This document shows, one piece after another, positions 1-64,000 of a stretch of 64,000 nucleotides of DNA. How positions within the stretch are numbered: the stretch's first letter is position 1; each line of letters starts with the position of its first letter. The position numbers and the translations under genes were made by a program. Origin of the DNA: Bryobacterales bacterium (lineage in GTDB: Bacteria > Acidobacteriota > Terriglobia > Bryobacterales > Bryobacteraceae). The notes beneath the pieces were generated by a model. The model was given only the letters and a program-made list of their open reading frames with translations, was not told where the DNA came from and searched no databases. The stretch spans positions 4,773 to 68,772 of the forward strand of contig PMTR01000152.1 in NCBI GenBank assembly GCA_003167255.1, given 5' to 3'.

Positions 1-42
1 GTGCTGCCCAGCCCGCCCGTCGACATCCAGGCTCCCCCACTT

Positions 43-108
43 TCCATGAAATTTCGCGGGCCGCAGGCCCTCTGCAACAGACGACAAGAACCGATCGTCT
101 GTCCCACC
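43..108. repeat. Dispersed 66 bp repeat, copy 1
   Basis: This 66 bp stretch recurs in inverted orientation at 63928-63993 with 5 mismatches counted by eye. It contains the core CTCTGCAACAGACGACAAGA and a small palindrome (GCGGGCCGCAGGCCC). It lies just downstream of the anti-sigma gene stop. No coding potential was recognised. Its function is unknown; a dispersed intergenic repeat of the genome is the simplest reading. Confidence 0.75.
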
Positions 109-137
109 ATCGACCGACTTAAGAAACAGTATTGGAG

Positions 138-884
138 TTAGAACCGCTTCTCCAGCGCCTGCGCTTTAGCCGCGTAGTCGCCGTGCATGGCGATCACCCG
201 GTCAAGTTCGGCGCGCGCTTCGGCACGACGGTCTTCCAGCAGATACGCCTGGGCCCGGTAGTATCGAGCCTCTTCCTCGAACGGAGTGGCGCTGCCCCGC
301 TCGATGGTGCGGCTCAATCCTTCCAGGCCGCCCGCCGTATCGCCGCTCAACAACTGGCAGATGGCGCGGAAATACCAAGCCTCCGCGGAATGCGGAAACT
401 TCTCGATCACGTGCCCCAACGCGGCATTCGTCCCGCCCCAGTCGGAACGGCTGTAACCTGCCATCGCGTCCTGAAATGCCTGCGCCGCACCGTCTCCGCC
501 GCCCCGCAGCACCACGGGCGAGTACGGTGGCGCTTGGATTTCGGCGAGCAACAGCGGCGGCCCGCTGGAGGTGGCGGCCGGCGTCGTTTTCCACGCGGCA
601 TCCTGAGGCGGCGGCCCCTGCCTCCGCGCCTGTCTGACCGCGACCGCCATCACCAGTGCCGCGGCAATCGCCAAGGCAGGCCACACCCATCCAGGCCGCG
701 TGCGCAGCGCAACCGGCCCGGTCTTCCGCAGTACCTGGCCGGCCGCTCTGGCCGCTTCCAACTGCGCGAAGCATTCGTCGCACTCAAAATAGTGCGATTC
801 GAACTCCTTGCGCCCCGCGCCCGTCAGCTTCGCGCTCAGGTATCGCTCGCCGATGTCGCCGTTTTGTACTTGGCCGCAGTTCAT
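138..884 (-). CDS. Anti-sigma factor-like membrane protein with zinc-finger and TPR-like region
   Basis: Seen: 248 aa with an N-terminal H-x3-C-x2-C motif (H31, C35, C38), one hydrophobic segment at about residues 66-83, and a C-terminal half (about 130-248) rich in Ala/Leu/Tyr helices resembling TPR repeats. Known: zinc-binding anti-sigma (ZAS/zf-HC2) proteins have this H-x3-C-x2-C motif before a single membrane helix and hold an ECF sigma factor inactive at the membrane. Context: the gene starts 9 bp after the sigma factor stop on the same strand, the usual sigma/anti-sigma arrangement. Inferred: the TPR-like part is periplasmic and may sense or bind a partner; its ligand is unknown. Confidence 0.75.
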   Translation of the reverse strand: MNCGQVQNGDIGERYLSAKLTGAGRKEFESHYFECDECFAQLEAARAAGQVLRKTGPVALRTRPGWVWPALAIAAALVMAVAVRQARRQGPPPQDAAWKTTPAATSSGPPLLLAEIQAPPYSPVVLRGGGDGAAQAFQDAMAGYSRSDWGGTNAALGHVIEKFPHSAEAWYFRAICQLLSGDTAGGLEGLSRTIERGSATPFEEEARYYRAQAYLLEDRRAEARAELDRVIAMHGDYAAKAQALEKRF

Positions 885-893
885 ACAAGCTTC

Positions 894-1475
894 CTAATGA
901 GGTCGGCTTCTACTAATTAGCCGTTTGGGAACCGCGTTTTGTGACCGGACTCCGAATTTTTCCGCCATCCGCCGGAGCACCCGCGACTTCCGCTGCCGGA
1001 TCGCGTCCGCGCTCAAGCCCAACCGCCCGGTCACCTCGTCCGGATGAAAACCCTCCACCAGGAGCAGCCACAGAATCCGGCGGTCCACTGGATCCAGAGT
1101 TTTCATTTCCTGGCGGGCCGTTTCCCGCCACTCCGGCGGGGCGTCTGCTTCCGGACCCGCCGGCTCGAAATCGGCTGGCATCGGCCCCACACGGTCGCGC
1201 GCCAGTCGCCGCAAAGCTTCGGCCAGTTGGTTCCGCGCAATCCCGTAGATGAACGCGCCCAGTGTCTCCGCCCGGCGCAACCGGCCGTCCCGCAGCGCGC
1301 GCAACGCCGCCAGAAAGGTCTCCTGGGTGAGTTCCTCGATGAAATCGGGTCGCCTGGTCCGGGCGCTCAGAAACGCTCGGATACGGGGGAGAAACCGCGC
1401 CGCCATGGCGTCCTCGGCATCGCGCGAGCCGGCGCGAACCCGCTCGACAATCTCCACGTCCAGGGGCGCGTCCAA
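894..1475 (-). CDS. ECF-type RNA polymerase sigma factor (sigma-70 family)
   Basis: Seen: 193 aa. Region 2 is near residues 15-85 (EELTQETFLAALRAL and the following FIYGIARNQLAEALRR). Region 4 is near 125-180 (LDPVDRRILWLLLVEGF, then a helix-turn-helix with LSADAIRQRKSRVLRRM). Size and two-domain layout fit ECF sigma factors. The start is a TTG with GGGAG about 8 bases upstream; no better ATG exists in frame. Context: immediately followed by a zinc-finger anti-sigma-like gene, so the pair probably forms a cell-surface signalling switch. The regulon cannot be read from this window. Confidence 0.85.
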   Translation of the reverse strand: MDAPLDVEIVERVRAGSRDAEDAMAARFLPRIRAFLSARTRRPDFIEELTQETFLAALRALRDGRLRRAETLGAFIYGIARNQLAEALRRLARDRVGPMPADFEPAGPEADAPPEWRETARQEMKTLDPVDRRILWLLLVEGFHPDEVTGRLGLSADAIRQRKSRVLRRMAEKFGVRSQNAVPKRLISRSRPH

Positions 1476-1514
1476 ATCGTCTCCCTACATCGATATTCTA
1501 GCGAAACGCCGGTG

Positions 1515-1627
1515 GTGGGACAGGCCTCCTGGCTTGTCATTCTCGTGTTTCGCAAAAAGCGTGGAAGGATGGTTGTGGTCCAGCGCGTGCGGCCGACCAA
1601 AATGACAGGCCAGGAGGCCTGTCCTAC
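1515..1627. repeat. Inverted pair of the GTGGGACAGGCCTCCTGGCC repeat
   Basis: Two arms, 1515-1541 and 1601-1627, are inverted copies differing at two positions. Each arm is itself palindromic (GACAGGCC TCCT GGCCTGTC). They lie between the stop of the cyclic-nucleotide-binding gene and the start of the sigma gene. Related copies occur at 7292, 10815, 14975 and 15035. The pair could fold into a long hairpin and act as a terminator or REP-like element. Confidence 0.75.
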
Positions 1628-1629
1628 GT

Positions 1630-2085
1630 TTAGACCCGCACGCCGCACATCTCGGCGAATCGGATTTCCGTCGCCCGCACGCGCCCCGCCACTACCTGTA
1701 GGGCCCGCTGCCGCACTTCGTTCCCCAACTGGCTGTCCGCCTGGCACGCTGCTTTGAGGCGTGCGCCATCCAACCGTAGCGCCGTCGTGTGCTCCCGCGC
1801 CCGCACCTGGAACAACGTGTCCTGATGGTCCAGCAACGCCGACCAGCCAAACAGTTGCCCCGGCCCGATGGCTTCCACGCACACCACGTAGGTGGCCGCC
1901 CGCAACTCCACGGCAACGCTCCCGGCGGTTAGCAAATAGAAGGAAGCGGACCGCTGTCCAGACTCCAGAATCACCTCGTTGTCCTTAAAAGTGACCTCTT
2001 CGGCCATCCCCGCCAAGGTGGCGACTTGCGAGTCCGTCAGGCCTCGCGCAAATGCGTGGGTACGCAGTATTTGCTTCAGCGTCAT
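1630..2085 (-). CDS. Stand-alone cyclic nucleotide-binding domain protein (CRP-like N-domain, no HTH)
   Basis: Seen: 151 aa that align by pattern with a single cNMP-binding beta-roll. The line LTDSQVATLAGMAEEVTF opens the domain, followed by NEVILESGQRSASFYLLTAG and an IGPGQLFGWSAL phosphate-binding-cassette-like stretch. No DNA-binding helix-turn-helix follows, so it is shorter than CRP/FNR regulators. Known: such domains bind cAMP or cGMP or serve as regulatory modules. Context: it follows buk-ptb on the same strand after a 94 bp gap, so co-transcription is possible but not certain. The canonical RxAA cassette is not obvious, so nucleotide binding is unproven. Confidence 0.75.
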   Translation of the reverse strand: MTLKQILRTHAFARGLTDSQVATLAGMAEEVTFKDNEVILESGQRSASFYLLTAGSVAVELRAATYVVCVEAIGPGQLFGWSALLDHQDTLFQVRAREHTTALRLDGARLKAACQADSQLGNEVRQRALQVVAGRVRATEIRFAEMCGVRV

Positions 2086-2179
2086 ATGCCCCTACTTGAG
2101 CGTGAAAGCACCCTGCCCCGTCCCGTTGACTGTTGAATAATGCCAGGGTACCCCCCGCCACGGGCGCTGTAAGTGCAAT

Positions 2180-3022
2180 TCACTGGCCAGCCGGGCTCGC
2201 CGCCATCATCATCCCCAGCGCCAATGAGAGCAGCTTCGCGTCGCTCTTGTCCGCCCGCGACGGAATCAGGATCGGAATCCTCCCTCCCACAATCACATGC
2301 GCCAGCCGCGCGTTCCCAATATAGGTCGTCGATTTCGCCAGCATGTTGGCGCATTCGATGGTCGGGCACAGCAAGATTTCCGCCGCTCCCGCCACTGCCC
2401 CGCGGATGCCCTTCTCCGCTGCCGCCCCCGCGTCCAACGCGTTGTCGAGCGCCAGCGGCCCTTCCACCACGCAACCCGCGATCTCGCCCGCCGCGTTCCT
2501 CCGCGCCAGCGCCGCCGCATCCACGCTCGACGCCATGTTCGTCTGCACGAACTCCGAGGCCGAAAGCGCCGCCACCTTCGGATTCGCGTTCCCCAACCCA
2601 TGCGCCACGGCCACCGCGTTCCGGATCAACTGAACCTTGGCTTCCAGGTCCGGAGCGATGTTCAGGCCGCCGTCGGTGATCATCACCAGCCGATTCTCCG
2701 GCCGCGCCGCGTACTCGAAAACAAACACATCGCTCAGCAGCCGCCCGGTCCTCAGCCCGCTCTCCGGCTTCAGCGCCATCTTGATCAGCGTAGCCGTGTC
2801 CACCGCGCCCTTCATGAGGATGCCCGCCGCGCCGCTCGCCAGCGCTTCCACCGCCGCGCTCAGCTCCGCGAACACGAACTTTAGCCTGAGCACTTCCCGC
2901 GCTTCGCGGATCGCCTCGGCCGTCTCTTCATTCACCGGCCCCACCACCAGCACCGTGCGGGAAGCCTCGTCTCCCGTGACTTGTTTTGCCGCCTGCAATA
3001 GTTCGTCAAAGTTCCGGATCAT
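2180..3022 (-). CDS. ptb: Phosphate butyryltransferase / phosphate acyltransferase
   Basis: Known role: phosphate acyltransferases of the Pta/Ptb family interconvert acyl-CoA plus phosphate with acyl phosphate plus CoA in the cytosol. Seen: 280 aa, slightly short for Ptb (about 300), beginning MIRNFDELLQAAK. The stretches GILMKGAVDTATLIKMAL, VMITDGGLNIAPDLEAK and DNALDAGAAAEKGI are typical of the family core. The C-terminus holds the usual GRIPILIPSRADKSDAKL segment. Context: it starts 4 bp after the stop of the butyrate kinase gene, so the two are very probably co-translated. Inference: the pair works on butyryl or branched-chain acyl phosphates; the exact substrate cannot be read from sequence. 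Confidence 0.88.
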   Translation of the reverse strand: MIRNFDELLQAAKQVTGDEASRTVLVVGPVNEETAEAIREAREVLRLKFVFAELSAAVEALASGAAGILMKGAVDTATLIKMALKPESGLRTGRLLSDVFVFEYAARPENRLVMITDGGLNIAPDLEAKVQLIRNAVAVAHGLGNANPKVAALSASEFVQTNMASSVDAAALARRNAAGEIAGCVVEGPLALDNALDAGAAAEKGIRGAVAGAAEILLCPTIECANMLAKSTTYIGNARLAHVIVGGRIPILIPSRADKSDAKLLSLALGMMMAASPAGQ

Positions 3023-3026
3023 GGTT

Positions 3027-4079
3027 TCAATACTCCAACGCAGCCTCTTCGCCGCAGATCACTCGCAGCGCCCCCGCCGCCAGCGCGCCCATCTCGTCTT
3101 CCCCCGCATAAACCAACACCGGCGCCAGAAACTCCACCCGCTGCCGGATCCACCCGGCCAGCATCGCCGACGCCGCCAGGCCGCCCGCCAGCACAATCCC
3201 ATGCAAACGCCCTTCCAGCACCGTCGCCATCGCGCCAATTTCCTTCGCGATCTGGTACGCCATGGCTTCGTACACGCCGCGCGCCTGCTCATCGCCCGCC
3301 GCGATGCGCTTCTCCACTTCCACCGCCGAATTCGTCCCCAAGTACGCCACCAGTCCGCCGCGGCCCATCACCAGCGCGCGAATCTCGCGTTCCGAATATT
3401 TCTTCGAAAAACACAGGCTCAGGAACGGCTGTAGCGGCAGCCCGCCCGTCCGCTCCGGCGAAAACGGTCCGTCGCTCGAAGCATCGTTCACGTCGATGAT
3501 GCGGCCGCCACGCATCGGCGCGACCGAGATCCCGCCTCCCAGGTGCGCTACCACCAGCCGGCTCTCCGCCAGCGCCACGCCCAATTCCGCCGCCGCCCGC
3601 CGCGCCGCCGCATGCAGGTTCAGGGCGTGCGAAAGGCTGCGCCGCTCGATCGCCGGATGTCCCGAATACCGCGCCACCGCGTCGAACTCATCCACCGACA
3701 CCGCGTCCACCACGTACGCCGGGCATCCATACCGCGTCGCCAACCGCGCCGCCAGCGCGCATCCCAGGTTCGACGCGTGTTCACCCTGCAGGTTGGCGCG
3801 CGCATCCGCCAGCATCCGTTCGTTCACCGCGTACGTCCCACCCACCAGCGGCCGGAACATCCCGCCCATCGCCGCCACCGCCGCCACTTCCCGCGCATGC
3901 CGCAAGCTCCATTCCTCCACCGCCTGCCACCGCAGATCGAACTGCTCCCACGGGCCGCCACACGCCCCGAGCTGCGCCGCATCGTGCCGGATGGTCTCGC
4001 TCTGGCTCGCCCGCTCGCGCGCGTACAGCGCCAGTTTGGTCGAGGTCGACCCCGGGTTCACCACCAGGATTTCTTGCAC
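3027..4079 (-). CDS. buk: Butyrate kinase
   Basis: Known role: ATP plus butyrate (or a branched acid) gives butyryl phosphate and ADP; reversed, it yields ATP at the end of fermentation. Seen: the phosphate-1 motif VNPGSTSTKLALY at the N-terminus, the acetokinase-family signature VAHLGGGISVAPMRGGRI, and LVMGRGGLVAYLGTNSA and GIVLAGGLAAS further on. The ORF track extends 397 codons upstream, but that part has no family match and lies antisense to the next gene. I chose the GTG at 4079 (VQEILVVNPGS), giving 350 aa, close to the usual ~355. Context: first gene of buk-ptb, divergent from the Tat-exported protein with only 45 bp between starts. Confidence 0.88.
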   Translation of the reverse strand: MQEILVVNPGSTSTKLALYARERASQSETIRHDAAQLGACGGPWEQFDLRWQAVEEWSLRHAREVAAVAAMGGMFRPLVGGTYAVNERMLADARANLQGEHASNLGCALAARLATRYGCPAYVVDAVSVDEFDAVARYSGHPAIERRSLSHALNLHAAARRAAAELGVALAESRLVVAHLGGGISVAPMRGGRIIDVNDASSDGPFSPERTGGLPLQPFLSLCFSKKYSEREIRALVMGRGGLVAYLGTNSAVEVEKRIAAGDEQARGVYEAMAYQIAKEIGAMATVLEGRLHGIVLAGGLAASAMLAGWIRQRVEFLAPVLVYAGEDEMGALAAGALRVICGEEAALEY

Positions 4080-4124
4080 AACCAGAGTGTAACTGCCCGC
4101 GCGATTTTCGGATACAGTGGTCCC

Positions 4125-5612
4125 ATGCGCCCCGAAAACCAACCCGCCCGCCGCGATTTCCTCAAAGGCCTCGCCGCCCTCCCCGCCGTGTCCGCTCCGG
4201 CCGCCGAGCCCGCCCCGCCGCGCTTCAACGGCATCCAGATCGCCCCCGTAAGCCTGCTCGACGAGGGCATCGACCGCTGCCTCGATCTCCTGCAGGACAC
4301 CGCCGCCATCAACTGCCTCATGCTTTACAGCCACACCTACTACGGCGACATGCACAAGCCCCCGCAACTGCTCGCCCCCGACCACGGCGTCGCGCCCAAG
4401 CTCATGCGCGGCCGCAAGTTCCCCGCGGTCTGGGTCCGCACCCACGAGCAGTTTTACAAGAACACTAGCCTGCGCCACCAGGCCGTCGATTCCACCTTCG
4501 AATTCGCCGGCCGCGACCTCTTCGCCGAAGTCCTCGGCCCCGCGCGCAAACGCGGCATGAAGCTCTACGCCCGCATCCTCGAAGGCACCGGCCTCGGCCA
4601 GACCGTCGCCAATTTCTCCACCATCACAACCCGCGATATCTACGGCCGCCCCACCAACATCCCTTGCTGGAATCATCCCGATTACAAAGCCTGGTGGACC
4701 TCGACCGCCGAAGACCTCTTCCGCAGTTATGAACTCGACGGCCTGCAATGGGGCGCCGAGCGCATGGGCCCGCTGATGAACGTCATCCTGCCATGGAACA
4801 ACGATCCGCCCGCCTGCTTCTGCCAGCATTGCGAGGCCCGCGGCCGCAACCACGGCATCGATCCGGCCCGCGCCCGCAGGGGCTTTGAAGATCTCTACCT
4901 CTACGTGCAGAGCCTTGCATCCGCCAAACCGCCCGATGGCGTATTCACCGGCTTTCTGCGCGTCCTTCTGCACTATCCCGAAATTCTTTCCTGGGAATAT
5001 CAATACCGCCAGGCGCGCGAAGAGATGCAACAAGCCATCTTCCACGCCGTCAAAGCCGTCAAGCCCGACGCCGAAGTCGGCTGGCACGTCGATCATCAGC
5101 CTTCCAGTTGGGATCTGGTCTATCGCGCCGAAATGACCTTCGCCGAAATGGCCCCCTACTCCGATTTCATCAAGCCCATCCTCTACCACGACGTCCTGGG
5201 CCCGCGCATCCGCAACTGGTACCTGGCTCGTTTCCAGCGCACCATCCTCAACGAAATCTCGCTCCGGCAATCCCTCGATCTCTACTACGATTTGTTCGGC
5301 TACGACAAGTCGAAGGAACCCGGGCTCGACCAGCTCAACAACACCGGCTTCACTCCCGATTACGTCTACCGCGAGACCAAGCGCTCGAAGGCCTCCGCCG
5401 AAAACAAGACCAAAATTTATTCCGGCATCGGATTCGACGTCCCCTGGGGCAACAACACCATCCCCGGCGATCCCGACAAGATTTACGAATGTGTCCGCAA
5501 AGCCTTTGAAGCCGGCGCCTCCGGCATCGTGGTCTCCCGCGAATACGAAGAGATGCGCGTTCCCAATCTCAAAGCCGTAGGTCGCGCCATCCGCGACCTC
5601 GCCGCCGGCTAG
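4125..5612 (+). CDS. Tat-exported TIM-barrel-like protein, putative glycoside hydrolase
   Basis: Seen: 495 aa when started at the ATG at 4125 (the ORF track start at 3543 is antisense to buk). The N-terminus holds a twin-arginine signal, RRDFLKGLAAL, within 20 residues. The body contains patterns common in (beta/alpha)8 hydrolase-like proteins: KRGMKLYARILEGTG, a YELDGLQWGAERMG strand, a C-x2-C pair in ACFCQHCE, KPDAEVGWHVDH and a final GASGIVVSREYEE barrel strand. Inferred: an exported enzyme of the putative glycosidase type; I cannot assign a CAZy family. The ACFCQHC pair may bind metal. Context: divergent from buk, followed 57 bp later by an SGNH-like enzyme. Confidence 0.65.
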   Translation: MRPENQPARRDFLKGLAALPAVSAPAAEPAPPRFNGIQIAPVSLLDEGIDRCLDLLQDTAAINCLMLYSHTYYGDMHKPPQLLAPDHGVAPKLMRGRKFPAVWVRTHEQFYKNTSLRHQAVDSTFEFAGRDLFAEVLGPARKRGMKLYARILEGTGLGQTVANFSTITTRDIYGRPTNIPCWNHPDYKAWWTSTAEDLFRSYELDGLQWGAERMGPLMNVILPWNNDPPACFCQHCEARGRNHGIDPARARRGFEDLYLYVQSLASAKPPDGVFTGFLRVLLHYPEILSWEYQYRQAREEMQQAIFHAVKAVKPDAEVGWHVDHQPSSWDLVYRAEMTFAEMAPYSDFIKPILYHDVLGPRIRNWYLARFQRTILNEISLRQSLDLYYDLFGYDKSKEPGLDQLNNTGFTPDYVYRETKRSKASAENKTKIYSGIGFDVPWGNNTIPGDPDKIYECVRKAFEAGASGIVVSREYEEMRVPNLKAVGRAIRDLAAG

Positions 5613-5669
5613 CGTAGTGTCCAGGAATTAAGTAAACAGACCCAGGTGTGTCTAATTAGGTTTAATGTA

Positions 5670-7262
5670 GTGCGACTCTTGACGTGGATCCTGTTGCCGG
5701 CCGCGGTGTGGGGACAGAACTGCAACCAGACGTCCGTCGGCTTCGGGCCCTTCGTGGATCCCTATCCGCGAGCGTATCAGGGCCAGACGGTATCGCTGTA
5801 CCCAAGCGGAAATCAAGCGCCGGCGGCGTTCCGGGCGCTGGGCTTGCAGCAAGCGGCGCTGATCGTGCCGCGCGACGCCGCGGGCAGCCCCGACCCGGCC
5901 GGTAAGATCGTGCTGCTCTCCATCGGCATGTCGAACACCACCATGGAATTCACGGCGTTTCTCCCGCTGGCGATGGCGGACGGCGCGCGCAACCCGGCGG
6001 TGCTGCCGGTGGATGGCGCGGTGAGCGGCGTAACGGCGGCGGCCATTGTCGCGCAGCCGGACCAGTATTGGCAGCAGGTGGAGACGCGCATTCGTGCAGC
6101 CGGCGTCACCGACGCCCAGGTGCAGGCAGTCTGGCTCAAGGAAGCGGACGCGGAACCCAGCCTGGCGTTCCCGAAAGATGCCCAGCAACTGCAATCGGAG
6201 CTGGCCACCATCGCACAGTTGTCGCGCGCGCGCTTCCCGAATCTCCAGATCATCTACTTTTCCAGCCGTATCTATGGCGGCTATGCCACCAGCATCCTGA
6301 ACCCGGAGCCTTTCGCCTACCAGACGGGCTTCGCGGTGAAATGGCTCATCCAGCAGCAGATTAACGGCGACCCGGGACTGGATGTCGCATCGGGCAAATC
6401 GCCCTGGCTCACCTGGGGGCCGTACCTGTGGGCGGACGGGCTGACACCGCGGTTCGATGGCCTGACCTGGGCCTGTTCGGACCTGCAAGCGGACGGGACG
6501 CATCCCAGCCCCACGGGGCAACTCAAGGTGGCGCGCATGCTGCTGGACTTCTTTCACAGCGATGCGGCAGCCAGAACGTGGTACCTGGTGCAGACATCGG
6601 CGGCGCCCGCACCGTCGATCGGGGCGGTAGTGAATTCGGCGGGATATGGAACCGCACTGGCCACCGGATCGCTGGTCACCATCTTCGGGAGCAATCTGGC
6701 CGGCGCCGCGGCGCAGGCCCAGGCGTTTCAGCTGCCGCGCGAACTGGCTGGCACCCGCGTGGATGTCGATGGCGTTCCGGCGCTGCTGTACTATGTCTCT
6801 CCCACGCAGATCAACTTCGTTCTCCCGGCGGAATTGGCGCAATCGGTGACGGTGGTGCGGGGCCAGACGGCCTCGGCCCCATCCAAGTTGCCGGTGGGGT
6901 TCTGGGGAGCGGGACTCTTCACGTTGGACGGTACACCGGGAGGGCCCTTAGCCGCGGCGCACCTCAACGGCACGGTCGTCTCCGCCGCGAACCCGGCGCG
7001 GCACGGGGAGACGATCGAGGTCTTCGGGACGGGATGGGGGATCGTGAATCCGCTGCTTCTGATCCCCATCGCGGCGCCGCAGGTCTCCGTCGGCGGAGCG
7101 GCGGCGGGGGTTTCGTATATTGGTGAAGCGCCAGGATTGCCGGGCGTCACGCAGATCAACGTGGTGGTGCCGGCCGATGCGCCAGCCGGCACAGTGGGGA
7201 TCACGCTGCAGCTCCTCGGGACGATCAGCAACAAGGCAACCGTGGCGATCGCCGTGAATTGA
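5670..7262 (+). CDS. Secreted SGNH/SASA-like esterase with C-terminal TIGR03437 domain
   Basis: Seen: a signal peptide (VRLLTWILLPAAVWGQ), then a domain of about 300 residues with LLSIGMSNTTMEF near its start and DGTHPSPTGQ near its end; these resemble the Ser block and Asp-x2-His block of SGNH hydrolases. Residues from about 315 onward (IGAVVNSAGYGTALATGSLV to the C-terminus) match TIGR03437 in its usual pattern, including VDGVPALLYYVSPTQINFVLP. I prefer the GTG at 5670, with TTAGG about 9 bases upstream, over the GTG at 5646; this gives 530 aa. Oddity: its last 213 bp are duplicated downstream at 8827-9039. Substrate unknown; carbohydrate ester is plausible. Confidence 0.72.
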   Translation: MRLLTWILLPAAVWGQNCNQTSVGFGPFVDPYPRAYQGQTVSLYPSGNQAPAAFRALGLQQAALIVPRDAAGSPDPAGKIVLLSIGMSNTTMEFTAFLPLAMADGARNPAVLPVDGAVSGVTAAAIVAQPDQYWQQVETRIRAAGVTDAQVQAVWLKEADAEPSLAFPKDAQQLQSELATIAQLSRARFPNLQIIYFSSRIYGGYATSILNPEPFAYQTGFAVKWLIQQQINGDPGLDVASGKSPWLTWGPYLWADGLTPRFDGLTWACSDLQADGTHPSPTGQLKVARMLLDFFHSDAAARTWYLVQTSAAPAPSIGAVVNSAGYGTALATGSLVTIFGSNLAGAAAQAQAFQLPRELAGTRVDVDGVPALLYYVSPTQINFVLPAELAQSVTVVRGQTASAPSKLPVGFWGAGLFTLDGTPGGPLAAAHLNGTVVSAANPARHGETIEVFGTGWGIVNPLLLIPIAAPQVSVGGAAAGVSYIGEAPGLPGVTQINVVVPADAPAGTVGITLQLLGTISNKATVAIAVN

Positions 7263-7291
7263 AGTGTGGCCACGCCGTTCACCGGGTTTGA

Positions 7292-7450
7292 GTGGGACAG
7301 GCCTCCTGGCCCGTCGCTGGAGTTTCTACATTTTTCAGGCTCCCTCAAGGCCAACTGGTAGCGCCGGCGGTCTTGCCGCCGGTGTCTTGTACTACATTTT
7401 CCGGCACCTTCAAGGCCAACTGGTAGCGCCGGCGGTCTTGCCGCCGGTGT
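7292..7450. repeat. Palindromic repeat copy followed by a two-unit tandem repeat
   Basis: At 7292-7315 lies one copy of the GTGGGACAGGCCTCCTGGCC family. Then two units of about 61-67 bp (7319-7385 and 7390-7450) each hold CAAGGCCAACTGGTAGCGCC followed by the palindrome GGCGGTCTTGCCGCC. The same unit recurs three times at 14910-15100, so this is a dispersed family. No ORF uses it convincingly. Confidence 0.8.
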
Positions 7451-7783
7451 TTTGTACGCGCTTGACCATTTCCACTCTTCGGGACACGCTGTAAGGCCGC
7501 TTCTCACTGGATTTCGCTGGCCCCGAACCTTGCACGCACGCGACCCGTACCAGCGGGACACGTTGCGCGGCTCGTCCGAAGCAATCCCTGAAGTTGCAGT
7601 CCAACTTCCGTATGGCCGGCGATCCGCCAGCAATGGGACGGGAACCGCCAGAAAGCTGAGTACGGGTGCAGTTCACCAGGCAGGCTGCAACAGACGCGAA
7701 CGAACGGCTTCAGATTGGCTTCGCTGAAAGCCATGCCGCCGCAGTCAAACGCACTGTAATCACGATTGAAAAAGCGATAGGGA
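7451..7783. other. Intergenic stretch without a recognisable gene
   Basis: About 330 bp between the tandem repeat and the HsdR-like fragment. A minus-strand ORF (7504-7791, 95 aa) and short plus-strand ORFs cross it, but I see no family, no convincing ribosome binding site and no stable frame. The stretch may be eroded DNA of the accessory region. Confidence 0.5.
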
Positions 7784-7885
7784 GCGTACACGAAGGAACC
7801 TTACGAGCAGAAGTGCGAAGTTCTGTATCAGCACTTCTATGAGCCTTACATGGGCCAAGGGAAGAGCCTGTATCCGGGGAACTGA
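7784..7885 (+). pseudogene. Possible 3' remnant of a type I restriction R subunit (HsdR-like tail)
   Basis: Reading from 7784 to the TGA at 7883-7885 gives 33 residues including EPYEQKCEVLYQHFYEPYMG, which resembles the C-terminal tail I associate with some HsdR proteins (QKC..VYQH.Y..Y.G.G.S.Y). Upstream in this frame there are stop codons (7756 region), so nothing longer is encoded. It is a fragment at best, and the family assignment rests on recall of a motif only. Confidence 0.3.
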
Positions 7886-7951
7886 AGAGCACCCGCCCGC
7901 GAGGAACGAGCCCCTAACAAATTCGAGTCCAGTCCCCCAATTGCCTCAGGG

Positions 7952-8350
7952 TTACCGGAGCGGAGCCAGGAGAACACTGATTGCCTCGAAAACTCGCGCG
8001 GCGGTCCCCAGCGCCACCGTCGCCTCGCTTTCGTCCGGTTCGCGCGGCGCGTCCAAATAGCGGAACACCACGGCGTAGTCGGTCAGATCGGAAGCCGCCT
8101 GGAATAGAGGAGCAAGGGACGGATTCAACGCAGCGCACTGGCCCCCTAGTTCGTTCAGGTCGTGCGTCTTGCGGAAGGGAACGTCGTGAAGGGCGAGGAA
8201 AGCCTTAGCGGCCTTCTCCGCCGCCTGCTGGCTGTGGAAGACTGAGCTGGATGGCTCCGCCGATGCCAGTAAGCGCGCCGCGTTGAGGTCCTTCCGGGCC
8301 TGCGCGAGCCACCGGGCAGCCTCATCACGCCGCGACTCTTCGGGTGTCAT
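7952..8350 (-). CDS. hepT: HEPN domain protein (toxin-like partner of MNT)
   Basis: Seen: 132 aa opening with ARWLAQARKDLNAARLLASA, then FHSQQAAEKAAKAFLALHDV and FRKTHDLNELG, which are the hallmarks of the PF05168 HEPN family. The tail DLTDYAVVFRYLDAPREPDE followed by a long helix also fits. Known: in HEPN-MNT modules the HEPN protein is a ribonuclease or ribonuclease-like toxin, and the MNT protein silences it by transferring AMP groups. Context: its start overlaps the end of the MNT gene by 26 bp on the same strand. Which residues form the active site was not certain; the RKTH stretch is shorter than the classical R-x4-6-H spacing. Confidence 0.85.
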   Translation of the reverse strand: MTPEESRRDEAARWLAQARKDLNAARLLASAEPSSSVFHSQQAAEKAAKAFLALHDVPFRKTHDLNELGGQCAALNPSLAPLFQAASDLTDYAVVFRYLDAPREPDESEATVALGTAARVFEAISVLLAPLR

Positions 8351-8657
8351 AAAGAACTTTTCCCTCGCGCGTGATGGTTGCCGGCAGGGATGCTTTCACA
8401 TGGGCGGCCCGCATATCGAAGTCGCTGGCCGGCCATCGGACCACATCCGCGGCCGTGCCCACACCCCATAGAGCGCGATGCACACCTGGCCGGTAGAGAT
8501 CCGCCGGGGCATCGTCCGGCAAGACCACGCAGAAGTCGAGATCGCTGTCTGCGCCGCCATCGCCGCGGGCGGCGGAACCGAACAGATAGATCCGCTCCGG
8601 GTGATAGTAATCCACCAGACGGCGCGTAATCTCCGCGATGGCTTGGTCCTGGGTCAT
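8325..8657 (-). CDS. mntA: MNT nucleotidyltransferase, antitoxin of HEPN-MNT pair
   Basis: Seen: 110 aa with the minimal nucleotidyltransferase signature GSAARGDGGADSDLDFCVV at about residues 27-45 (GSxxRG...SDxD). That leaves both catalytic aspartates intact. Known: MNT proteins neutralise their HEPN partners by AMP transfer and act as antitoxins. Context: first gene of the pair on the minus strand, overlapping the HEPN start by 26 bp, so translation is coupled. The start ATG at 8657 gives MTQDQAIAEITRRLVDYYHP, a typical helix before the beta-sheet. Regulation is not visible in the short upstream gap. Confidence 0.88.
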   Translation of the reverse strand: MTQDQAIAEITRRLVDYYHPERIYLFGSAARGDGGADSDLDFCVVLPDDAPADLYRPGVHRALWGVGTAADVVRWPASDFDMRAAHVKASLPATITREGKVLYDTRRVAA

Positions 8658-8783
8658 CCACCTCTATTGTGCACTGAAACCCGGAGAGGCGTGAGGAGTC
8701 TCCTTCCTGATTCTAAAGCAAGCCGGCTCAACGAATGGGCCAGCGGGACACGCTCATCGCGGCGACGTTGGATTCCAGGAGCT

Positions 8784-8826
8784 GGCGAAAATGCGTCTGA
8801 CTCCATTTGACCTGACCCCATTTGAC
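8784..8826. repeat. GCGAAAATGCGTCTG..CCATT repeat, copy 1
   Basis: The segment starts GCGAAAATGCGTCTGACTCC and continues as two CCATTTGACC-type units. Closely similar starts occur at 50931 and 51042, both next to another PIN-domain toxin gene. It abuts the duplicated 3' fragment of the TIGR03437 gene. Such CCCATT-rich units could be relics of REP or RAYT-associated sequences; that is inference. Confidence 0.55.
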
Positions 8827-9039
8827 CCGCTGCTTATGATCCCGATCGCGACGCCGCAGATCTCGATCGGAGGAGCGGCGGCGGGGGTTTCGTCTGTCGG
8901 TGAAGCGCCAGGATTGCCGGGGGTCACGCAGATCAACGTGGTGGTGCCGGCCGATGCGCCAGCCGGAACCGTGGGGATCACGCTGCAGCTCCTCGGGACC
9001 ATCAGCAACAAGGCCACCGTGGCGATCGCCGTGAATTGA
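8827..9039 (+). pseudogene. 213 bp duplicated 3' end of the TIGR03437 esterase gene
   Basis: From CCGCTGCTT to the shared TGA this segment matches 7050-7262 without gaps and with about 16 mismatches by eye. It encodes the last ~70 residues of the TIGR03437 domain, including GEAPGLPGVTQINVVVPADA, but no start or upstream domain. The ORF track start at 8791 reads through repeat DNA and is unlikely to be used. The two copies bracket 1.56 kb that include the HEPN-MNT genes. Confidence 0.85.
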
Positions 9040-9110
9040 GGGGTGCAAATTCGGGGACTGTCACGTGAATACCGTTAAGTGCTAGAGTGTTTCCAGGACG
9101 TTGTGATCCC

Positions 9111-9356
9111 ATGCAGATTACAGTGACCATCTCCGACGAACTTGCCGCTCAGGCAGGAGTGCGCGGCCTTTCAGTAGAGGCCTACGTCCAGAGCCTGGTT
9201 GAAGAGGCCGGACGCAAATCACTTCCGCCACATGCTCCCAGGACGTCAGAGCAAATCGAGGCATTTTTCGAGGCGATGGCGGAAGGATCGCAGAAACTCC
9301 CTCTCTTGCCCACCGAGAGCTTCACGCGCGAGAGTTTCTATCAGGACTGCAACTGA
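9111..9356 (+). CDS. Small antitoxin-like protein paired with PIN toxin
   Basis: Seen: 81 aa from the ATG at 9111 (MQITVTISDELAAQAGVRGL), rather than the GTG at 9087 of the track. The start resembles ribbon-helix-helix-type antitoxins (a beta strand then LSVEAYVQSLVEEAG), and the acidic C-terminal tail, EQIEAFFEAMAEG, could wrap a toxin. Context: its TGA is directly followed by the GTG of the PIN gene with no gap, so translation is coupled. I do not recognise a named family. The role as antitoxin is inferred from size, order and the PIN partner. Confidence 0.75.
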   Translation: MQITVTISDELAAQAGVRGLSVEAYVQSLVEEAGRKSLPPHAPRTSEQIEAFFEAMAEGSQKLPLLPTESFTRESFYQDCN

Positions 9357-9818
9357 GTGACGGCGTATCTGGTCGATACCAATGTCCTGCTGCGGTTGGT
9401 CAAGCCCGATGACCGCGACTATCCGCTGGTAAGATCCGCTGTACAGCAGCTCTGGGCCGTCGGCGAAGACCTCTGCTACACGTCGCAGAATTTGGCGGAG
9501 TTCTGGAATACATGTACCCGGCCCGCGGAGCGGAATGGGTACGGCCTTTCCATTCCAGAGGCGGACCACCGTGCCCGGCGTGTGGAAGACCAGCTCACTT
9601 TTCTGGAAGACAGTAAGGCAGTGCATCTGGAGTGGCGAAAACTGCTGGTCGCTTATTCTGTATCGGGCGCACAAGTGCACGACGCGCGCTTGGTGGCTGC
9701 CATGCACGTTCACCAGGTCACGCACTTACTCACCTTCAACACGCGGGATTTTGTGCGGTATACCGGAATCGTCCCTGTGCATCCGCAAAGCGTCGAGCGC
9801 AGTCCGCAACAGCCCTGA
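9357..9818 (+). CDS. vapC: PIN domain ribonuclease, VapC-like toxin
   Basis: Seen: 153 aa with the four acidic positions expected of PIN nucleases: D7 in YLVDTNVLLRL, Glu in SQNLAEFWN, Asp in VHDARLVAAM and Asp in FNTRDFVRY. Known: VapC toxins are Mg-dependent ribonucleases that cut tRNA or rRNA and are held by a small antitoxin. The start is a GTG directly after the antitoxin stop. The C-terminal tail (VPVHPQSVERSPQQP) is typical for the family. The target cannot be inferred. Confidence 0.85.
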   Translation: MTAYLVDTNVLLRLVKPDDRDYPLVRSAVQQLWAVGEDLCYTSQNLAEFWNTCTRPAERNGYGLSIPEADHRARRVEDQLTFLEDSKAVHLEWRKLLVAYSVSGAQVHDARLVAAMHVHQVTHLLTFNTRDFVRYTGIVPVHPQSVERSPQQP

Positions 9819-9997
9819 TCTTGGAATCATCCTTCGTGCACGTTGCGACGCATTACACCCCCACACGGTACCGGCCGATGCAATGAGCGCCACCAGCGGC
9901 CACCAAACCCCCGATCTTCCAGACCCTCCGATCCGGCCTACGGCCTTGAGGTCTGCCGCGCCGATTTGCATCAGGCCCTGCAGATTGTCTCCCGCAT
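9819..9997. other. Intergenic stretch between PIN gene and MITE-like element
   Basis: 179 bp with no supported gene. Overlapping ORFs in all frames run on into the repeat element and look like shadows. Confidence 0.5.
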
Positions 9998-10265
9998 GGG
10001 TGCGCGACATAAAAGTGGGACTCCGGCTGGTTTGTATCAGGGCACGGCCTTTAGCCGTGCCGCAAGTCGCCCGCACCGGAGGCTTTAGCCACTGTGAATT
10101 TTCCGGGCGCCACAGGGGCTAAAGCCCAACTTTCCGAGCGACCCTACGGCACGACTAAAGCCGTGCCCTGATACAAAGCGAAGACCAAACCTCGCGTACC
10201 CCTACGCTCAGATTCCTGCGAATTTCGTCGGATCGGGAGCTCCGCCACTTTTATGTCGCACACCC
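9998..10265. mobile_element. MITE-like 268 bp element with 21 bp terminal inverted repeats
   Basis: The arms 9998-10018 and 10245-10265 are inverted copies matching at 20 of 21 positions (core CGACATAAAAGTGG). Inside lies a second inverted pair, 10031-10062 and 10147-10177, with TTTGTATCAGGGCACGGC; each arm is itself palindromic around GGCACGGC..TTAGCCGTGCC. No ORF fits the element. Known: short elements with terminal inverted repeats and no transposase are moved in trans as MITEs. No target site duplication was established, so mobility is inferred. Confidence 0.6.
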
Positions 10266-10331
10266 CTCCCGCTTCGACAAACGTCCGGGCTCTGCCGGCT
10301 GGGATATACTCAATGAGGAAGCGGCTTCGCG

Positions 10332-10595
10332 ATGTACATTCTGACCGAATACCTTGACCGGGCGATGGCTCAGGCGGTGTATGACAAGCTCGATGACGGC
10401 ACGTACGGCGGGCGGATTCCACCGTGTCCCGGTGTGGTCGCATTTGCCGCATCCCTGGGTGAGTGTTCCGCGGATCTACGCTCCACCTTGGAAGATTGGG
10501 TGCTTCTAGGAATGAAACTGGCCCACGCGCTGCCCGTGATCGCCGGCATCGATCTCAACCGGGAGCCGGTTCATGAGCCGGTGGACACCCTGTAA
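10332..10595 (+). CDS. hicB: HicB-like antitoxin
   Basis: Seen: 87 aa from the ATG at 10332. The order beta-strand, YDKLDDGTYGGRIPPCPGVV, AFAASLGECSADLRSTLEDW matches the partial RNase H fold of HicB antitoxins (the G-x-IP-x-CPG motif followed by a helix). Known: HicB binds and blocks the HicA ribonuclease and often regulates its own operon. Context: overlaps the next gene, HicA-like, by 23 bp on the same strand. Order is antitoxin first, the reverse of E. coli hicAB but common elsewhere. No separate DNA-binding domain is visible in this short version. Confidence 0.82.
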   Translation: MYILTEYLDRAMAQAVYDKLDDGTYGGRIPPCPGVVAFAASLGECSADLRSTLEDWVLLGMKLAHALPVIAGIDLNREPVHEPVDTL

Positions 10596-10851
10596 GCGCC
10601 GCGACTTCATTCGCCGGCTGCGGGCGCTCGGTTTCGACGGTCCTCTGGCGGGAACCAGACACTCATTCATGATCTATGAGAGTCATAGACTCGCCATCCC
10701 ATCAAATACCGAATACTCGGTCGACAAGGTGAGAATGATGATCGCCGAAGTGGAAGCCTCCTTGGCCGCTCGCTTACCGCTGCCGAGTGGAGCTGCCTGT
10801 GAAGTCCGCGCCCAGTGGGACCGGCCTCCTGGCCGGTCGGAAAGGTGGTAA
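10573..10851 (+). CDS. hicA: HicA-like mRNA interferase with a repeat-derived C-terminal tail
   Basis: Seen: 92 aa. The part CKRRDFIRRLRALGFDGPLA followed by GTRHSFMIYES fits the double-stranded RNA-binding-like fold of HicA toxins, with the expected histidine in GTRHSF. The ATG at 10573 lies inside hicB. Oddity: the last ~12 residues (WDRPPGRSERW) are read from the dispersed repeat at 10815-10838, so the native stop may have been replaced. Known: HicA cleaves mRNA and is neutralised by HicB. Whether the altered tail affects activity cannot be told from sequence. Confidence 0.82.
   Translation: MSRWTPCKRRDFIRRLRALGFDGPLAGTRHSFMIYESHRLAIPSNTEYSVDKVRMMIAEVEASLAARLPLPSGAACEVRAQWDRPPGRSERW
10815..10838. 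repeat. GTGGGACCGGCCTCCTGGCC repeat inside the hicA 3' end
   Basis: A copy of the 24 bp palindromic family, with compensatory changes (GACCGGCC..GGCCGGTC) that keep the hairpin arms paired. It is read as part of the hicA ORF. Confidence 0.8.
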
Positions 10852-10972
10852 TCCGGGCTACGAAACTCCGAATCTCGATGAGTGAACTGCACCGTTGTGC
10901 TGAGTCCTGTTCTGAAACGGTGGCACCCATTTTTTCTTCCCTCCAACCGCTCACTCTGGCGTTGCGGTTCCC

Positions 10973-13045
10973 TCACTTCCGCAGGTCGTCCAAAAACTCC
11001 GATGCTGGATCGACGCCCGTCACCAGCAGATGGTCCCGTGCACGTGTGCAGGCAACGTAGAGCAACTGGCGTTCTGTGTTGTAAACCTCTTCGAGATCCG
11101 CGTCGTCCGCAACCGTTTCGATCCGCTCCTGCAGCGGAATCACCTCATCGTCACACGCCATTACGACGACGGTGCGGAACTCCAAGCCCTTGGCCAGATG
11201 CATGGTGCTGATCGAAGTTCGGCCAGTCGTGGTCTCAACGTTTTCGTCAAGCACCTTGTAGGGGAGCTTCGCACCCTCGACCGCCGCGCGGGCCCGCTCC
11301 AGTTCGGCGGCGGAGCGAACGAAGACGCCGATTTCGTGTGGGACGATACCGTCTTTGATCCGTTTCGCCAGCCAATCGCTGACGGCCTTGATCTCCTCCT
11401 GGCGACTATCCAGAACCATGATGTCCGGCTGCGGACCGTTGAAAGTGGAGATGGCGCCCCGGCGATCCTCCGTATTGCCGTCCACGTCGGAGACTTCGGG
11501 ACCCAGCAGCCGGTCGGCTTGCTTTCTGATCTGGTGCGATGTCCGGTAATTGATGCGTAGCGTAGACGAACGCCCTCGAACATCGACGCCGAGCGCTTTC
11601 CAGGAAAACGGCTGCTGAAAAATCCGCTGTCCCAGGTCGCCCGCAAAGAAAAGGCTGTTCGGACGCCCCGCTGCCAGGGCCGCCAGGAACCGCAACTGCT
11701 GGACACTGACATCCTGGGCTTCATCCACCACCACGAACTCAAATGGCGGGTGCGCGCTTTCTCGAAGTTTGGACGCCACGCGGCTGAACACCTCCGGGTA
11801 GGTCAACAGGCCCCTTGTGCGAAGGATGCTCCGCAAACACTCGAAGACCGACCATAGCACTATGCGCTGAGCTTCCTGCAATCTCGTCTTTCGCCCCAAC
11901 CGCATCACGTCACGGTAAGACTCCCAGGAGTCCAACTGCCAGGCGTCCACCACCTGCTCCCATTCCGTAAGCAAAAAATGCAGGGAGAACTTGTTCCCTT
12001 CCACCGCTCCGGCGGCTTCCTTCAACAGCTCTCGTATCGTTTCGCGCGAAGCGATCTGCGGATGGCCAAAGTTCACCTCATACAGCCGCCGGCCGATGGC
12101 GTTCACGGAGTGCACCTCCAGCCGTTCCCCAAGCCGAGGCTGGTTGCTGATGAGTCCCCGGAGCTTGGTACTCAGGGCATTCGACAAGGCGTCGGAAAAG
12201 GTAGTGAGCAACACCCTGGCATCGGGGTTCGCCCGAGTGAGGAAGACCGCGCGATGCAGCGCGACAATGGTCTTCCCCGTGCCCGCCGAACCCGCAACCC
12301 GCGCCGGCCCGCTGTAGTCGCGCTCAACCAGCGCGCGCTGCGCCGGATGAAGGAAAATCGTCCACTTGTCCCATGGGTAGTCGAGCGCGCGCTCCAGTTC
12401 TTCTACGTTCGCCATTACTCGGAAGCGGCGTTGGGCGTCGGGATGCGCGAACGGATCGGCTCCAAGGGCTACCGGCTTGGCGACCTTTGGCGCGACGCCG
12501 GTGGCCAGATCCAGCAACGCCTCGGCAGCCTCGCTGGGCAGGTGATCCGCCAGTTCCAGCAACGTGTCTTCATTGGCGCGGCGCACATCGGCCATCCATT
12601 CGGTCGGTATGCCATACCCCAGCAATTCGTCTTCCGACATGCCGGCGAACAACGCTGGCTTCGGGGGCGCAGGCTGCGCCACCTCAACGTACTTGGGAAT
12701 CGTGATCTCCTGCACCGTCTCCCGAACTTCCACGAACTGCGCGGCGCCGGTCTTGGGATGGGTTTCGAGTTTCCGCCGCTCCCCCCACTGGTAAGCGTTG
12801 TCGTGGTGACCGGCATAGCAAAGCAGAAGGCTGGACTCGGTCCGATGAACGATCAGCCGGACATCGCTGCTCACTCGGACCGACCAGAAACGGCGATCCT
12901 TGGCTTTGTCGAGCTTGTGGAATTGCAGCGCCGGATGAGCCGGGTTCAACTGGAGATCGAAGGCCGCGGTCTTGACCGCCTTCTGCTCGTCGCCGGTGAG
13001 TTTGGCGAGACTGTCGGTGAACGTGTCGGCAATCCGGAATTCCAT
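10973..13045 (-). CDS. UvrD/PcrA-type superfamily I helicase with N-terminal RelE-like domain (GajB-like partner)
   Basis: Seen: 690 aa. Residues 1-95 (MEFRIADTFTDSLAKL, then FHKLDKAKDRRFWSVRVSSD and VRLIVHRTESSLLLCYAGHHD) follow the RelE/ParE toxin fold pattern. A linker leads to a complete SF1 helicase core: Walker A GSAGTGKT near 252-259, DEAQD at 441-445, RINYRTSHQIR, STMHLAKGLEF and LLYVACTRARD. Known: in Gabija, GajB is a UvrD-like helicase without a toxin domain that works with GajA. Context: it starts 3 bp after the OLD/TOPRIM nuclease gene, the Gabija gene order. Inferred: the RelE-like part may bind RNA, cleave it or mediate assembly; toxin activity is not shown. Confidence 0.85.
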   Translation of the reverse strand: MEFRIADTFTDSLAKLTGDEQKAVKTAAFDLQLNPAHPALQFHKLDKAKDRRFWSVRVSSDVRLIVHRTESSLLLCYAGHHDNAYQWGERRKLETHPKTGAAQFVEVRETVQEITIPKYVEVAQPAPPKPALFAGMSEDELLGYGIPTEWMADVRRANEDTLLELADHLPSEAAEALLDLATGVAPKVAKPVALGADPFAHPDAQRRFRVMANVEELERALDYPWDKWTIFLHPAQRALVERDYSGPARVAGSAGTGKTIVALHRAVFLTRANPDARVLLTTFSDALSNALSTKLRGLISNQPRLGERLEVHSVNAIGRRLYEVNFGHPQIASRETIRELLKEAAGAVEGNKFSLHFLLTEWEQVVDAWQLDSWESYRDVMRLGRKTRLQEAQRIVLWSVFECLRSILRTRGLLTYPEVFSRVASKLRESAHPPFEFVVVDEAQDVSVQQLRFLAALAAGRPNSLFFAGDLGQRIFQQPFSWKALGVDVRGRSSTLRINYRTSHQIRKQADRLLGPEVSDVDGNTEDRRGAISTFNGPQPDIMVLDSRQEEIKAVSDWLAKRIKDGIVPHEIGVFVRSAAELERARAAVEGAKLPYKVLDENVETTTGRTSISTMHLAKGLEFRTVVVMACDDEVIPLQERIETVADDADLEEVYNTERQLLYVACTRARDHLLVTGVDPASEFLDDLRK

Positions 13046-13048
13046 CTT

Positions 13049-14788
13049 CTACGCCGGGTGAGTTCCAGTCAACGAGACAAGCTTGCCAATGAATCGATGG
13101 ACATCGTCGTGAATTTCGTCGGCGGCCATACTGACTGCTATCTGCTCCCGAATGAGTTGCACCGGGGGCGTGCCGGTCCGCAGTTGCTGAAAAAGCGAGT
13201 TGTCGTCCTCGAACAAAATGCGCTTGCCGTCCACCGCGCTAAACACGTTCGCCGTCACATTCCGCCACGTTTTTCCGGGTGTCAGAGTCAGATTCTGCCC
13301 CACAAAGAAGTCGTCGATTGCCTGCAAGACTGGCTGCACAAACAGTTCGCCCTCGCCGAATCGCAAGGCGGCCCGCTTCCAGGCATCCGGCACCAGCAAG
13401 TAGTTCTCGATGTTCTTGCGCTTCCACTCGACCAACGTGGGGTTATTCGGCGCCGGATGGAAGGTGGCCCTATCGTCATAGTCGAAGAGCATCAACCTGG
13501 AGACCTCCGGGATGATTTGTTTGAGAGCCGCGAAGTGCTCGTCCGCCCTGGTCTTCATGCTCTGCTTGTCGCCGCCGCCCATCGATTTGAAACACACCTT
13601 GTCCATTGCGGTCTGAGCGCCGCATGGAGCCGCCCAAGCACGCAGGATGCGCTCGTCGCTCTCCCCCTCCACGTACAGGATATAGGGTGAGCCCATCAGT
13701 CGTGCGATTTCTTCATTGGAGACTTCCGCCATCGCCCGCAGCACCTCGGGCGCCGACTGCACCCGCCTCGGCGCTTGATCCAACAGGGACACGATCTGGC
13801 CGGCATTCACGCCGCGCACAAACTCCTCCGCGTGCGTGGCGATCAGGAACTGCGTGTTCGTTTCAACGGCTTTTCGCTTAAAGTAATCGAGAATCTCGCG
13901 TTGCAGGTTGACATGCAGGTGGGCATCGGGCTCGTCGAGCAGGATGGTCGTCGGCTGGTACCCGTACAGAAAAGCCAGCAAGGTCAGCGTCTGGTGGAAA
14001 CCGCTCCCCCCGGCGATGATGTCGAAATCCTTCTCGTTCTGACGGTACTCGACAGAGATGTAGACATCCTTGGCCGAGTCGTATCCCGGCTCATGTATTT
14101 CGACGGAGAACCAACGCTTGACGATGTCCGCCAGTTCTTTCCAGTCCGGAGGCGTAGGAGGGCCCTTGGCGGCGCGCCCTGTTCCGCGAGAGTGCGGTGG
14201 ACACACCCGCAAAAGCAGATTGCGCAGCACGCTGCCAGGCTGTCCCTTTCCGACTTGCTGGCGGATGGGGGCTTCATCCAGCCACTTCTCCGTAGGCTCC
14301 AGGCCGGAAAATGGCGGCACATAGGCAATTCTTGGCAAATCCCCGCGTTCCTCACAATCGTGGAATTTCTTCCATCCACCCCTCGGAATGGCGTAAATAG
14401 TCTGAGAGGAGTGATAGCGCAATTCCACGCCAAACGAGGCTGTTTCGCCTGTCGCCTGCCTCCATTCCACGTCGATGCCGATCAGGATGTACTCCTGCTT
14501 CTTCTTGCCGTCGACCAGGGGCCAATAGCGATCTGTCCGGTCCTTCCACAGCAGGTTGAACTCCGGTACTGGCAACGCCGTGAAGTTTGGCAGTACTACC
14601 TGAATGCCCGTGGAGCCGCTGCGCTTCGATCGATGAAACTCGTCCACGCAAAACTGCCAGATCGCCAGAGCCTGGAGAACCGTGCTCTTGCCGCTATTGT
14701 TGCGCCCAACCAGCAGATCGAATTGGGTGAACTCGTAGGTCTGCTCGCTCACGCTCTTGAAATTGCGCAGGGTCAATCGAGTGATCAT
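13049..14788 (-). CDS. OLD-family ATP-dependent nuclease (AAA ATPase plus TOPRIM), GajA-like
   Basis: Seen: 579 aa. The ABC-type ATPase half shows Walker A GRNNSGKS (28-35), signature GGSGFHQTL, Walker B TILLDEPDAHLH and the H-loop ATHAEEF. The TOPRIM half shows the catalytic Glu at 374 in LYVEGESDER and the DxD at 436-438 in LFDYDD, then RKNIENYLLVP. Known: OLD-family nucleases combine these parts, and class 2 OLD genes sit beside UvrD-like helicases, as in the Gabija defence system (GajA about 578 aa). Context: first of two genes, with the helicase 3 bp downstream. A 435 bp gap filled with repeats separates it from the mod gene. Inferred role: anti-phage DNA nuclease complex. Confidence 0.87.
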   Translation of the reverse strand: MITRLTLRNFKSVSEQTYEFTQFDLLVGRNNSGKSTVLQALAIWQFCVDEFHRSKRSGSTGIQVVLPNFTALPVPEFNLLWKDRTDRYWPLVDGKKKQEYILIGIDVEWRQATGETASFGVELRYHSSQTIYAIPRGGWKKFHDCEERGDLPRIAYVPPFSGLEPTEKWLDEAPIRQQVGKGQPGSVLRNLLLRVCPPHSRGTGRAAKGPPTPPDWKELADIVKRWFSVEIHEPGYDSAKDVYISVEYRQNEKDFDIIAGGSGFHQTLTLLAFLYGYQPTTILLDEPDAHLHVNLQREILDYFKRKAVETNTQFLIATHAEEFVRGVNAGQIVSLLDQAPRRVQSAPEVLRAMAEVSNEEIARLMGSPYILYVEGESDERILRAWAAPCGAQTAMDKVCFKSMGGGDKQSMKTRADEHFAALKQIIPEVSRLMLFDYDDRATFHPAPNNPTLVEWKRKNIENYLLVPDAWKRAALRFGEGELFVQPVLQAIDDFFVGQNLTLTPGKTWRNVTANVFSAVDGKRILFEDDNSLFQQLRTGTPPVQLIREQIAVSMAADEIHDDVHRFIGKLVSLTGTHPA

Positions 14789-14864
14789 TCTTGCCCACCA
14801 TTCTCGCAGGATCTTGGCGCGTTAGTGTAGTGCGGCATGCCGAACAACGAGTATGGATCTTGGC

Positions 14865-15173
14865 GTGGGGCAGCCAATCCTGGCTGCCGCCGGCTTTCAG
14901 CCGGCGTTTGGAGTTTCTACATTTTCCAGGCGCCGCCAAGGCCAACTGGTAGCGCCGGCGGTCTTGCCGCCGGTGTGGGACAGGCCTCCTGGCCTGTCAA
15001 ACCAACTGGTAGCGCCGGCGGTCTTGCCGCCAGTGTGGGACGGGCCTCCTGGCCTGTCAAACCAACTGGTAGCGCCGGCGGTCTTGCCGCCGGCGTTTAC
15101 CGGTGCAACAACTCGCGCATCGGCGCGAAAGAGCCGCCTGAAAGGCGGCCGCGGGCAAGATTGCCCGCCCCAC
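14865..15173. repeat. Composite palindromic element with a 60 bp tandem array
   Basis: The element begins GTGGGGCAGCCAATCCTGGC with a second palindrome (CGCCGGCTTTCAGCCGGCG) and ends with AAAGGCGGCC...GCCCGCCCCAC. Between them, 60 bp units start at about 14942, 15002 and 15062, each joining CCAACTGGTAGCGCCGGCGG with GTGGGACAGGCCTCCTGGCC; the third unit is partial. It fills the gap between the OLD nuclease gene and the mod gene. The outer architecture matches 54359-54445, so this looks like a REP/BIME-type element into which a second family was joined. Confidence 0.75.
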
Positions 15174-15223
15174 AAGACCGGCAAGACTTCGGACGCAGGC
15201 AACCAGCCTCAATGCTCTTCATC

Positions 15224-18031
15224 TCACACCACCCGGAACACTTTCATCACTTCATCCCCAAGATGATTGATGACCTTCACCGCGATGCGTCCGGACTCCG
15301 GTTTCTTGAAGGGCCGCGAGGTGTCGCTGTTCAGCGTGGCCCATGCTTCCTCGTTGACCTCGGCCTTCAGCGTGGTTTTGAGTGCCTTGTACGGATCGTT
15401 CGCGCCCAGGAAATACGCGTGGCGGACGAAGAAGCTCTCCTCGTTGTAATCGGTGTCGATGAACCAGCAGGCGATCCCACCGGCGCCGTCGCTCCGAACC
15501 TCGCCGGTGTTGGGATGGAATACGTCCACGCCGTTTACCTTCACCTGGATCTGCCCGCCCGGCACCGGGAGAATCTCAATATCCGGCTCGCCGAAGATGA
15601 CGAACAGGTTGCCCTTGCCAGTATTCTTCAGATCGTCCGCCATGTGCAGGTCGGCGTTCATGCGCGCCTTGAGCACCGGAATGCGCCCGAGCTTGTTGAA
15701 TTCCGAGGAATGTGCATCGTAGTTGAAGGCGCAGGCGATCAGCACGTCGAACGCGGCATCGCCAGCCTCGCGGGCGGCGGCCACCAGATCCGGACGGGAC
15801 ACGGTACCGAACTCCGGGCCAATGAAGATGGCCGCGCGCTTCTCGACGCCGGAGTCCTTGTCGCCCTCTACATATCGACCCTCGGCGCAGACCAGAGCGC
15901 CCGGCCACGGCGCGATTGAGGAGAAGGTGAGTTTGTCTTCCTTGTGCGCCTGTTGCACCCCGGCGGTTTTGAGGTTCTCCAGGATCATCTGGACGAATTC
16001 CTGCTCGTCCCCGCCTTTTGATGCCGCCAGCCCGTCGATCAATTCGTCGTTCTCGTCAACGGCCAGCACGCGGTGCGGCGAGAGGCTTTCGACAGTAAAC
16101 GGCCCGGCGACGCGGACCTTTCGCTTATCGTCGTAGGGCTTATCGAAGAGGTATTCGAAGTCAGCCTTGGCGGCGATGGAGGCGTCGATTTCTTTCTGGC
16201 GCGAGATGCGCTGCCGCCACCATTCGGCGTGGAGTTTCTTCGCCTTATCCGGCCATCTGTCGTCAGCCTGGCGAGGAACTGCCCATTCGTCCCACCTCTG
16301 GTTGAGGGCCGTGTTGATCTGGTGGCGCAGCGGTTCGATGCCTTCTTGGAACCTTTCCCAGATCACGTCGATTTCAGCATTGTTGGCGATTTGGCCGAGC
16401 TTGATATGGGGCAAGCGTTCGCATACGAAACCCAGTCGGATGTCGCCCCGTGTCAGTGCGGTGGACGGAGCGGTCCGCGCCACGTCTGATTCCTTCAGTT
16501 GGCCAGCAGGGCTGTCGGCCAGAAGGTAGTATGTGTAACGCGCTCCCATAATCCGGGCGCGGGCCAGCGCGAGAGCGACTCGCGAGGTATCAACAGTGAT
16601 CCACCGTCGCCCCCACTGTTCGGCAACATAAGCCGTGGTGCCAGAGCCGCACGTCGGGTCGAGCACTAAGTCGCCGGGATGCGTAGCCATCAGAATACAT
16701 CTTTCGACCACCTTCGTATTTGTCTGAACAACATAGACTTTGTCATCGGTGAAGTTGCCGGAACCGGTATCCGTCCACATGTTGCCGTGCACGGCGGCGT
16801 CGAAGTCTGTATGAAAGCGAACGTAACGAATTGAGTTTTCCGCGCTGTGAATGCGGTTGGCTCGCGCCAGGCGTTCCATTCCTTTTGGGTAGTTCGCCTT
16901 CCAATGGGAGTTCTTGCCCCATGGGTCGTGACGATTGCCGCGAAACTCAAAAGGCTGGGGTTCCCTTGCGCGGCCCTGCGAGATGAGGTTATCCGGCTGG
17001 TATGGAAGTGCCCCGTCTGGAATCAGATCCTCGCCACGCTTCTCACGAGCGGATACACCCCGACATGACCAGTCTTCCAACATCAGCCACTTTGCATTGC
17101 CTTCGCCGAGTTCGAACTGCTTGCGGTAAAACGGCGTGTTGGATCGGCATTGCTCCTTGTCCCTCGCGTACCACAGTACAAAATCGGACATATTGCCGAG
17201 GTGCTTGGCCTCAAACCCCGTCGTGGTCTGAATCGAAATAAGGCTGACGAAATTGCGGTCCCCGAATACCTCGTCGAGTAGGGCGCGCACCAGATGTACG
17301 TTCTCATCTCCGATCTGAACGAAGATCGAGCCGCGATCTGACAGAAGATCGCGTGCCACCGTCAAGCGATCTCGCAGATATGTTAGGTATGAGTGAATCC
17401 CGTCACGCCAGGTATCGCGAAAGGCCTTCACCTGCTCCGGTTCGCGCGTGATGTGGTCAACGTTCCCATCCTTCACATCGCGACTGGTCGTAGACCACTG
17501 GAAGTTGGAGTTGAACTTGATGCCGTAGGGGGGATCGATGTAGATGCACTGAACCTGTCCGCGCAGCCCTTCCCGCTCAGCCAGCGATGCCATCACCTGC
17601 AGGCTGTCGCCGAGAATCAGGCGGTTGCTCCAGTTGGCGTCGTGCTGGTAGAACTCGGTCTTGGCGTCGTTATCCGGGAGCCCGTTGAAATCGGCAAAAA
17701 GGTTGATTTGTTCCTCGGCCGCCGCCTTTTCAGCTTTGCTGCGGCGCAGAAGGTCGTCAATCAGCACCTTCGGATGCACCTTTTCCTGGATGTATAGCGG
17801 CGGCGCGTGCGTCACCAGATCGGACCAGTCCTGTTCGTCCTTGCAGCGCCACACCAGTTGCGGGTCCAGGTCGCGGTTACGACGCTCATAAGCCACGCGG
17901 ATCGGGGTCTGCTCGTCCTTTCGCATCACGGACTGGAATTCGGCCGTGGGAATGTTCTTGCGCGAAGCCTCCTCATGGGTAAGCGTTTCCACGGTCTTTG
18001 CTTTGTCGGCTTTCGTTGGTTTCGTGGCCAT
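15224..18031 (-). CDS. Type III-like DNA adenine-N6 methyltransferase (Mod)
   Basis: Seen: 935 aa. Catalytic motif DPPYG at 166-170 (IYIDPPYGIKFNSNF) precedes the AdoMet motif DPTCGSGTTA at 458-467, the beta-class order found in type III Mod proteins. A target-recognition region lies between them, and the C-terminal ~400 residues hold a domain with a HRVLAVDENDELIDGLAAS stretch and PGGQIQVKVNGVDVFHP. Known: beta-class enzymes methylate adenine N6 and form a Mod2Res complex. Context: starts 9 bp after the res gene, same strand. It is longer than EcoP15I Mod (about 645 aa), so the extra C-terminal part is specific to this subgroup. Target sequence unknown. Confidence 0.88.
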   Translation of the reverse strand: MATKPTKADKAKTVETLTHEEASRKNIPTAEFQSVMRKDEQTPIRVAYERRNRDLDPQLVWRCKDEQDWSDLVTHAPPLYIQEKVHPKVLIDDLLRRSKAEKAAAEEQINLFADFNGLPDNDAKTEFYQHDANWSNRLILGDSLQVMASLAEREGLRGQVQCIYIDPPYGIKFNSNFQWSTTSRDVKDGNVDHITREPEQVKAFRDTWRDGIHSYLTYLRDRLTVARDLLSDRGSIFVQIGDENVHLVRALLDEVFGDRNFVSLISIQTTTGFEAKHLGNMSDFVLWYARDKEQCRSNTPFYRKQFELGEGNAKWLMLEDWSCRGVSAREKRGEDLIPDGALPYQPDNLISQGRAREPQPFEFRGNRHDPWGKNSHWKANYPKGMERLARANRIHSAENSIRYVRFHTDFDAAVHGNMWTDTGSGNFTDDKVYVVQTNTKVVERCILMATHPGDLVLDPTCGSGTTAYVAEQWGRRWITVDTSRVALALARARIMGARYTYYLLADSPAGQLKESDVARTAPSTALTRGDIRLGFVCERLPHIKLGQIANNAEIDVIWERFQEGIEPLRHQINTALNQRWDEWAVPRQADDRWPDKAKKLHAEWWRQRISRQKEIDASIAAKADFEYLFDKPYDDKRKVRVAGPFTVESLSPHRVLAVDENDELIDGLAASKGGDEQEFVQMILENLKTAGVQQAHKEDKLTFSSIAPWPGALVCAEGRYVEGDKDSGVEKRAAIFIGPEFGTVSRPDLVAAAREAGDAAFDVLIACAFNYDAHSSEFNKLGRIPVLKARMNADLHMADDLKNTGKGNLFVIFGEPDIEILPVPGGQIQVKVNGVDVFHPNTGEVRSDGAGGIACWFIDTDYNEESFFVRHAYFLGANDPYKALKTTLKAEVNEEAWATLNSDTSRPFKKPESGRIAVKVINHLGDEVMKVFRVV

Positions 18032-18040
18032 GGGGATTCC

Positions 18041-21000
18041 TTACACCACCGTCTGCGCGGCCACTGAGTCAATCATTCGGTTGAATTCGGCTTCGACTTT
18101 AGCTTTGAAGTCTGCCTCGATCATGTAAGCCTCCGTGAACTCGGCGAACGCCCAGCGGCCATACCGCCCGTGGTTGTTCACGCCTGGTATCCAATACGTC
18201 TCCATGGTGGACTTCTTCTCCTTGGCGTCTTCCTTCCGGAAACCCTTGATCTCCACGATCAGATGGAGCAGGTCACCGTCCCCCCGCCCATCATCCACCA
18301 GCACGATGAAGTCGGGAAGGTACATGCGGGCCTGGGAGCCGTAGCGATAAGGCACTTCCAGACCGAGGTTGTGGTTCTTGACGTAGGCCTTCACCCGTGG
18401 ATGGGATTCGGCCACGCGGCAAAACTCCGCTTCCCAGTCGCTATCCAGAATGATCCAGTTGATGTGGCACCGGCGCGCGTCGGTCTGCCAGCGGCTGGTT
18501 CTCGACGTGTTGAACTTCACGTAGTTGGTGGAACCAGTGGGGTTGTAGGGGTCGAGTACAGCCTTGATGGGGCTCGTGCCCACCAATTTGCGGGTGATGG
18601 CGGCGGTAATTCGCTCGCACGCCATGTCCGCCAGTTCCTGGTACATGAGCTGGGCGGGATAGGTGCCACCCTTGCAGACTAGGCAGGTGTCGAGCCACTG
18701 CTTGGTGATCCGCTTGAGCTGTCCGAATAGGTGGAGCTTGGGATCTTCGCCCGTGTCGCGCCACTTGGTATAGATCAGGCGCTTTACCAAGTGAAACAGC
18801 AGCGTGGAGAGCCGCATATCGCCCAGGTGCTCCAGGGTGAGCTCAACACCTTCCCCAATGATGCCTTCGTTCTTGGTGATGGAAGGCCCCACCAGATCGG
18901 GGGTCAGGTCCAGCACCGAATCGGCATTGAAATCCGCGGTGAGCCGTTCCTCCGGCAACTCCACCCGGTACCCGGAAACCCGGGGGAAGCGGATTTCCAG
19001 GGCATCGCGTTCGGGACGCATGGCCTTCACCTGGATGGTCTCTCGGGGCGGTTGCGGTGGGGCGATGACCGGCTTCGCCGTGAAATCGAACGGAATTCCC
19101 AGCACGTCCGCATACTCCACATTGAACAGGCCTTCCTCATTGAGATCGTAGGACTGGCGCCGCAGCGCACGGCCAATTACCTGCTCGCAGAGAAGTTGCG
19201 TGCCGAAGGCTCGCACACCTAATACATGCGTGACGGTGTTGGCGTCCCAGCCTTCGGTGAGCATGGAGACCGACACCACACACCTTATCGATTCGCCAAG
19301 ACGGCCTTCTTTTCCTACCGTGTTCATGACTTCCCGGAGCAACTCCTGGTCGGTAAGGCCCTCGGCCTGTTGGCGGTCTCCGGTACGCTCGATAATCTCG
19401 CGGCGAAAGCGGTCGATCTCGTCGGTTGCCATGTCGCGGAAATTCTCATCCAGCGCTTCGCCGGATTCCAGTTGCTCGCTATCGATCAGCAGCGTATTGG
19501 GCCTGGCGAGTTGGTTGCCATGCTCATCGAAATTTCGAAACAGTGCCAGGCGTCCGTTTTCCAGCGTGGTAGAGCCGTCGTCGTTCTTCCGGTGGAACCC
19601 GGAGACGAAATCATAAACCAGCTTGGATGCGGACGTATTGTTGCAGACCACGATGAAGCAGGGAGGGACTCGAACGCCGGCGGCGCTCCACAGTTGGTAG
19701 GTCTTGTCATAGTGACCGTAGAGGGCTTCCAGCGCGGTTTGCAGCTCAACCGGGAGGCTGAGCGGATCGAGGGTGGCTGCCTTGCCGCGGCCCTTCTTGG
19801 GCATCCGCGCGCGAATGTGCTCCCAGAGGTTTCGGAACTTCGGCACGTCCCCGCCGGGGATGTTGTCCGCCACCGGCACGCGCGGCAGCTTCACGATGCC
19901 GCATTCAATGGCGTCCATCAGCGAAAAGTCGCTCATGGTCCAGGGAAACAGAGTGCCCTCGGCATAGTTCGAGCCCCGGAGAAAGAACGGCGTTGCGGAG
20001 AGATCGATGACTCGTGTGATGCCGAGCTTGCGCTTGACGATTTCCAAACCGGAGATCCAGAGCCGTGCAGCCTCGTTGTTCTTCTCGGCCTCTTGCTTCT
20101 CATCCCCTTTTAGGCCGGTCTCGCCCCCTGCGCCGGGCCTTTCGCGGTAGCAGTGATGAGCCTCATCGTTGATCACGAGGATGTTCTTCAGGCCCATGAG
20201 GTCCGGCATCACCCGCTGGACCATCTGCCCTTCGGTTTCCAGAGTATTCAACTCATCGCCACGGCCCTGGAGCAGTGAGCGCCCACCCTTCGAGAGTTCC
20301 ATACGCTCACGAAGTTTGAAGGCATGGTAGTTCGTGATGACGATTTTGGCGCGGTCGAGATCGCCCAGCATGTCGCCGGGCACCAGTTCGCGGCTCTGGT
20401 AGTAGCTATCCGGGTCGTTGGGTTGCAACACACGAAGGCGGTCGCGAATGGTTAGGCCAGGCGAGACCACCAGAAAGCCGCGCGTGAATTTGGTGCTACC
20501 GGGCCGGCGCACGGCGTTGATGGTTTGCCAGGCAATGATCATGGCCATCACGGTGGTCTTGCCCGCGCCGGTGGCCAGTTTCAGGGCGAGTCGCAGGAGC
20601 TCCGGGTTGGCGTCGTTGTTGGCGTTGGCGAGGTGTTCCATGAACGCTTTGCCAGGGCCGGCTTTCGGGGCAACCTCGGTGAGCCAGATGGCGGTCTCAA
20701 CGGCCTCGATCTGACAGAAGAACGGCCGGATGCCGCTGAACTTGTGATGTCGCCAGTGCTGGAGGAGACGTGCGGTTTCAGGCGTGACGTGCCAATCGTT
20801 CGGATCCTGCCGTTTCCGCCACAGCTCCACATGATGCCGCAATTCGTTAATGATGGACGTTTGATCGTACTGTTGCTCTTGGGTGGAGAGGCCTTTGCCC
20901 TCGTCAAAAATCAGATCTTGTTGATTCGCCTTTCCCTTGCGCTTCCGGGGTTTCGGGATGGGCGTGATGAACTCCGCGCGGCGCCGGTTTTCGATAATCT

Positions 21001-21097
21001 GTTGTGTTGGCTGGCCCTGCTCATCGAGCTCCCAGTTCCGTTTCGGTTCGTCATAGGGAGAGTTGAGAATCGGCCGTTCGAAGAATTGATTATCCAT
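18041..21097 (-). CDS. Type III-like restriction endonuclease Res subunit (DEAD-box helicase plus PD-(D/E)xK nuclease)
   Basis: Seen: 1018 aa. SF2 helicase motifs are Walker A TGAGKTT (Lys180), DEAH at 311-314, VIDLSATPFF, VSMLTEGWDANTVTHV and QVIGRALRR. Near the C-terminus YLPDF (Asp929) and VEIKG (Glu949, Lys951) form the PD...ExK nuclease. The layout fits the BPTD_3080-type type III restriction proteins. Known: Res cuts DNA after ATP-driven translocation or sliding when Mod finds unmethylated sites. Context: res precedes mod with a 9 bp gap, so the pair is probably one operon. The catalytic residues all appear intact, so the system is likely active. Confidence 0.88.
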   Translation of the reverse strand: MDNQFFERPILNSPYDEPKRNWELDEQGQPTQQIIENRRRAEFITPIPKPRKRKGKANQQDLIFDEGKGLSTQEQQYDQTSIINELRHHVELWRKRQDPNDWHVTPETARLLQHWRHHKFSGIRPFFCQIEAVETAIWLTEVAPKAGPGKAFMEHLANANNDANPELLRLALKLATGAGKTTVMAMIIAWQTINAVRRPGSTKFTRGFLVVSPGLTIRDRLRVLQPNDPDSYYQSRELVPGDMLGDLDRAKIVITNYHAFKLRERMELSKGGRSLLQGRGDELNTLETEGQMVQRVMPDLMGLKNILVINDEAHHCYRERPGAGGETGLKGDEKQEAEKNNEAARLWISGLEIVKRKLGITRVIDLSATPFFLRGSNYAEGTLFPWTMSDFSLMDAIECGIVKLPRVPVADNIPGGDVPKFRNLWEHIRARMPKKGRGKAATLDPLSLPVELQTALEALYGHYDKTYQLWSAAGVRVPPCFIVVCNNTSASKLVYDFVSGFHRKNDDGSTTLENGRLALFRNFDEHGNQLARPNTLLIDSEQLESGEALDENFRDMATDEIDRFRREIIERTGDRQQAEGLTDQELLREVMNTVGKEGRLGESIRCVVSVSMLTEGWDANTVTHVLGVRAFGTQLLCEQVIGRALRRQSYDLNEEGLFNVEYADVLGIPFDFTAKPVIAPPQPPRETIQVKAMRPERDALEIRFPRVSGYRVELPEERLTADFNADSVLDLTPDLVGPSITKNEGIIGEGVELTLEHLGDMRLSTLLFHLVKRLIYTKWRDTGEDPKLHLFGQLKRITKQWLDTCLVCKGGTYPAQLMYQELADMACERITAAITRKLVGTSPIKAVLDPYNPTGSTNYVKFNTSRTSRWQTDARRCHINWIILDSDWEAEFCRVAESHPRVKAYVKNHNLGLEVPYRYGSQARMYLPDFIVLVDDGRGDGDLLHLIVEIKGFRKEDAKEKKSTMETYWIPGVNNHGRYGRWAFAEFTEAYMIEADFKAKVEAEFNRMIDSVAAQTVV

Positions 21098-21250
21098 GTC
21101 CTAACTGTTCTCGCCCGCCACCTTCCTGGACCGAGCTTGTTCTACCAACCGTCTCAACATAACACTGCGCGGCGCCCATCGCTCACCACTGGGTGCCGTA
21201 AGCGCAAGCGAGCTGAACCGTCGGAGTCTTCTTCATATTGCCCTCGGCTT
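21098..21250. other. Gap between divergent res gene and DUF cassette
   Basis: About 150 bp that should hold the res promoter (minus strand) and that of the cassette (plus strand). No clear -35/-10 pair was fixed by eye, and no gene is seen here. Confidence 0.4.
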
Positions 21251-21415
21251 GCCGACGACTCCCGCACGGGCCGTTGGATTCACCAGTCGCGGTTACGGTT
21301 CGAAGATGGGAGAATGTATCTGTTGCGAGTCGTTGTGGCCGAAGATGAACAGCCGCCTGTGATTATCACGGCTTACCGGACCAGCAAAATAGAGAAGTAC
21401 TGGAGCGCCGAATGA
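21251..21415 (+). pseudogene. C-terminal part of a DUF4258-like protein
   Basis: In the frame ending at the TGA 21413-21415, residues ADDSRTGRWIHQSRLRFEDG and RMYLLRVVVAEDEQPPVIIT with AYRTSKIEKYW match the second half of DUF4258, which ends with TSKIxxYW. The usual N-terminal half (about 35-40 residues with a start) is not readable in any frame. The first ATG in frame is 21314, giving only 33 aa. Its stop overlaps the start of the DUF2283 gene (ATGA). Known: DUF4258 and DUF2283 genes often lie together as a toxin-antitoxin-like pair. Confidence 0.65.
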
Positions 21416-21627
21416 AAGTAGTATACGACCCCGAAGTGGACGTCCTCAGCGTCCTGCTGAGCGATGCGCCGGTTGCGGAAAGCGATCAGGATAAGCCCGG
21501 CGTCATCCTGGACTACGACGCCGGCGGCAACGTGGTGAGTTTCGAGATTCTCGATGCTTCGAAGCGCATGGCGAATCCCATGTCCGTCGAGTACGCCGTT
21601 ACGCCGCCACTTCGCCGGCCGGCATGA
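21412..21627 (+). CDS. DUF2283 family protein, putative antitoxin-like partner
   Basis: Seen: 71 aa. MKVVYDPEVDVLSVLLSDAP, then a VAESDQDKPGVILDYDAGGN turn and VVSFEILDASKR match DUF2283 (YD.e.D.LyI.l......S......vild.d..G.vvGiEilnaS). Context: overlaps the DUF4258 remnant by 4 bp (ATGA) and the next gene by 4 bp (ATGA), so three reading frames are translationally chained. Known: DUF2283 usually accompanies DUF4258; a toxin-antitoxin role has been proposed from genome context. The biochemical function is unknown. The C-terminal PPLRRPA tail is short and basic. Confidence 0.82.
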   Translation: MKVVYDPEVDVLSVLLSDAPVAESDQDKPGVILDYDAGGNVVSFEILDASKRMANPMSVEYAVTPPLRRPA

Positions 21628-22388
21628 TGGTGCTGGATGCGCTGATTCGCGAGTTCAACGGCCACGTGGCGTTCCGGGAACGCCGGCCGGGCGTGCTCCA
21701 GGTCCTGGCCCCGTTGTTTCACGAAGACGGCGACATGGTGGACATCTTCCTCGATGAACCCTTGAACGGTTCCGGCAAGGTCCGGATCGGCGACCATGGA
21801 CTGACGCTGATGCGTCTCACGTACACCTACGACCTGGACACCGAGAACAAGCAGCGCATCTTCAATCGCATCTTGTCGGAAAACCGGATTCAGGAACAGG
21901 ACGGGCGGCTGTATATCGAGGCCGAACCTGAACGGCTGTACCCGGCGCTGCTTCAATTCGCGCAGACGGTCGCCAAGGTCTCCAGCATGCAGTACTACAA
22001 GCGGGAGGTGATCCAGAACCTTTTCTACGAGCAGTTGGCCGAGTTCGTCGAGGAGAAGCTGGCCGAGTACAACCCGCGCCGGAACACATTGCCGATTCCG
22101 GACCACGACGAGTACGAGGTGGATTACCAGTTCGACATCGGCCCCCGCCCGCTCTTCCTGTTCGGAGTGAAAGACAACGATAAGGCGCGGCTGGCCACCA
22201 TTTCATGCCTGGAGTTTCAGCGGCGGCGCATCGCGTTCAAGGGCGTGATGGTGCACCAGGATTTCGAGAGCGGGATCACCAAGAAGGATCGTACCCGGAT
22301 CACCAGCGCCAGCGACAAGCAGTTTCCGTCGCTCGACGACTTCCGGGAGAACGGCCCGCAGTTCTTGGAACGTGAGCGCGCGGCCTGA
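21624..22388 (+). CDS. DUF1828 domain protein
   Basis: Seen: 254 aa. Residues about 10-125 (VLQVLAPLFHEDGDMVDIFL, then RIGDHGLTLMRLTYTYDLDT) follow the DUF1828 pattern, in which a DGD-type turn is followed by a TDxG-like strand. The second half (PLFLFGVKDNDKARLATISC, then FKGVMVHQDFESGITKKDRTR) resembles DUF1829. Context: starts 4 bp inside the DUF2283 gene (ATGA), with no gap, and ends 1.2 kb before the next gene. Known: these domains have no established activity. Inferred: third member of the cassette; its chaining to a DUF4258/DUF2283 pair suggests a joint role, perhaps defence-related given the neighbouring res gene. Confidence 0.7.
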   Translation: MMVLDALIREFNGHVAFRERRPGVLQVLAPLFHEDGDMVDIFLDEPLNGSGKVRIGDHGLTLMRLTYTYDLDTENKQRIFNRILSENRIQEQDGRLYIEAEPERLYPALLQFAQTVAKVSSMQYYKREVIQNLFYEQLAEFVEEKLAEYNPRRNTLPIPDHDEYEVDYQFDIGPRPLFLFGVKDNDKARLATISCLEFQRRRIAFKGVMVHQDFESGITKKDRTRITSASDKQFPSLDDFRENGPQFLERERAA

Positions 22389-22522
22389 GTTGCCACTCAA
22401 CGATTCGCTTCGCAGCGATAGGTGTCCAAGGAACGGGCGATAGTCTGGAATTTTCCTCGCCTCGCCCATCGGCCGAAGCAGAAATTGGACACATGAAAGA
22501 TTCGTTTGCCCCAGCCACCCAC

Positions 22523-22889
22523 ATTTCAACTTCTTTCCCCCTCAGAATCAATTACTTGCCAGGAATCTCTTGCCCCAGGCGTCTGCTACCCTGAAGCCGG
22601 GTAGGAGCTTTCGCGAACGCGGCGCTTTTGAGGCGCTCCACGGACTATTGTTTTTCATGCCGCCTGCCCTCAAAACCGCCCAAGCTTCGGCGATCCAAGC
22701 GAGTCCTTTATGCAATCGGATCTTCCAACCAACACCCTCGACCTCCGCCGCTCCGCCACTCGCTCGCTGGCCGCTCCTCTTTTGGCGAAACGAAGCCAAT
22801 TTCAGCCCCGCCCGGCCCCCTTGAGCCGCGCCACCCCGTTATACCAAACGAACCCAATCCCAAAAACGGACAGTGGCGAGCCTCCCGGG
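22523..22889. repeat. Long direct repeat, copy 1 (about 367 bp)
   Basis: From ATTTCAACTTCTTT to GACAGTGGCGAGCCTCCCGG this segment matches 23041-23410 at most positions with a few small indels, in the same orientation. Several ORFs cross it on both strands but none has a family match. The end of the repeat carries CGTTATACCAAACGAACC and CAAAAACGGACAGTGGCGA. It could be a dispersed non-coding repeat or the relic of an insertion. Confidence 0.8.
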
Positions 22890-23040
22890 GCTGCTGTCGG
22901 GGTGGCTGTTCGCAGTCACCGGGATCGGATACAATTGATCCGGCTGGAGGGACTTAAGCGCATACATGCGACACCTCATCTTGTATAGCGTCCCAGCCCT
23001 GACGGACATGGCCACCACCAATAGCGAACGAGCCGGGCAA
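22890..23040. other. Spacer between the two long repeats
   Basis: 151 bp separate the copies. ORFs here are short and on both strands. No gene or RNA was recognised. Confidence 0.5.
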
Positions 23041-23410
23041 ATTTCAACTTCTTTTTCCCTCAGAATCAATTATTTACCAGGAATCTCTTGTCCCATGCGT
23101 CTGCTACTCTGAAGCCGGGTAGCAGCTTTCGCGAGCGCGGGACCCTTGAGGCGCTCGACGGACTATTGTTCTTCATGCCGCCTGCCCTCAAAACCGCCGG
23201 ACCTTCGGCGATCCAAATGAGTCCTTTATGCAATCGGATCTTCCAACCAACACCCTCGACCTCGGCCGCTGGATCGGACAACGCCCGCTGGCCGCTCCTC
23301 TTTTTGCGAAACGAAGCCAATTTCAGCCCCACCCGGCCTCCTGGAGCCCGCGCCACCCCGTTATACCAAACGAACCTAGTCCCAAAAACGGACAGTGGCG
23401 AGGCTTCCGG
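23041..23410. repeat. Long direct repeat, copy 2 (about 370 bp)
   Basis: Second copy of the repeat at 22523-22889. The strongest divergence is near the middle (GGTAGCAGC..CGGGACCC versus GGTAGGAGC..CGGCGCTT) and near TCGGCCGCTGGATCGGACAA. The sequence between 23411 and 23620 has no gene but holds GAACGAACCCAATT and CGAACCCAATTTTG near 23578-23615, which resemble the CGAACCCAATCC stretch of copy 1. Confidence 0.8.
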
Positions 23411-23620
23411 AGCGTGACTTATTTCCAAACCCAGTTTCGGCCCCAACATGGTCCAGTTTCGTCGGCTAATTCCTTTGTTTCCGTCAAACCCGCCCGAAAA
23501 GTGACCCATGCATGGGTCGGTTTGTGGAATTCGGGCCTCCCGCCAAGCTGTCTAACACGCCTGAGAAGCGAACCGGAACGAACCCAATTCTTCGGCGCCA
23601 AACGAACCCAATTTTGCCGC

Positions 23621-25903
23621 CTACTTCACCCGCCACTCGATGATGCCGAACTCGCGCCAGTCCGTGTCGCGCGTCAGGAAGTTCGCGCCGGGCGGGCCAA
23701 TCTCACCGGTCTTGTAATGCACCGTCCGCGGCTCCACTTCGAGGCGCACCGCCGTGGCCGTCACGGGAACGAAGGCCGCGGTGTTGAACCGGTCCTTATC
23801 GACGGTATAGGAGGCCGGTATGGGTTTCCAATCGCCGCCGTCCCGATACAAGACCCGCCAGGTAGCCGGCAGCTTGCAGAATCGCCGGTCGTCGGCGAAA
23901 TAAACGGACGCGGAGGAGATCCTGGTGGGCGCTTTGAAATCGTACTCCACCCACGCCGGTTGGCCGGTGGGCGGACGCATGCGGAAGTAGCGGTGCGATT
24001 CGTCGGCGGAGCTGATCGGGTCGGCGCCATCGTAAACCGCGGCGATGTCGTCGTTCTGATCGTTGTAGCCGGTCCACTTCTTCTCGATGCCGCCGGAAGA
24101 TTCCACCTTGGCGATGGCGGGCGGCGGCATCACCGGCAGCGTCACGGCCTTCTCCGAGCGTCGCGCAAGCCAGACTGCCATTTCGCCCATGCCGCGATTG
24201 GCCCAGGCGTAGTAGGGAATGGCGACCAGATTCTGGCCGGCGATCACAGTGACACCGTTCAACAGATCCGGACGGAACTCGCTCCGCAGCGCCGCATCAT
24301 CCGCGACCACGCGGTTGAGCGCGTGTCCGCCGTTGTCGGGCCACTCGGCGCAATAGACCAGCGGGCCGCGTTCCAACGCCACCAGGCCGGCGTCGTCTTT
24401 CACGCGCGCATCAGCCAACACGCGGCGCACTGGCATGGGCATCGAAAGGTCGATGGAGTCGCCGGGCATCCACTCGCGGCTGATCCTGGCGTACCCATTG
24501 GCCATCGAGGCATTGATGGCGCGGCCGTTAATCTTGAGGACCACCGGCGCGCGGTTGGTGTCGAGGAAGCGGTAGAGATCGCCCGACATCACCTGGCTGC
24601 CGGTCCATCCGGGAATACGCACGTAGATGGCGAAGCGGCGCGGCGCATCCGGATCGACGTGGATCTTCACGCCGCCGTCCCACGGATAGCGCGTCTCCTG
24701 GCGCACGCGGACCCGGCTCCCGCCCATGGCGATGCGCGCGGTCGATCCCACAAAGAGATTGACGTACAGCTCATCGTCGTTGCGCGCGTAGACATAGCCG
24801 CCCAGCGACGCCATCAGGCGAACGACATTCGGCGGGCAGCAGGGCGTATCGATCCAGTCAAAGCGCTCGTAGTTGCCGTAGGACATCAGCGGATTCTGGT
24901 AGAAGAAGCGGTCACCTTTGAGCGAAACCCCGTCGAGGAACCCGTTGTAGAGCACGCGCTCCATCAGGTCGGCGTACCGCGCGTCGCGGTGCAGCAGGAA
25001 CATGCGTTGGTTCCACACCACGTTGCCGTAGGAGGCGCAGGTTTCGTTCCAGGCGCTGAGATTTGGCAGCTCGTAAGGCTGCCCGTACTGCTCGTGGAAG
25101 CGCACAGAACCGATCGCCCCGGTGAGATAGGTCTTGCGCGAGGCGTCCTGCCAGATGCTGTCGATGGCGCGATTGTAATCGCCGCCGCCGGTGAGCGCGG
25201 CGATATCGGTGAAGGGAATGTAGAGATAGGTGGCGCGCACGCAGTGGCCCTCGGCCGCCATCTGCTGAGCGATCGGCTTATCGTCCTGCGCGTACGTGCG
25301 GTCGAGCGCGTATTCGCCGGTGCGCGGGTAATCGTCCTTGCCACGCTCGTCAAGGAAGAACTGCGCGAGGCGCGCGTAACGGGCGTCGCCGGTCTCGCCG
25401 TACATGTCGAGCAGCCCGATCTTCATGCCCTCGTGGCTGGAAATGTAGGTCTTCTTTCCGGGGCCGTAGGCGGCATCGAGCGCGTCGATGGCTTTGATGG
25501 CCTCATCCAACATCTTGCGTTCGCCGGTCGAGCGATACCAGGCGACGGCGGCTTCGTAGAAGTAGCCCGAGATGCGGGTGGGATTCTGCAAGCGCGTTTC
25601 GGTGGCGGCCACTTCGCGATCCACCAGTTTCGAGACGTACTGCCGCAATTCCGCATCGGCCTGCTTGGCGAGCATGTAGGCAGCGGCCTGAATGAGCCGC
25701 GGGTTATCGTAACTGCGGTCGCCGAATTTCTGGAACAGGTGCTGGATCGAGACCGTCCGATTCACCTGCATCTTGGGCGCCCAGAATTGGTCGGTGATAT
25801 CGACGTCCGCCAATGGCACCGGCTCGAGCGTGTAGATGGGTTTCGAAATTTGCGCCGCGCACAGCGCCGCGATAAGAACTACAAAGGCGATCCAGGGCTT
25901 CAT
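23621..25903 (-). CDS. Secreted GH127-like beta-L-arabinofuranosidase, second paralogue
   Basis: Seen: 760 aa from the ATG at 25903, which overlaps the stop of the upstream paralogue as ATGA; a signal peptide (WIAFVVLIAALCAAQ) follows. The zinc/active-site residues of GH127 are all present: ETC motif E287 and C289 in WNETCASYGN, and C355-C356 in DTPCCPPNVVR. A beta-sandwich C-terminal region follows. Known: GH127 enzymes use a zinc-bound cysteine nucleophile to release L-arabinofuranose. The last ~190 residues (IGSSADESHRYFRMRPP region, WVEYDFKAPTRISSASVYFA) look like a carbohydrate-binding discoidin-type module. Context: tandem with a second GH127. Confidence 0.85.
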   Translation of the reverse strand: MKPWIAFVVLIAALCAAQISKPIYTLEPVPLADVDITDQFWAPKMQVNRTVSIQHLFQKFGDRSYDNPRLIQAAAYMLAKQADAELRQYVSKLVDREVAATETRLQNPTRISGYFYEAAVAWYRSTGERKMLDEAIKAIDALDAAYGPGKKTYISSHEGMKIGLLDMYGETGDARYARLAQFFLDERGKDDYPRTGEYALDRTYAQDDKPIAQQMAAEGHCVRATYLYIPFTDIAALTGGGDYNRAIDSIWQDASRKTYLTGAIGSVRFHEQYGQPYELPNLSAWNETCASYGNVVWNQRMFLLHRDARYADLMERVLYNGFLDGVSLKGDRFFYQNPLMSYGNYERFDWIDTPCCPPNVVRLMASLGGYVYARNDDELYVNLFVGSTARIAMGGSRVRVRQETRYPWDGGVKIHVDPDAPRRFAIYVRIPGWTGSQVMSGDLYRFLDTNRAPVVLKINGRAINASMANGYARISREWMPGDSIDLSMPMPVRRVLADARVKDDAGLVALERGPLVYCAEWPDNGGHALNRVVADDAALRSEFRPDLLNGVTVIAGQNLVAIPYYAWANRGMGEMAVWLARRSEKAVTLPVMPPPAIAKVESSGGIEKKWTGYNDQNDDIAAVYDGADPISSADESHRYFRMRPPTGQPAWVEYDFKAPTRISSASVYFADDRRFCKLPATWRVLYRDGGDWKPIPASYTVDKDRFNTAAFVPVTATAVRLEVEPRTVHYKTGEIGPPGANFLTRDTDWREFGIIEWRVK

Positions 25904-28320
25904 GGGTTTACGCGCCATTCGATCACCCCGCCTTCGTACCAGGTGATTTCCTGTTGCAGATAGTTGGCGTCGGGCGGACCGAGGTCGCCCTTCTTGTAAG
26001 TGCGGGGCTGCAATTGGATTTCGATGCGCAGCGCGGAAGTGGTCACGGCATCGAAGGAAAGCCGGTTGAACTTGTCGCGTTCCACGCCGTAGGCCGCAGT
26101 GGTATGGACCGGCTTCCACTCGTTCCCGTCCTTATATAACAGGCGCCACCCTTTCGGCGTCACGCAGTATTGCTTGTCGTCTTTCCAATAGACTTCGACG
26201 GAAGAAACGCGCGCGGCCTTGGCGAGGTCGTACTGAATCCAGGCGCTGTCGCCGCTCTGCGGATGCAGACGGAGATACGGCGCGTTGCCGTCTTCGGAGT
26301 TAATGGGTTCGAAGCCGTCCTGGATGGCCGAAATCTCGCCCGAGCCATCCTGCGAATTGGGGTACCAGCGCTGCTCCGGCGTGGGCGGTTTGTGGCCGGG
26401 ATAATTTTCGGCAACCGTGCCGTTGCCCACCGATGAAGTGGCCTTGGCGGTGGAAGCCAGAGAGGTGCGCGGCGCGACGCGGGCCTTCGATTCATCGCGC
26501 GCCAGCCAGATCGACATCTCGGACGCGCCGCGGTTGCCGAAAGCGTAATACGGGATCGCCACCATCGGCTGCGCCTGGCGGTTCAGCGAAACTCCGTCGG
26601 CACCGCGGCTGAGCGAGACGGCGCTGCCGGTCAAAGCGCCGACACCGTCGAGCAGATCCTTCTGATAGGCGAATTGCAGCTTGGCGGCGGGCGGCGCCAC
26701 CAGGTTGAAAATGCCGGCTGGGTTGTCGGCGCGCTCCACGCAATAGACCAGGGGACCGCGCTCAAAGGCCACCAGGCCGCGGTCGTCGGCCACTTCGTCG
26801 CGCGCCACCACCTGCTGGATCTCCATCGGCAAGTTGAACTCGACCACGTCACCGGTATTCCATTCGCGCTCGATGCGCGCGTAGCCGCGGTCGGTTGTGT
26901 AGGTGACGGGCCGGCTGTTGATGGTGATGGCGACCGCCGGTGGCGACGGCGCCAGGTACTTGTAGAGCAGCAGCGGCATGGGCTGGTTGCGCACCCATCC
27001 CGGAATGCGGATGAAGAGCGGGAAGCGCCAGGAGTACTGCGGGCTCACGGTGAGCTTCACCGCGCCGTTCCACGGGTAATCGGTTTCCTGCGCCAGGTCC
27101 ACTTTCACGTTGCGAATTTTGGTCTGCGCCTTGCTGGCGACGAAGAGGTTGACGTAGAGGCCCGGGTCTCCCTGCGCATAGATGAGGCTGCCCAATTGCG
27201 GCAGCAGGCGCGCGAGGTTGGGCGGGCAGCAATCGGGGCCGAAGGCTGCCTGCCTGGTGAAGCTGCCGGACGCCATCAGGGGCGCCTGGTAGAGATACTT
27301 GTCGCCGGCCAGCGAGACACCCGCCAGAAATCCGTTGTAGAGGGTGCGCTCCATCATGTCGGCGTAGCGCGAATCCTGCGTGAGCAGGAAGAGCCGGTGG
27401 TTCCACAAGGTGTTGCCGTAGGCGGCGCAGATTTCATTCCAGCAGGTGAGGTTCGGCAGATCGTAATCGTCGCCGTAATTCTCTTCGTGGCGATACGTGC
27501 CGACGCCGCCGGTCAGGTAGGTACGCTTGGAGACGGCGTCTTCCCAGATGCGCTGGGTAGCCTTGATGTAATCGGAATCGTTGGTGAGCGCGGCGATATC
27601 GGTGAGCGGCGTGTACAGGTAGGTGGCGCGCACGGCGTGGCCGATGGCGCGGGCCTGCTGCTTCACGGGCTCGGCATCCTGCGCGTAGGCTCCGTAAAGT
27701 TTGGTGCGGCCGGCGGAATTGCCGCGCGAATCCAGGAAGAATTTGGCGAGCATCAGATACTTGGCCTTGCCGGTCGCGCGGTACAGCCGCACCAGGCCAA
27801 GCTTTAGCCCCTCGTGGTTGGAGATGTCGTGGCGCTTGTCGGGTCCGAAAACGGCATCCAGATCGTCGGCGATCTCTATGGCCACGTCGAGCAGTTTGCG
27901 GCTGCCGGTGGCTTCGAAATAGGCCACTGAAGTTTCGAGGAAGTTGCCGGCGTTCAGCGTGGAGCCGTCGCCATTGGTGGACCAGACGTGTTTCTGCGTG
28001 CGAATCCGCTGGATGATGGCGTCGAGCTTGCCATCGATGCGCGCGCGCAAGGCCGGGTCGGGGTGCTGCGCGAGCGAGTAGCATGCCGCCTCGATGAGCC
28101 GCAGGTCGGGATTGCGGCCCATCCGGTCGAAGCGATCGAGCAGGCCCGGAATCGAAACCGTGCGATTGTTATCGAGCCGCGGCGTCCAGAAAGTGTCGGT
28201 GATCTGGACGTTGCCGAAGGGGATTCGGGCGACCGGGTAATCGTTCTTGCGCGAGGCCGGCTGGGAGAAAGCGAGCAGGGCGCACCCGGCCACGGCGATA
28301 GCGATCCAGCGATTCCGCAT
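25900..28320 (-). CDS. Secreted GH127-like beta-L-arabinofuranosidase, first paralogue
   Basis: Seen: 806 aa with a signal peptide (WIAIAVAGCALLAFSQP). Active-site motifs: E296 and C298 in WNEICAAYGN, and C364-C365 in GPDCCPPNLAR, which match the ExC and CC zinc ligands and nucleophile of GH127. The (alpha/alpha)6-like region is followed by a beta-sandwich and a discoidin-like tail (SAWIQYDLAKAARVSSVEVY). Known: such enzymes act on arabinose-containing plant polysaccharides or glycoproteins. Context: first of two overlapping paralogues (ATGA), transcribed away from the M24 peptidase gene. The two proteins are clearly related but differ enough that they may have different substrates. Confidence 0.85.
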   Translation of the reverse strand: MRNRWIAIAVAGCALLAFSQPASRKNDYPVARIPFGNVQITDTFWTPRLDNNRTVSIPGLLDRFDRMGRNPDLRLIEAACYSLAQHPDPALRARIDGKLDAIIQRIRTQKHVWSTNGDGSTLNAGNFLETSVAYFEATGSRKLLDVAIEIADDLDAVFGPDKRHDISNHEGLKLGLVRLYRATGKAKYLMLAKFFLDSRGNSAGRTKLYGAYAQDAEPVKQQARAIGHAVRATYLYTPLTDIAALTNDSDYIKATQRIWEDAVSKRTYLTGGVGTYRHEENYGDDYDLPNLTCWNEICAAYGNTLWNHRLFLLTQDSRYADMMERTLYNGFLAGVSLAGDKYLYQAPLMASGSFTRQAAFGPDCCPPNLARLLPQLGSLIYAQGDPGLYVNLFVASKAQTKIRNVKVDLAQETDYPWNGAVKLTVSPQYSWRFPLFIRIPGWVRNQPMPLLLYKYLAPSPPAVAITINSRPVTYTTDRGYARIEREWNTGDVVEFNLPMEIQQVVARDEVADDRGLVAFERGPLVYCVERADNPAGIFNLVAPPAAKLQFAYQKDLLDGVGALTGSAVSLSRGADGVSLNRQAQPMVAIPYYAFGNRGASEMSIWLARDESKARVAPRTSLASTAKATSSVGNGTVAENYPGHKPPTPEQRWYPNSQDGSGEISAIQDGFEPINSEDGNAPYLRLHPQSGDSAWIQYDLAKAARVSSVEVYWKDDKQYCVTPKGWRLLYKDGNEWKPVHTTAAYGVERDKFNRLSFDAVTTSALRIEIQLQPRTYKKGDLGPPDANYLQQEITWYEGGVIEWRVNP

Positions 28321-28474
28321 ACGCGAAGCATATCGGAGTGAGGCGTCCGGTGCAAACGACTCTCACCGAGCCGCGACCGTGAGGGAGCGGAGGACGGAGC
28401 ACGAATCCGTCACCGTAATCGAGACCGCTGCACCGAGCTTGCGATTCGAGCGCAGCCGGGCATACAATTTGCCC

Positions 28475-29917
28475 ATGCCAAAGTATCTTTTGCTGATCGC
28501 GCTGTGTGCGCCTCTGGGGGGGCAGCCGGTATTCACCGACATTTTTCCTCCGGACGAGTTTGCGGCGCGGCGCGCCCGAGTGATGGAAAAGATCGGCGAC
28601 GGCGTGGCCATCATGCTGGGCACCACGGAGCCTCCGGGCGAAATGCCGTTCCGGCAGGCCAACCAGTTCTATTACGCCTGCGGCGTGGCGGAGCCGCGCG
28701 CCATCCTGGTGATCGACGGCAAGAACAGGAAGAGCACGCTGTTCCTGAACCCCCGCAATGCGCAGCGGGAGAATAGCATGTTCGGGCCGGGCCTCTCGCC
28801 GGGCGAGGACGCCGCGAAGGCCACCGGCATCGATGCCGTGCTGCCGCGCAGCGATTTCAAGGCGATGGTGGACGGTTTTGCCGCCGAGGGCCGCGCCATC
28901 TATACTCCCTTCCGCGCCGAAGTGCTGGGCAGTATCTCGTCGGGCGACCCGGACCGGCTGTGGGCCGCCAATAAGAACGATCCGTGGGACGGCCGCACCT
29001 CGCGCGAACTGGCCTTTCAGGCGCACTTGAAGGAAGCGGCTTCCAAGGCGGAAATCAAAAACCTCGACCCGATTCTCGACCAGATGCGCGGCATCAAAGA
29101 CGCGCGCGAAATCGCGATCATGCGCGAAGCCACGCGCATCGCCGGCCTGGGGCTGATGGAGGCCATGCGAGACGCCAAACCGGGCTTGCACGAATACGAG
29201 TTGCAGGCCGATTCGGAATTCGTGTTCAAGAAGTACGGTTCGTTCGGCGCGGCATACTTCGCGTTGATCGGCGCCGGTAAGAACACCTATTACACGCACT
29301 ATAACAAGAACACCGCCGTCTTAGAAGAAGGCGACTTAGTGCAGATGGATTATGCGCCGGACTATAAGTATTACCAATCCGATGTGACGCGCGTCTTTCC
29401 GGCCAAAGGTAAATTTACGCCGTGGCAGAAGGAATATTACAACATCTATCTGAAGCTTTACCAGGCGGTGATGACGTCCATCAAGCCGCACGTGACGGCG
29501 GTCGCCGTGATCAAGGATGCAGTGGTGAAGATGGACGCGATCATGGCCTCCTACCAGTTCACGGATGACAAGATCAAAGCGGCTGCCACCGCCTTCGTCG
29601 AACAATACCGGAGGCAGCAGGATAGCCCCCGCGCCGGCCTGGGCCACACGGTGGGCATGGAAGTACACGACCGCCCCATGCCGACACCGACGCTGGAACC
29701 AGGCGAGATCTTCACCATCGAACCCGAAATGCGGATCAACGATCTCCACCTGGGGCTGCGGCTGGAAGACATGCTGCTGATCACGGAGACGGGCTACGAG
29801 AATATGTCCGGGTTTGTGCCCATCGAGGTCGATGGCATCGAGAAGTTGATGGCCGACCATAAGCACGGGCTGAGCGAAGCGCACTTTACGCTACAGACAC
29901 CGGCGATCCGCCGGTAA
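28475..29917 (+). CDS. Exported M24 family metallopeptidase (aminopeptidase P-like)
   Basis: Seen: 480 aa from the ATG at 28475 (MPKYLLLIALCAPLGGQPVF, a short signal peptide); the track start at 28247 lies in the upstream gap. The N-terminal domain is aminopeptidase P-like (FPPDEFAARRARVMEKIGDG, RQANQFYYACGVAEP). Pita-bread metal ligands are in VQMDYAPDY, YYQSDVTRVF, GLGHTVGMEVHD, FTIEPEMR and RLEDMLLIT. Known: these enzymes remove the N-terminal residue of X-Pro peptides using two metal ions. Context: divergent from the GH127 pair. Secretion is inferred from the hydrophobic N-terminus. Confidence 0.87.
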   Translation: MPKYLLLIALCAPLGGQPVFTDIFPPDEFAARRARVMEKIGDGVAIMLGTTEPPGEMPFRQANQFYYACGVAEPRAILVIDGKNRKSTLFLNPRNAQRENSMFGPGLSPGEDAAKATGIDAVLPRSDFKAMVDGFAAEGRAIYTPFRAEVLGSISSGDPDRLWAANKNDPWDGRTSRELAFQAHLKEAASKAEIKNLDPILDQMRGIKDAREIAIMREATRIAGLGLMEAMRDAKPGLHEYELQADSEFVFKKYGSFGAAYFALIGAGKNTYYTHYNKNTAVLEEGDLVQMDYAPDYKYYQSDVTRVFPAKGKFTPWQKEYYNIYLKLYQAVMTSIKPHVTAVAVIKDAVVKMDAIMASYQFTDDKIKAAATAFVEQYRRQQDSPRAGLGHTVGMEVHDRPMPTPTLEPGEIFTIEPEMRINDLHLGLRLEDMLLITETGYENMSGFVPIEVDGIEKLMADHKHGLSEAHFTLQTPAIRR

Positions 29918-30101
29918 GTCTACTTAGGGCTCGTTCCGAAATAACCTTGCCGAACGGTTGGCGATTGAGACGGTTATTTATTGACAGGCCCTTGGTGCAC
30001 GAGTTTACAAATTGCAGGGCAAGCTAAAGCATGCCCGCTTTTCTTGCACGTTCACAGCGGGCGGTCTGGCAATACGCGAGCGTACTTCTGAAATCGGGGG
30101 C
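29918..30101. other. Intergenic region between the M24 gene and a gene remnant
   Basis: About 180 bp. It contains the A/T-rich stretch ACGGTTATTTATTGACAGGC and no gene. A small unsupported plus-strand ORF (30012-30326) crosses into the remnant on the opposite strand. Confidence 0.5.
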
Positions 30102-30299
30102 TCAGTTACCGAGTTTGAGCGGCTCGAGGCCCAGCTCGGGCGCGGCGCGGTTGTAAGCCGGAAGATCGATATCCATCAGCTTGCGGTATTGTTCCGTGAC
30201 GGCGCGAAGCTGGTTCTCCAGGTCGTGCACCAGGCCGGCGGCGGCTTCCGTGGGAGCGTAGTCGGCGCCGCCGGAATACTTGCCGGCGCCGGTTCCCAA
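30102..30299 (-). pseudogene. Inverted 3' remnant of an Asp-box propeller protein gene
   Basis: The last ~65 residues of the minus-strand ORF (GADYAPTEAAAGLVHDLENQ, then LRAVTEQYRKLMDIDLPAYN) are similar to the end of the 1123 aa protein next door (GSGDYPPTETAYGLVLGLEK, then AVQAQYKTLLDKDVAAYNK). The first ~38 residues of that ORF show no similarity. So this is a C-terminal relic of a paralogue, in opposite orientation to the intact gene, whose start lies 105 bp away. Confidence 0.75.
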
Positions 30300-30404
30300 T
30301 ACCGTATTGCAGTTTATGCGATTTGAGGGCCGGCGGGCAATTGCGTGAAATCGCTTGCAGCCAGGTGGGGCAATCCTATAAACTTCCAGTACCGGTAATC
30401 TCCT

Positions 30405-33400
30405 ATGGTCCAACCTATTGTGTTCTTGCCTAATCGATCGAGCCGCAGCCTGGTCGCCGGTCTAGCGGCTATCGTTCTGAGTGTGACGCCGGCAGCCGCG
30501 CAACGCGGCGGCCGCGGATTCGGGGCTGCCCCGCCACCGAGCAATCCAACTTTCAAGTTCATGGGGCCAGCCAGCGGCAATCGCATTTCGGCCGCGGCCG
30601 GCATTCCCGGCGATCCGACCACGTACTATGTCGGCGCGGCATCCGGTGGCGTGTGGAAGTCCACCAACTCAGCCCAGAGTTTTGTGCCGATCTTCGACAG
30701 CCAGGCGGTGCAGGCGATTGGGGCGCTGGCGGTATCGCGATCGAATCACGACATCGTGTGGGCTGGAACCGGCGAAGCGTGGGCGATCCGCGATAGCGAC
30801 ATGATGGGCGATGGCATTTACAAGTCCAGCGACGCCGGCGCCACCTGGACCAACATGGGACTGCGCGAGACCGGCCGCATTGGCCGCATCGTCGTGAACC
30901 CGGTGAACCCGGACATTGTTTTTGTGTGCGCGGCGGGGCGCCTGACGGGCCCGCAGCAGGAGCGCGGCGTGTTCCGTACGCTGGACGGGGGGAAGACGTG
31001 GGACCGCTCCCTGTTCGTGGACGCCGACACGGGCTGCTCCGGCCTCTCCATGGACGCGAGCGATCCCAAGACGCTGGTGGCCGGTGCGTGGCGCGTGGTG
31101 ATGCACACGTACGCCATGTTCAGCGGCTTGCCGGAGAGCGAATTCACGGCGCACGGGCCGGGCAGCGGCGTGTACATCACGCACGACGGCGGCACCACAT
31201 GGAAGCGCATTGAGGGCCATGGCATGCCGAAGCCGCCGGTGGGTAAGGTGGATGTGGCCATCGCGCCCAGCAACCCGAAGCGCATTTACGCGCTGATACA
31301 AACGGCCGACCAGGGCTCGATCTGGCGATCCGACGACGGCGGCGAGAGCTGGGCGAACGGGAGCTGGCAGCGGGCCCTCATCGGGCGCGCCGGTTATTAT
31401 ATCCACATCGACGTTTCACCCTCCAACCCGGACGAAGTGCTGGTGGCCAATAGCAGCTTCTGGGTCTCCACGGACGGCGGCAAGAATTTCACCACACGGC
31501 CTTGGGGCGGGGACACCCACGACATCTGGATTGACCCCACCAACGCCAACCGCATCCTGGTCACGCACGATGGCGGCATGTACTTCACTACCGACCACGG
31601 CACTACCTCGGGGCGGGTCACGCTGCCCATCGGGCAGATGTATCACGTAGCGGTGGACAACGATGTGCCGTACCACATTTACGGCAACATGCAGGACGAC
31701 GGCACCATGCGCGGGCTTAGCACGGTGCAGGAAGCCGGAGCCAACGTGCCCGGCCAGGCGCCTCAAGCCGCAGGCCGCGGCGCACGCGGCGGTGGCGGTG
31801 GCGGCGGCGGCCGCGGTGGCTTCGCCGGAGGCGGAGGAATCACCGTGGGAACGTGGGATCACGGATTGGGTGGATGCGAATCCGGCTTCACGCTTCCGGA
31901 TCTTACAAACACCGATTTCATCTGGGCATCCTGTTACGGCAACGAAGTAACCACTTACGATTACAAGACTAAGATTGCGCGTTCGGTGAGCCCGTGGCTG
32001 CATACGCTCGATTCGGAGCCCGATAAAGTCAAATACCGCTGCCACTGGACGCCGCCGCTGGCGATCGATCCGTTCGATCATAACACCGTATACTACGGCT
32101 GCCAGGCGATTCTGCGCACCACCAACGGCGGAACGAGTTGGAAGGAGATCAGCAAAGATCTCTCGCACAACGATCCTAAGTATGTGGTTTCTTCGGGCGG
32201 CATCGTGGGCGACAACCTCGGCCAGTTTTACGGCGAAGTGGTCTTTTCGATTGCGCCCTCGGAGATCCGGAAGGGTCTCATCTGGGCCGGCACCAATGAT
32301 GGCAAGGTCTGGTACACCACCAATGGCGGCGACGATGGATGGCACGACGTTACGGCGAATATCAAGGGCCTGCCTGGGCCGATGGGTGTGGTGTCAAAGA
32401 TCGAGCCCTCGCATTTCGACCCGGCCACGGCGTATGTGGCGGTGGACTTTCACCTGATGGACAACCGCGACCCGTGGCTCTATAAGACAACCGATTTCGG
32501 GAAGACGTGGACTAAGATCACGGGCGACCTGCCCACGGGTCACCCGCTCTCTTATGCGCGCGTGATTGCCGAGAATCCGAATAAGCAGGGCATGCTGTTC
32601 GCCGGCACGGGCCACGCGCTGTTTTACACGATGGACGATGGGGCGCACTGGAAGCAGATGAACGACGGGCTGCCGGCGGCTCCGGTGTCGTGGATCGTCG
32701 TGCAGAAGCAAACGCACGACCTGGTGGTCGCGACTTACGGCCGCGGCTTTTATGTCATGGAAGACATGACGCCACTGGAGCAGGGCGTGATGCCGGACAC
32801 GGTGACTTCCGCAGTAGAGTTTCTGGCGCCGCGGCCGGCATACCGGCAAGCCCGCGGCGGGCGGGCCGATTGGACCTTCGTGCTGAAGGAAGCTCCCAAG
32901 AACCCGATCGAACTCGAAGTGCTGGATGCGAGCGGCGCGGTGGTTCGCAAACTGCCCAACATGCCCGGCGCCGCCGGATGGAATCGAGCGTCCTGGGACA
33001 TGCACTACGACCCGCCGCGGATGGTGGCTTTGCGCACAACTCCGCCTGACGACCCGCACATCTGGGAGGAAACGCGCTTCCAAAACCAGGAAACCCGTGG
33101 CATTACGCACTGGGGGATCTCTCAGAACGAGCCGGGACCGCTGGTGGGTCCTGGAAAATTCACGCTGCAGATGACGGTGGACGGCCAGAAGCATACGCAA
33201 GCCATCGACATCCTGCGGATGCCGGACGCGCACGGGACAGATGCCGACTTACAGGCGTCGGCGCGCCTGCAACTCAAGGTTCGCGACGACATCAGCGTGG
33301 TTTCCGATATGACGAACCAACTGGAGTGGATGCGCCGCCAACTGGAGGATGAAAACAAGACGATGAAAGGCCAGAGCGGCAAGGAAGCATTGCTGAAGGC

Positions 33401-33776
33401 CGTGAATGACATCGATCGGAAGATGCAGGACGTGGAGTACAAACTGATTTCGCGGGCCGAAGCGCTGAGCGACGACAAGTATTACGTTACGCAATACCAG
33501 CTCTATCTGAATTTCATCTGGCTGGAAGGCGAAATTGGCGGGGGCGCGGGAGATGTGGCGGGCAGCGGCGACTACCCACCGACGGAGACCGCGTACGGCC
33601 TGGTGCTGGGTTTGGAGAAACAGCTACAGGCCGTGCAGGCGCAATATAAGACGCTGTTAGACAAGGATGTCGCCGCCTACAATAAGTCGGTTACGGGGAG
33701 CGGGCTGAAGCCGCTGCCCACAAGCGGCGCGCCGCCCGCGCCCATACGGCAGGGCGGACGGGGCGGCGGGAACTAA
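30405..33776 (+). CDS. Secreted Asp-box (BNR)/sortilin-like beta-propeller protein
   Basis: Seen: 1123 aa with a signal peptide (LVAGLAAIVLSVTPAAAQ). At least seven Asp-box motifs S/T-x-D/N-x-G-x-T/S-W occur: SSDAGATW, TLDGGKTW, THDGGTTW, SDDGGESW, STDGGKNF, TTNGGTSW and TTDFGKTW. A Gly-rich linker lies near residues 455-485. The last ~300 residues form a beta-rich part then a helical tail. Known: these repeats build sortilin/VPS10-type propellers, common in secreted proteins of Acidobacteria and Bacteroidetes. Inferred: a cell-surface or periplasmic protein; hydrolase activity cannot be claimed. A remnant of a paralogue lies just upstream in inverse orientation. Confidence 0.85.
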   Translation: MVQPIVFLPNRSSRSLVAGLAAIVLSVTPAAAQRGGRGFGAAPPPSNPTFKFMGPASGNRISAAAGIPGDPTTYYVGAASGGVWKSTNSAQSFVPIFDSQAVQAIGALAVSRSNHDIVWAGTGEAWAIRDSDMMGDGIYKSSDAGATWTNMGLRETGRIGRIVVNPVNPDIVFVCAAGRLTGPQQERGVFRTLDGGKTWDRSLFVDADTGCSGLSMDASDPKTLVAGAWRVVMHTYAMFSGLPESEFTAHGPGSGVYITHDGGTTWKRIEGHGMPKPPVGKVDVAIAPSNPKRIYALIQTADQGSIWRSDDGGESWANGSWQRALIGRAGYYIHIDVSPSNPDEVLVANSSFWVSTDGGKNFTTRPWGGDTHDIWIDPTNANRILVTHDGGMYFTTDHGTTSGRVTLPIGQMYHVAVDNDVPYHIYGNMQDDGTMRGLSTVQEAGANVPGQAPQAAGRGARGGGGGGGGRGGFAGGGGITVGTWDHGLGGCESGFTLPDLTNTDFIWASCYGNEVTTYDYKTKIARSVSPWLHTLDSEPDKVKYRCHWTPPLAIDPFDHNTVYYGCQAILRTTNGGTSWKEISKDLSHNDPKYVVSSGGIVGDNLGQFYGEVVFSIAPSEIRKGLIWAGTNDGKVWYTTNGGDDGWHDVTANIKGLPGPMGVVSKIEPSHFDPATAYVAVDFHLMDNRDPWLYKTTDFGKTWTKITGDLPTGHPLSYARVIAENPNKQGMLFAGTGHALFYTMDDGAHWKQMNDGLPAAPVSWIVVQKQTHDLVVATYGRGFYVMEDMTPLEQGVMPDTVTSAVEFLAPRPAYRQARGGRADWTFVLKEAPKNPIELEVLDASGAVVRKLPNMPGAAGWNRASWDMHYDPPRMVALRTTPPDDPHIWEETRFQNQETRGITHWGISQNEPGPLVGPGKFTLQMTVDGQKHTQAIDILRMPDAHGTDADLQASARLQLKVRDDISVVSDMTNQLEWMRRQLEDENKTMKGQSGKEALLKAVNDIDRKMQDVEYKLISRAEALSDDKYYVTQYQLYLNFIWLEGEIGGGAGDVAGSGDYPPTETAYGLVLGLEKQLQAVQAQYKTLLDKDVAAYNKSVTGSGLKPLPTSGAPPAPIRQGGRGGGN

Positions 33777-33853
33777 CGCTATGCGGGAAATCGCTCCCTG
33801 ACGGTCGCGGCTCGGATAGAGCCGCGCGTCAGAGGGTGCGGTGGCACTTAGGG

Positions 33854-34921
33854 TTACTTACCGACTACAACGATTGAGAAGGAATCGGGGAGCATGGGCG
33901 CGCGCGGGCCGCGGCCACCCTTCTTGGTGGGGTCCGGCGGCGGGGCGTCGGCGGGAGGCGCCGGCGGCGGGCCGTACTCGGCGGCGATCAGCAGCACGTG
34001 ATTGGTCTTGGTGTCCATCGTCAGCGTCTTGGCGCCGCGCATGGTCGGCACGTTCTGCTCGACGACGAAGCTGGTCGGGCTGTTTTCCTTGATGACCGTG
34101 AGAGTGCCATCGCCATTCGAGCTGAAGGCCTCCATGGTGTTGGGATTGAAGGTGGCGCCATCGGTACCTGTGCCGATCGGCAGAGTATCGAGAATCTTGC
34201 CGGTATCGGAATTGAGAATCACCATGGTCGCAGGGGTATGGCAAGAGGCGAACAGGACGTGATTCTTGACGTCGAAGGCCAGGCCGCCTGGGCCGCCACC
34301 TTTGCCTTCGAGGGCGTAAGTGCCGGTGAGCTTGAGTGCCTTGGTGTCGACGACGGCTATCTTATCCATGTCTTCGAGATCGACATACATATGGCCCTTG
34401 CCGTCGGTAACGGCCTGCTCGGGCGCTCCGCCGAGATCGAGGGTGCCAACGATGGAACCATCTTTGGTATCGATGATGGTGGCGTTGGGGGGGCGGTGGC
34501 TGAAGATCCAGACGCGCTGGTTGAAGCTATCGAACAGTATGCCGTCGGGGCCACCTTGGACATCGATGGTCTTGATGAGCGCGAGGGTCTTGGTATCCCA
34601 CATGGCAACCGGGCTGCTGCTGGCGAAGCCGTGGCCGGACTTGGGATCGACCGCAGCGCCGCGCGCATTGGTCTTGGCAATTTCTCCGACCGGCTCCTGG
34701 GTGTCCAGGTTATAGACGGAAACTCGCGCGTTGGCGCCGGTCCGCGGAACATACAAGCGGCGGCCGTCAACATCGGCATACACATAGTCAAAGTTGCCGT
34801 CGCCGCCGACTTTGGCGGTCTTCACGACTTTGTAAGGTCCCGTCGCCGGGGCCGGTTGGGCTAGAGCGATGATCGCCAACGTCGCGATCACTATGAATGT
34901 TACAAAGCAGAATCGTTTCAT
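33854..34921 (-). CDS. YncE-like periplasmic beta-propeller protein, last gene of the efflux operon
   Basis: Seen: 355 aa with a signal peptide (FVTFIVIATLAIIALAQP). Repeats of about 40-45 residues with DxxNxRVW/VxxxxDTKDGSIVGTLDL patterns form a seven-bladed propeller; a Pro/Gly-rich loop (PPPAPPADAPPPDPTKKG) precedes the end. Known: YncE-family propellers bind ligands in the periplasm; enzymatic activity is not established. A ribosome binding site (AGGAG, 7 bases upstream) is clear. Context: 10 bp after a related gene (34932-35921) that overlaps the RND pump. Tandem duplication is inferred. Confidence 0.8.
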   Translation of the reverse strand: MKRFCFVTFIVIATLAIIALAQPAPATGPYKVVKTAKVGGDGNFDYVYADVDGRRLYVPRTGANARVSVYNLDTQEPVGEIAKTNARGAAVDPKSGHGFASSSPVAMWDTKTLALIKTIDVQGGPDGILFDSFNQRVWIFSHRPPNATIIDTKDGSIVGTLDLGGAPEQAVTDGKGHMYVDLEDMDKIAVVDTKALKLTGTYALEGKGGGPGGLAFDVKNHVLFASCHTPATMVILNSDTGKILDTLPIGTGTDGATFNPNTMEAFSSNGDGTLTVIKENSPTSFVVEQNVPTMRGAKTLTMDTKTNHVLLIAAEYGPPPAPPADAPPPDPTKKGGRGPRAPMLPDSFSIVVVGK

Positions 34922-34931
34922 CAGTTTCTCC

Positions 34932-35921
34932 TTACTTTCCCACTACCAGAATATGGAAGCTATCGGGCGTAGCCGCCGGGCGCCCTTTCTGACCTGCCGC
35001 TGCCGGGGGATAATCGGCGGTCAGCAGATAGATCCGGTGCAACTTCTCATCGACGGTCATGGTCCGCGCCCGCGCCTCGGTGGTGACCGTATCGACGGCG
35101 TCGTACTTGCCGTTGACCAGCTTGACGATGGTCACGTTACCCTCGCCATTGGAGCTGAAGGCGAGGCCGAGAGTCGAATCGAAGCCCGCCGCATCTGGGC
35201 CCGAGCCGATCGCCGGAGTCGCGATCACCTTAAAGCTTGGGATGTCGACCACGGCCATCATCTTGTTGTCGCCGACCGAAAAGAGTTTCTTGTTTTTCAC
35301 GTCGATCGCCAGGCCGCTAGGGTGTTCGGCAGGCGCCACCGACATCTTGCGGGTGACTTCCATCTTGGCGGCATCGATTTCGAGCAGCTCGGATGAGTCT
35401 TCCAGGTTGACGTAGAGCTTGCCGGCGCCATCGGACTGGCAGAATTCGCCGGCTTTTCCAGTGGGGAAGGTCTTGATCACCTCGCCGGTCTTGGCGTCGA
35501 TGGCAGTGGCGTCCGCGCCGTTATGGTTGATGGCGAAAACGCGCTTGGTCTTGGATTCGTAACAAACCGCATCCGGGTTCTCACCAGCCGCCGGCTCGCC
35601 GAGCTTGGCGAGAGTCTTGAGATCGAAAATCGTGACGCTCTTGGATGTGCGGTTGGTGATGAATCCCTTGTTCAGGTCGGCGGCGATGGCGATCCCGTGG
35701 ACACCGTGCAGTTGCCCGATGGTGCCGACGACTTTGCCGGCATCCGGGTCGACGACTTCGACGCTGGTACCGTGGGAAACGTACACCCGGCGGTTGACGC
35801 TGTCCATGGCCACATAATCCCAACTTGCCTCACCGCCGATCTTAATCTTACTAATTATCTTATAACCCTCAGCGGCCCAGACTGCACCAGCCAATAGGGC
35901 TAACGTCAGAATCTTCTTCAT
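34932..35921 (-). CDS. YncE-like periplasmic beta-propeller protein linked to RND pump
   Basis: Seen: 329 aa with a signal peptide (LTLALLAGAVWAAEG). Repeats include SWDYVAMDSVNRRVYVSHGT, SVTIFDLKTLAKLGEPAAG and HPSGLAIDVKNKKLFSVGDN, the pattern of a YVTN/YncE beta-propeller. An AGGAG site lies just upstream inside the end of the RND gene. Start and RND stop overlap by 4 bp (ATGA), so it is translated from the same message. Known: the family has no uniform function. Inferred: a periplasmic partner of the pump or ligand monitor; this coupling is uncommon for RND systems. Confidence 0.82.
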   Translation of the reverse strand: MKKILTLALLAGAVWAAEGYKIISKIKIGGEASWDYVAMDSVNRRVYVSHGTSVEVVDPDAGKVVGTIGQLHGVHGIAIAADLNKGFITNRTSKSVTIFDLKTLAKLGEPAAGENPDAVCYESKTKRVFAINHNGADATAIDAKTGEVIKTFPTGKAGEFCQSDGAGKLYVNLEDSSELLEIDAAKMEVTRKMSVAPAEHPSGLAIDVKNKKLFSVGDNKMMAVVDIPSFKVIATPAIGSGPDAAGFDSTLGLAFSSNGEGNVTIVKLVNGKYDAVDTVTTEARARTMTVDEKLHRIYLLTADYPPAAAGQKGRPAATPDSFHILVVGK

Positions 35922-38900
35922 TGAGTTACTCCTTTATGCGAATCCCGGCCTCCGATGTAATAGTGGACGGCCGGGGTTACTACCAGTGACAGGACCATCG
36001 AGGCGAGAATGCCGCCGATGACCGCGATGGCCAGAGGTTGCAGCATTTGAGAGCCGGCGCCGAAGGCGAAGGCCAGCGGCAGCATGCCGGCCACGGTGGC
36101 GAGGGCCGTCATCATGATGGGGCGCAGGCGGCGCTCGCCGGCGCGGATCATACTTTCCTCCGCCGCGAGACCCGCGGCGCGGAATTTCTGGTCCGCGTCC
36201 AGCAGCAGAATACCGTTCTTGGCTACGATGCCGATCACCATGATCAGGCCCATGAACGACGAGAGGTTGAAGGTAGTGCCCGTGACCAGCAGCGCCAGGA
36301 AGACGCCGCAGGTGGAGAGCAGCGCGGAAGAAAGAATCGCGATGGGTGCGGCGAAGTTGCCGAACTCGAACAGCAGCACGATGAACACCAGCACCACGGC
36401 CAGCGCCAGAACCACCAGCAAGTCCTTAAACGATTTCTGCTGCTCTTCGAATTGACCGCCGTACTGAACGCGGATGCTGGGAGGAATCTTCATCTCGTCG
36501 AGCGCGGCCTGCACCTTCTTCATCCCATCGCCGAGGTTCATGTTTTCGAAGCGGGCCGTCACCTGCACGTTGCGCTGCAGGTTGTCGCGGCGAATTTCGG
36601 TCTGGCCGGGAATCTCCACGACCGAGGCGAGCGAGCCGATGGTGGCAGTCTTGCCGGTTCCGCTGATGAGCATGGTCTCGCGGACAGTGTCGAGCGTCTT
36701 GCGCGTCTCCACGGGAAAGCGCACGCGAATGGTGTAGGCGCGGTCGTTGACCACCACGGGGTTGGAAGCCGGTTCACCTTGCAGGATGGCGCTGGCGTCG
36801 AGTTCCACTTCCTGCGGAGAGAAACCCGCGCGCGCCGTCATGACCTGGTCGACGTTAAAGACCGTGGCGGGACCGCTGATGGTGTTCTCGATGCCGTTCA
36901 GCACGTCCACCACGCCGGGAATTTTCTTGATGGTATCGCCCACGGAAGTGGCCCATTGCTCGAGCAGGACAGGATCCTGCGAGAACAGCTTGATGACCAC
37001 CGGCTCGGGGGCGCTGGTCAGATCGCCGATCATGTCTTGCAGGAGTTGCGGGAATTCCACGTCGAGCACCGGCTCGGCGTTCTTAATCTTGTCTCGCACA
37101 TCGGCGATCACTTCTTCTCCGGTGCGCTTGCGGTCGGCCTTGAGCTTGACCGAGATGTCGCCGGTGTTGGCCTCGGTGACCTGCGCCAGGCCGAGTTGCA
37201 TACCAGTGCGCCGGGAGGTGTTTTCGACCTCGGGCGTGGCGCGCAGGATCTTTTCAACGTGAGTGATGACGCGGTTGGTTTCCTCGAGCGAAGACCCGGC
37301 GGGCATGATGTAGTCGATGATGAAGCCGCCTTCGTCCATGGCGGGAAGCAGGTCAGACCCGGTGTGGTTGTAGCACCACCAGGAACCGCCGATCAGGAGG
37401 ATGGAGAATACCGCCAGAACCAGCTTGTGTTCCAGGGTGAACCTGAGCACGCCGGCGTAGGCGTTCATCAGGAAAGGCGGCACGGAGTGATGCTCTTCCG
37501 GGCGGCGTCCCGAGCGGCTGCGAATGAAGTAGTGGCTGAGCGTGGGGGTCCAGGTGAGGGCCAGCGCCAGAGAAGTGAGCAGCGCCGTTGCCACCGTAAC
37601 GGCCAGGGCGCGGAAGAAAACGCCGGTGACGCCGGTAATTGAGATGAGCGGCAGAAAGACCACGATCGGCGTGATGGTGGAGCCAACCAGGGGAGCGCGA
37701 ATTTCGCGAATGGCGCTGCGGATGGCCTCCGCGCGCGACTGCCCGGAATCGCGGTGCATCACGATGTTCTCGACCACCACAATGGCGTCGTCGATCACCA
37801 GGCCGACAGCGGCGGCGAGGCCGCCCAGCGTCATCAGGTTGAAGCTCTGACCCATGATCCGCAGGGCGATGAACGTCACCCCGATGGTGGCGGGAATCAC
37901 CAGGCCGGCCACCAGCGAAGTTCCCCAATCGCGCAGGAACAGCACCATGATGAGCGAGGCCAGGATCAGTCCGATGAGGATGGCGTCGCGCACGCTCTTG
38001 ATGGATTCGGTGACGATCAGGGACTGGTCATAAAAGGGGCGCAGCTCCACGCCCTTGGGCAGGTCCTTCTTGATGGCTTCGATTTCGGCCTTGACGGCGC
38101 CGGCCACCACCACGGTGTTGCTGTCCGGCTGGCGATTGACATTCAGCAAAACGGCAGGCTTGGCGTTGGCGGTGACCACGGTGTAGACGGGCATCACGGA
38201 GGGGCTGACGGTCGAGATGTCGGCGATGCGAACCGGCGCGCCCGCTGCTGTCGTCTTGACGACGATGTTGCCAATCTCTTCGGGATTGCGCGTCTGCCCG
38301 CTGACCAGGCTCAGGACGAGCTGGTGATTGGCCTCGATCAACCCAGGCGAATCGATCATGTTGCTGCGCGTGATGGCGTCGAGAATATTCGGGATGGTGA
38401 CGCCGGCTTGCACAAGTTTGGCGGGATCCGGCTGCACCTGGAATTCCGGAACCTGCCCGCCTTGCACGATGACCGACGAAACGCCAGTCTGGCGATTGAG
38501 CCGCGGCTTGATATCGTAGGTGGCCATCTCCCAGAGCGTGGTTTGCGGAATCTTGTCCGAGGTCAGGCTGTAGCCCATGATGGGGAACGCCGCGAAGGTC
38601 AGCCGGTTGGCCGTGAGCTTGGCGGTGGGCGGCAGCGAGGTCTGCACGCGGGACAGCGCGGCGTTCACCAGTTCGAGCGTGCGGTTCATATCGACGTTCC
38701 AACCGAAGAACAGGTCGATTTCGGCGGTGCCGCGGCTGGTGATGGAATAAAGGTGATCGAGTCCGGGAACGATGTTTACGGCGTCTTCGAGGGGCTTGGT
38801 GACCGTGACCAGCATCTGGTCGATGGGGAACACGCCGTTATCGACGCCCACCACGATGCGCGGGAAGTTGGTATCCGGGAAGACGGCGACGGGGATGGTG

Positions 38901-39028
38901 AGCGCCAGGTACACGCCGACGGCCACCAGCGTCAGGATCACGAAGATGATGGATTTGCCGTGGCGGGCGGTCCAGTGCGACGCGCCGGCGCCCTCGGCAA
39001 CGGGCGGAGGTGTCGAAAGGTCGCTCAT
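35918..39028 (-). CDS. RND-family efflux pump inner membrane permease (AcrB/MdtB-type)
   Basis: Seen: 1036 aa, the usual RND length. TM1 (IIFVILTLVAVGVYLAL) follows a short N-terminal segment, then a large periplasmic loop, a TM bundle (SIKSVRDAILIGLILASLIM; FNLMTLGGLAAAVGLVIDDA; IVVVENIVMHRDSG), a second loop and a second TM bundle. The motif GLAAAVGLVIDDAIVVVENI contains the acidic pair of TM4 used in proton relay. Known: trimeric pumps with an MFP adaptor and TolC-like channel drive drug or solute export by proton antiport. Context: between its adaptor and two YncE-like genes, overlapping both by 4 bp. Substrate unknown. Confidence 0.9.
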   Translation of the reverse strand: MSDLSTPPPVAEGAGASHWTARHGKSIIFVILTLVAVGVYLALTIPVAVFPDTNFPRIVVGVDNGVFPIDQMLVTVTKPLEDAVNIVPGLDHLYSITSRGTAEIDLFFGWNVDMNRTLELVNAALSRVQTSLPPTAKLTANRLTFAAFPIMGYSLTSDKIPQTTLWEMATYDIKPRLNRQTGVSSVIVQGGQVPEFQVQPDPAKLVQAGVTIPNILDAITRSNMIDSPGLIEANHQLVLSLVSGQTRNPEEIGNIVVKTTAAGAPVRIADISTVSPSVMPVYTVVTANAKPAVLLNVNRQPDSNTVVVAGAVKAEIEAIKKDLPKGVELRPFYDQSLIVTESIKSVRDAILIGLILASLIMVLFLRDWGTSLVAGLVIPATIGVTFIALRIMGQSFNLMTLGGLAAAVGLVIDDAIVVVENIVMHRDSGQSRAEAIRSAIREIRAPLVGSTITPIVVFLPLISITGVTGVFFRALAVTVATALLTSLALALTWTPTLSHYFIRSRSGRRPEEHHSVPPFLMNAYAGVLRFTLEHKLVLAVFSILLIGGSWWCYNHTGSDLLPAMDEGGFIIDYIMPAGSSLEETNRVITHVEKILRATPEVENTSRRTGMQLGLAQVTEANTGDISVKLKADRKRTGEEVIADVRDKIKNAEPVLDVEFPQLLQDMIGDLTSAPEPVVIKLFSQDPVLLEQWATSVGDTIKKIPGVVDVLNGIENTISGPATVFNVDQVMTARAGFSPQEVELDASAILQGEPASNPVVVNDRAYTIRVRFPVETRKTLDTVRETMLISGTGKTATIGSLASVVEIPGQTEIRRDNLQRNVQVTARFENMNLGDGMKKVQAALDEMKIPPSIRVQYGGQFEEQQKSFKDLLVVLALAVVLVFIVLLFEFGNFAAPIAILSSALLSTCGVFLALLVTGTTFNLSSFMGLIMVIGIVAKNGILLLDADQKFRAAGLAAEESMIRAGERRLRPIMMTALATVAGMLPLAFAFGAGSQMLQPLAIAVIGGILASMVLSLVVTPAVHYYIGGRDSHKGVTQ

Positions 39029-40341
39029 TTGGCTTTCGGCTTGGCCTCGTCTTTCTTCGTGTCCTTCTTGGAATCCGCGGCGGGCGGCGCGTTTTCATCG
39101 TCGTCGGCCTCCTGCACGGAGGCGTCGATAACCTTGACCTTACCCTTGTCGTCGACGCCGAGGCCGCCCACCGTGACCACTTCTTCGCCGGGCCGGCAGC
39201 CGTTGAGGATTTGCACTTTGTCGCCTTCGCGCACGCCCACCTGGACGGGCCTGCGGTGCGCCACGGAGTCGATGATCACCAGGACGGCGGTGCCGCCGGT
39301 TTCTCCGGGAAGAATGGCGGCCGCCGGAACCGTAGTTGCGTTCTTGAACTGTTCGGTGATGACCTTTACGTGTACGCTGGAGCCGGGCTTGAGACGCTCG
39401 CCGGGATTTTCGGCCTGCACCCAGACCTGGAGGGTGGTGCTGTTGGCGTCGGTGGCGGGACTCACGACGATGACTTTGCCGGAGACTTGCTGGCCGCTAT
39501 CGGCTTGGATGACCTCGGCCGGCTGGCCGACCTTGATGAGGTTGCCCTGGCTCTGCGGGATGTTGACGCGGGCGACCACGCGCGAGATATCGACGACGGT
39601 GATGAGGGGCGTGCCGGGGACGGCCATTTCGCCTTCATAGATGGGGCGATCGGCGATGATGCCGCTCCTGGGGCTGTGGATCTCCGCGTAACCGAGCTGG
39701 GCCTCGGCCGCTTGCAACTGGGCGTTAGCGGTTTGCACCTGGGCGCGCGCGGTGGAGATTTGATCCCCCTTGCCCACCGAGTTGAGAGCGCGGAGGTGTT
39801 CCTGCGCGGCCTGCAACTGCGCCTTGGCGGAAACAAACTGTACGCGGGCCTCATCCACCCGGCGGCCGGCGAGCGCGCCTTGGCGGAACAGCTCGGTTTG
39901 GCTGTCGAGAAGCTTTTGGGCGGCGTCGAGTTGCTGCTTGTCGGATTCGACATCGGTCTCGGCTTTCACCACGGCTTCGGGTACGGTGGCCATTTCCACG
40001 GTGTGGAGGTTGAGCTCGGCCTGATTGAACTGGCTTTTGGCGTTGGCGACGGCGGCGGCCAGATCGCGGCTTTCGAGGACGGCGAGCAGTTGGCCCTGCT
40101 TCACGTGATCGCCGCGGTTGGCGTAAAACTTGAGCACGGGTTTGGAGATGTTGGGCATGACGCCGGTCTGGTCCTGGGGGAAGAGCACGCCATCGCCGGC
40201 GACGATGTGGCGGATGGGCTCCTGAGTTACGGCGGTGACCTGGACGGGCGCGGGCGCCTCGGTTTCGGTTGCCTCTTTTTTGGAACAGCCCGAGGCGAGC
40301 AGGCAGGCGGCCAGAGCGGCAAACAACCATATATTCTTCAT
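39025..40341 (-). CDS. RND efflux periplasmic adaptor (membrane fusion lipoprotein)
   Basis: Seen: 438 aa. The lipobox LLASGC (Cys19) follows a hydrophobic signal, so it is a lipoprotein. The hairpin domain has alternating helices (SQFNQAELNLHTVEMATVPE, SAKAQLQAAQEHLRAL), flanked by a lipoyl half (SPRSGIIADRPIYEGEMAVP). A beta-barrel follows, and the C-terminus is Lys/Asp-rich. Known: such adaptors join an inner-membrane RND pump to an outer-membrane channel. Context: overlaps the RND gene by 4 bp (ATGA) and is 3 bp after the TolC gene stop. Inferred partner: this pump. Confidence 0.9.
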   Translation of the reverse strand: MKNIWLFAALAACLLASGCSKKEATETEAPAPVQVTAVTQEPIRHIVAGDGVLFPQDQTGVMPNISKPVLKFYANRGDHVKQGQLLAVLESRDLAAAVANAKSQFNQAELNLHTVEMATVPEAVVKAETDVESDKQQLDAAQKLLDSQTELFRQGALAGRRVDEARVQFVSAKAQLQAAQEHLRALNSVGKGDQISTARAQVQTANAQLQAAEAQLGYAEIHSPRSGIIADRPIYEGEMAVPGTPLITVVDISRVVARVNIPQSQGNLIKVGQPAEVIQADSGQQVSGKVIVVSPATDANSTTLQVWVQAENPGERLKPGSSVHVKVITEQFKNATTVPAAAILPGETGGTAVLVIIDSVAHRRPVQVGVREGDKVQILNGCRPGEEVVTVGGLGVDDKGKVKVIDASVQEADDDENAPPAADSKKDTKKDEAKPKAK

Positions 40342-40344
40342 CGG

Positions 40345-41652
40345 CTAAAAGGCCCCCGTCAGTGTCTGAAGGTTGGCGATCGAGACGCGCAAGCGGACGA
40401 GTCCGTCGTCGACGGCGTTGCGGGCGTCACGCAGGGTGGACTGCGCATCGACCACTTCCAGGGCGGTAACTTCACCGGCCTGGTAGCGGAGCAAGGTCAA
40501 ATCCAGGCTCTGTTTGGAGAGGTCGAGCGAATGGCGCAGCGAAGTGAGCTGGTCGCGCGCCAGGCCGGCTTCGCGGTAGAAGGCGTCGAGCGACGCGAGG
40601 AGCTGGCGCTGGGTGAAACTGAGATCGTTCCTGGCCTGCTGTAGTTTGAATTCGGCCTGCTTGACGCGGCTGCGGGCGGCGCCCCAGGTCCACAACGGCA
40701 CCACCAACTGGGCCTGCACCACGTTGCCCAGCAGGAGCTGGCCATCGGGATTGTGGAGGGCGAACTGGTTGGCGTTGGTTCCGAAGGAATAGTCGAGGGA
40801 GAAGGTCGGCAGCATGGCGGAGCGTGCCGAACGGATTTCATAATCCTGCTGCTGGACGGCGGCCTGGGCAGCGCGAATGTCGGGGTTGTTCTGGCCGGCG
40901 CGCGACTGGATCTCGGTATAGACGGGGAGCGGTGAGAGCGTATCAAGATCGTCCACCACATCGAAATCCTGGCGGTAATCGGGGAATAGCAGAACCGCGA
41001 AATTGATGCGGGCTTTATCGAGGGTGAACTGGGCTTCCTGCTCATCGCGCTGCCGGTCGTTCAACTGGAGCTCGGCCTTGACGGTATCGGAGTGGGCCAC
41101 CTCCCCGCCCTTTTCCTGCTTCTGGGAGATGTCCAGGAACTGCTGGGCGTCGCGGACGCTCTGGCGCGCGTTGGAGAGCTTACGCGCGGCGACGGCCATG
41201 CCGTAGTAATCCTGCATGATGGTGGCTATGAGGCCGCGGGCGGCGAGGTCGGCCTTGGCGCGGGCAACGGCTTCGGCGGCCATGGCGCGGTGGTAATCGG
41301 CGCGTTTGGCGGGAGCGAAGATGTCGGCGTGCACGTTGGCCTGGTTGTTGTAGACGTGGGGACCGTCATTGGAGACGAAAGCGCCGCTGGGCGTGCCGTT
41401 GGGCTGGGTGTAGATGAACTGGCTGATGCCGTTGACGGAAGGGAGCAGGGCGGCTTTGGCCTGTATGGTATCTTCGTGCGCCAGCAGGGCCGCAAGGTTG
41501 GCGGTAAGGGTCTGCTGGCTGTATTTTTGAGCGCGCTCCATGGCATCCTGCAAGGTAATCCGGAGCGGCGCAGAACCGGCGGCAGGAGTTTGGGCGAAGG
41601 CCGGCAGGCAGAGGGCGAGGGCTAGCCCCAGGGTCGGCAGAATGTACTTCAT
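40345..41652 (-). CDS. TolC-family outer membrane efflux protein
   Basis: Seen: 435 aa with a signal peptide (LGLALALCLPAFAQ). Two outer-membrane-efflux repeats contain long helices (NLAALLAHEDTIQAKAALLP; RSRVKQAEFKLQQARNDLSF) and the pattern LTLLRYQAGEVTALEVVDAQ typical of TolC. Known: TolC homotrimers form the outer-membrane exit duct of tripartite pumps. Context: 3 bp before the adaptor gene and 45 bp after the histidine kinase gene. It is likely that transcription comes from the two-component system promoter upstream. Confidence 0.9.
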   Translation of the reverse strand: MKYILPTLGLALALCLPAFAQTPAAGSAPLRITLQDAMERAQKYSQQTLTANLAALLAHEDTIQAKAALLPSVNGISQFIYTQPNGTPSGAFVSNDGPHVYNNQANVHADIFAPAKRADYHRAMAAEAVARAKADLAARGLIATIMQDYYGMAVAARKLSNARQSVRDAQQFLDISQKQEKGGEVAHSDTVKAELQLNDRQRDEQEAQFTLDKARINFAVLLFPDYRQDFDVVDDLDTLSPLPVYTEIQSRAGQNNPDIRAAQAAVQQQDYEIRSARSAMLPTFSLDYSFGTNANQFALHNPDGQLLLGNVVQAQLVVPLWTWGAARSRVKQAEFKLQQARNDLSFTQRQLLASLDAFYREAGLARDQLTSLRHSLDLSKQSLDLTLLRYQAGEVTALEVVDAQSTLRDARNAVDDGLVRLRVSIANLQTLTGAF

Positions 41653-41697
41653 GGGAAGACCTTTAGTATAGAATTCCGGACATGAACGTACGATGAA

Positions 41698-43086
41698 TCA
41701 GCGGGGGAGGGTGACTGTAAAGGTGCTGCCCGCGCCGGGATGGGTGGCCAGGGCCACTTCGCCGTGGTGCGATTCGGCGATCCACTTGACAATGGCGAGG
41801 CCCAAACCGAAGCCGCCATTCTGGCGCGAGCGGGCGATGTCGGCGCGGTAAAAGCGCTCGAAAACATGCGGAGCGGCGTCGGGGGCAATGCCCACGCCGG
41901 TGTCGGCGATGCGGATGCGGAGTTCGGAATCCTGCGCTTCGAGCGCGGCCGAGACCTGGCCGCCCGGGGGCGTGTAGCGGATGGCGTTGTCGAGCAGGTT
42001 CATCACCAGGCGGCGGAGGAGTTCCTCGTCGCCGCGGAAGGGCGCGTCCTCGGCGGGGCGGCATTCGAGCGCGATGCCGCGGGCGGCGGCAAGCGATTGC
42101 GCGGAGCGACAGCATTCGGCCAGAAGATCGTTGAGATAGAACTCCTCGGATTGCAGCTTGAGGCGTCCGGCGTCGGCGCGGGCGAGGTTGAGGAGGTCGT
42201 CGACCAGGCGCGAGAGGCGGCGGGATTCGTCCAGGATGATGGCGAGAGATTCGCGGTATTCGGCGGCGGCGCGCTCCTGGGAGAGAGCGACATCGGCCTC
42301 ACCGCGAATGATGGAAAGGGGAGTGCGGAGTTCGTGGGAGGCGTCGGCGACGAAGCGGCGCATGCTTTCGAAGGAGAGGTCGAGGCGCGAAAGCAGCTCA
42401 TTGAAGGAAGCGGAGAGGACCGCCAGCTCTTCGGCGGCGTTGCCGATATCGAGGCGGGTATTGAGGTTGCTGCCGGTGATGCGGTGGGCCTGTTCGGCCA
42501 TCCAGCCGAGGGGCGCGAGGCTGCGGCTGGCGAGCCAGTAACCGCCGAGGCCGGCGAGCACGATGACGAGGGGCAGCGCCAGCAAGGTGACGCGGCGGAG
42601 GACGGCGAGATCCTCCACGAGTTCGTCGCGAGACTGGAGCGCGATCACCTGGTAGTCCAGGCCGCCGACGGTGACACGGTGCACCGCGGCGCGCGCTCCG
42701 TTGGGCGCCACCTCGGGGACGGCGACAGCGAGATCGGCCGCGGCATCGAGCGAGGCGCGCGCGGCGATGAAATCGACCTGAGGTTGCGGGATCGGGGTGC
42801 TGGCGGCGAGCACGCGGTTCCCGGAGAGAACCGCGACCAGGCTGCCATGCAGGCGCATACCGGAGACAGCGTCGGAAGATGCCGCGGGAACATTGCCCTT
42901 CATCTCTTCGAACTCATCCTGGAGCATGGCGGCGGTGGTGTTGGCCTCCACCGCGAGAGCTTCGTCGAGGCGGCGCTCGAGAGCGTGGGAGAGCACGCCA
43001 TGGAGAAACAGGCTGAAGAGAATGAACAGCAGCGAGAAGAACAGCAGGTACCAGAGCGTGAGGCGAAAGCGGAAGCTGTTAATCAT
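41698..43086 (-). CDS. Two-component sensor histidine kinase, efflux operon
   Basis: Seen: 462 aa. Two TM segments (about 10-30 and 160-186) flank a periplasmic sensor. A HAMP domain (SRSLAPLGWMAEQAHRITGS) precedes the dimerisation helix with the phospho-acceptor His251 in ASHELRTPLSIIRGE. The ATPase has the N box (LVMNLLDNAIRYTPP), DTGVGIAPD and GGFGLGLAIVKWIAES. Known: class I histidine kinases of this shape phosphorylate an OmpR-type regulator. Context: overlaps the regulator gene by 8 bp, with TolC 45 bp downstream. The kinase probably controls the pump genes in response to an envelope signal. Confidence 0.9.
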   Translation of the reverse strand: MINSFRFRLTLWYLLFFSLLFILFSLFLHGVLSHALERRLDEALAVEANTTAAMLQDEFEEMKGNVPAASSDAVSGMRLHGSLVAVLSGNRVLAASTPIPQPQVDFIAARASLDAAADLAVAVPEVAPNGARAAVHRVTVGGLDYQVIALQSRDELVEDLAVLRRVTLLALPLVIVLAGLGGYWLASRSLAPLGWMAEQAHRITGSNLNTRLDIGNAAEELAVLSASFNELLSRLDLSFESMRRFVADASHELRTPLSIIRGEADVALSQERAAAEYRESLAIILDESRRLSRLVDDLLNLARADAGRLKLQSEEFYLNDLLAECCRSAQSLAAARGIALECRPAEDAPFRGDEELLRRLVMNLLDNAIRYTPPGGQVSAALEAQDSELRIRIADTGVGIAPDAAPHVFERFYRADIARSRQNGGFGLGLAIVKWIAESHHGEVALATHPGAGSTFTVTLPR

Positions 43087-43768
43087 CGGCGTCTCCCGGG
43101 TTGGCGCTCAGCATGTAGCCTTCCCCGCGGCGGGTGCGGATCAACCGGCTGGCGCCGCCGCTTTCGAGGCGGGCGCGCAGGCGTTTGATGTAGACGTCGA
43201 TGACGTTGGAGAACGGATCGAAGTTTTCGTCCCAGACGTGCTGCGCGATCTGCTCGCGTCCCACCACGCGATCCTCGTTGAGCACCAGAAATTCCAGGAG
43301 GGCGTATTCCTTGGCAGTGAGGCTGACGGGCTTGCCGGCGCGGGTGACGGCGTGGCTGGCGGTGTTGAGCGCGAGATCGCCGACGCGGCAGACTTGTGCC
43401 CGCAGCACTTTGGCGCGGCGCAGCAGGGCGCGCAGGCGGGCGAGGAGCTCTTTGAAGTCGAAGGGCTTGGCGAGATAGTCGTCGGCGCCGGAATCGAGAC
43501 CCGCGACGCGGTCGTCGACGGCGGCCCGCGCGGTCAGCATGAGAATGGGGGCGGAGAAGCCGGCGCCGCGCAGCTCGCGGCAGACGGCGTGGCCGTCTTT
43601 GATGGGAAGCATAACGTCGAGAATCACGAGGTCGTATTCGTTGACGGTGGCGTGATAAATGGCCTGCTCGCCGTCGCGCGCGATATCGACGGCGTAGGAC
43701 TGTTCGCGCAATCCACGGGCGATGAAGCCGGCTACGCGAGACTCATCTTCCACCAGCAGGATGCGCAC
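43079..43768 (-). CDS. OmpR/CusR-type response regulator, efflux operon
   Basis: Seen: 229 aa when started at the GTG at 43768 (MRILLVEDESRVAGF); the ATG of the track at 43801 adds 11 residues without family match. The receiver holds E7-D8, phospho-acceptor D51 in LVILDVMLP and the Lys in YLAKPFDFKELL. The C-terminal winged helix has SLTAKEYALLEFLVLNEDRV and DVYIKRLRARLESGG. Known: such regulators bind direct repeats near -35 in their own or neighbouring promoters. Context: first gene of the operon, divergent from aqpZ with 97 bp between starts, so the control region probably lies there. Confidence 0.9.
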   Translation of the reverse strand: MRILLVEDESRVAGFIARGLREQSYAVDIARDGEQAIYHATVNEYDLVILDVMLPIKDGHAVCRELRGAGFSAPILMLTARAAVDDRVAGLDSGADDYLAKPFDFKELLARLRALLRRAKVLRAQVCRVGDLALNTASHAVTRAGKPVSLTAKEYALLEFLVLNEDRVVGREQIAQHVWDENFDPFSNVIDVYIKRLRARLESGGASRLIRTRRGEGYMLSANPGDADD

Positions 43769-43865
43769 GTTTCCATTGTGAAGGATCGTGGGTGAACGCA
43801 CAATGAACGCCGGCGGCGGAAACCGAAGGCGTAGAGTATACTGTCAAAATCGAAAGGATGGTGTT

Positions 43866-44570
43866 ATGCCTTTAGGCAAGAGAGCGGCGGCGGAATTCAT
43901 CGGTACGTTTTGGCTGGTTTTCGGGGGATGCGGCAGCGCGGTAATCTCAGCCGCATTTCCCAACGTTGGCATCGGGCTGCTGGGTGTGGCGCTGGCATTC
44001 GGATTGACCGTGCTCACCATGGCATTCGCCATCGGGCATATTTCCGGATGCCATTTGAATCCGGCAGTGTCGGTAGGGTTGGTGGTGGGGAAGCGGTTCC
44101 CAGCTTCGGACCTCCTGGCCTATGTGGTAGCACAAGTGGCGGGAGGAATCGCCGGCGCGGGTGTGCTGTATGTGATTGCCAGCGGCAGGGCGGGATTCGA
44201 TCTGGCGGGCGGATTCGCCTCGAACGGCTATGCCGCGCATTCACCGGGCGGCTACTCCCTGGTGGCATGCCTGGTTGCCGAAGTGGTGCTCACGTTTATG
44301 TTCCTCATGATTATTCAGGGCGCCACCGACCGGCGAGCGCCGCAGGGATTTGCGCCCATCGCCATCGGACTTGGTTTGACGCTGATTCACCTGATCGGGA
44401 TTCCGGTAACGAATCTATCGGTGAACCCCGCGCGGAGCACGGGCCCGGCGCTGTTCGTAGGTGGCTGGGCGGTGGAGCAACTCTGGCTGTTTTGGCTGGC
44501 CCCGATTGTGGGAGCGGCGATTGCGGGGCTGGTTTACCCGCTGGTAGCCGGGGAACAGCAATCGAATTAG
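43866..44570 (+). CDS. aqpZ: Aquaporin Z
   Basis: Seen: 234 aa from the ATG at 43866, with AAAGGATGG about 7 bases upstream; the track start at 43788 is unlikely. Two NPA boxes ([10 protein letters not shown] and [10 protein letters not shown]) and six hydrophobic segments are present. The pattern [19 protein letters not shown] carries the His, Thr and Arg of the AqpZ-type water filter. Known: AqpZ is a tetrameric inner-membrane water channel. Context: divergent from the response regulator of the efflux operon. It is followed by a palindromic element that could stop transcription. Confidence 0.92.
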
Positions 44571-44574
44571 AAAC

Positions 44575-44712
44575 GTGGCGCACGCACTCGTGCGACGCAC
44601 TCGTGCGTGCAGCGTCGGCACTCATGCCGACGCCCAGTCCCGACAGGCTATACGTACTCCACCAGGGTGTCGAGAAAAGTCTCGACACGGCACGCACGAG
44701 TGCGTGCGCCAC
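44575..44712. repeat. Nested palindromic element with perfect 20 bp inverted ends
   Basis: Outer arms 44575-44594 and 44693-44712 are exact inverted copies (GTGGCGCACGCACTCGTGCG). Inside are a palindrome GCGTCGGCACTCATGCCGACGC (near 44611-44632) and a hairpin GTGTCGAGAAAAGTCTCGACAC (near 44668-44690). The element follows the aqpZ stop by 4 bp and lies 28 bp before the end of the NIPSNAP gene on the other strand. It may serve as a two-sided terminator. No sequence relation to the other repeat families was noticed. Confidence 0.75.
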
Positions 44713-44740
44713 TTCATCGGCCATTTGTGAGGAATGCGGC

Positions 44741-45523
44741 CTAGCGGATTGGCGAATAGGCCGTGGCCCGATAGAGCGTTATCCGCCGGATGCTTGGGAT
44801 TTGGCCGTAGCGCTCCAGTGACTGCTGCCGCAGCTTGATCCAGTCCGGGTCGGCGGCGAAGGCCGCATTGAATTTCTCCCGGGCCGCCATATCTTCAAAA
44901 GCGATCATCCAGGTGAGGTTGGGATTGTCCGAGCCGATCGCAGTGGCCCCGAACAGGATGGGCTGCGCTCCCGCTTTGGCGAGGATCTTGACTTCGGCTT
45001 CCGCGAATCGTTCCTTAAGCCCCCTCAGTTCTTTCAGCGTCCTCGTCTGGTAGACGCGCATTTCGAAAATCCGCGGCGTTTTCGGTTGCGGATCGAGCGG
45101 CGCGATCTCAGGAGAGAAATCGGCGGCTTCCAGTAATTCGGTAGTCATGCTGGCGAAAGGCGCTTCCGGGCCGGCCTGCCAGGTGTCGGTTGCCGCTTCG
45201 AACGCTTTGTCCGCATTCAACCTGGCCCGCACGCCCCACATCTCGTCAACCGACTGATACCCGCTAACGACGGTAACCAGCGGCAGGTGCGGAGCGAGTT
45301 GCGCGTCCAGTGCCAGTGTGGGCCCTGAATGGACTTTGGCCAGCGCAGGTAGATATGTCTTACTCAGATAGTCGGCCAGACGGGCGGCCTGAGATCCGAG
45401 CTGGAGATAGTAATGTTGCAGCACGTAGCAGCCGGTTTTCTTGGCGGCTGCGCTCTGGGCGAATGCCACACTCGCCAGCGCGGGAGTTGCTGCGACGATT
45501 CCGAAAAAAGAACGCCGATCCAT
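44741..45523 (-). CDS. Tat-exported NIPSNAP family protein
   Basis: Seen: 260 aa from the ATG at 45523 (GAGGT five bases upstream), with a twin-arginine-type signal MDRRSFFGIVAATPALASVA. Two NIPSNAP-like halves follow: GCYVLQHYYLQLGSQAARLA..., and IFEMRVYQTRTLKELRGLKE..., ending LTWMIAFEDMAAREKFNAAF. Known: NIPSNAP belongs to the dimeric alpha/beta barrel superfamily; bacterial function is unclear. The track start at 45571 adds 16 residues before the signal and is less likely. Context: convergent with aqpZ, and divergent from a GH10 gene. Confidence 0.82.
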   Translation of the reverse strand: MDRRSFFGIVAATPALASVAFAQSAAAKKTGCYVLQHYYLQLGSQAARLADYLSKTYLPALAKVHSGPTLALDAQLAPHLPLVTVVSGYQSVDEMWGVRARLNADKAFEAATDTWQAGPEAPFASMTTELLEAADFSPEIAPLDPQPKTPRIFEMRVYQTRTLKELRGLKERFAEAEVKILAKAGAQPILFGATAIGSDNPNLTWMIAFEDMAAREKFNAAFAADPDWIKLRQQSLERYGQIPSIRRITLYRATAYSPIR

Positions 45524-45726
45524 GGTTACCTCACGAGGTGCCGAAGAGTATGGAAGCTTTACGCGCCCCACTATATCATAGATAAGAGATATCTAACTCT
45601 TATTGCGCCTCTCTGAAATACGCCGTTGTCACTCTGACGAACGAAACTATAATCAGAAGGGGTACAGATCGCCGTATATAGGCCCGGTCCAGACAAGCAG
45701 AATCAATTAGACGGTCTCCTGAACTT

Positions 45727-47565
45727 ATGAGGCACTCAACAGAAAAACGAAACCGAGGACGGACGCTGGCCGCCTGGATGGCGGTTGTGCTGGCGGGGAC
45801 GGCTCCTTTGGCCGGGCAGACCACGCTCCGGCAGGCGGCGGCAGTACGGGCCATTCCGATCGGCGCCGCCGCATCGGCGGACGAGTACGGCTCGTCCGAT
45901 CTGCTGAAGAATCCGGCCTACGCTAATTTGCTCTCCAGCCAGTACAGCATGCTGGAGCCCGGAAACGCCATGAAGTGGGATGTGACGCAGCCCACGCAGA
46001 CCACTTTTAACTTCCAGCCAGGCGATGAACTGGTGGCATTCGCGCAGGCCAACGGGATGCGCGTGCGGGGCCACAATCTTTGCTGGCACACGCAATTCCC
46101 GTCGTGGCTGGCGCCGTATGCGGCGAGGGCCACGCCGGCGCAGATGGCAACCTTGCTCGAAAACCACATCACCGCCGAGGTGAGTCATTTCAAAGGGCAG
46201 GTATTCGCGTGGGACGTGGTGAACGAAGCCTTCAACGATCCGAGCGGATCGGCGGTGCCCGGCCTGCGGGATTCCATTTGGTATGACCAGCCCGGTATCG
46301 GGCAGAGCGGCACCGGGTATATCGAACAGGCGTTCCGCTGGGCGCACGCAGCCGACCCCAACGCGCTGCTGTTTTATAACGACTACAGCATCGAGGGGCC
46401 GGGCGCCAAGTTTACCGCCGTTTACAACATGGTTCAGGATTTTGTGCAGCGCGGCGTGCCCATCCACGGCGTGGGCTTCGAGATGCATCTGATGACCAAC
46501 GGCTATCCGAGCGCCGCCGGGCTGGCGCAGAACATGCAACAACTGGCGGCGCTTGGCCTGCAGGTGCACATCACTGAAATGGACGTCCGGCTGCCGGTGG
46601 ATTCGAACGGGAACGCTTCGGCGGCGAATCTGCAGGCCCAGGCGCAGGTGTACCAGACCATCATGACGGTGTGCCTGCAGCAGCCCAACTGCACGGCGTT
46701 TCAAGTTTGGGGCGTCTCCTACGCGGATTCGTGGATTCCCGGTTTCTTCCCGGGGTATGGCGCGGCGCTGCCGTTCGATAAGAACGATCAGCCCACGGCG
46801 GCGTTCAACGCGCTGGTGACCGCCATGCAGACGACGGCGCCGATGCTGAATGCGAATTACGTGGTGAACGCGGCGGGCTATCAAGGCGGGGCGGTAGCGC
46901 CGGGAGAAATCGTGACGATCTACGGCGCCAATTACGGCCCGGCCAACCTGGTGGACTACCAGTTGGACGCAAGCGGCAAGTTCTCGACGAGCCTGGCAGG
47001 CGTCGAGGTGCTGTTTGACGGTGTGCCGGCGCCGCTGGTGTACGCGCTGGCCGGGCAGGTGAGCGCGATTGTGCCATTTGGGGTGGCGGGCAAGCAGCAG
47101 ACGGCGGTCCAGTATCAATACAATCCCGGCAACGGAGCGGTGGCCTCGAACACAGCGACGATGCCGGTGACCGCCGCCGCGCCGGCGATTTTCGCCTTCG
47201 ATGCGACCGGCAGCGGGCCGGGCGCCATTCTGAACGTGGATTACAAGGTCAACGGCGCTTCCAATCCGGTGGCGGCGGGCGGGGTGATTCAGGTATTCGG
47301 CACCGGCGGCGGCGCGATTGTGGGGGGCGCGACGGATGGCGCGCTGGCGCCCGGCGCGGCGGCTCTGGCGACGCAACCGGTCACGGCGACGATTGGGGGA
47401 GTGGCGGCGTTTGTTGGATATGCAGGGGCGGCTCCGGGCCTGGTAAATGGCGCGATGCAGGTGAATCTGACGATTCCGCCGGGCCTGGCGCCGGGCCCGC
47501 AACCGGTAGTGATCACGGTGGGAACGGCGGCGAGCCAGAAGGGCATCACGGTGGCGGTGAAGTAG
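45727..47565 (+). CDS. Secreted GH10 endo-1,4-beta-xylanase with TIGR03437 C-terminal domain
   Basis: Seen: 612 aa. Signal peptide (WMAVVLAGTAPLAGQ), then the GH10 barrel from about 40 to 380: HNLCWHTQFPSWLAPY, the acid/base E167 in WDVVNEAFND, and the nucleophile E284 in HITEMDVRL. From about 385 onward (NAAGYQGGAVAPGEIVTIYG) the TIGR03437 domain is complete, including LVYALAGQVSAIVPFGVAGK. Known: GH10 enzymes cleave beta-1,4-xylan with retention. Inferred: the tail may aid secretion or surface attachment, as it recurs on unrelated exported enzymes in this group. Confidence 0.9.
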   Translation: MRHSTEKRNRGRTLAAWMAVVLAGTAPLAGQTTLRQAAAVRAIPIGAAASADEYGSSDLLKNPAYANLLSSQYSMLEPGNAMKWDVTQPTQTTFNFQPGDELVAFAQANGMRVRGHNLCWHTQFPSWLAPYAARATPAQMATLLENHITAEVSHFKGQVFAWDVVNEAFNDPSGSAVPGLRDSIWYDQPGIGQSGTGYIEQAFRWAHAADPNALLFYNDYSIEGPGAKFTAVYNMVQDFVQRGVPIHGVGFEMHLMTNGYPSAAGLAQNMQQLAALGLQVHITEMDVRLPVDSNGNASAANLQAQAQVYQTIMTVCLQQPNCTAFQVWGVSYADSWIPGFFPGYGAALPFDKNDQPTAAFNALVTAMQTTAPMLNANYVVNAAGYQGGAVAPGEIVTIYGANYGPANLVDYQLDASGKFSTSLAGVEVLFDGVPAPLVYALAGQVSAIVPFGVAGKQQTAVQYQYNPGNGAVASNTATMPVTAAAPAIFAFDATGSGPGAILNVDYKVNGASNPVAAGGVIQVFGTGGGAIVGGATDGALAPGAAALATQPVTATIGGVAAFVGYAGAAPGLVNGAMQVNLTIPPGLAPGPQPVVITVGTAASQKGITVAVK

Positions 47566-47673
47566 GGGCGGAGGGGGCGCGGACCTCGGCGGAGGTGCGG
47601 GCGGGCGCGCAGGTCAGGCTGTCCCACGGCTGATTTTTGCGAACTACAGCGGCGCTGCGACGTAGTATGCATC

Positions 47674-50136
47674 ATGAGAGCACTCAAGCATGTGGTGCGG
47701 CGGCTGCGGCGGGCGCCGGGGTTCACGGCGATTGCGCTGGTCACATTGGCGCTCGGAATCGGCGCCAATACCGCCATCTTCAGCGTGCTCAATGGGGTGC
47801 TGATCAAGCCGCTGCCGTATCCGCGGAGCCAGCAGTTGGTGGGGGTTTGGCATGTGGCGCCGGGGGTCGCCGGGATCTCGGGGAACCTCAACTGCTCGCC
47901 TCCCATGTACTTCACGTACCGGGAGGAAAGCCGAACCTTGCAAGATTTCGGGTTGTGGTCGCACGACGACGACAGCATCACCGGGATGGGTGAGCCCGAA
48001 CAGGTCCAAGCCTTGGATGTCACCTACGGCATCCTGCAAGCCCTGAACGTGCAACCCGCGGCGGGGCGCTGGTTCACCCAGGCCGACGATACTCCGGGCA
48101 CGCCCGAAACTGTGATTCTGATGTACGGCTATTGGCAGCGGCGCTTCGGCGGAAACGCATTGGCGGTGGGGCGCACCCTCACGGTGGATTCGCGGCCGCG
48201 CACGGTGATCGGCGTGATGCCACGGGATTTCCGGTTTCTGAATGCCAAGGCGGATGTGATTCTGCCGCTGCGGTTCGATCGCAATAAGATGGTCCTCGGG
48301 AATTTCAGCTACCAGGGCATCGCGCGGCTCAAGGCCGGCGTCACTTTGCAGCAGGCGAACGCAGATGTGGCGCGGATGCTGGGGATCTGGCTAAAGGCGT
48401 GGCCGCCGCCGCCCGGATTCAGCCGCATGCTGTTTGAAAATGCGCGGCTCGGTCCCAAGGTGCAGCCGCTGAAGCAGGAAGTGGTGGGCGATATCGGCGG
48501 CACGCTGTGGGTTCTGATGGGCACCATCGGACTGGTGCTGTTGATCGCCTGCGCGAATGTGGCGAATCTGCTGCTGGTGCGCGCCGAAGGCCGGCAGCAG
48601 GAACTGGCGATCCGGGCGGCGCTGGGCGCGGGCTGGGGAAGAATCGCGAAGGAATTGCTGCTGGAGAGCGTGACGCTGGGCGTGTTGGGCGGCGGGCTGG
48701 GCCTGGGGCTGGCATATGCGGCGTTGCGCGGGCTGGTAGCCATGGGGCCGGCAACGCTGCCGCGGCTAAACGAAATCGGCATCGATCCGTTGGTGCTGGC
48801 GTTTACGCTGGCGGTTTCTCTGCTGGCGGGCGTGTTGTTCGGTCTGCTCCCGGTGCTGAAGTACGCCGGACCGCATCTGGCTGGAACCCTGCGGGGCGGT
48901 GGACGCACCATGAGCCACGGCCGGGAACGGCACCGCGCGCGCGACACGCTGGTGGTGTTGCAAGTGGCATTGGCGCTGGTACTGCTGGTGGGCTCCGGCC
49001 TGATGATTCGCACGTTCCAGGCGTTGCGGAACTTCCGGCCCGGGTTTACGCGGCCCGAGGAAGTCCAGATGCTTCGCATTTCCATTCCCCAAGGCGAGGT
49101 GAAGGAACCGGAGCGCGTAATGCGCATGGAGAACGAGATGATCGACCGGCTGGCGGCCATCGCGGGTGTCACCTCGGTTGCGTTTGCCAACGCCGCGCCA
49201 ATGGAAGGGCGCAACCCCGATGATGTGCTCTACGCGGAAGACAAGAACTATGGTGTGGGGCAGATCCCGCCGCTGCGGGAATACCGGTTTACCGCGCCGG
49301 GATTCTTCCAGACCACCGGCACGCCGCTGATGGCGGGGCGCGATTTCACCTGGACCGACCTGTACGAGAAGCGGCACGTGGCGATGGTTTCCGAAAACAT
49401 GGCGCGGGAACTGTGGGGCGCGCCCGGTGCGGCGCTGGGCAAGCGGATCCGGGAGGGCGCCACGGATCCGTGGCGCGAGATTGTGGGCGTGGTGGGCGAC
49501 GTGTACGATGATGGCGCGCAGCAGAAGGCGCCGACATTTTCTTACTGGCCGGCCCTGATGGACATGTTCTGGGGCAACCCGGTGCAGGTGCGTCGCGACG
49601 GTGTGTTCCTGATCCGCACCAGGCGGGCGGCGACGGAGAGTTTCCTGACGGAGGCGCGGCAAGCCATCTGGCGGGTGGACGCGAACTTGCCGATATTCCA
49701 GGTGCGGACACTCAAGGATGTCTACGACAAGTCGATGGCGCGGACTTCCTTTGCGCTGGTGATGCTGGCGATCGCCGGCGCGATGGCGTTGCTGCTGGGG
49801 GTGGTGGGGATTTATGGCGTGATCGCCTACGCGGTCTCGCAGCGGAGGCGCGAGATCGGCATCCGCATCGCGCTGGGCGCGCCGGCGGCGGGACTGCAGC
49901 GCATGTTTGTGCGGCACGGGCTGCTGCTGGCGATAATCGGCGCGGCGCTCGGGCTGGCCGCGGCGGCGGGGTTGACGCGGCTGGTGGAATCGCTGCTGTT
50001 CGGGGTGAAAGCGCTCGATCCGGCGACCTACGCGGCGGTTGCGGTGCTCCTGATCGGAGCCGCGGCGCTGGCCAGCTACCTTCCGGCGCGGCGCGCTACG
50101 GCGGTGGATCCGATGGAGGCGCTACGGATCGAGTAG
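47674..50136 (+). CDS. ADOP-type FtsX/MacB permease (acidobacterial duplicated orphan permease)
   Basis: Seen: 820 aa. It starts MRALKHVVRRLRRAPGFTAI with a first TM segment (ALVTLALGIGANTAIFSVLN), a large MacB_PCD-type periplasmic domain, three TM helices (WVLMGTIGLVLLIACANVAN..., LAFTLAVSLLAGVLFGLLPV) and a second MacB_PCD plus FtsX bundle ending DPMEALRIE. No ATPase gene lies nearby. Known: ADOP proteins are numerous in Solibacter and relatives, and lack a cognate ABC ATPase. Function is unknown; mechanotransmission or export is proposed by analogy. The ORF track shadow on the minus strand (383 aa) has no family match. Confidence 0.88.
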   Translation: MRALKHVVRRLRRAPGFTAIALVTLALGIGANTAIFSVLNGVLIKPLPYPRSQQLVGVWHVAPGVAGISGNLNCSPPMYFTYREESRTLQDFGLWSHDDDSITGMGEPEQVQALDVTYGILQALNVQPAAGRWFTQADDTPGTPETVILMYGYWQRRFGGNALAVGRTLTVDSRPRTVIGVMPRDFRFLNAKADVILPLRFDRNKMVLGNFSYQGIARLKAGVTLQQANADVARMLGIWLKAWPPPPGFSRMLFENARLGPKVQPLKQEVVGDIGGTLWVLMGTIGLVLLIACANVANLLLVRAEGRQQELAIRAALGAGWGRIAKELLLESVTLGVLGGGLGLGLAYAALRGLVAMGPATLPRLNEIGIDPLVLAFTLAVSLLAGVLFGLLPVLKYAGPHLAGTLRGGGRTMSHGRERHRARDTLVVLQVALALVLLVGSGLMIRTFQALRNFRPGFTRPEEVQMLRISIPQGEVKEPERVMRMENEMIDRLAAIAGVTSVAFANAAPMEGRNPDDVLYAEDKNYGVGQIPPLREYRFTAPGFFQTTGTPLMAGRDFTWTDLYEKRHVAMVSENMARELWGAPGAALGKRIREGATDPWREIVGVVGDVYDDGAQQKAPTFSYWPALMDMFWGNPVQVRRDGVFLIRTRRAATESFLTEARQAIWRVDANLPIFQVRTLKDVYDKSMARTSFALVMLAIAGAMALLLGVVGIYGVIAYAVSQRRREIGIRIALGAPAAGLQRMFVRHGLLLAIIGAALGLAAAAGLTRLVESLLFGVKALDPATYAAVAVLLIGAAALASYLPARRATAVDPMEALRIE

Positions 50137-50178
50137 GGGGGACGGGGAGTGGGCGGTCCGAAATGCGGAGACTCCGGA

Positions 50179-50197
50179 TGCACTACAATGTAGTGCA
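50179..50197. promoter_or_regulatory. Palindromic operator candidate over the antitoxin start codon
   Basis: TGCACTACA-A-TGTAGTGCA is a palindrome with one central base. Its last A is the first base of the ATG at 50197. Known: ribbon-helix-helix antitoxins often bind such palindromes to repress their own operon. Inferred: autoregulatory site of the adjacent antitoxin-PIN pair. Confidence 0.6.
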
Positions 50198-50478
50198 TGG
50201 CGAGTGAAGTGTATAGCTGGCGCGTCTCGACCGAACTCAAGTCGGACTTGGAACGGGAAGCGCGTTTGCGCAAGACGTCGGTCTCGGCGGTGCTGACTCT
50301 GGCGGTTCGGGAGTGGCTGAAGAAAAGCGCCATGAGCGTTGAGGAAGATGCGCAGCAGCAGGCACTGCACGAAGCGGCATCGAAATGCCTGGGGGCCATC
50401 GCTGGCCGCGACCCGCACCGTGCGGAGAATGCGAGCCGACTAGTCCGGGAGCGATTGCGACGGCGCCATGCGCGGTAA
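50197..50478 (+). CDS. Ribbon-helix-helix-like antitoxin of PIN pair
   Basis: Seen: 93 aa. The start SEVYSWRVSTELKSDLEREA followed by TSVSAVLTLAVREWLKK fits the beta-strand, helix, helix DNA-binding fold of RHH antitoxins. A basic C-terminus (RLVRERLRRRHAR) and a central acidic helix complete it. Context: overlaps the PIN toxin gene by 11 bp, and a palindrome sits exactly on the start codon. Inferred: it binds the toxin and represses its own promoter. Family name not certain. Confidence 0.78.
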   Translation: MASEVYSWRVSTELKSDLEREARLRKTSVSAVLTLAVREWLKKSAMSVEEDAQQQALHEAASKCLGAIAGRDPHRAENASRLVRERLRRRHAR

Positions 50479-50893
50479 CGCCCTCATCGATACGGGCGCA
50501 ATTCTCGCTCTGTTGGACAGAAGGGACAGGTGGCACGCGCTCTGCGCCGACGCGTTCCGCCAACTCCGTCTTCCGTTGGTGACGTCCGAGGCGGTGCTGA
50601 CAGAGTTGTTTCACCTGGTCGGCGATAGCCGCGTGGAGATGGAGGCGGCCTGGACGTTCGTCCGCACCGGTGCGATTGTGATGGCCCCGATCGACGATTT
50701 GGAACTACGGTCTGTGCATACCTTGATGTCGCGCTATTGGGATCGCCCGATGGATTTCGCCGATGCCACGCTGGTTTACCTGGCGAAGCGGGAATCTCTG
50801 CCGACAATTCTTACCGTGGACCACGCGGATTTCGAAACCTACCGGATTGAGGGCAGGCGGCGGTTCCGGATACTGCCGGCCAAGCGGCCATAG
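50468..50893 (+). CDS. vapC: PIN domain ribonuclease, VapC-like toxin
   Basis: Seen: 141 aa with the four PIN acidic residues: NALIDTGAILALLD, VLTELFHLVG, DFADATLVYLA and TVDHADFETYR. The start ATG lies 11 bp inside the antitoxin gene. Known: these toxins are Mg-dependent RNases neutralised by their antitoxin. It is clearly a different subfamily from the 153 aa PIN protein at 9357. Its 3' side is followed by CCATT-type repeats also seen near the other toxin loci. Confidence 0.85.
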   Translation: MRGNALIDTGAILALLDRRDRWHALCADAFRQLRLPLVTSEAVLTELFHLVGDSRVEMEAAWTFVRTGAIVMAPIDDLELRSVHTLMSRYWDRPMDFADATLVYLAKRESLPTILTVDHADFETYRIEGRRRFRILPAKRP

Positions 50894-50930
50894 GGCGGGA
50901 TCGCTAAATGAAACGAGTGCGGGGGTGACG

Positions 50931-51085
50931 GCGAAAATGCGTCTGTCCCCATTCGCTTGTCCCCATTCGCTCCATTCGCTCCATTCGCTCCCATTCGCTC
51001 GTAGGGCAGCGCCTCTCAAAGTGACGAGTAAGACGGCCGGTGGCGAAAATGTGTCCGTCCCCATTCCGTCCGTCCCCATTCCGTC
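50931..51085. repeat. CCATTCGCT tandem array with two GCGAAAATG(C/T)GTC repeat starts
   Basis: At 50931 GCGAAAATGCGTCTGTCCCC is followed by several CCCATTCGCT or CCATTCGCT units to about 50999. At 51042 the similar GCGAAAATGTGTCCGTCCCC is followed by two CCCCATTCCGTCC units. The first copy closely resembles 8784-8826. No gene overlaps. The rest of the gap to 51244 includes palindrome-rich DNA (GGGTTGGTAACCCGCC, CCGGTTGCCAACCGG). Confidence 0.7.
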
Positions 51086-51244
51086 CCGCGCGGGGCGGGT
51101 TGGTAACCCGCCTGCCGGCGTCTGCCAATGGCCGCCCAGCGCCGGTTGCCAACCGGCCCGCAGGATATCATCCTGCCCCACCACGGAGCGAGCGGGGACA
51201 GACTGGGACCTGTTTAGTAGTTACGCGGTTGCTCGACCAAGGCG

Positions 51245-54200
51245 TTACCTATCCGCCAGCTTTCTCCCCGCTCCCAAATTGTCGAAATTCAGGATAGCGT
51301 TGAAGACCAGGAAATAGCTCCCCTTCGTTTCGGCGCGCCAGAAGGGGTTGTTCGAGAATAACACCACGTGGCCCTGGCCTAACGGCGAGTCGATGACGGC
51401 GGCGTGCTGGGCTAACTCGGAGCCGTTGTCTAACAGGCCGGAGACCAATAACTCATTGGCGTTTGAATAGCGCAGGATCACTCTCGGGCGCTGGGCGGGC
51501 GGGATCACGGTGATCGGGTTGCGAAATTGCTCGTCGGTGAGCGGCGTCGCCTGCCAGATCTCGGCGTGGGGTTCGTCGGGGATGTCGACTTGTGGGCGGC
51601 CTTGGGGGATGTCGGGGTCGTCGGCGGTGCCGCGGCCGGTGGGGCGTTCGCGATCGGTGAGGGCGCCGCGGCCGCCGCCGCCGCCACCGGCCAGGTTCGA
51701 GACGGAAAAGAGCGGGGGATTCGAGGCGAAGATGGCCAGGTTGTCGCTATAGCCATAGGCGATGGGGCTGGTGGCGTCCACCATCTTGGAGCGTAGCGCG
51801 GAGCCGGTGACTTTGAGGCGCTGGGCGGCGGAGATAGAGACGCCGGGCGTGAGTCCGAAGGTGACGGCGAAATTTGTGGTGTCATTGGCGGTGATGAGGA
51901 GGCCACCCTGGCGGACAAACTCCTGCAAGCGGTCGAGGCCCGTCCAGCCGAGGCCGGGACGCATGTCGTCGGTTTCGTCGGTGTGGGCGAGGTTGGGGGT
52001 CTCGGGGGTGACTTTCCAGGGCAGCGGGTTGCCGTACATCGGGCGGCCGTTGACGATGGTCTGGGGGTTGCCGCCCGCGCCGGGGCCGAAGACGATGACG
52101 TCGTACCGGGAGCGAAGGTCGGCGATTTTGGAGATGGCCTGGGTGCTGATGTAGCTGTAGGGGATTTGCAGGCGGTCGAACTCCAGGCGCCACCAGCCTT
52201 CGGCCTGGGTGTTGAGCCAGGTGTGCATGATGGCGATGCGCGCGGCGCGCAGCGGGTGAGTTTTGACGGTGGGCGCGACGGCCACGGCATAAGCCTGGAC
52301 ACCAAGCTCGGTAAGGGCGGCGGAAAGGGCGGCATTCGGGATGTTGCGAACGACGAAAGAGCCGCGGTTGAACTTGTGGCCGCCGGCTTCAAAGGGCTCT
52401 TCGGCGGCGTCGAAGGAAGCCTCGGGGAAGTGGTAACGTAGCGTCATCAGGGCGCTGTCGGTGTTGTGATTGATGAGGTAAACATCGCCGGTGCCTTCGA
52501 TTCCGCCGGGCGAGCGCACGGCGCCAGAGACGCGGGTCATGGCGGCATCCAGCACTTTCACGTCGGCCACGCGCGCGACCTGCACGTTGCCGAGCTCGCC
52601 GAAGGTCCAACCGGTATCGTCATAGATGCTCTTCTGCGGATCGTTGGCGGCCCAATATTGATAATCGAGCAGAGTATCGGCGATGCGGCTATAGGGCTGG
52701 TCCATGCGCAGGACGTAGGTGCCGGCGGGGAAGGTGCGGGCGACGGGTTTGGGTTTCTCTTCGGGCTTGGGTGTTTCGCCATCGGTGGGGGGTTCGGTGC
52801 TAGTGCCAGCGCGGCCGGCGCGCGCCTTCTTGCCGGGCATCATGACGGTAAAGGGGGCGCTGGCGCGAGAGATTTCGCAGCCTTGATCCTGCAGCATGCG
52901 GAGGAGGTCGGCCTGGGCGCCTGGACGCGGATCGTCGGCGGGGAAGGCGTAGGCCGCGGGGCCTTCGGTGTGGGGCTTCTCAATGGAGCGCCTGGCCTTG
53001 AGATAGAAGTTGTGGAGGAAGAGCTTGTTGTTGGCGGCGAAAAAGGCCAGCGCGGTCATGACGCCGGTCTCTTCATAATTATTATTGTTGCGCTGGGACC
53101 ACTTGGCTTTGGGCAGCGGCGGATTCTGTTTGTACCAGGTGCGGGCGTACTCGTTGGGACGGAGGGTGCGCTCCTCGGTATCTGCGCCGCCGTTGCCGAA
53201 GGTTTCGTAGAGGCGGCTGATGCCGTTGTGCATGGCGGCGATGAACATGAGGTAGCTGGGGGACCAGGTGTCGAAGGTGCCGTGGGTGAAGACGCCGGGC
53301 ATGCCGAATTTGGTCATTTCGGAGACGTTGTTCCAGCCCATCATTTGCCACTCGTCGGCGAGCATGGGGTCGATCCAGGCGTTGTAAGGGCCGTCGCCGA
53401 CGGTGTTGTCGTAAAGGTAGGGGACGGATTCGTGGAGGTCGTGGAGCACCTGCGCCTTCCATCCGGTGAAGGTGTTGAGTACGTTGCGTGTGAGCTGCAA
53501 GGTGAGACCCATGGAGTCGCGGTTGTTGTCGTGGGCGACGTAGTGGCCCCAGTAGATAAGGTTGGGCCATTGCTTGCCGGGGTTGGCGAGGTGCCACTTG
53601 TAGATGTCGACCATGCGGTCGCGGCCGTCCACTTCAACGATGGGAGTGATGAGGGTGATAACGTTTTCGCGGATGAATTTGACGTAGGCGCTCTCATCGA
53701 CGGCGAGGCGGTAGGCCAGCTCCATGAGAGCGGTGGGCGCGCCGGTTTCGGTGGAGTGGATGGTGCCGGTGATGTAGTAAATGGGCGTGGATGCGGCGAC
53801 GAGCTTGTCGGCTTCGGCGTCGTTGAAGGCGATGGTGCGGGGATCGGCGAGTTTGGCGAGGCGGTCGCGGTTCTGGTCGAGCTGGGCGATCAACTTTTCG
53901 GAGGCGACCGCCACGGCGATCATCTCGCGGCCTTCTTCGCTCTTGCCGATGGTGAAAACTTTGACGCGCGGGCTCGCGGCCTGGAGCATGCGCATGTAGC
54001 GATAGACTTCCGCCGAATAGGGCAGAATGCCGGGGGCTCCGGCGATGTCACCGAGGACGGCCTTGGGAGTGGGGACGGTTTTCGAGGCCGGCAGGTAATC
54101 GGTGAGGGGCGAGTTGAAGAAGGGCTCGGTGGTGTACTCGCGGATTTTCTTGGTGTATTCCTCGTCGACGGGCTGGGCGGCGTCGCGGCCGGGCTTGACG

Positions 54201-54274
54201 GGGACAGTGGCGCTGGGCTGCGCGAACAGAGGAATCGCGAGGAGGGCCGGAACGAGGCGCCAGAAAGTTTTCAT
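51245..54274 (-). CDS. Secreted M14 family zinc carboxypeptidase-like protein
   Basis: Seen: 1009 aa from the ATG at 54274 (MKTFWRLVPALLAIPLFAQP, a signal peptide); the track start adds 57 residues of unlikely origin. Zinc ligands: H173 and E176 in TIHSTETGAP, and probably H281 in QVLHDLHESVP. A large non-peptidase part from about residue 450 to the end holds FGPGAGGNPQTIVNGRPMYG and a ThuA/glutamine-amidotransferase-like pattern near the C-terminus. Known: M14 enzymes release C-terminal residues. Proteins of this length are common in Acidobacteria and Bacteroidetes. Context: divergent from the M13 peptidase across four hairpins. Confidence 0.82.
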   Translation of the reverse strand: MKTFWRLVPALLAIPLFAQPSATVPVKPGRDAAQPVDEEYTKKIREYTTEPFFNSPLTDYLPASKTVPTPKAVLGDIAGAPGILPYSAEVYRYMRMLQAASPRVKVFTIGKSEEGREMIAVAVASEKLIAQLDQNRDRLAKLADPRTIAFNDAEADKLVAASTPIYYITGTIHSTETGAPTALMELAYRLAVDESAYVKFIRENVITLITPIVEVDGRDRMVDIYKWHLANPGKQWPNLIYWGHYVAHDNNRDSMGLTLQLTRNVLNTFTGWKAQVLHDLHESVPYLYDNTVGDGPYNAWIDPMLADEWQMMGWNNVSEMTKFGMPGVFTHGTFDTWSPSYLMFIAAMHNGISRLYETFGNGGADTEERTLRPNEYARTWYKQNPPLPKAKWSQRNNNNYEETGVMTALAFFAANNKLFLHNFYLKARRSIEKPHTEGPAAYAFPADDPRPGAQADLLRMLQDQGCEISRASAPFTVMMPGKKARAGRAGTSTEPPTDGETPKPEEKPKPVARTFPAGTYVLRMDQPYSRIADTLLDYQYWAANDPQKSIYDDTGWTFGELGNVQVARVADVKVLDAAMTRVSGAVRSPGGIEGTGDVYLINHNTDSALMTLRYHFPEASFDAAEEPFEAGGHKFNRGSFVVRNIPNAALSAALTELGVQAYAVAVAPTVKTHPLRAARIAIMHTWLNTQAEGWWRLEFDRLQIPYSYISTQAISKIADLRSRYDVIVFGPGAGGNPQTIVNGRPMYGNPLPWKVTPETPNLAHTDETDDMRPGLGWTGLDRLQEFVRQGGLLITANDTTNFAVTFGLTPGVSISAAQRLKVTGSALRSKMVDATSPIAYGYSDNLAIFASNPPLFSVSNLAGGGGGGRGALTDRERPTGRGTADDPDIPQGRPQVDIPDEPHAEIWQATPLTDEQFRNPITVIPPAQRPRVILRYSNANELLVSGLLDNGSELAQHAAVIDSPLGQGHVVLFSNNPFWRAETKGSYFLVFNAILNFDNLGAGRKLADR

Positions 54275-54358
54275 GGAGAGCAATATACCGCATGGCGAGG
54301 GGCAGCGCTTTCTTTCGCCCTGCCTTCGTGGCGGCTGGGACTGCGGGACGGCGACGGA

Positions 54359-54445
54359 GTGGGGCGGCCAATTCTGGCCGCAGCCGCCTTTCAGGCGGCT
54401 GGACCCGCTGGAAAGCGGGCCCGCGGGCTGTATAGCCCGCCCCAC
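54359..54445. repeat. Array of four hairpins between divergent peptidase genes
   Basis: In order: GGCGGCCAATTCTGGCCGC, AGCCGCCTTTCAGGCGGCT, GACCCGCTGGAAAGCGGGCC and GCGGGCTGTATAGCCCGC; GTGGGGC begins it and GCCCCAC ends it. The same outer pattern occurs at 14865-15173. It sits between the starts of the M14 (54274) and M13 (54475) genes, where promoters should be. Confidence 0.8.
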
Positions 54446-54474
54446 GAACGATACAGGAGCTAGAATCAGAACTT

Positions 54475-56487
54475 ATGATCCGAATGAGTCTGCTTTTCCT
54501 TGTGCCTGCCCTGGCGCTGGCACAGCGTCCGGCCGCGTCGACGGTTACGGGCGTCGATAAAGCGTCGATGAATACGAGCGTGGACCCGTGCGTCGACTTT
54601 CATCAATATGCCTGCGGAAACTGGATAGCGAGTCATCCGCTGCCGGCGGACCGCGCGCGCTACGGGCGGTTCGCCGAGCTGGCCGACCGCAATGAGCGAG
54701 TGGAACTGGACATTCTGCAGGGAGCAGCGGCGAGCACGGCGAAGCGTTCGGACATCGACCAGAAGATCGGGAATTTCTATGCGAGCTGCATGGACACGGC
54801 GACGATTAACAAGAAAGGAATCGAGCCGATCAAGGCGGAGCTGGAGCGGATTGCGGGACTGACCGACATGCCTGGGATTGTGGCGGAAGTGGCGCGGCTG
54901 CACCGCATGGGCGTGCCGGTGGTTTTTGGGTTTGGCGCCGGGCCGGACCCGAAAGACTCCAACAAGACCATCGCCGGGCTGCGCCAGGGAGGCCTCGCGC
55001 TGCCGGACCGCGACTACTATCTGAAGCAGGACGCGAAGAGCGTGGAGATCCGGCAGCACTACGTGCAGCACGTGCAGAACATGTTCAAGCTGGCAGGCGA
55101 CACGGAACAGGCGGCCGCGCTGAAAGCCACCATGGTGATGGATTTCGAAATGGTGCTGGCGAAGGACGCGCTGGACCGCGTGTCGATGCGCGATCCCAAC
55201 AAGACGTACCACATGCTGACGCGCAAGGAGCTGGCGGCACTGGCGCCGAACTTCGATTGGGAAGCTTATTTCAAGGGTGTGGGCGCGCCGGCTTTCGATT
55301 CGCTCAACGTGGCGTACCCGGAAGGCGCGAAACAGTTGTCGGCGGATTTGCCGTCGCAATCGATCGATGCGTGGAAGGCTTACTTCTCCTATCATGTGTT
55401 GCGCGCGACGGCGTCGGAGATGGCGGAAAGCTTTGAGAACGAGTTCTTCAATTTCTGGCAGGGGTATCTGGCGGGGGTGAAGGAACAGCGGCCGCGTAAC
55501 ATCCGCTGCGTGGCGGCGACGGACCGCGCGCTGGGCGATCTGCTGGGGCAGAAGTACGTGCAACTGGCGTTCAGCGGGGACGCCAAGGCGCAGATCACGA
55601 AGCTGGTGGAGGGCCTGGAGAAATCGATGGGCGACGATATCGCCCACCTGTCGTGGATGACGGACGAGACCAAGGCCGCGGCCGAGAAGAAGCTCAAGGC
55701 GATCACCAACAACGTGGGGTATCCGAAGAAGTGGCGGGACTACAGCAAGGTGACGGTGGCACCAAACGATTATCGGGGCAACGCGGAGCGCGTGTCGGAA
55801 GCGATGTACGACCAGCGGATCGAGAAGATCGGGAAGGCCACGGACAAGACGGAATGGGGCATGACGACGCCGACGGTGAACGCCTTCTACAACCCGCAGA
55901 ACAACAGCATCAATTTCCCGGCGGGCATTCTGCAACTGCCGTTCTTCGATCCGAAGCGCGATATGGCAGTGAACTACGGCGGAGTGGGAAGCGTGATTGG
56001 GCACGAGATGACGCACGGGTTCGACGACCAGGGCCGCAAGTTCGACGGGGACGGAAACCTGCGCGACTGGTGGACGGCCAAAGACGGCGAAGAGTTCGAA
56101 AAACGAGTTACCTGCGTAGCGAACGAGTATTCCGGGTTCACGTCGGTGGATGATGTGAAGCTGAACGGGCGGCTGACGCTGGGCGAGAACACGGCGGATA
56201 ACGGCGGGTTGCGCGTGGCTTACATGGCGCTGCAAGATGCGCTGAAGGGAAAGTCGGAGAAGATCGACGGCTTCACGCCGGAGCAGCGGCTATTCCTGGG
56301 ATTTGCGCAGGTGTGGTGCGAGAACATGTCGCCGCAGGAACTGCGCCAGCGGGCGATGACGGATCCGCACTCGCCAGGGCGGCAGCGGGTGAACGGCACG
56401 GTGCAGAACATGCCGGAGTTCCAGAAGGCATTTTCGTGCAAGCCGGATGCGCCGATGGTGAGCCAGAACGCTTGCCACGTTTGGTAG
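54475..56487 (+). CDS. Exported M13 family metallopeptidase (neprilysin/PepO-like)
   Basis: Seen: 670 aa. Signal peptide (MSLLFLVPALALAQRP). Zinc site HEMTH with H510, E511 and H514 in GSVIGHEMTHGFDDQG, third ligand E571 in LGENTADNGGLRVAY. The substrate-site motif AFYNPQNNSINFPAGIL is intact. Near the C-terminus WCENMSPQELRQRAMTDPHS leads to a stop in CHVW, the typical ending of the family. Known: M13 enzymes cut oligopeptides up to about 40 residues. Context: divergent from an M14 peptidase, so the locus may degrade peptides in steps. Confidence 0.92.
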   Translation: MIRMSLLFLVPALALAQRPAASTVTGVDKASMNTSVDPCVDFHQYACGNWIASHPLPADRARYGRFAELADRNERVELDILQGAAASTAKRSDIDQKIGNFYASCMDTATINKKGIEPIKAELERIAGLTDMPGIVAEVARLHRMGVPVVFGFGAGPDPKDSNKTIAGLRQGGLALPDRDYYLKQDAKSVEIRQHYVQHVQNMFKLAGDTEQAAALKATMVMDFEMVLAKDALDRVSMRDPNKTYHMLTRKELAALAPNFDWEAYFKGVGAPAFDSLNVAYPEGAKQLSADLPSQSIDAWKAYFSYHVLRATASEMAESFENEFFNFWQGYLAGVKEQRPRNIRCVAATDRALGDLLGQKYVQLAFSGDAKAQITKLVEGLEKSMGDDIAHLSWMTDETKAAAEKKLKAITNNVGYPKKWRDYSKVTVAPNDYRGNAERVSEAMYDQRIEKIGKATDKTEWGMTTPTVNAFYNPQNNSINFPAGILQLPFFDPKRDMAVNYGGVGSVIGHEMTHGFDDQGRKFDGDGNLRDWWTAKDGEEFEKRVTCVANEYSGFTSVDDVKLNGRLTLGENTADNGGLRVAYMALQDALKGKSEKIDGFTPEQRLFLGFAQVWCENMSPQELRQRAMTDPHSPGRQRVNGTVQNMPEFQKAFSCKPDAPMVSQNACHVW

Positions 56488-56493
56488 ACCAAG

Positions 56494-56569
56494 GTGGGGC
56501 AGGCGCTTTCGCCTGCCAACCGCGGGCTGAACAAGATATGGGGTTGGCAGGCGAAAGCGCCTGCCCCAC
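56494..56569. terminator. Bidirectional terminator-like perfect inverted repeat
   Basis: Arms 56494-56521 and 56542-56569 are exact inverted copies of 28 bp (GTGGGGCAGGCGCTTTCGCC as core) with a 20 bp loop. They lie between the convergent M13 and CRTAC1 genes. No U-tract follows, so the stop function is inferred from position. The repeat recalls the GTGGGGC..GCCCCAC ends of other arrays in this window. Confidence 0.65.
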
Positions 56570-56596
56570 ACGTGGCGGGATGATCGCCGCGGTACA

Positions 56597-58225
56597 TTAC
56601 TTCTCCTCGATCGTGATCACGCGGTCAGCGGGCACCTTGTTGAGTGTCTGCACCGTGCCGCTGGGCCACGTAACGGTCAGGCTGTCGATTGTCGTGGCGC
56701 TACCCAACCCGAAGTGGACGCGCCCGTCATCCTGCGAGAGATAGCCGGAACCGGCGATCCGCTCGCGCTGCTGCCGCATCTGGCCGGCGACCACTTCGAC
56801 CTGCGCTCCGATTCCGTCCCGGTTGCTCTTCCTGCCCACCAGGTGGACGCCGATCCAATGACCCGCGCCGGCCGTCGTGTTCCGCAGCAGGACCGCCGGC
56901 CCGCCCAGGTTCACGATGAAAACATCCATTTTGCCGTCGTTGTCATAGTCTGCAAAAGCCGCCCCCCGTCCCACCGATTTCACTCCCGTCTTGGCATCGA
57001 AAAAGGGACCGGCGGTAGCGGACGCATCCGCGAACTTCCCTTTTCCGAGGTTGCGGAAGACCGCGTGTTCCTGCGGCACCATGTGAAGCAATCCGCCGTG
57101 CACGATGAAGATGTCCAGCAGGCCGTCATTGTCAAAATCCTGCGCGCTGGTTCCCCAACTCACGTACTGCGCGTTCAGTTGGGAGATGCCGGCCCGCTCC
57201 GTAATGTCGTCGAACATCGTCCCGCCCTGATTCCGGTACAGGCGGTTGTACCTGGAGTCGGAAACCCAGAGCCCCACCTTGCCGTCGTTGAAGAAGTCCG
57301 CGAAAACAGGCCCCATCGCCGAGGTGTTCTCGCCATTCTGCCCGAATGCCACGCTGGCCTGGGTGGCCATCTCCTTAAAGGTCCCGTTCCGCTCGTTATG
57401 GAAGAGAAAGTTCGCGCTCTTGTCGTTGGCTACATAGATATCGGGATACCCGTCCCGATCGAAGTCCGCGGCCGTGACACCCATCGCGCGCCCCTTGAAA
57501 CCGGCGATTCCCGCTTTGGCGGAGACGTCACTGAAGGTACCGTCGCAGTTGTTGTGCATCAGCACATTCGTTTCAGCCGGGTAGTCGAGCGGCCCGGGAT
57601 AGTTGTCCGCCGGATAGTAGGCCCGATACTGCGGGTCGAACTTCACGTACCGGCCGACCACGAGGTCCACGCAGCCGTCGCGGTCATAGTCCAACCACGC
57701 CGCCCCGATGGACCATCCCGGAATGTTGAGCCCGGCCTTGGCGGTGACGTCTTCGAACGTGCCATCGCCCTTGTTGCGGTAGAGAATGACGCGGCCGTAC
57801 CCGGTGACCAGCAGGTCCTCGTTTCCATCGTTGTCATAGTCGGCGGCCACCGCGGCCATACTGTACAAGTCCGAGGCTACTCCGGCGCTCGCCGTGACAT
57901 CTGTGAATGTGCCGTTGCGGTTGTTCCGGTAGAGGTGGTTGTGCGGCAGGGGATCCGGCGCTTTGCGCAACGGGTATGGGTGCATTCCCTCGCCCAGCGG
58001 CCGTCCGGAGACTACGTACAGGTCCTGGTACCCGTCGTTGTTGTAGTCGAACCATACCGCTCCGGCGCCGGTGCTTTCGAGTAGCGAACCCAACTGCTGC
58101 GCGCCGAAGCTGTGGGTGAACGCGATACCCGCGCGCTGGGTGGCGTCCTCGAAGCGGATGGGCCCGGGGACCGGTTGCTCCGCGGCAGCCAGGAACAGAA
58201 CCGAAATCAACAGGCGAGTCAGCAT
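56597..58225 (-). CDS. Exported CRTAC1-like protein (VCBS/FG-GAP propeller plus ASPIC/UnbV domain)
   Basis: Seen: 542 aa with a signal peptide (LTRLLISVLFLAAAEQP). Multiple FG-GAP/VCBS repeats with D-x-D-x-D-G or DxNxDG loops are evident (VWFDYNNDGYQDLYVV, AADYDNDGNEDLLVTG, AAWLDYDRDGCVDLVVG, DFDRDGYPDIYVAND). The C-terminal ~90 residues (WIGVHLVGRKSNRDGIGAQV, SGYLSQDDGRVHFGLG) are the ASPIC/UnbV domain. Known: Ca-binding propellers of this group are secreted; the function is unknown. A paralogue is encoded at 61636. Confidence 0.88.
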   Translation of the reverse strand: MLTRLLISVLFLAAAEQPVPGPIRFEDATQRAGIAFTHSFGAQQLGSLLESTGAGAVWFDYNNDGYQDLYVVSGRPLGEGMHPYPLRKAPDPLPHNHLYRNNRNGTFTDVTASAGVASDLYSMAAVAADYDNDGNEDLLVTGYGRVILYRNKGDGTFEDVTAKAGLNIPGWSIGAAWLDYDRDGCVDLVVGRYVKFDPQYRAYYPADNYPGPLDYPAETNVLMHNNCDGTFSDVSAKAGIAGFKGRAMGVTAADFDRDGYPDIYVANDKSANFLFHNERNGTFKEMATQASVAFGQNGENTSAMGPVFADFFNDGKVGLWVSDSRYNRLYRNQGGTMFDDITERAGISQLNAQYVSWGTSAQDFDNDGLLDIFIVHGGLLHMVPQEHAVFRNLGKGKFADASATAGPFFDAKTGVKSVGRGAAFADYDNDGKMDVFIVNLGGPAVLLRNTTAGAGHWIGVHLVGRKSNRDGIGAQVEVVAGQMRQQRERIAGSGYLSQDDGRVHFGLGSATTIDSLTVTWPSGTVQTLNKVPADRVITIEEK

Positions 58226-58259
58226 GAAAGCTCCCTACCTCTCCTCCGCGCCGAGAAGA

Positions 58260-58460
58260 GACTATGAGCCGCCGATGAACGCCGATAAACGCGGATGAAA
58301 ATGAGAAACAACAAAAGACTTTCTGCATCCCTGCTTTTCTCCGCGGACTCCGCTTCCTTCGCGCTCCGCCGCGGGCAAAGTGCGAACTCTGCCTTCTCCT
58401 CACCCCCGGCTTTGGTTTTTATCTGTGCCTTTCTCCGCGCCTCCGCGTCTCTGCGGTGAA
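58260..58460. repeat. Mosaic of short dispersed repeats (GCCGATGAACGC / CTCCGCGTCTCTGCGGTG type)
   Basis: The 3' part has TTTCTCCGCGCCTCCGCGTC and TCTGCGGTGAACTCC, and the 5' part GCCGATGAACGCCGATAAAC and GCGGATGAAAATGAG. These resemble a sequence type I have seen in unrelated bacterial genomes. No gene is supported in the 276 bp between the flanking genes. Confidence 0.6.
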
Positions 58461-58501
58461 CTCCTTCATTTCTCATAGCACCGAATCTCACGGTCCGTGA
58501 A

Positions 58502-59800
58502 CTAATCACCTGGTTTCCCCATAATCACTGGCTTCTGCGTGCGCAATAGAACCTGCGGCGCGACGTTCTCCGGCGCCCGTTCCGGACCGGCATGACAGCC
58601 GACGCACACCCGCTGCTCTCCCTTTCGAGCCCAAAACCAACCCTTCTCTGCCGCGATGGTCTTCCCCGCCCTGTCCAGAAGTTCGAAACGCAGCGGCGTT
58701 TCCGATGGCGCCTGGAGGTAGAAGGAGCCGTCGGGCTCCACGGGCGCCTTGCCCAAGGCCACCGCGTCGCCGCGGCCATTCTGGGCCCAGACTCGCACTT
58801 CCGCCACGGAGTTTTTCGGAATCTGCTGCAATTTCGAAACATAAGCATTCAGGCACAGCAGATTGGCTCCCTCGCGATTGCCCAATCCGGAAGGGTGGTA
58901 GGGCGGGACCGGGCGCACGCGGATGGGCACGGGTTGAAAGGCGTTCGGCCCCACGATCTTCACGGGTAGCGCCGCCTGCCGCGGCGGAAATCGGCAAATC
59001 CAGTACGCGTCATCCGCTCCCACGCGATACGCGGCCAGCCATTCTCCCCCTTCCACCTCCGCCACCGGTCCCAGGTATTGGCCTTTCGGCAACGCCAGTT
59101 CCAGTTGCCCGGCGCGCGCCGAGGTGAACCGTGCGAGCGTGGCGCCGGTCTGAAAGACTAAGTCTCCCGTGGCCAATTCTGCCGCGGAATGGCGGTCGGG
59201 TCCGTGATCGCACCGGCGGGTTTCCACGCCGGAGCCGTCCGCGTAGACCGTGTAGAGTTCGCGGGCAGTGGAAGGCGCACTCGGAAAGGCCGCTTCGAAG
59301 AGCACGCGGCCGTCGCGCATCACGCCGTCAGGGAGAAAGTTGCCTGCCAGCCAGGTCAGTCGCAGCGGATTGTTCCCTTCGAGCGGAGCGATCTCAATCT
59401 GGAACCCGCGCGGCGTCTTGCGAGCGTAGACGAACTTACTCTCCGCGGCGTAAAACGGACGGATGCAGTCTTCCGCACCGAACGTCACTTCTCTCGGTGC
59501 GCCGCCCGCCAATGGGACTTCCCAAATCTGCCACGGCTGGTCCGGCTTCTGCTTGCCGGATACCAGAACATACTTGGCATCCGGCGACAGGACAGCGTCG
59601 GCCGAAATTGCCAGGGATGGCACGAGTGGACGGGCGGCGCCGCCGGAGAAAACCTTCACCGCGGCTCCGCCGGGGAACCGTTCCCCCCCGACGAGCATCG
59701 CCTGAACATCATATTGCGGTGCTTCGGTATACAAAAACGCACTCGACGGTGCGGATGCTTGAGCCGTTAGCCCCAACAGAAACAAGATCAGTACACGCAC
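58502..59800 (-). CDS. Exported HzsA-like protein with CxxCH heme-binding motif
   Basis: Seen: 432 aa with a signal peptide (LILFLLGLTAQASAP). The middle part has TolB/PD40-like repeats (LSPDAKYVLVSGKQKPDQPW, GFQIEIAPLEGNNPLRLTWL). The C-terminal part (SVAEVRVWAQNGRGDAVALG, GWFWARKGEQRVCVGCHAGP) carries CVGCH at 399-403, a c-type heme site. The order matches the family annotated as HzsA-related, which shares a domain with hydrazine synthase. Known: in most bacteria these proteins are not hydrazine synthase subunits. Context: downstream of a SpoIIE-type phosphatase gene. Its heme loading needs a cytochrome c maturation system not in this window. Confidence 0.7.
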   Translation of the reverse strand: MRVLILFLLGLTAQASAPSSAFLYTEAPQYDVQAMLVGGERFPGGAAVKVFSGGAARPLVPSLAISADAVLSPDAKYVLVSGKQKPDQPWQIWEVPLAGGAPREVTFGAEDCIRPFYAAESKFVYARKTPRGFQIEIAPLEGNNPLRLTWLAGNFLPDGVMRDGRVLFEAAFPSAPSTARELYTVYADGSGVETRRCDHGPDRHSAAELATGDLVFQTGATLARFTSARAGQLELALPKGQYLGPVAEVEGGEWLAAYRVGADDAYWICRFPPRQAALPVKIVGPNAFQPVPIRVRPVPPYHPSGLGNREGANLLCLNAYVSKLQQIPKNSVAEVRVWAQNGRGDAVALGKAPVEPDGSFYLQAPSETPLRFELLDRAGKTIAAEKGWFWARKGEQRVCVGCHAGPERAPENVAPQVLLRTQKPVIMGKPGD

Positions 59801-60248
59801 GGAGACTGCCTTGAAAGCGACTACAAGACCTGATTCTCCAGCAGTGTAACCCGCGGACTCACCGCCGCAAATAGTAGAAAGACACTAGCGACGCCCGGCT
59901 CCGTGGAGCGGCAAACCGACTAGCGTGTGCGCCGTGCCTCTCTTGCACTGCGTGACTGTCGACGATCGCGGAAATGCGGGCGGCGACCGAATCAGTCCCC
60001 GGAAGTCGGCATCACGACTGTGATGGAGGCCGTAACGTCGGCGGTGGGATACGCTGTTCATGCGCGTTTATCGTTCCTGAATGAGCAGGCGGGCTCCAGG
60101 GGTGACCACTTTCCGAGTAGCGCATCCAGAAGTAAGCGCAAGTGGATGGCAGCCCGGGGCACCTCCATGGGGTTCTGGGTTATCATCCGGGTGGATCGGC
60201 AAACGGAGGCCAGTAAGGTCTCAAGTCCTAGGCGATCGTGGCTTCGCC
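59801..60248. other. Intergenic region without a supported gene
   Basis: About 450 bp. A plus-strand ORF (59927-60445, 172 aa) and others cross it, but they run into the phosphatase gene on the opposite strand and show no family pattern. The region should include the promoter of the HzsA-like gene. Confidence 0.5.
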
Positions 60249-61475
60249 TTAATCCACAGTCACCACCACGAGTGACGCGTCGTCGAGGAAGTTTCCGTTG
60301 CAGAACCGCGTCACATCGTCCAGGATCCTCGTCCGGATGTCCTGCGCGCCTAGACTCCGCGCCGCGCGGGCCGATGCAATCACTCGTTCGTTGCCGAACT
60401 CCTCGTCGAGTTCGTCCGCCGCTTCTGTCACGCCGTCCGTCGTGAGGAGCAAGCAATCTCCCGGGCGCAACGCGAACTGCCGGTCCTCGTAAGCGGACTT
60501 CGGGAACAGCCCCAGCACCGTGCCGCCTTCGGTGAGAATCGTCGCCTCGTCTCCCCGCAGCACAATCGGCGAAGAGTGCCCAGCGTTCTCAAAATGCAGC
60601 ATGAGCCGCTCACTGTCGATCACTCCATAGAAGAGAGTGACGAACTTGCCCGGCGCAATGCTGCCGCACAACACTTCGTTCAGCTTGCAGCACAGTGCTC
60701 CCGGCCCGGTGCTGCCCGGCGCGAAGGCCCGTACCGCCGCTTGAAGATTCGCCATCAACAGCGCCGCTGTGATCCCTTTACCCGAGACATCCGCAATGCA
60801 GATCCCCAACCGATCCGGCCCCAGCGTGAGGACGTCAAAGTAGTCGCCGCCCACCGACCGAGCTGGCTCCCACGCGCACGCAATCTGGAATGGCTTCATC
60901 TGCGGCAGCTCATGCGGCAAAAGATGAGCCTGAATCTCATGCGCCGTCTTCAGCTCGGCTTCATGGGCCTGCAGCTTGATTTGCCCCACCGTGACCTGGT
61001 TTTCCAACTCACGATTCCGCTCTTCAAGCCGCGCCCGCGCCTTCCCCGAAATAAAGAAAACAACTCCGATGACAAGCGCGAAAAACGTGCCACTCCGGAC
61101 ATCGGACCAATCAAGCTGAAACAGATGCCCGGCCTGGCCAGCGACGATCCGTGTTGTCACCGTTGCGATCCAACTCGCGACCGCGGCGACCGGGAGAAGA
61201 ACAACCAGATACGCGAACCAGTCCCAGGGGGACTTCTGCTTTGTGACGATCGGTGTGGCGAGAAACACTGACAGCGCAGCACAATTCCCGATGATGAAGG
61301 TGGAGAGAAATTCCTGGGCCGGGTTGGCGTCCCCCAGCAGCAGCCAGACAATTCCCCAGATGGCCACCGCGACGCCCAGCAGCACCAGCTGCACTTGCCA
61401 AAAGTTGAAGGCGAGCAGAGGCCTCAGCTTCGGAAATGGCCACAAGCTTCTCGGCGCGAACGCCTTGCTCTTCAT
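60249..61475 (-). CDS. Membrane-bound SpoIIE/PP2C-type serine phosphatase
   Basis: Seen: 408 aa from the ATG at 61475 (the TTG at 61487 is the alternative). Four to five N-terminal TM segments (VQLVLLGVAVAIWGIVWLLL, FLSTFIIGNCAALSVFLATP, FAYLVVLLPVAAVASWIATV, FFALVIGVVFFISG) lead to a coiled coil (ARLEERNRELENQVT). The SpoIIE domain has EPARSVGGDYFDVLTLG, GICIADVSGKGITAAL, CLLLTTDGVTEA and LDDASLVVVTVD, with metal-binding Asp residues. Known: RsbU/SpoIIE phosphatases dephosphorylate anti-sigma-factor antagonists. Partner genes are not in the window. Context: 160 bp after the second CRTAC1 gene. Confidence 0.87.
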   Translation of the reverse strand: MKSKAFAPRSLWPFPKLRPLLAFNFWQVQLVLLGVAVAIWGIVWLLLGDANPAQEFLSTFIIGNCAALSVFLATPIVTKQKSPWDWFAYLVVLLPVAAVASWIATVTTRIVAGQAGHLFQLDWSDVRSGTFFALVIGVVFFISGKARARLEERNRELENQVTVGQIKLQAHEAELKTAHEIQAHLLPHELPQMKPFQIACAWEPARSVGGDYFDVLTLGPDRLGICIADVSGKGITAALLMANLQAAVRAFAPGSTGPGALCCKLNEVLCGSIAPGKFVTLFYGVIDSERLMLHFENAGHSSPIVLRGDEATILTEGGTVLGLFPKSAYEDRQFALRPGDCLLLTTDGVTEAADELDEEFGNERVIASARAARSLGAQDIRTRILDDVTRFCNGNFLDDASLVVVTVD

Positions 61476-61635
61476 CAGTCGCACCAATTGCCAATCGTAG
61501 CGCAGTTGGAAATGGGGTGACGGGTTGGCGCATTATGTCCGGTTGGTCGCTCGGACAGAGAGGACGCTCAACGGCCAGATAAGTCCCCACAAGTCGGCTA
61601 GGGCCGGCAAGCGGGTCCCGAGTGTGCACTCCTCC

Positions 61636-63291
61636 TCAGCGGCTGAGCGCCTTCAGCCCCCGCTCTTCCAGACATTCATAGTCGCCCGCTGCCACGTTCT
61701 TGTGCTCTTCCACCCGGCCGCTGGGCCATTCAACCACCACGCGCACCGCCTTGTCCCGCTTGCCGATCCCGAAAGTCAGAGCCAACTCCGATTGCGATAA
61801 GTAACTGGAGCCGGTCTTCACCATTCTCGATTGCGTTCCTTCGGGCGTGAACAGACGGACTACGGCGCCGATCGCATCTCGATTCGACTTGCTGCCAATC
61901 AGCCGCACGCGGACCGACCGATTGCCGTTGGTCAGGTCGTTCCGATAAAGGTAGGCCGGACCTTGATTCGTGGTGATCAGGAGATCCGAATCCCCGTCGC
62001 GATCGAAGTCGCCACAGGCGGCGCCGCGAGCCACCTTGGGCGCTGCAAAGCCGCCGCCCACCTCGTTCGCGATATCGCGGAACACCCCATGGCCATTGTT
62101 GTGGAACAGGTGCGGAGCCTGCGCGTAGCCGACGTTGCCGCGGATGTTTCGAACCGTTTCATCGATGTGCCCGTTGGCCGCCAGCAGGTCGAGAGCGCCA
62201 TCGAGATCGGCATCGAAGAACAGACATCCGAAACCGAGCGTAGTCCGCGACGCCTGGCCGACGCCGGCTATGAGCGCGATATCGGAGTAGACGCCGCCCT
62301 GACCCGGGCGGTAGAGCGCGATCATCTCATTATCGAAATTCGTGATGGCGATGCCGGGAGCGCCGGAATTGTCAAAATCCGCCACGTCGACGCCCATGCC
62401 CGCACGCGCCCTCCCGTCTTCGCTAAACGCCACTCCGGCGTGCACAGCCACATCTTCGAACGTGCCATTCCGCAGGTTGCGGTACAGTTTGTTGGGCTGC
62501 GTGTCGTTGGCCACCAGCAAATCCGGCCAGCCGTCATGATCGTAATCGAGGAGCGCGACACCCAGCGATTTCGAAGTCGTGTCAAAGACGCCGCTCTTGG
62601 CCGTGACATCCTCGAACGTGCCGTTGCCGCGGTTGTGAAACAGCCAGCACGTGGATCCGAGATATGCCTCCGGCGTGCAGTAGGATTTGTTCTTACCGTC
62701 CACGCTGCAAAACACGTCGTGCTCCGGAGACCATTTGACGTAGTTGCATACAAAGAGGTCAAGAAGGCCGTCACGGTCGTAGTCGAACCAAAGGGCGGAC
62801 GTGCTGAAAGCGCTTCTTCCACCCAACCCGGATTTCTCGGTGACATCGACGAAGTGGCCCTTGCCGGTGTTCTGAAACAGCCGGTTCTGTCCCACCGCGG
62901 TCACCAGAATATCCGGAAACCCATCGTTGTTGTAGTCCGCCACCGCGACGCCCATTCCATACATCTCGACCGCCAGTCCGGCTTCCCTGGTGACATCCGT
63001 AAAGGTTCCGTTGCGGCGATTCTGGAAGAGTCGCAGGGTGCTGCGGCGCTGCTTGTGGCCGGCCCAATCCATGCCATTCACCAGCAGGATGTCCAGCCAG
63101 CCATCCCCGTCGTAATCCAGGAACGCGCAGCCCGGACCCATGGTCTCCGGCAGATACTTGGCGCCGAACGCACCGCTGTTGTGCCGGAAAGCGATGCCGG
63201 CGGAAGCAGTCACGTCCGCGAAGTGGAATCTGCTATCGGCTGCCATGGCCGGTAGCGCGGCGGCGCCTAGAAGGAAGCTCCGGCGTGTCAC
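61636..63291 (-). CDS. Tat-exported CRTAC1-like protein (second paralogue)
   Basis: Seen: 551 aa, GTG start at 63291 giving a Tat-type signal TRRSFLLGAAALPAMA. FG-GAP/VCBS repeats (AFLDYDGDGWLDILLVN, AVADYNNDGFPDILVTA, ALLDYDHDGWPDLLVAN) are followed by the ASPIC/UnbV domain (RLIGSKSNRDAIGAVVRLFT, SYLSQSELALTFGIG). Context: overlaps the response regulator by 4 bp (GTGA), so the two are co-translated. Known: function unknown in bacteria. It differs in signal type from the first paralogue at 56597 and may be exported folded. Confidence 0.88.
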   Translation of the reverse strand: MTRRSFLLGAAALPAMAADSRFHFADVTASAGIAFRHNSGAFGAKYLPETMGPGCAFLDYDGDGWLDILLVNGMDWAGHKQRRSTLRLFQNRRNGTFTDVTREAGLAVEMYGMGVAVADYNNDGFPDILVTAVGQNRLFQNTGKGHFVDVTEKSGLGGRSAFSTSALWFDYDRDGLLDLFVCNYVKWSPEHDVFCSVDGKNKSYCTPEAYLGSTCWLFHNRGNGTFEDVTAKSGVFDTTSKSLGVALLDYDHDGWPDLLVANDTQPNKLYRNLRNGTFEDVAVHAGVAFSEDGRARAGMGVDVADFDNSGAPGIAITNFDNEMIALYRPGQGGVYSDIALIAGVGQASRTTLGFGCLFFDADLDGALDLLAANGHIDETVRNIRGNVGYAQAPHLFHNNGHGVFRDIANEVGGGFAAPKVARGAACGDFDRDGDSDLLITTNQGPAYLYRNDLTNGNRSVRVRLIGSKSNRDAIGAVVRLFTPEGTQSRMVKTGSSYLSQSELALTFGIGKRDKAVRVVVEWPSGRVEEHKNVAAGDYECLEERGLKALSR

Positions 63292-63914
63292 GTGATGCTC
63301 GCCAGCCCGCTGCGGAGCGCCTGCACCACGAGTTCGGCCGTGTTGTGCACCCCCAGGGTCTGCATCAGGTTGGCGCGATGCACGGCCACGGTGTTCGGGC
63401 TCACGCCGAGAACGATGGCGATCTCCCGATTGGACTTGCCATGAACAATCAACTGCAGCACTTCGAGTTCCCGCGTGGTCAACGCCGGCGCCGGCGAATC
63501 TCCCGGCTGCATCCGGCCAAGCCGTGGATCCAGCACCTGGGCCCCGGCGGCGACCTTTCTCACCGCATCCACCAACTCCAGGTCCAGGGCGTTCTTGAGC
63601 AAATAACCGCGCGCGCCCGCTTCCAGGCAGGAACGGACATAATTAGGCTCCGAGTGCATGCTCAGCATCAGCACCGCCGTTTCCGGGGCGGACTTCAGGA
63701 TGTGCCGGGCGGCCACCGCGCCATTCATGCTAGGCAACGCGTAATCCATCACGACCACCGCGGGATGAAGTTCGGCGGCCTTTTCGACGGCCTCAGCGCC
63801 GTCGCTTGCCTCACCCACCACAACGATGTCCGGCTCATCCTCGAGCATGCGTCGAAAGCCACGCCGCACCAGGTGGTGGTCTTCCACGAGAAGAACGGAA
63901 ATTTTAGCGGGCAT
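63288..63914 (-). CDS. NarL/FixJ-type response regulator
   Basis: Seen: 208 aa. Receiver: ED pair at 11-12, phospho-acceptor D57 in VVVMDYALPSMNG, and the Lys in GYLLKNALDLELVD. The C-terminal LuxR-type helix-turn-helix reads LTTRELEVLQLIVHGKSNRE then IAIVLGVSPNTVAVHRANLM. Known: such regulators bind DNA after phosphorylation by a histidine kinase; no kinase gene is in the window, so it is an orphan here. Context: overlaps the CRTAC1 gene by 4 bp, which suggests co-regulation or self-control. Upstream lies the 66 bp repeat. Confidence 0.9.
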   Translation of the reverse strand: MPAKISVLLVEDHHLVRRGFRRMLEDEPDIVVVGEASDGAEAVEKAAELHPAVVVMDYALPSMNGAVAARHILKSAPETAVLMLSMHSEPNYVRSCLEAGARGYLLKNALDLELVDAVRKVAAGAQVLDPRLGRMQPGDSPAPALTTRELEVLQLIVHGKSNREIAIVLGVSPNTVAVHRANLMQTLGVHNTAELVVQALRSGLASIT

Positions 63915-63927
63915 TTCTCACCTTTCT

Positions 63928-63993
63928 GGTGGGACGGACCATCGGTTCTTGTCGTCTGTTGCAGAGGGCCTTCGGCCGGCGGAATTTCATGGA
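63928..63993. repeat. Dispersed 66 bp repeat, copy 2 (inverted)
   Basis: Inverted copy of 43-108, with 61 of 66 positions matching (core TCTTGTCGTCTGTTGCAGAG). It lies 13 bp upstream of the NarL-type regulator start, where a promoter would be expected. It is intergenic, as is the first copy. Confidence 0.75.
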
Positions 63994-64000
63994 TGTCGCC

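What the first reader, a model, noticed from the sequence alone, without database searches (positions are those of the whole stretch)
21251..22388. Translationally chained DUF4258 remnant, DUF2283 and DUF1828 genes
Both junctions are 4 bp ATGA overlaps. The DUF4258 part lacks its N-terminal half, yet its end and its overlap with DUF2283 are intact. The third gene with a DUF1828 domain is an unusual addition to a DUF4258/DUF2283 pair, and the cassette diverges from a res gene.
Basis: partly seen in the sequence, partly recalled or inferred. Interest (0 to 1): 0.6.

Follow-up and report, generated by a model that had tools for sequence, protein, structure and literature searches.

The report
Chimeric relic of two toxin-antitoxin-like modules
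This stretch is a patchwork of the surviving second halves of two different two-gene, toxin-antitoxin-like modules that normally sit at the tail of bacterial restriction (anti-virus) operons; the putative toxin of each is lost or broken while the partner is kept, so it is a modest but informative relic, not a new three-gene system.

Summary
A DUF4258 remnant (21245-21415), DUF2283 (21412-21627) and DUF1828 (21624-22388) are joined by two ATGA overlaps and diverge from a BPTD_3080-family res gene. DUF4258 lacks its first 32 of 88 residues in every frame.

Elsewhere, the usual partner of this DUF1828 protein is not DUF2283. It is a DUF6978-type gene just upstream, often with the same ATGA overlap, in many phyla, IMG/VR contigs and a temperate Pseudomonas phage beside cI. 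The window genome has no intact DUF6978. Among 30 DUF1828 places found in 396 genomes of the phylum, DUF2283 lies within 5 kb only at the two in this genome.

DUF4258-DUF2283 and DUF6978-DUF1828 both occur 2-8 bp behind the last gene of restriction operons (res or hsdS). The window joins the tail of the first to the tail of the second. The junction recurs: complete in one other MAG, as remnants in 3-4 more genomes. The same genome holds a permuted copy.

In nine loci DUF4258 is broken while DUF2283 is intact; the reverse was never seen. DUF1828 shows dN/dS 0.06 between the two complete copies, the DUF4258 remnant 0.63. Best reading: an RM-tail chimera keeping two antitoxin-like genes. Toxin/antitoxin roles are inferred, not shown.

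The parts
21245..21415 (+). DUF4258 remnant (residues 33-88 of 88 plus stop); N-terminal 32 residues absent; first in-frame ATG inside it at 21314
21412..21627 (+). DUF2283 gene, 71 aa, complete, ATGA overlap with the remnant
   Evidence: PF10049 9.4e-18; dN/dS 0.23 against L014
21624..22388 (+). DUF1828 gene, 254 aa, complete, ATGA overlap with DUF2283; usual upstream partner DUF6978 absent
   Evidence: PF08861 1.8e-16; PADLOC PDC-M24B 1.2e-14; dN/dS 0.06 against L014; no intact DUF6978 in genome
21245..22381 (+). 1137 bp block shared without gaps with L014 (92% identity), sharp ends, unrelated flanks
21620..21652 (+). DUF2283/DUF1828 fusion region; homology to the permuted C49 copy stops at 21628 (DUF2283 side) and resumes at 21652 (DUF1828 side)
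18041..21097 (-). res gene, BPTD_3080-family restriction endonuclease, divergent neighbour
   Evidence: NF046055 1392 bits
15224..18031 (-). mod gene, type III DNA methyltransferase
   Evidence: PADLOC MTase_III 1367 bits; PF01555

Best explanation
The cassette is a chimera of two separate two-gene modules, DUF4258-DUF2283 and DUF6978-DUF1828. Each is natively translationally coupled and each is found directly behind the last gene of restriction-modification operons. Recombination joined the end of DUF2283 to the start of DUF1828, probably through the ATGA/CATGAT sequence both gene borders carry, which kept the overlap. The first gene of each module (probable toxin or effector: the RelE/ParE-type DUF4258, and DUF6978) was broken or lost; the second gene of each (probable antitoxin or neutraliser: DUF2283 and DUF1828) was kept and is still under purifying selection. 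It most likely acts today, if at all, as an antitoxin-only relic beside a type III restriction system. Shown: the chimera, the native partners, the losses, the selection. Inferred: toxin/antitoxin roles, the recombination route, present activity.
For: DUF6978-type gene directly upstream of this DUF1828 in Acidobacteriota, Cyanobacteria, Verrucomicrobia, Cloacimonadota, Betaproteobacteria and others, in IMG/VR contigs and in Pseudomonas phage 5399 beside cI with a 4 bp overlap; 9 of 13 aligned upstream proteins match PF22398. Intact DUF4258-DUF2283 without DUF1828 in many family genomes. RM-tail position: res-DUF6978-DUF1828 2 bp apart (L190), res-DUF4258-DUF2283 8 bp (L126), hsdS-DUF6978 2 bp (L016, L020), hsdS-DUF4258 4 bp (L132). 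Phylum-wide, no DUF1828 near DUF2283 outside the window genome. Loss pattern: 14 intact pairs, 9 with broken DUF4258 and intact DUF2283, 0 the other way, also when searched from DUF4258. DUF6978 intact implies DUF1828 intact. dN/dS: DUF1828 0.06, DUF2283 0.23, DUF4258 remnant 0.63. DUF4258 is listed as a RelE/ParE-superfamily type II toxin family (PMC11980606).
Against: No experiment; DUF6978 and DUF1828 models have no convincing relative among solved structures, so toxin and antitoxin roles rest on loss patterns, gene context and the DUF4258 literature. Loci in the tally are related, not independent. DUF4258 in the literature is usually antitoxin-first (A/T), whereas here it is the first gene. 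Low dN/dS could in part reflect selection before the DUF6978 partner was lost.
Confidence: 0.72

Rival explanations
1. A genuine three-gene DUF4258-DUF2283-DUF1828 system of this bacterial family, in which DUF1828 is a working third component; the window copy has merely lost its toxin.
For: The junction recurs in L014 and, as remnants, in L126, L125, L128 and probably L132; DUF1828 is under strong purifying selection in this context.
Against: No intact triple in 237 family genomes; where DUF4258 is intact DUF1828 is absent or decayed; DUF1828's general partner is DUF6978.
Confidence: 0.13
2. Plain debris: neither DUF2283 nor DUF1828 does anything now; the low dN/dS reflects selection before the fusion or recent transfer.
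For: Several related copies are broken (L126, L125, L128, L136, L020, L030); flanks are non-coding and repetitive on the right side.
Against: 41 synonymous against 10 non-synonymous changes in DUF1828 between two copies that already share the fusion, with no stop or frameshift in either.
Confidence: 0.1
3. Assembly or sequencing artefact that cut DUF4258 or fused unrelated genes.
For: Window lies in a draft genome of 200 contigs.
Against: The same fusion and nearly the same DUF4258 break are found in an independent MAG with other flanks; no N-terminal DUF4258 sequence is present in any frame nearby.
Confidence: 0.02

Closest known systems
DUF4258 type II toxin family (PF14076, RelE/ParE BECR superfamily) with a DUF2283 partner
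   Same: Gene order DUF4258-DUF2283 and ATGA overlap; complete in relatives such as L125, L126, L131
   Different: Window copy lacks residues 1-32 and scores below the Pfam cut-off; DUF2283 is followed by DUF1828
DUF6978-DUF1828 two-gene module (undescribed as a pair in the papers found here; PADLOC candidate PDC-M24 covers the DUF1828 component)
   Same: DUF1828 protein is 78-96% identical to DUF6978-linked members of the module from the same family and keeps the ATGA start
   Different: DUF6978 is missing; DUF2283 stands in its place
HipAD / DS-6 (HipA-like kinase plus DUF3037-DUF1829 protein, PMC13092281)
   Same: A two-gene defence system validated against phage whose second protein carries DUF1829, a domain that I recall Pfam describing as commonly C-terminal to DUF1828 (from memory, not tested)
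   Different: No DUF1829 or DUF3037 match in the window protein and no HipA-like gene beside it
Orphan or anti-addiction antitoxins (solitary antitoxins that neutralise incoming toxin-antitoxin elements; from general knowledge)
   Same: Second genes kept, first genes lost, in two modules at once
   Different: Neutralisation not tested; no cognate toxin known

Membership tests
DUF4258 toxin family (PF14076) | Match over the model above the curated cut-off | tested here: not met
   17.4 bits against 25, model positions 52-71 only
DUF2283 (PF10049) | Match above cut-off over the whole model | tested here: met
   64.6 bits, 1-49/49
DUF1828 (PF08861) | Match above cut-off over the whole model | tested here: met
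   60.6 bits, 2-91/91
DUF6978-DUF1828 module | Intact DUF6978 gene directly upstream | tested here: not met
   Upstream gene is DUF2283; only a C-terminal DUF6978 fragment elsewhere in the genome
PADLOC PDC-M24 | Component B (DUF1828-type) | tested here: met
   PDC-M24B 1.2e-14, residues 14-172
PADLOC PDC-M24 | A second component beside component B | tested here: not met
   No other PDC-M24 component hit in the DUF2283 or DUF4258 proteins, nor in three DUF6978 proteins of related loci
HipAD / DS-6 | DUF1829 domain and HipA-like kinase neighbour | tested here: not met
   No DUF1829 hit at E<=1; neighbours are res/mod
Toxin-antitoxin module | Toxicity of the first gene and rescue by the second | not testable with these tools
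   Only indirect loss asymmetry
Type III restriction-modification neighbour | mod and res genes | tested here: met
   NF046055 1392 bits; MTase_III 1367 bits

The most novel reading that the evidence does not exclude
The DUF2283-DUF1828 pair is a selected antitoxin-only cassette: two coupled, orphan antitoxins kept to neutralise incoming DUF4258 and DUF6978 toxins carried by rival RM operons, prophages or phages, with restriction operon tails acting as exchange slots for such modules.
Probability: 0.15. Interest if true: 0.6.

Novelty: new variant of a known kind. Interest (0 to 1): 0.38.

Why it matters
It separates two modules that the raw sequence made look like one, identifies DUF6978 as the conserved partner of this DUF1828 family across phyla and phages, and shows that two-gene toxin-antitoxin-like modules sit, and appear to be exchanged, directly behind restriction operons. 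It makes the pair DUF6978-DUF1828 a concrete, testable candidate toxin-antitoxin or phage-defence system.

Tried and rejected
Frameshift or missed start upstream of 21245: no DUF4258 N-terminus in any frame. General DUF1828-DUF2283 operon: rejected by co-location across 396 genomes. An intact DUF6978 elsewhere in the genome: none. Fold comparison of the AlphaFold models of DUF1828 (pLDDT 87.6) and DUF6978 (pLDDT 84.3) with the PDB: no hit at E<=0.001; sequence search of PDB also empty or chance. DUF1829 in the C-terminal half: no Pfam hit. Plasmids: no relative of DUF1828. Papers on DUF1828, DUF6978 or PDC-M24 as a system: none found; none of the eight papers that hold DUF2283 or DUF4258 contains the term DUF2283. 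Exact history of the permuted copy: trees of the short genes are poorly resolved inside the fused group.

Full report
What is there. DUF1828 (254 aa) and DUF2283 (71 aa) are complete by Pfam; the DUF4258 part matches only the last 20 positions of its model. Against an intact relative of 88 aa from another genome of the family, the window keeps residues 33-88 and has nothing for 1-32 in any frame. The divergent neighbour is a BPTD_3080-family res gene with a type III mod. The wider stretch 7.9-22.4 kb also holds HEPN/nucleotidyltransferase, PIN, UvrD-like helicase and AAA genes, a defence-rich neighbourhood.

Native partner of DUF1828. A scan of bacterial and archaeal genomes for relatives of the window DUF1828 protein gave 23 loci. 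Where the upstream side can be read, the gene before it is nearly always a 160-190 aa protein, often with the ATGA overlap; 9 of 13 such proteins match DUF6978, best 4e-8. The pair also occurs in IMG/VR contigs and in Pseudomonas phage 5399, one small gene behind the cI repressor, where both Pfam models pass their cut-offs. In 396 genomes of the phylum, 30 DUF1828 places and many DUF2283 places were found; my comparison of the two lists puts them within 5 kb of each other only in the window genome itself.

Native partner of DUF2283. In the family, DUF4258-DUF2283 pairs with an ATGA (rarely other) overlap are common without DUF1828. Fourteen pairs are intact. Nine loci have DUF4258 truncated, frameshifted, deleted or stopped with DUF2283 intact: the window, its permuted copy in C49, L014, L127, L128, L132, L134, L118 and L083. 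None has intact DUF4258 with broken DUF2283, also when the search starts from DUF4258. One locus (L136) has both damaged. For the other module, all loci with intact DUF6978 have intact DUF1828, while DUF1828 survives broken or missing DUF6978 in five (window, C49, L014, L015, L017; Fisher p about 0.04, on related loci).

The fusion. L014, from an independent MAG, carries the same 1137 bp without gaps at 92% identity between unrelated flanks. L126 has an intact DUF4258-DUF2283 followed by about 50 decaying codons of DUF1828; L125 and L128, and less clearly L132, have shorter starts of it. A second place in the window genome, contig C49, holds the same pieces permuted: a C-terminal DUF6978 fragment, DUF1828 (96% DNA identity), a 26-codon DUF4258 end and DUF2283 (93%). 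The alignments stop at 21628 on the DUF2283 side and start at 21652 on the DUF1828 side. DUF2283 often ends in CATGA and DUF1828 starts with ATGA, so joining at that shared sequence would keep the overlap without selection for it; this route is an inference. A tree separates the fused group from plain pairs (97% ultrafast bootstrap, with L132 on the plain-pair side) but does not resolve its inside.

Why these two modules meet. Both lie directly behind the last gene of restriction operons: res then DUF6978-DUF1828 2 bp apart (L190), res then DUF4258-DUF2283 8 bp apart (L126), hsdS then DUF6978 (L016, L020), hsdS then DUF4258 (L132). The C49 copy has a res C-terminus like that of L190 upstream, with a HEPN/nucleotidyltransferase pair in between. 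A shared slot makes exchange between them likely.

Selection and mechanism. Between window and L014, DUF1828 shows 41 synonymous and 10 non-synonymous differences (dN/dS 0.06), DUF2283 0.23, the DUF4258 remnant 0.63 against 0.12-0.38 for intact DUF4258 compared with each other. DUF4258 is listed among RelE/ParE-superfamily toxin families of unknown activity (PMC11980606). With the loss asymmetry this points to first gene = toxin or effector, second gene = antitoxin or neutraliser, in both modules, and to the window cassette as two kept antitoxin-like genes. A DUF1829-containing partner protein in the phage-defence system DS-6/HipAD is a related precedent (PMC13092281). None of this has been shown by experiment, and structure models found no known relative.

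Noticed in passing
window 10973-13045 (-) and 13049-14788 (-): A 690 aa UvrD-like helicase whose N-terminus reads like a RelE-type toxin (by eye), next to an AAA/OLD-type ATPase, directly beside the type III mod/res genes; possibly one defence operon.
   Followed up: partly
window 7952-8657 (-): HEPN and nucleotidyltransferase pair; the nucleotidyltransferase DNA is about 72% identical to the one in contig C49 beside the permuted cassette.
   Followed up: partly
window 9357-9818 (+) and 10573-10851 (+): A PIN-domain gene (VapC-like) and a small protein that resembles HicA by eye but has no Pfam match.
   Followed up: no
window 22500-22870 and 23040-23400: Two copies of a non-coding repeat to the right of the cassette.
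   Followed up: no
window 23621-26119 (-) and 25900-28320 (-): Two tandem, similar large genes of about 800 aa that resemble glycoside hydrolase family 127 proteins by eye.
   Followed up: no
L190 1-3765: IMG/VR contig with res, DUF6978 and a DUF1828 95% identical to the window's, in one tight row; the complete form of the module.
   Followed up: yes
L199 2251-4699: Pseudomonas phage 5399: cI repressor, a small gene, DUF6978 and DUF1828 in a row, a typical place for prophage-encoded defence genes.
   Followed up: partly
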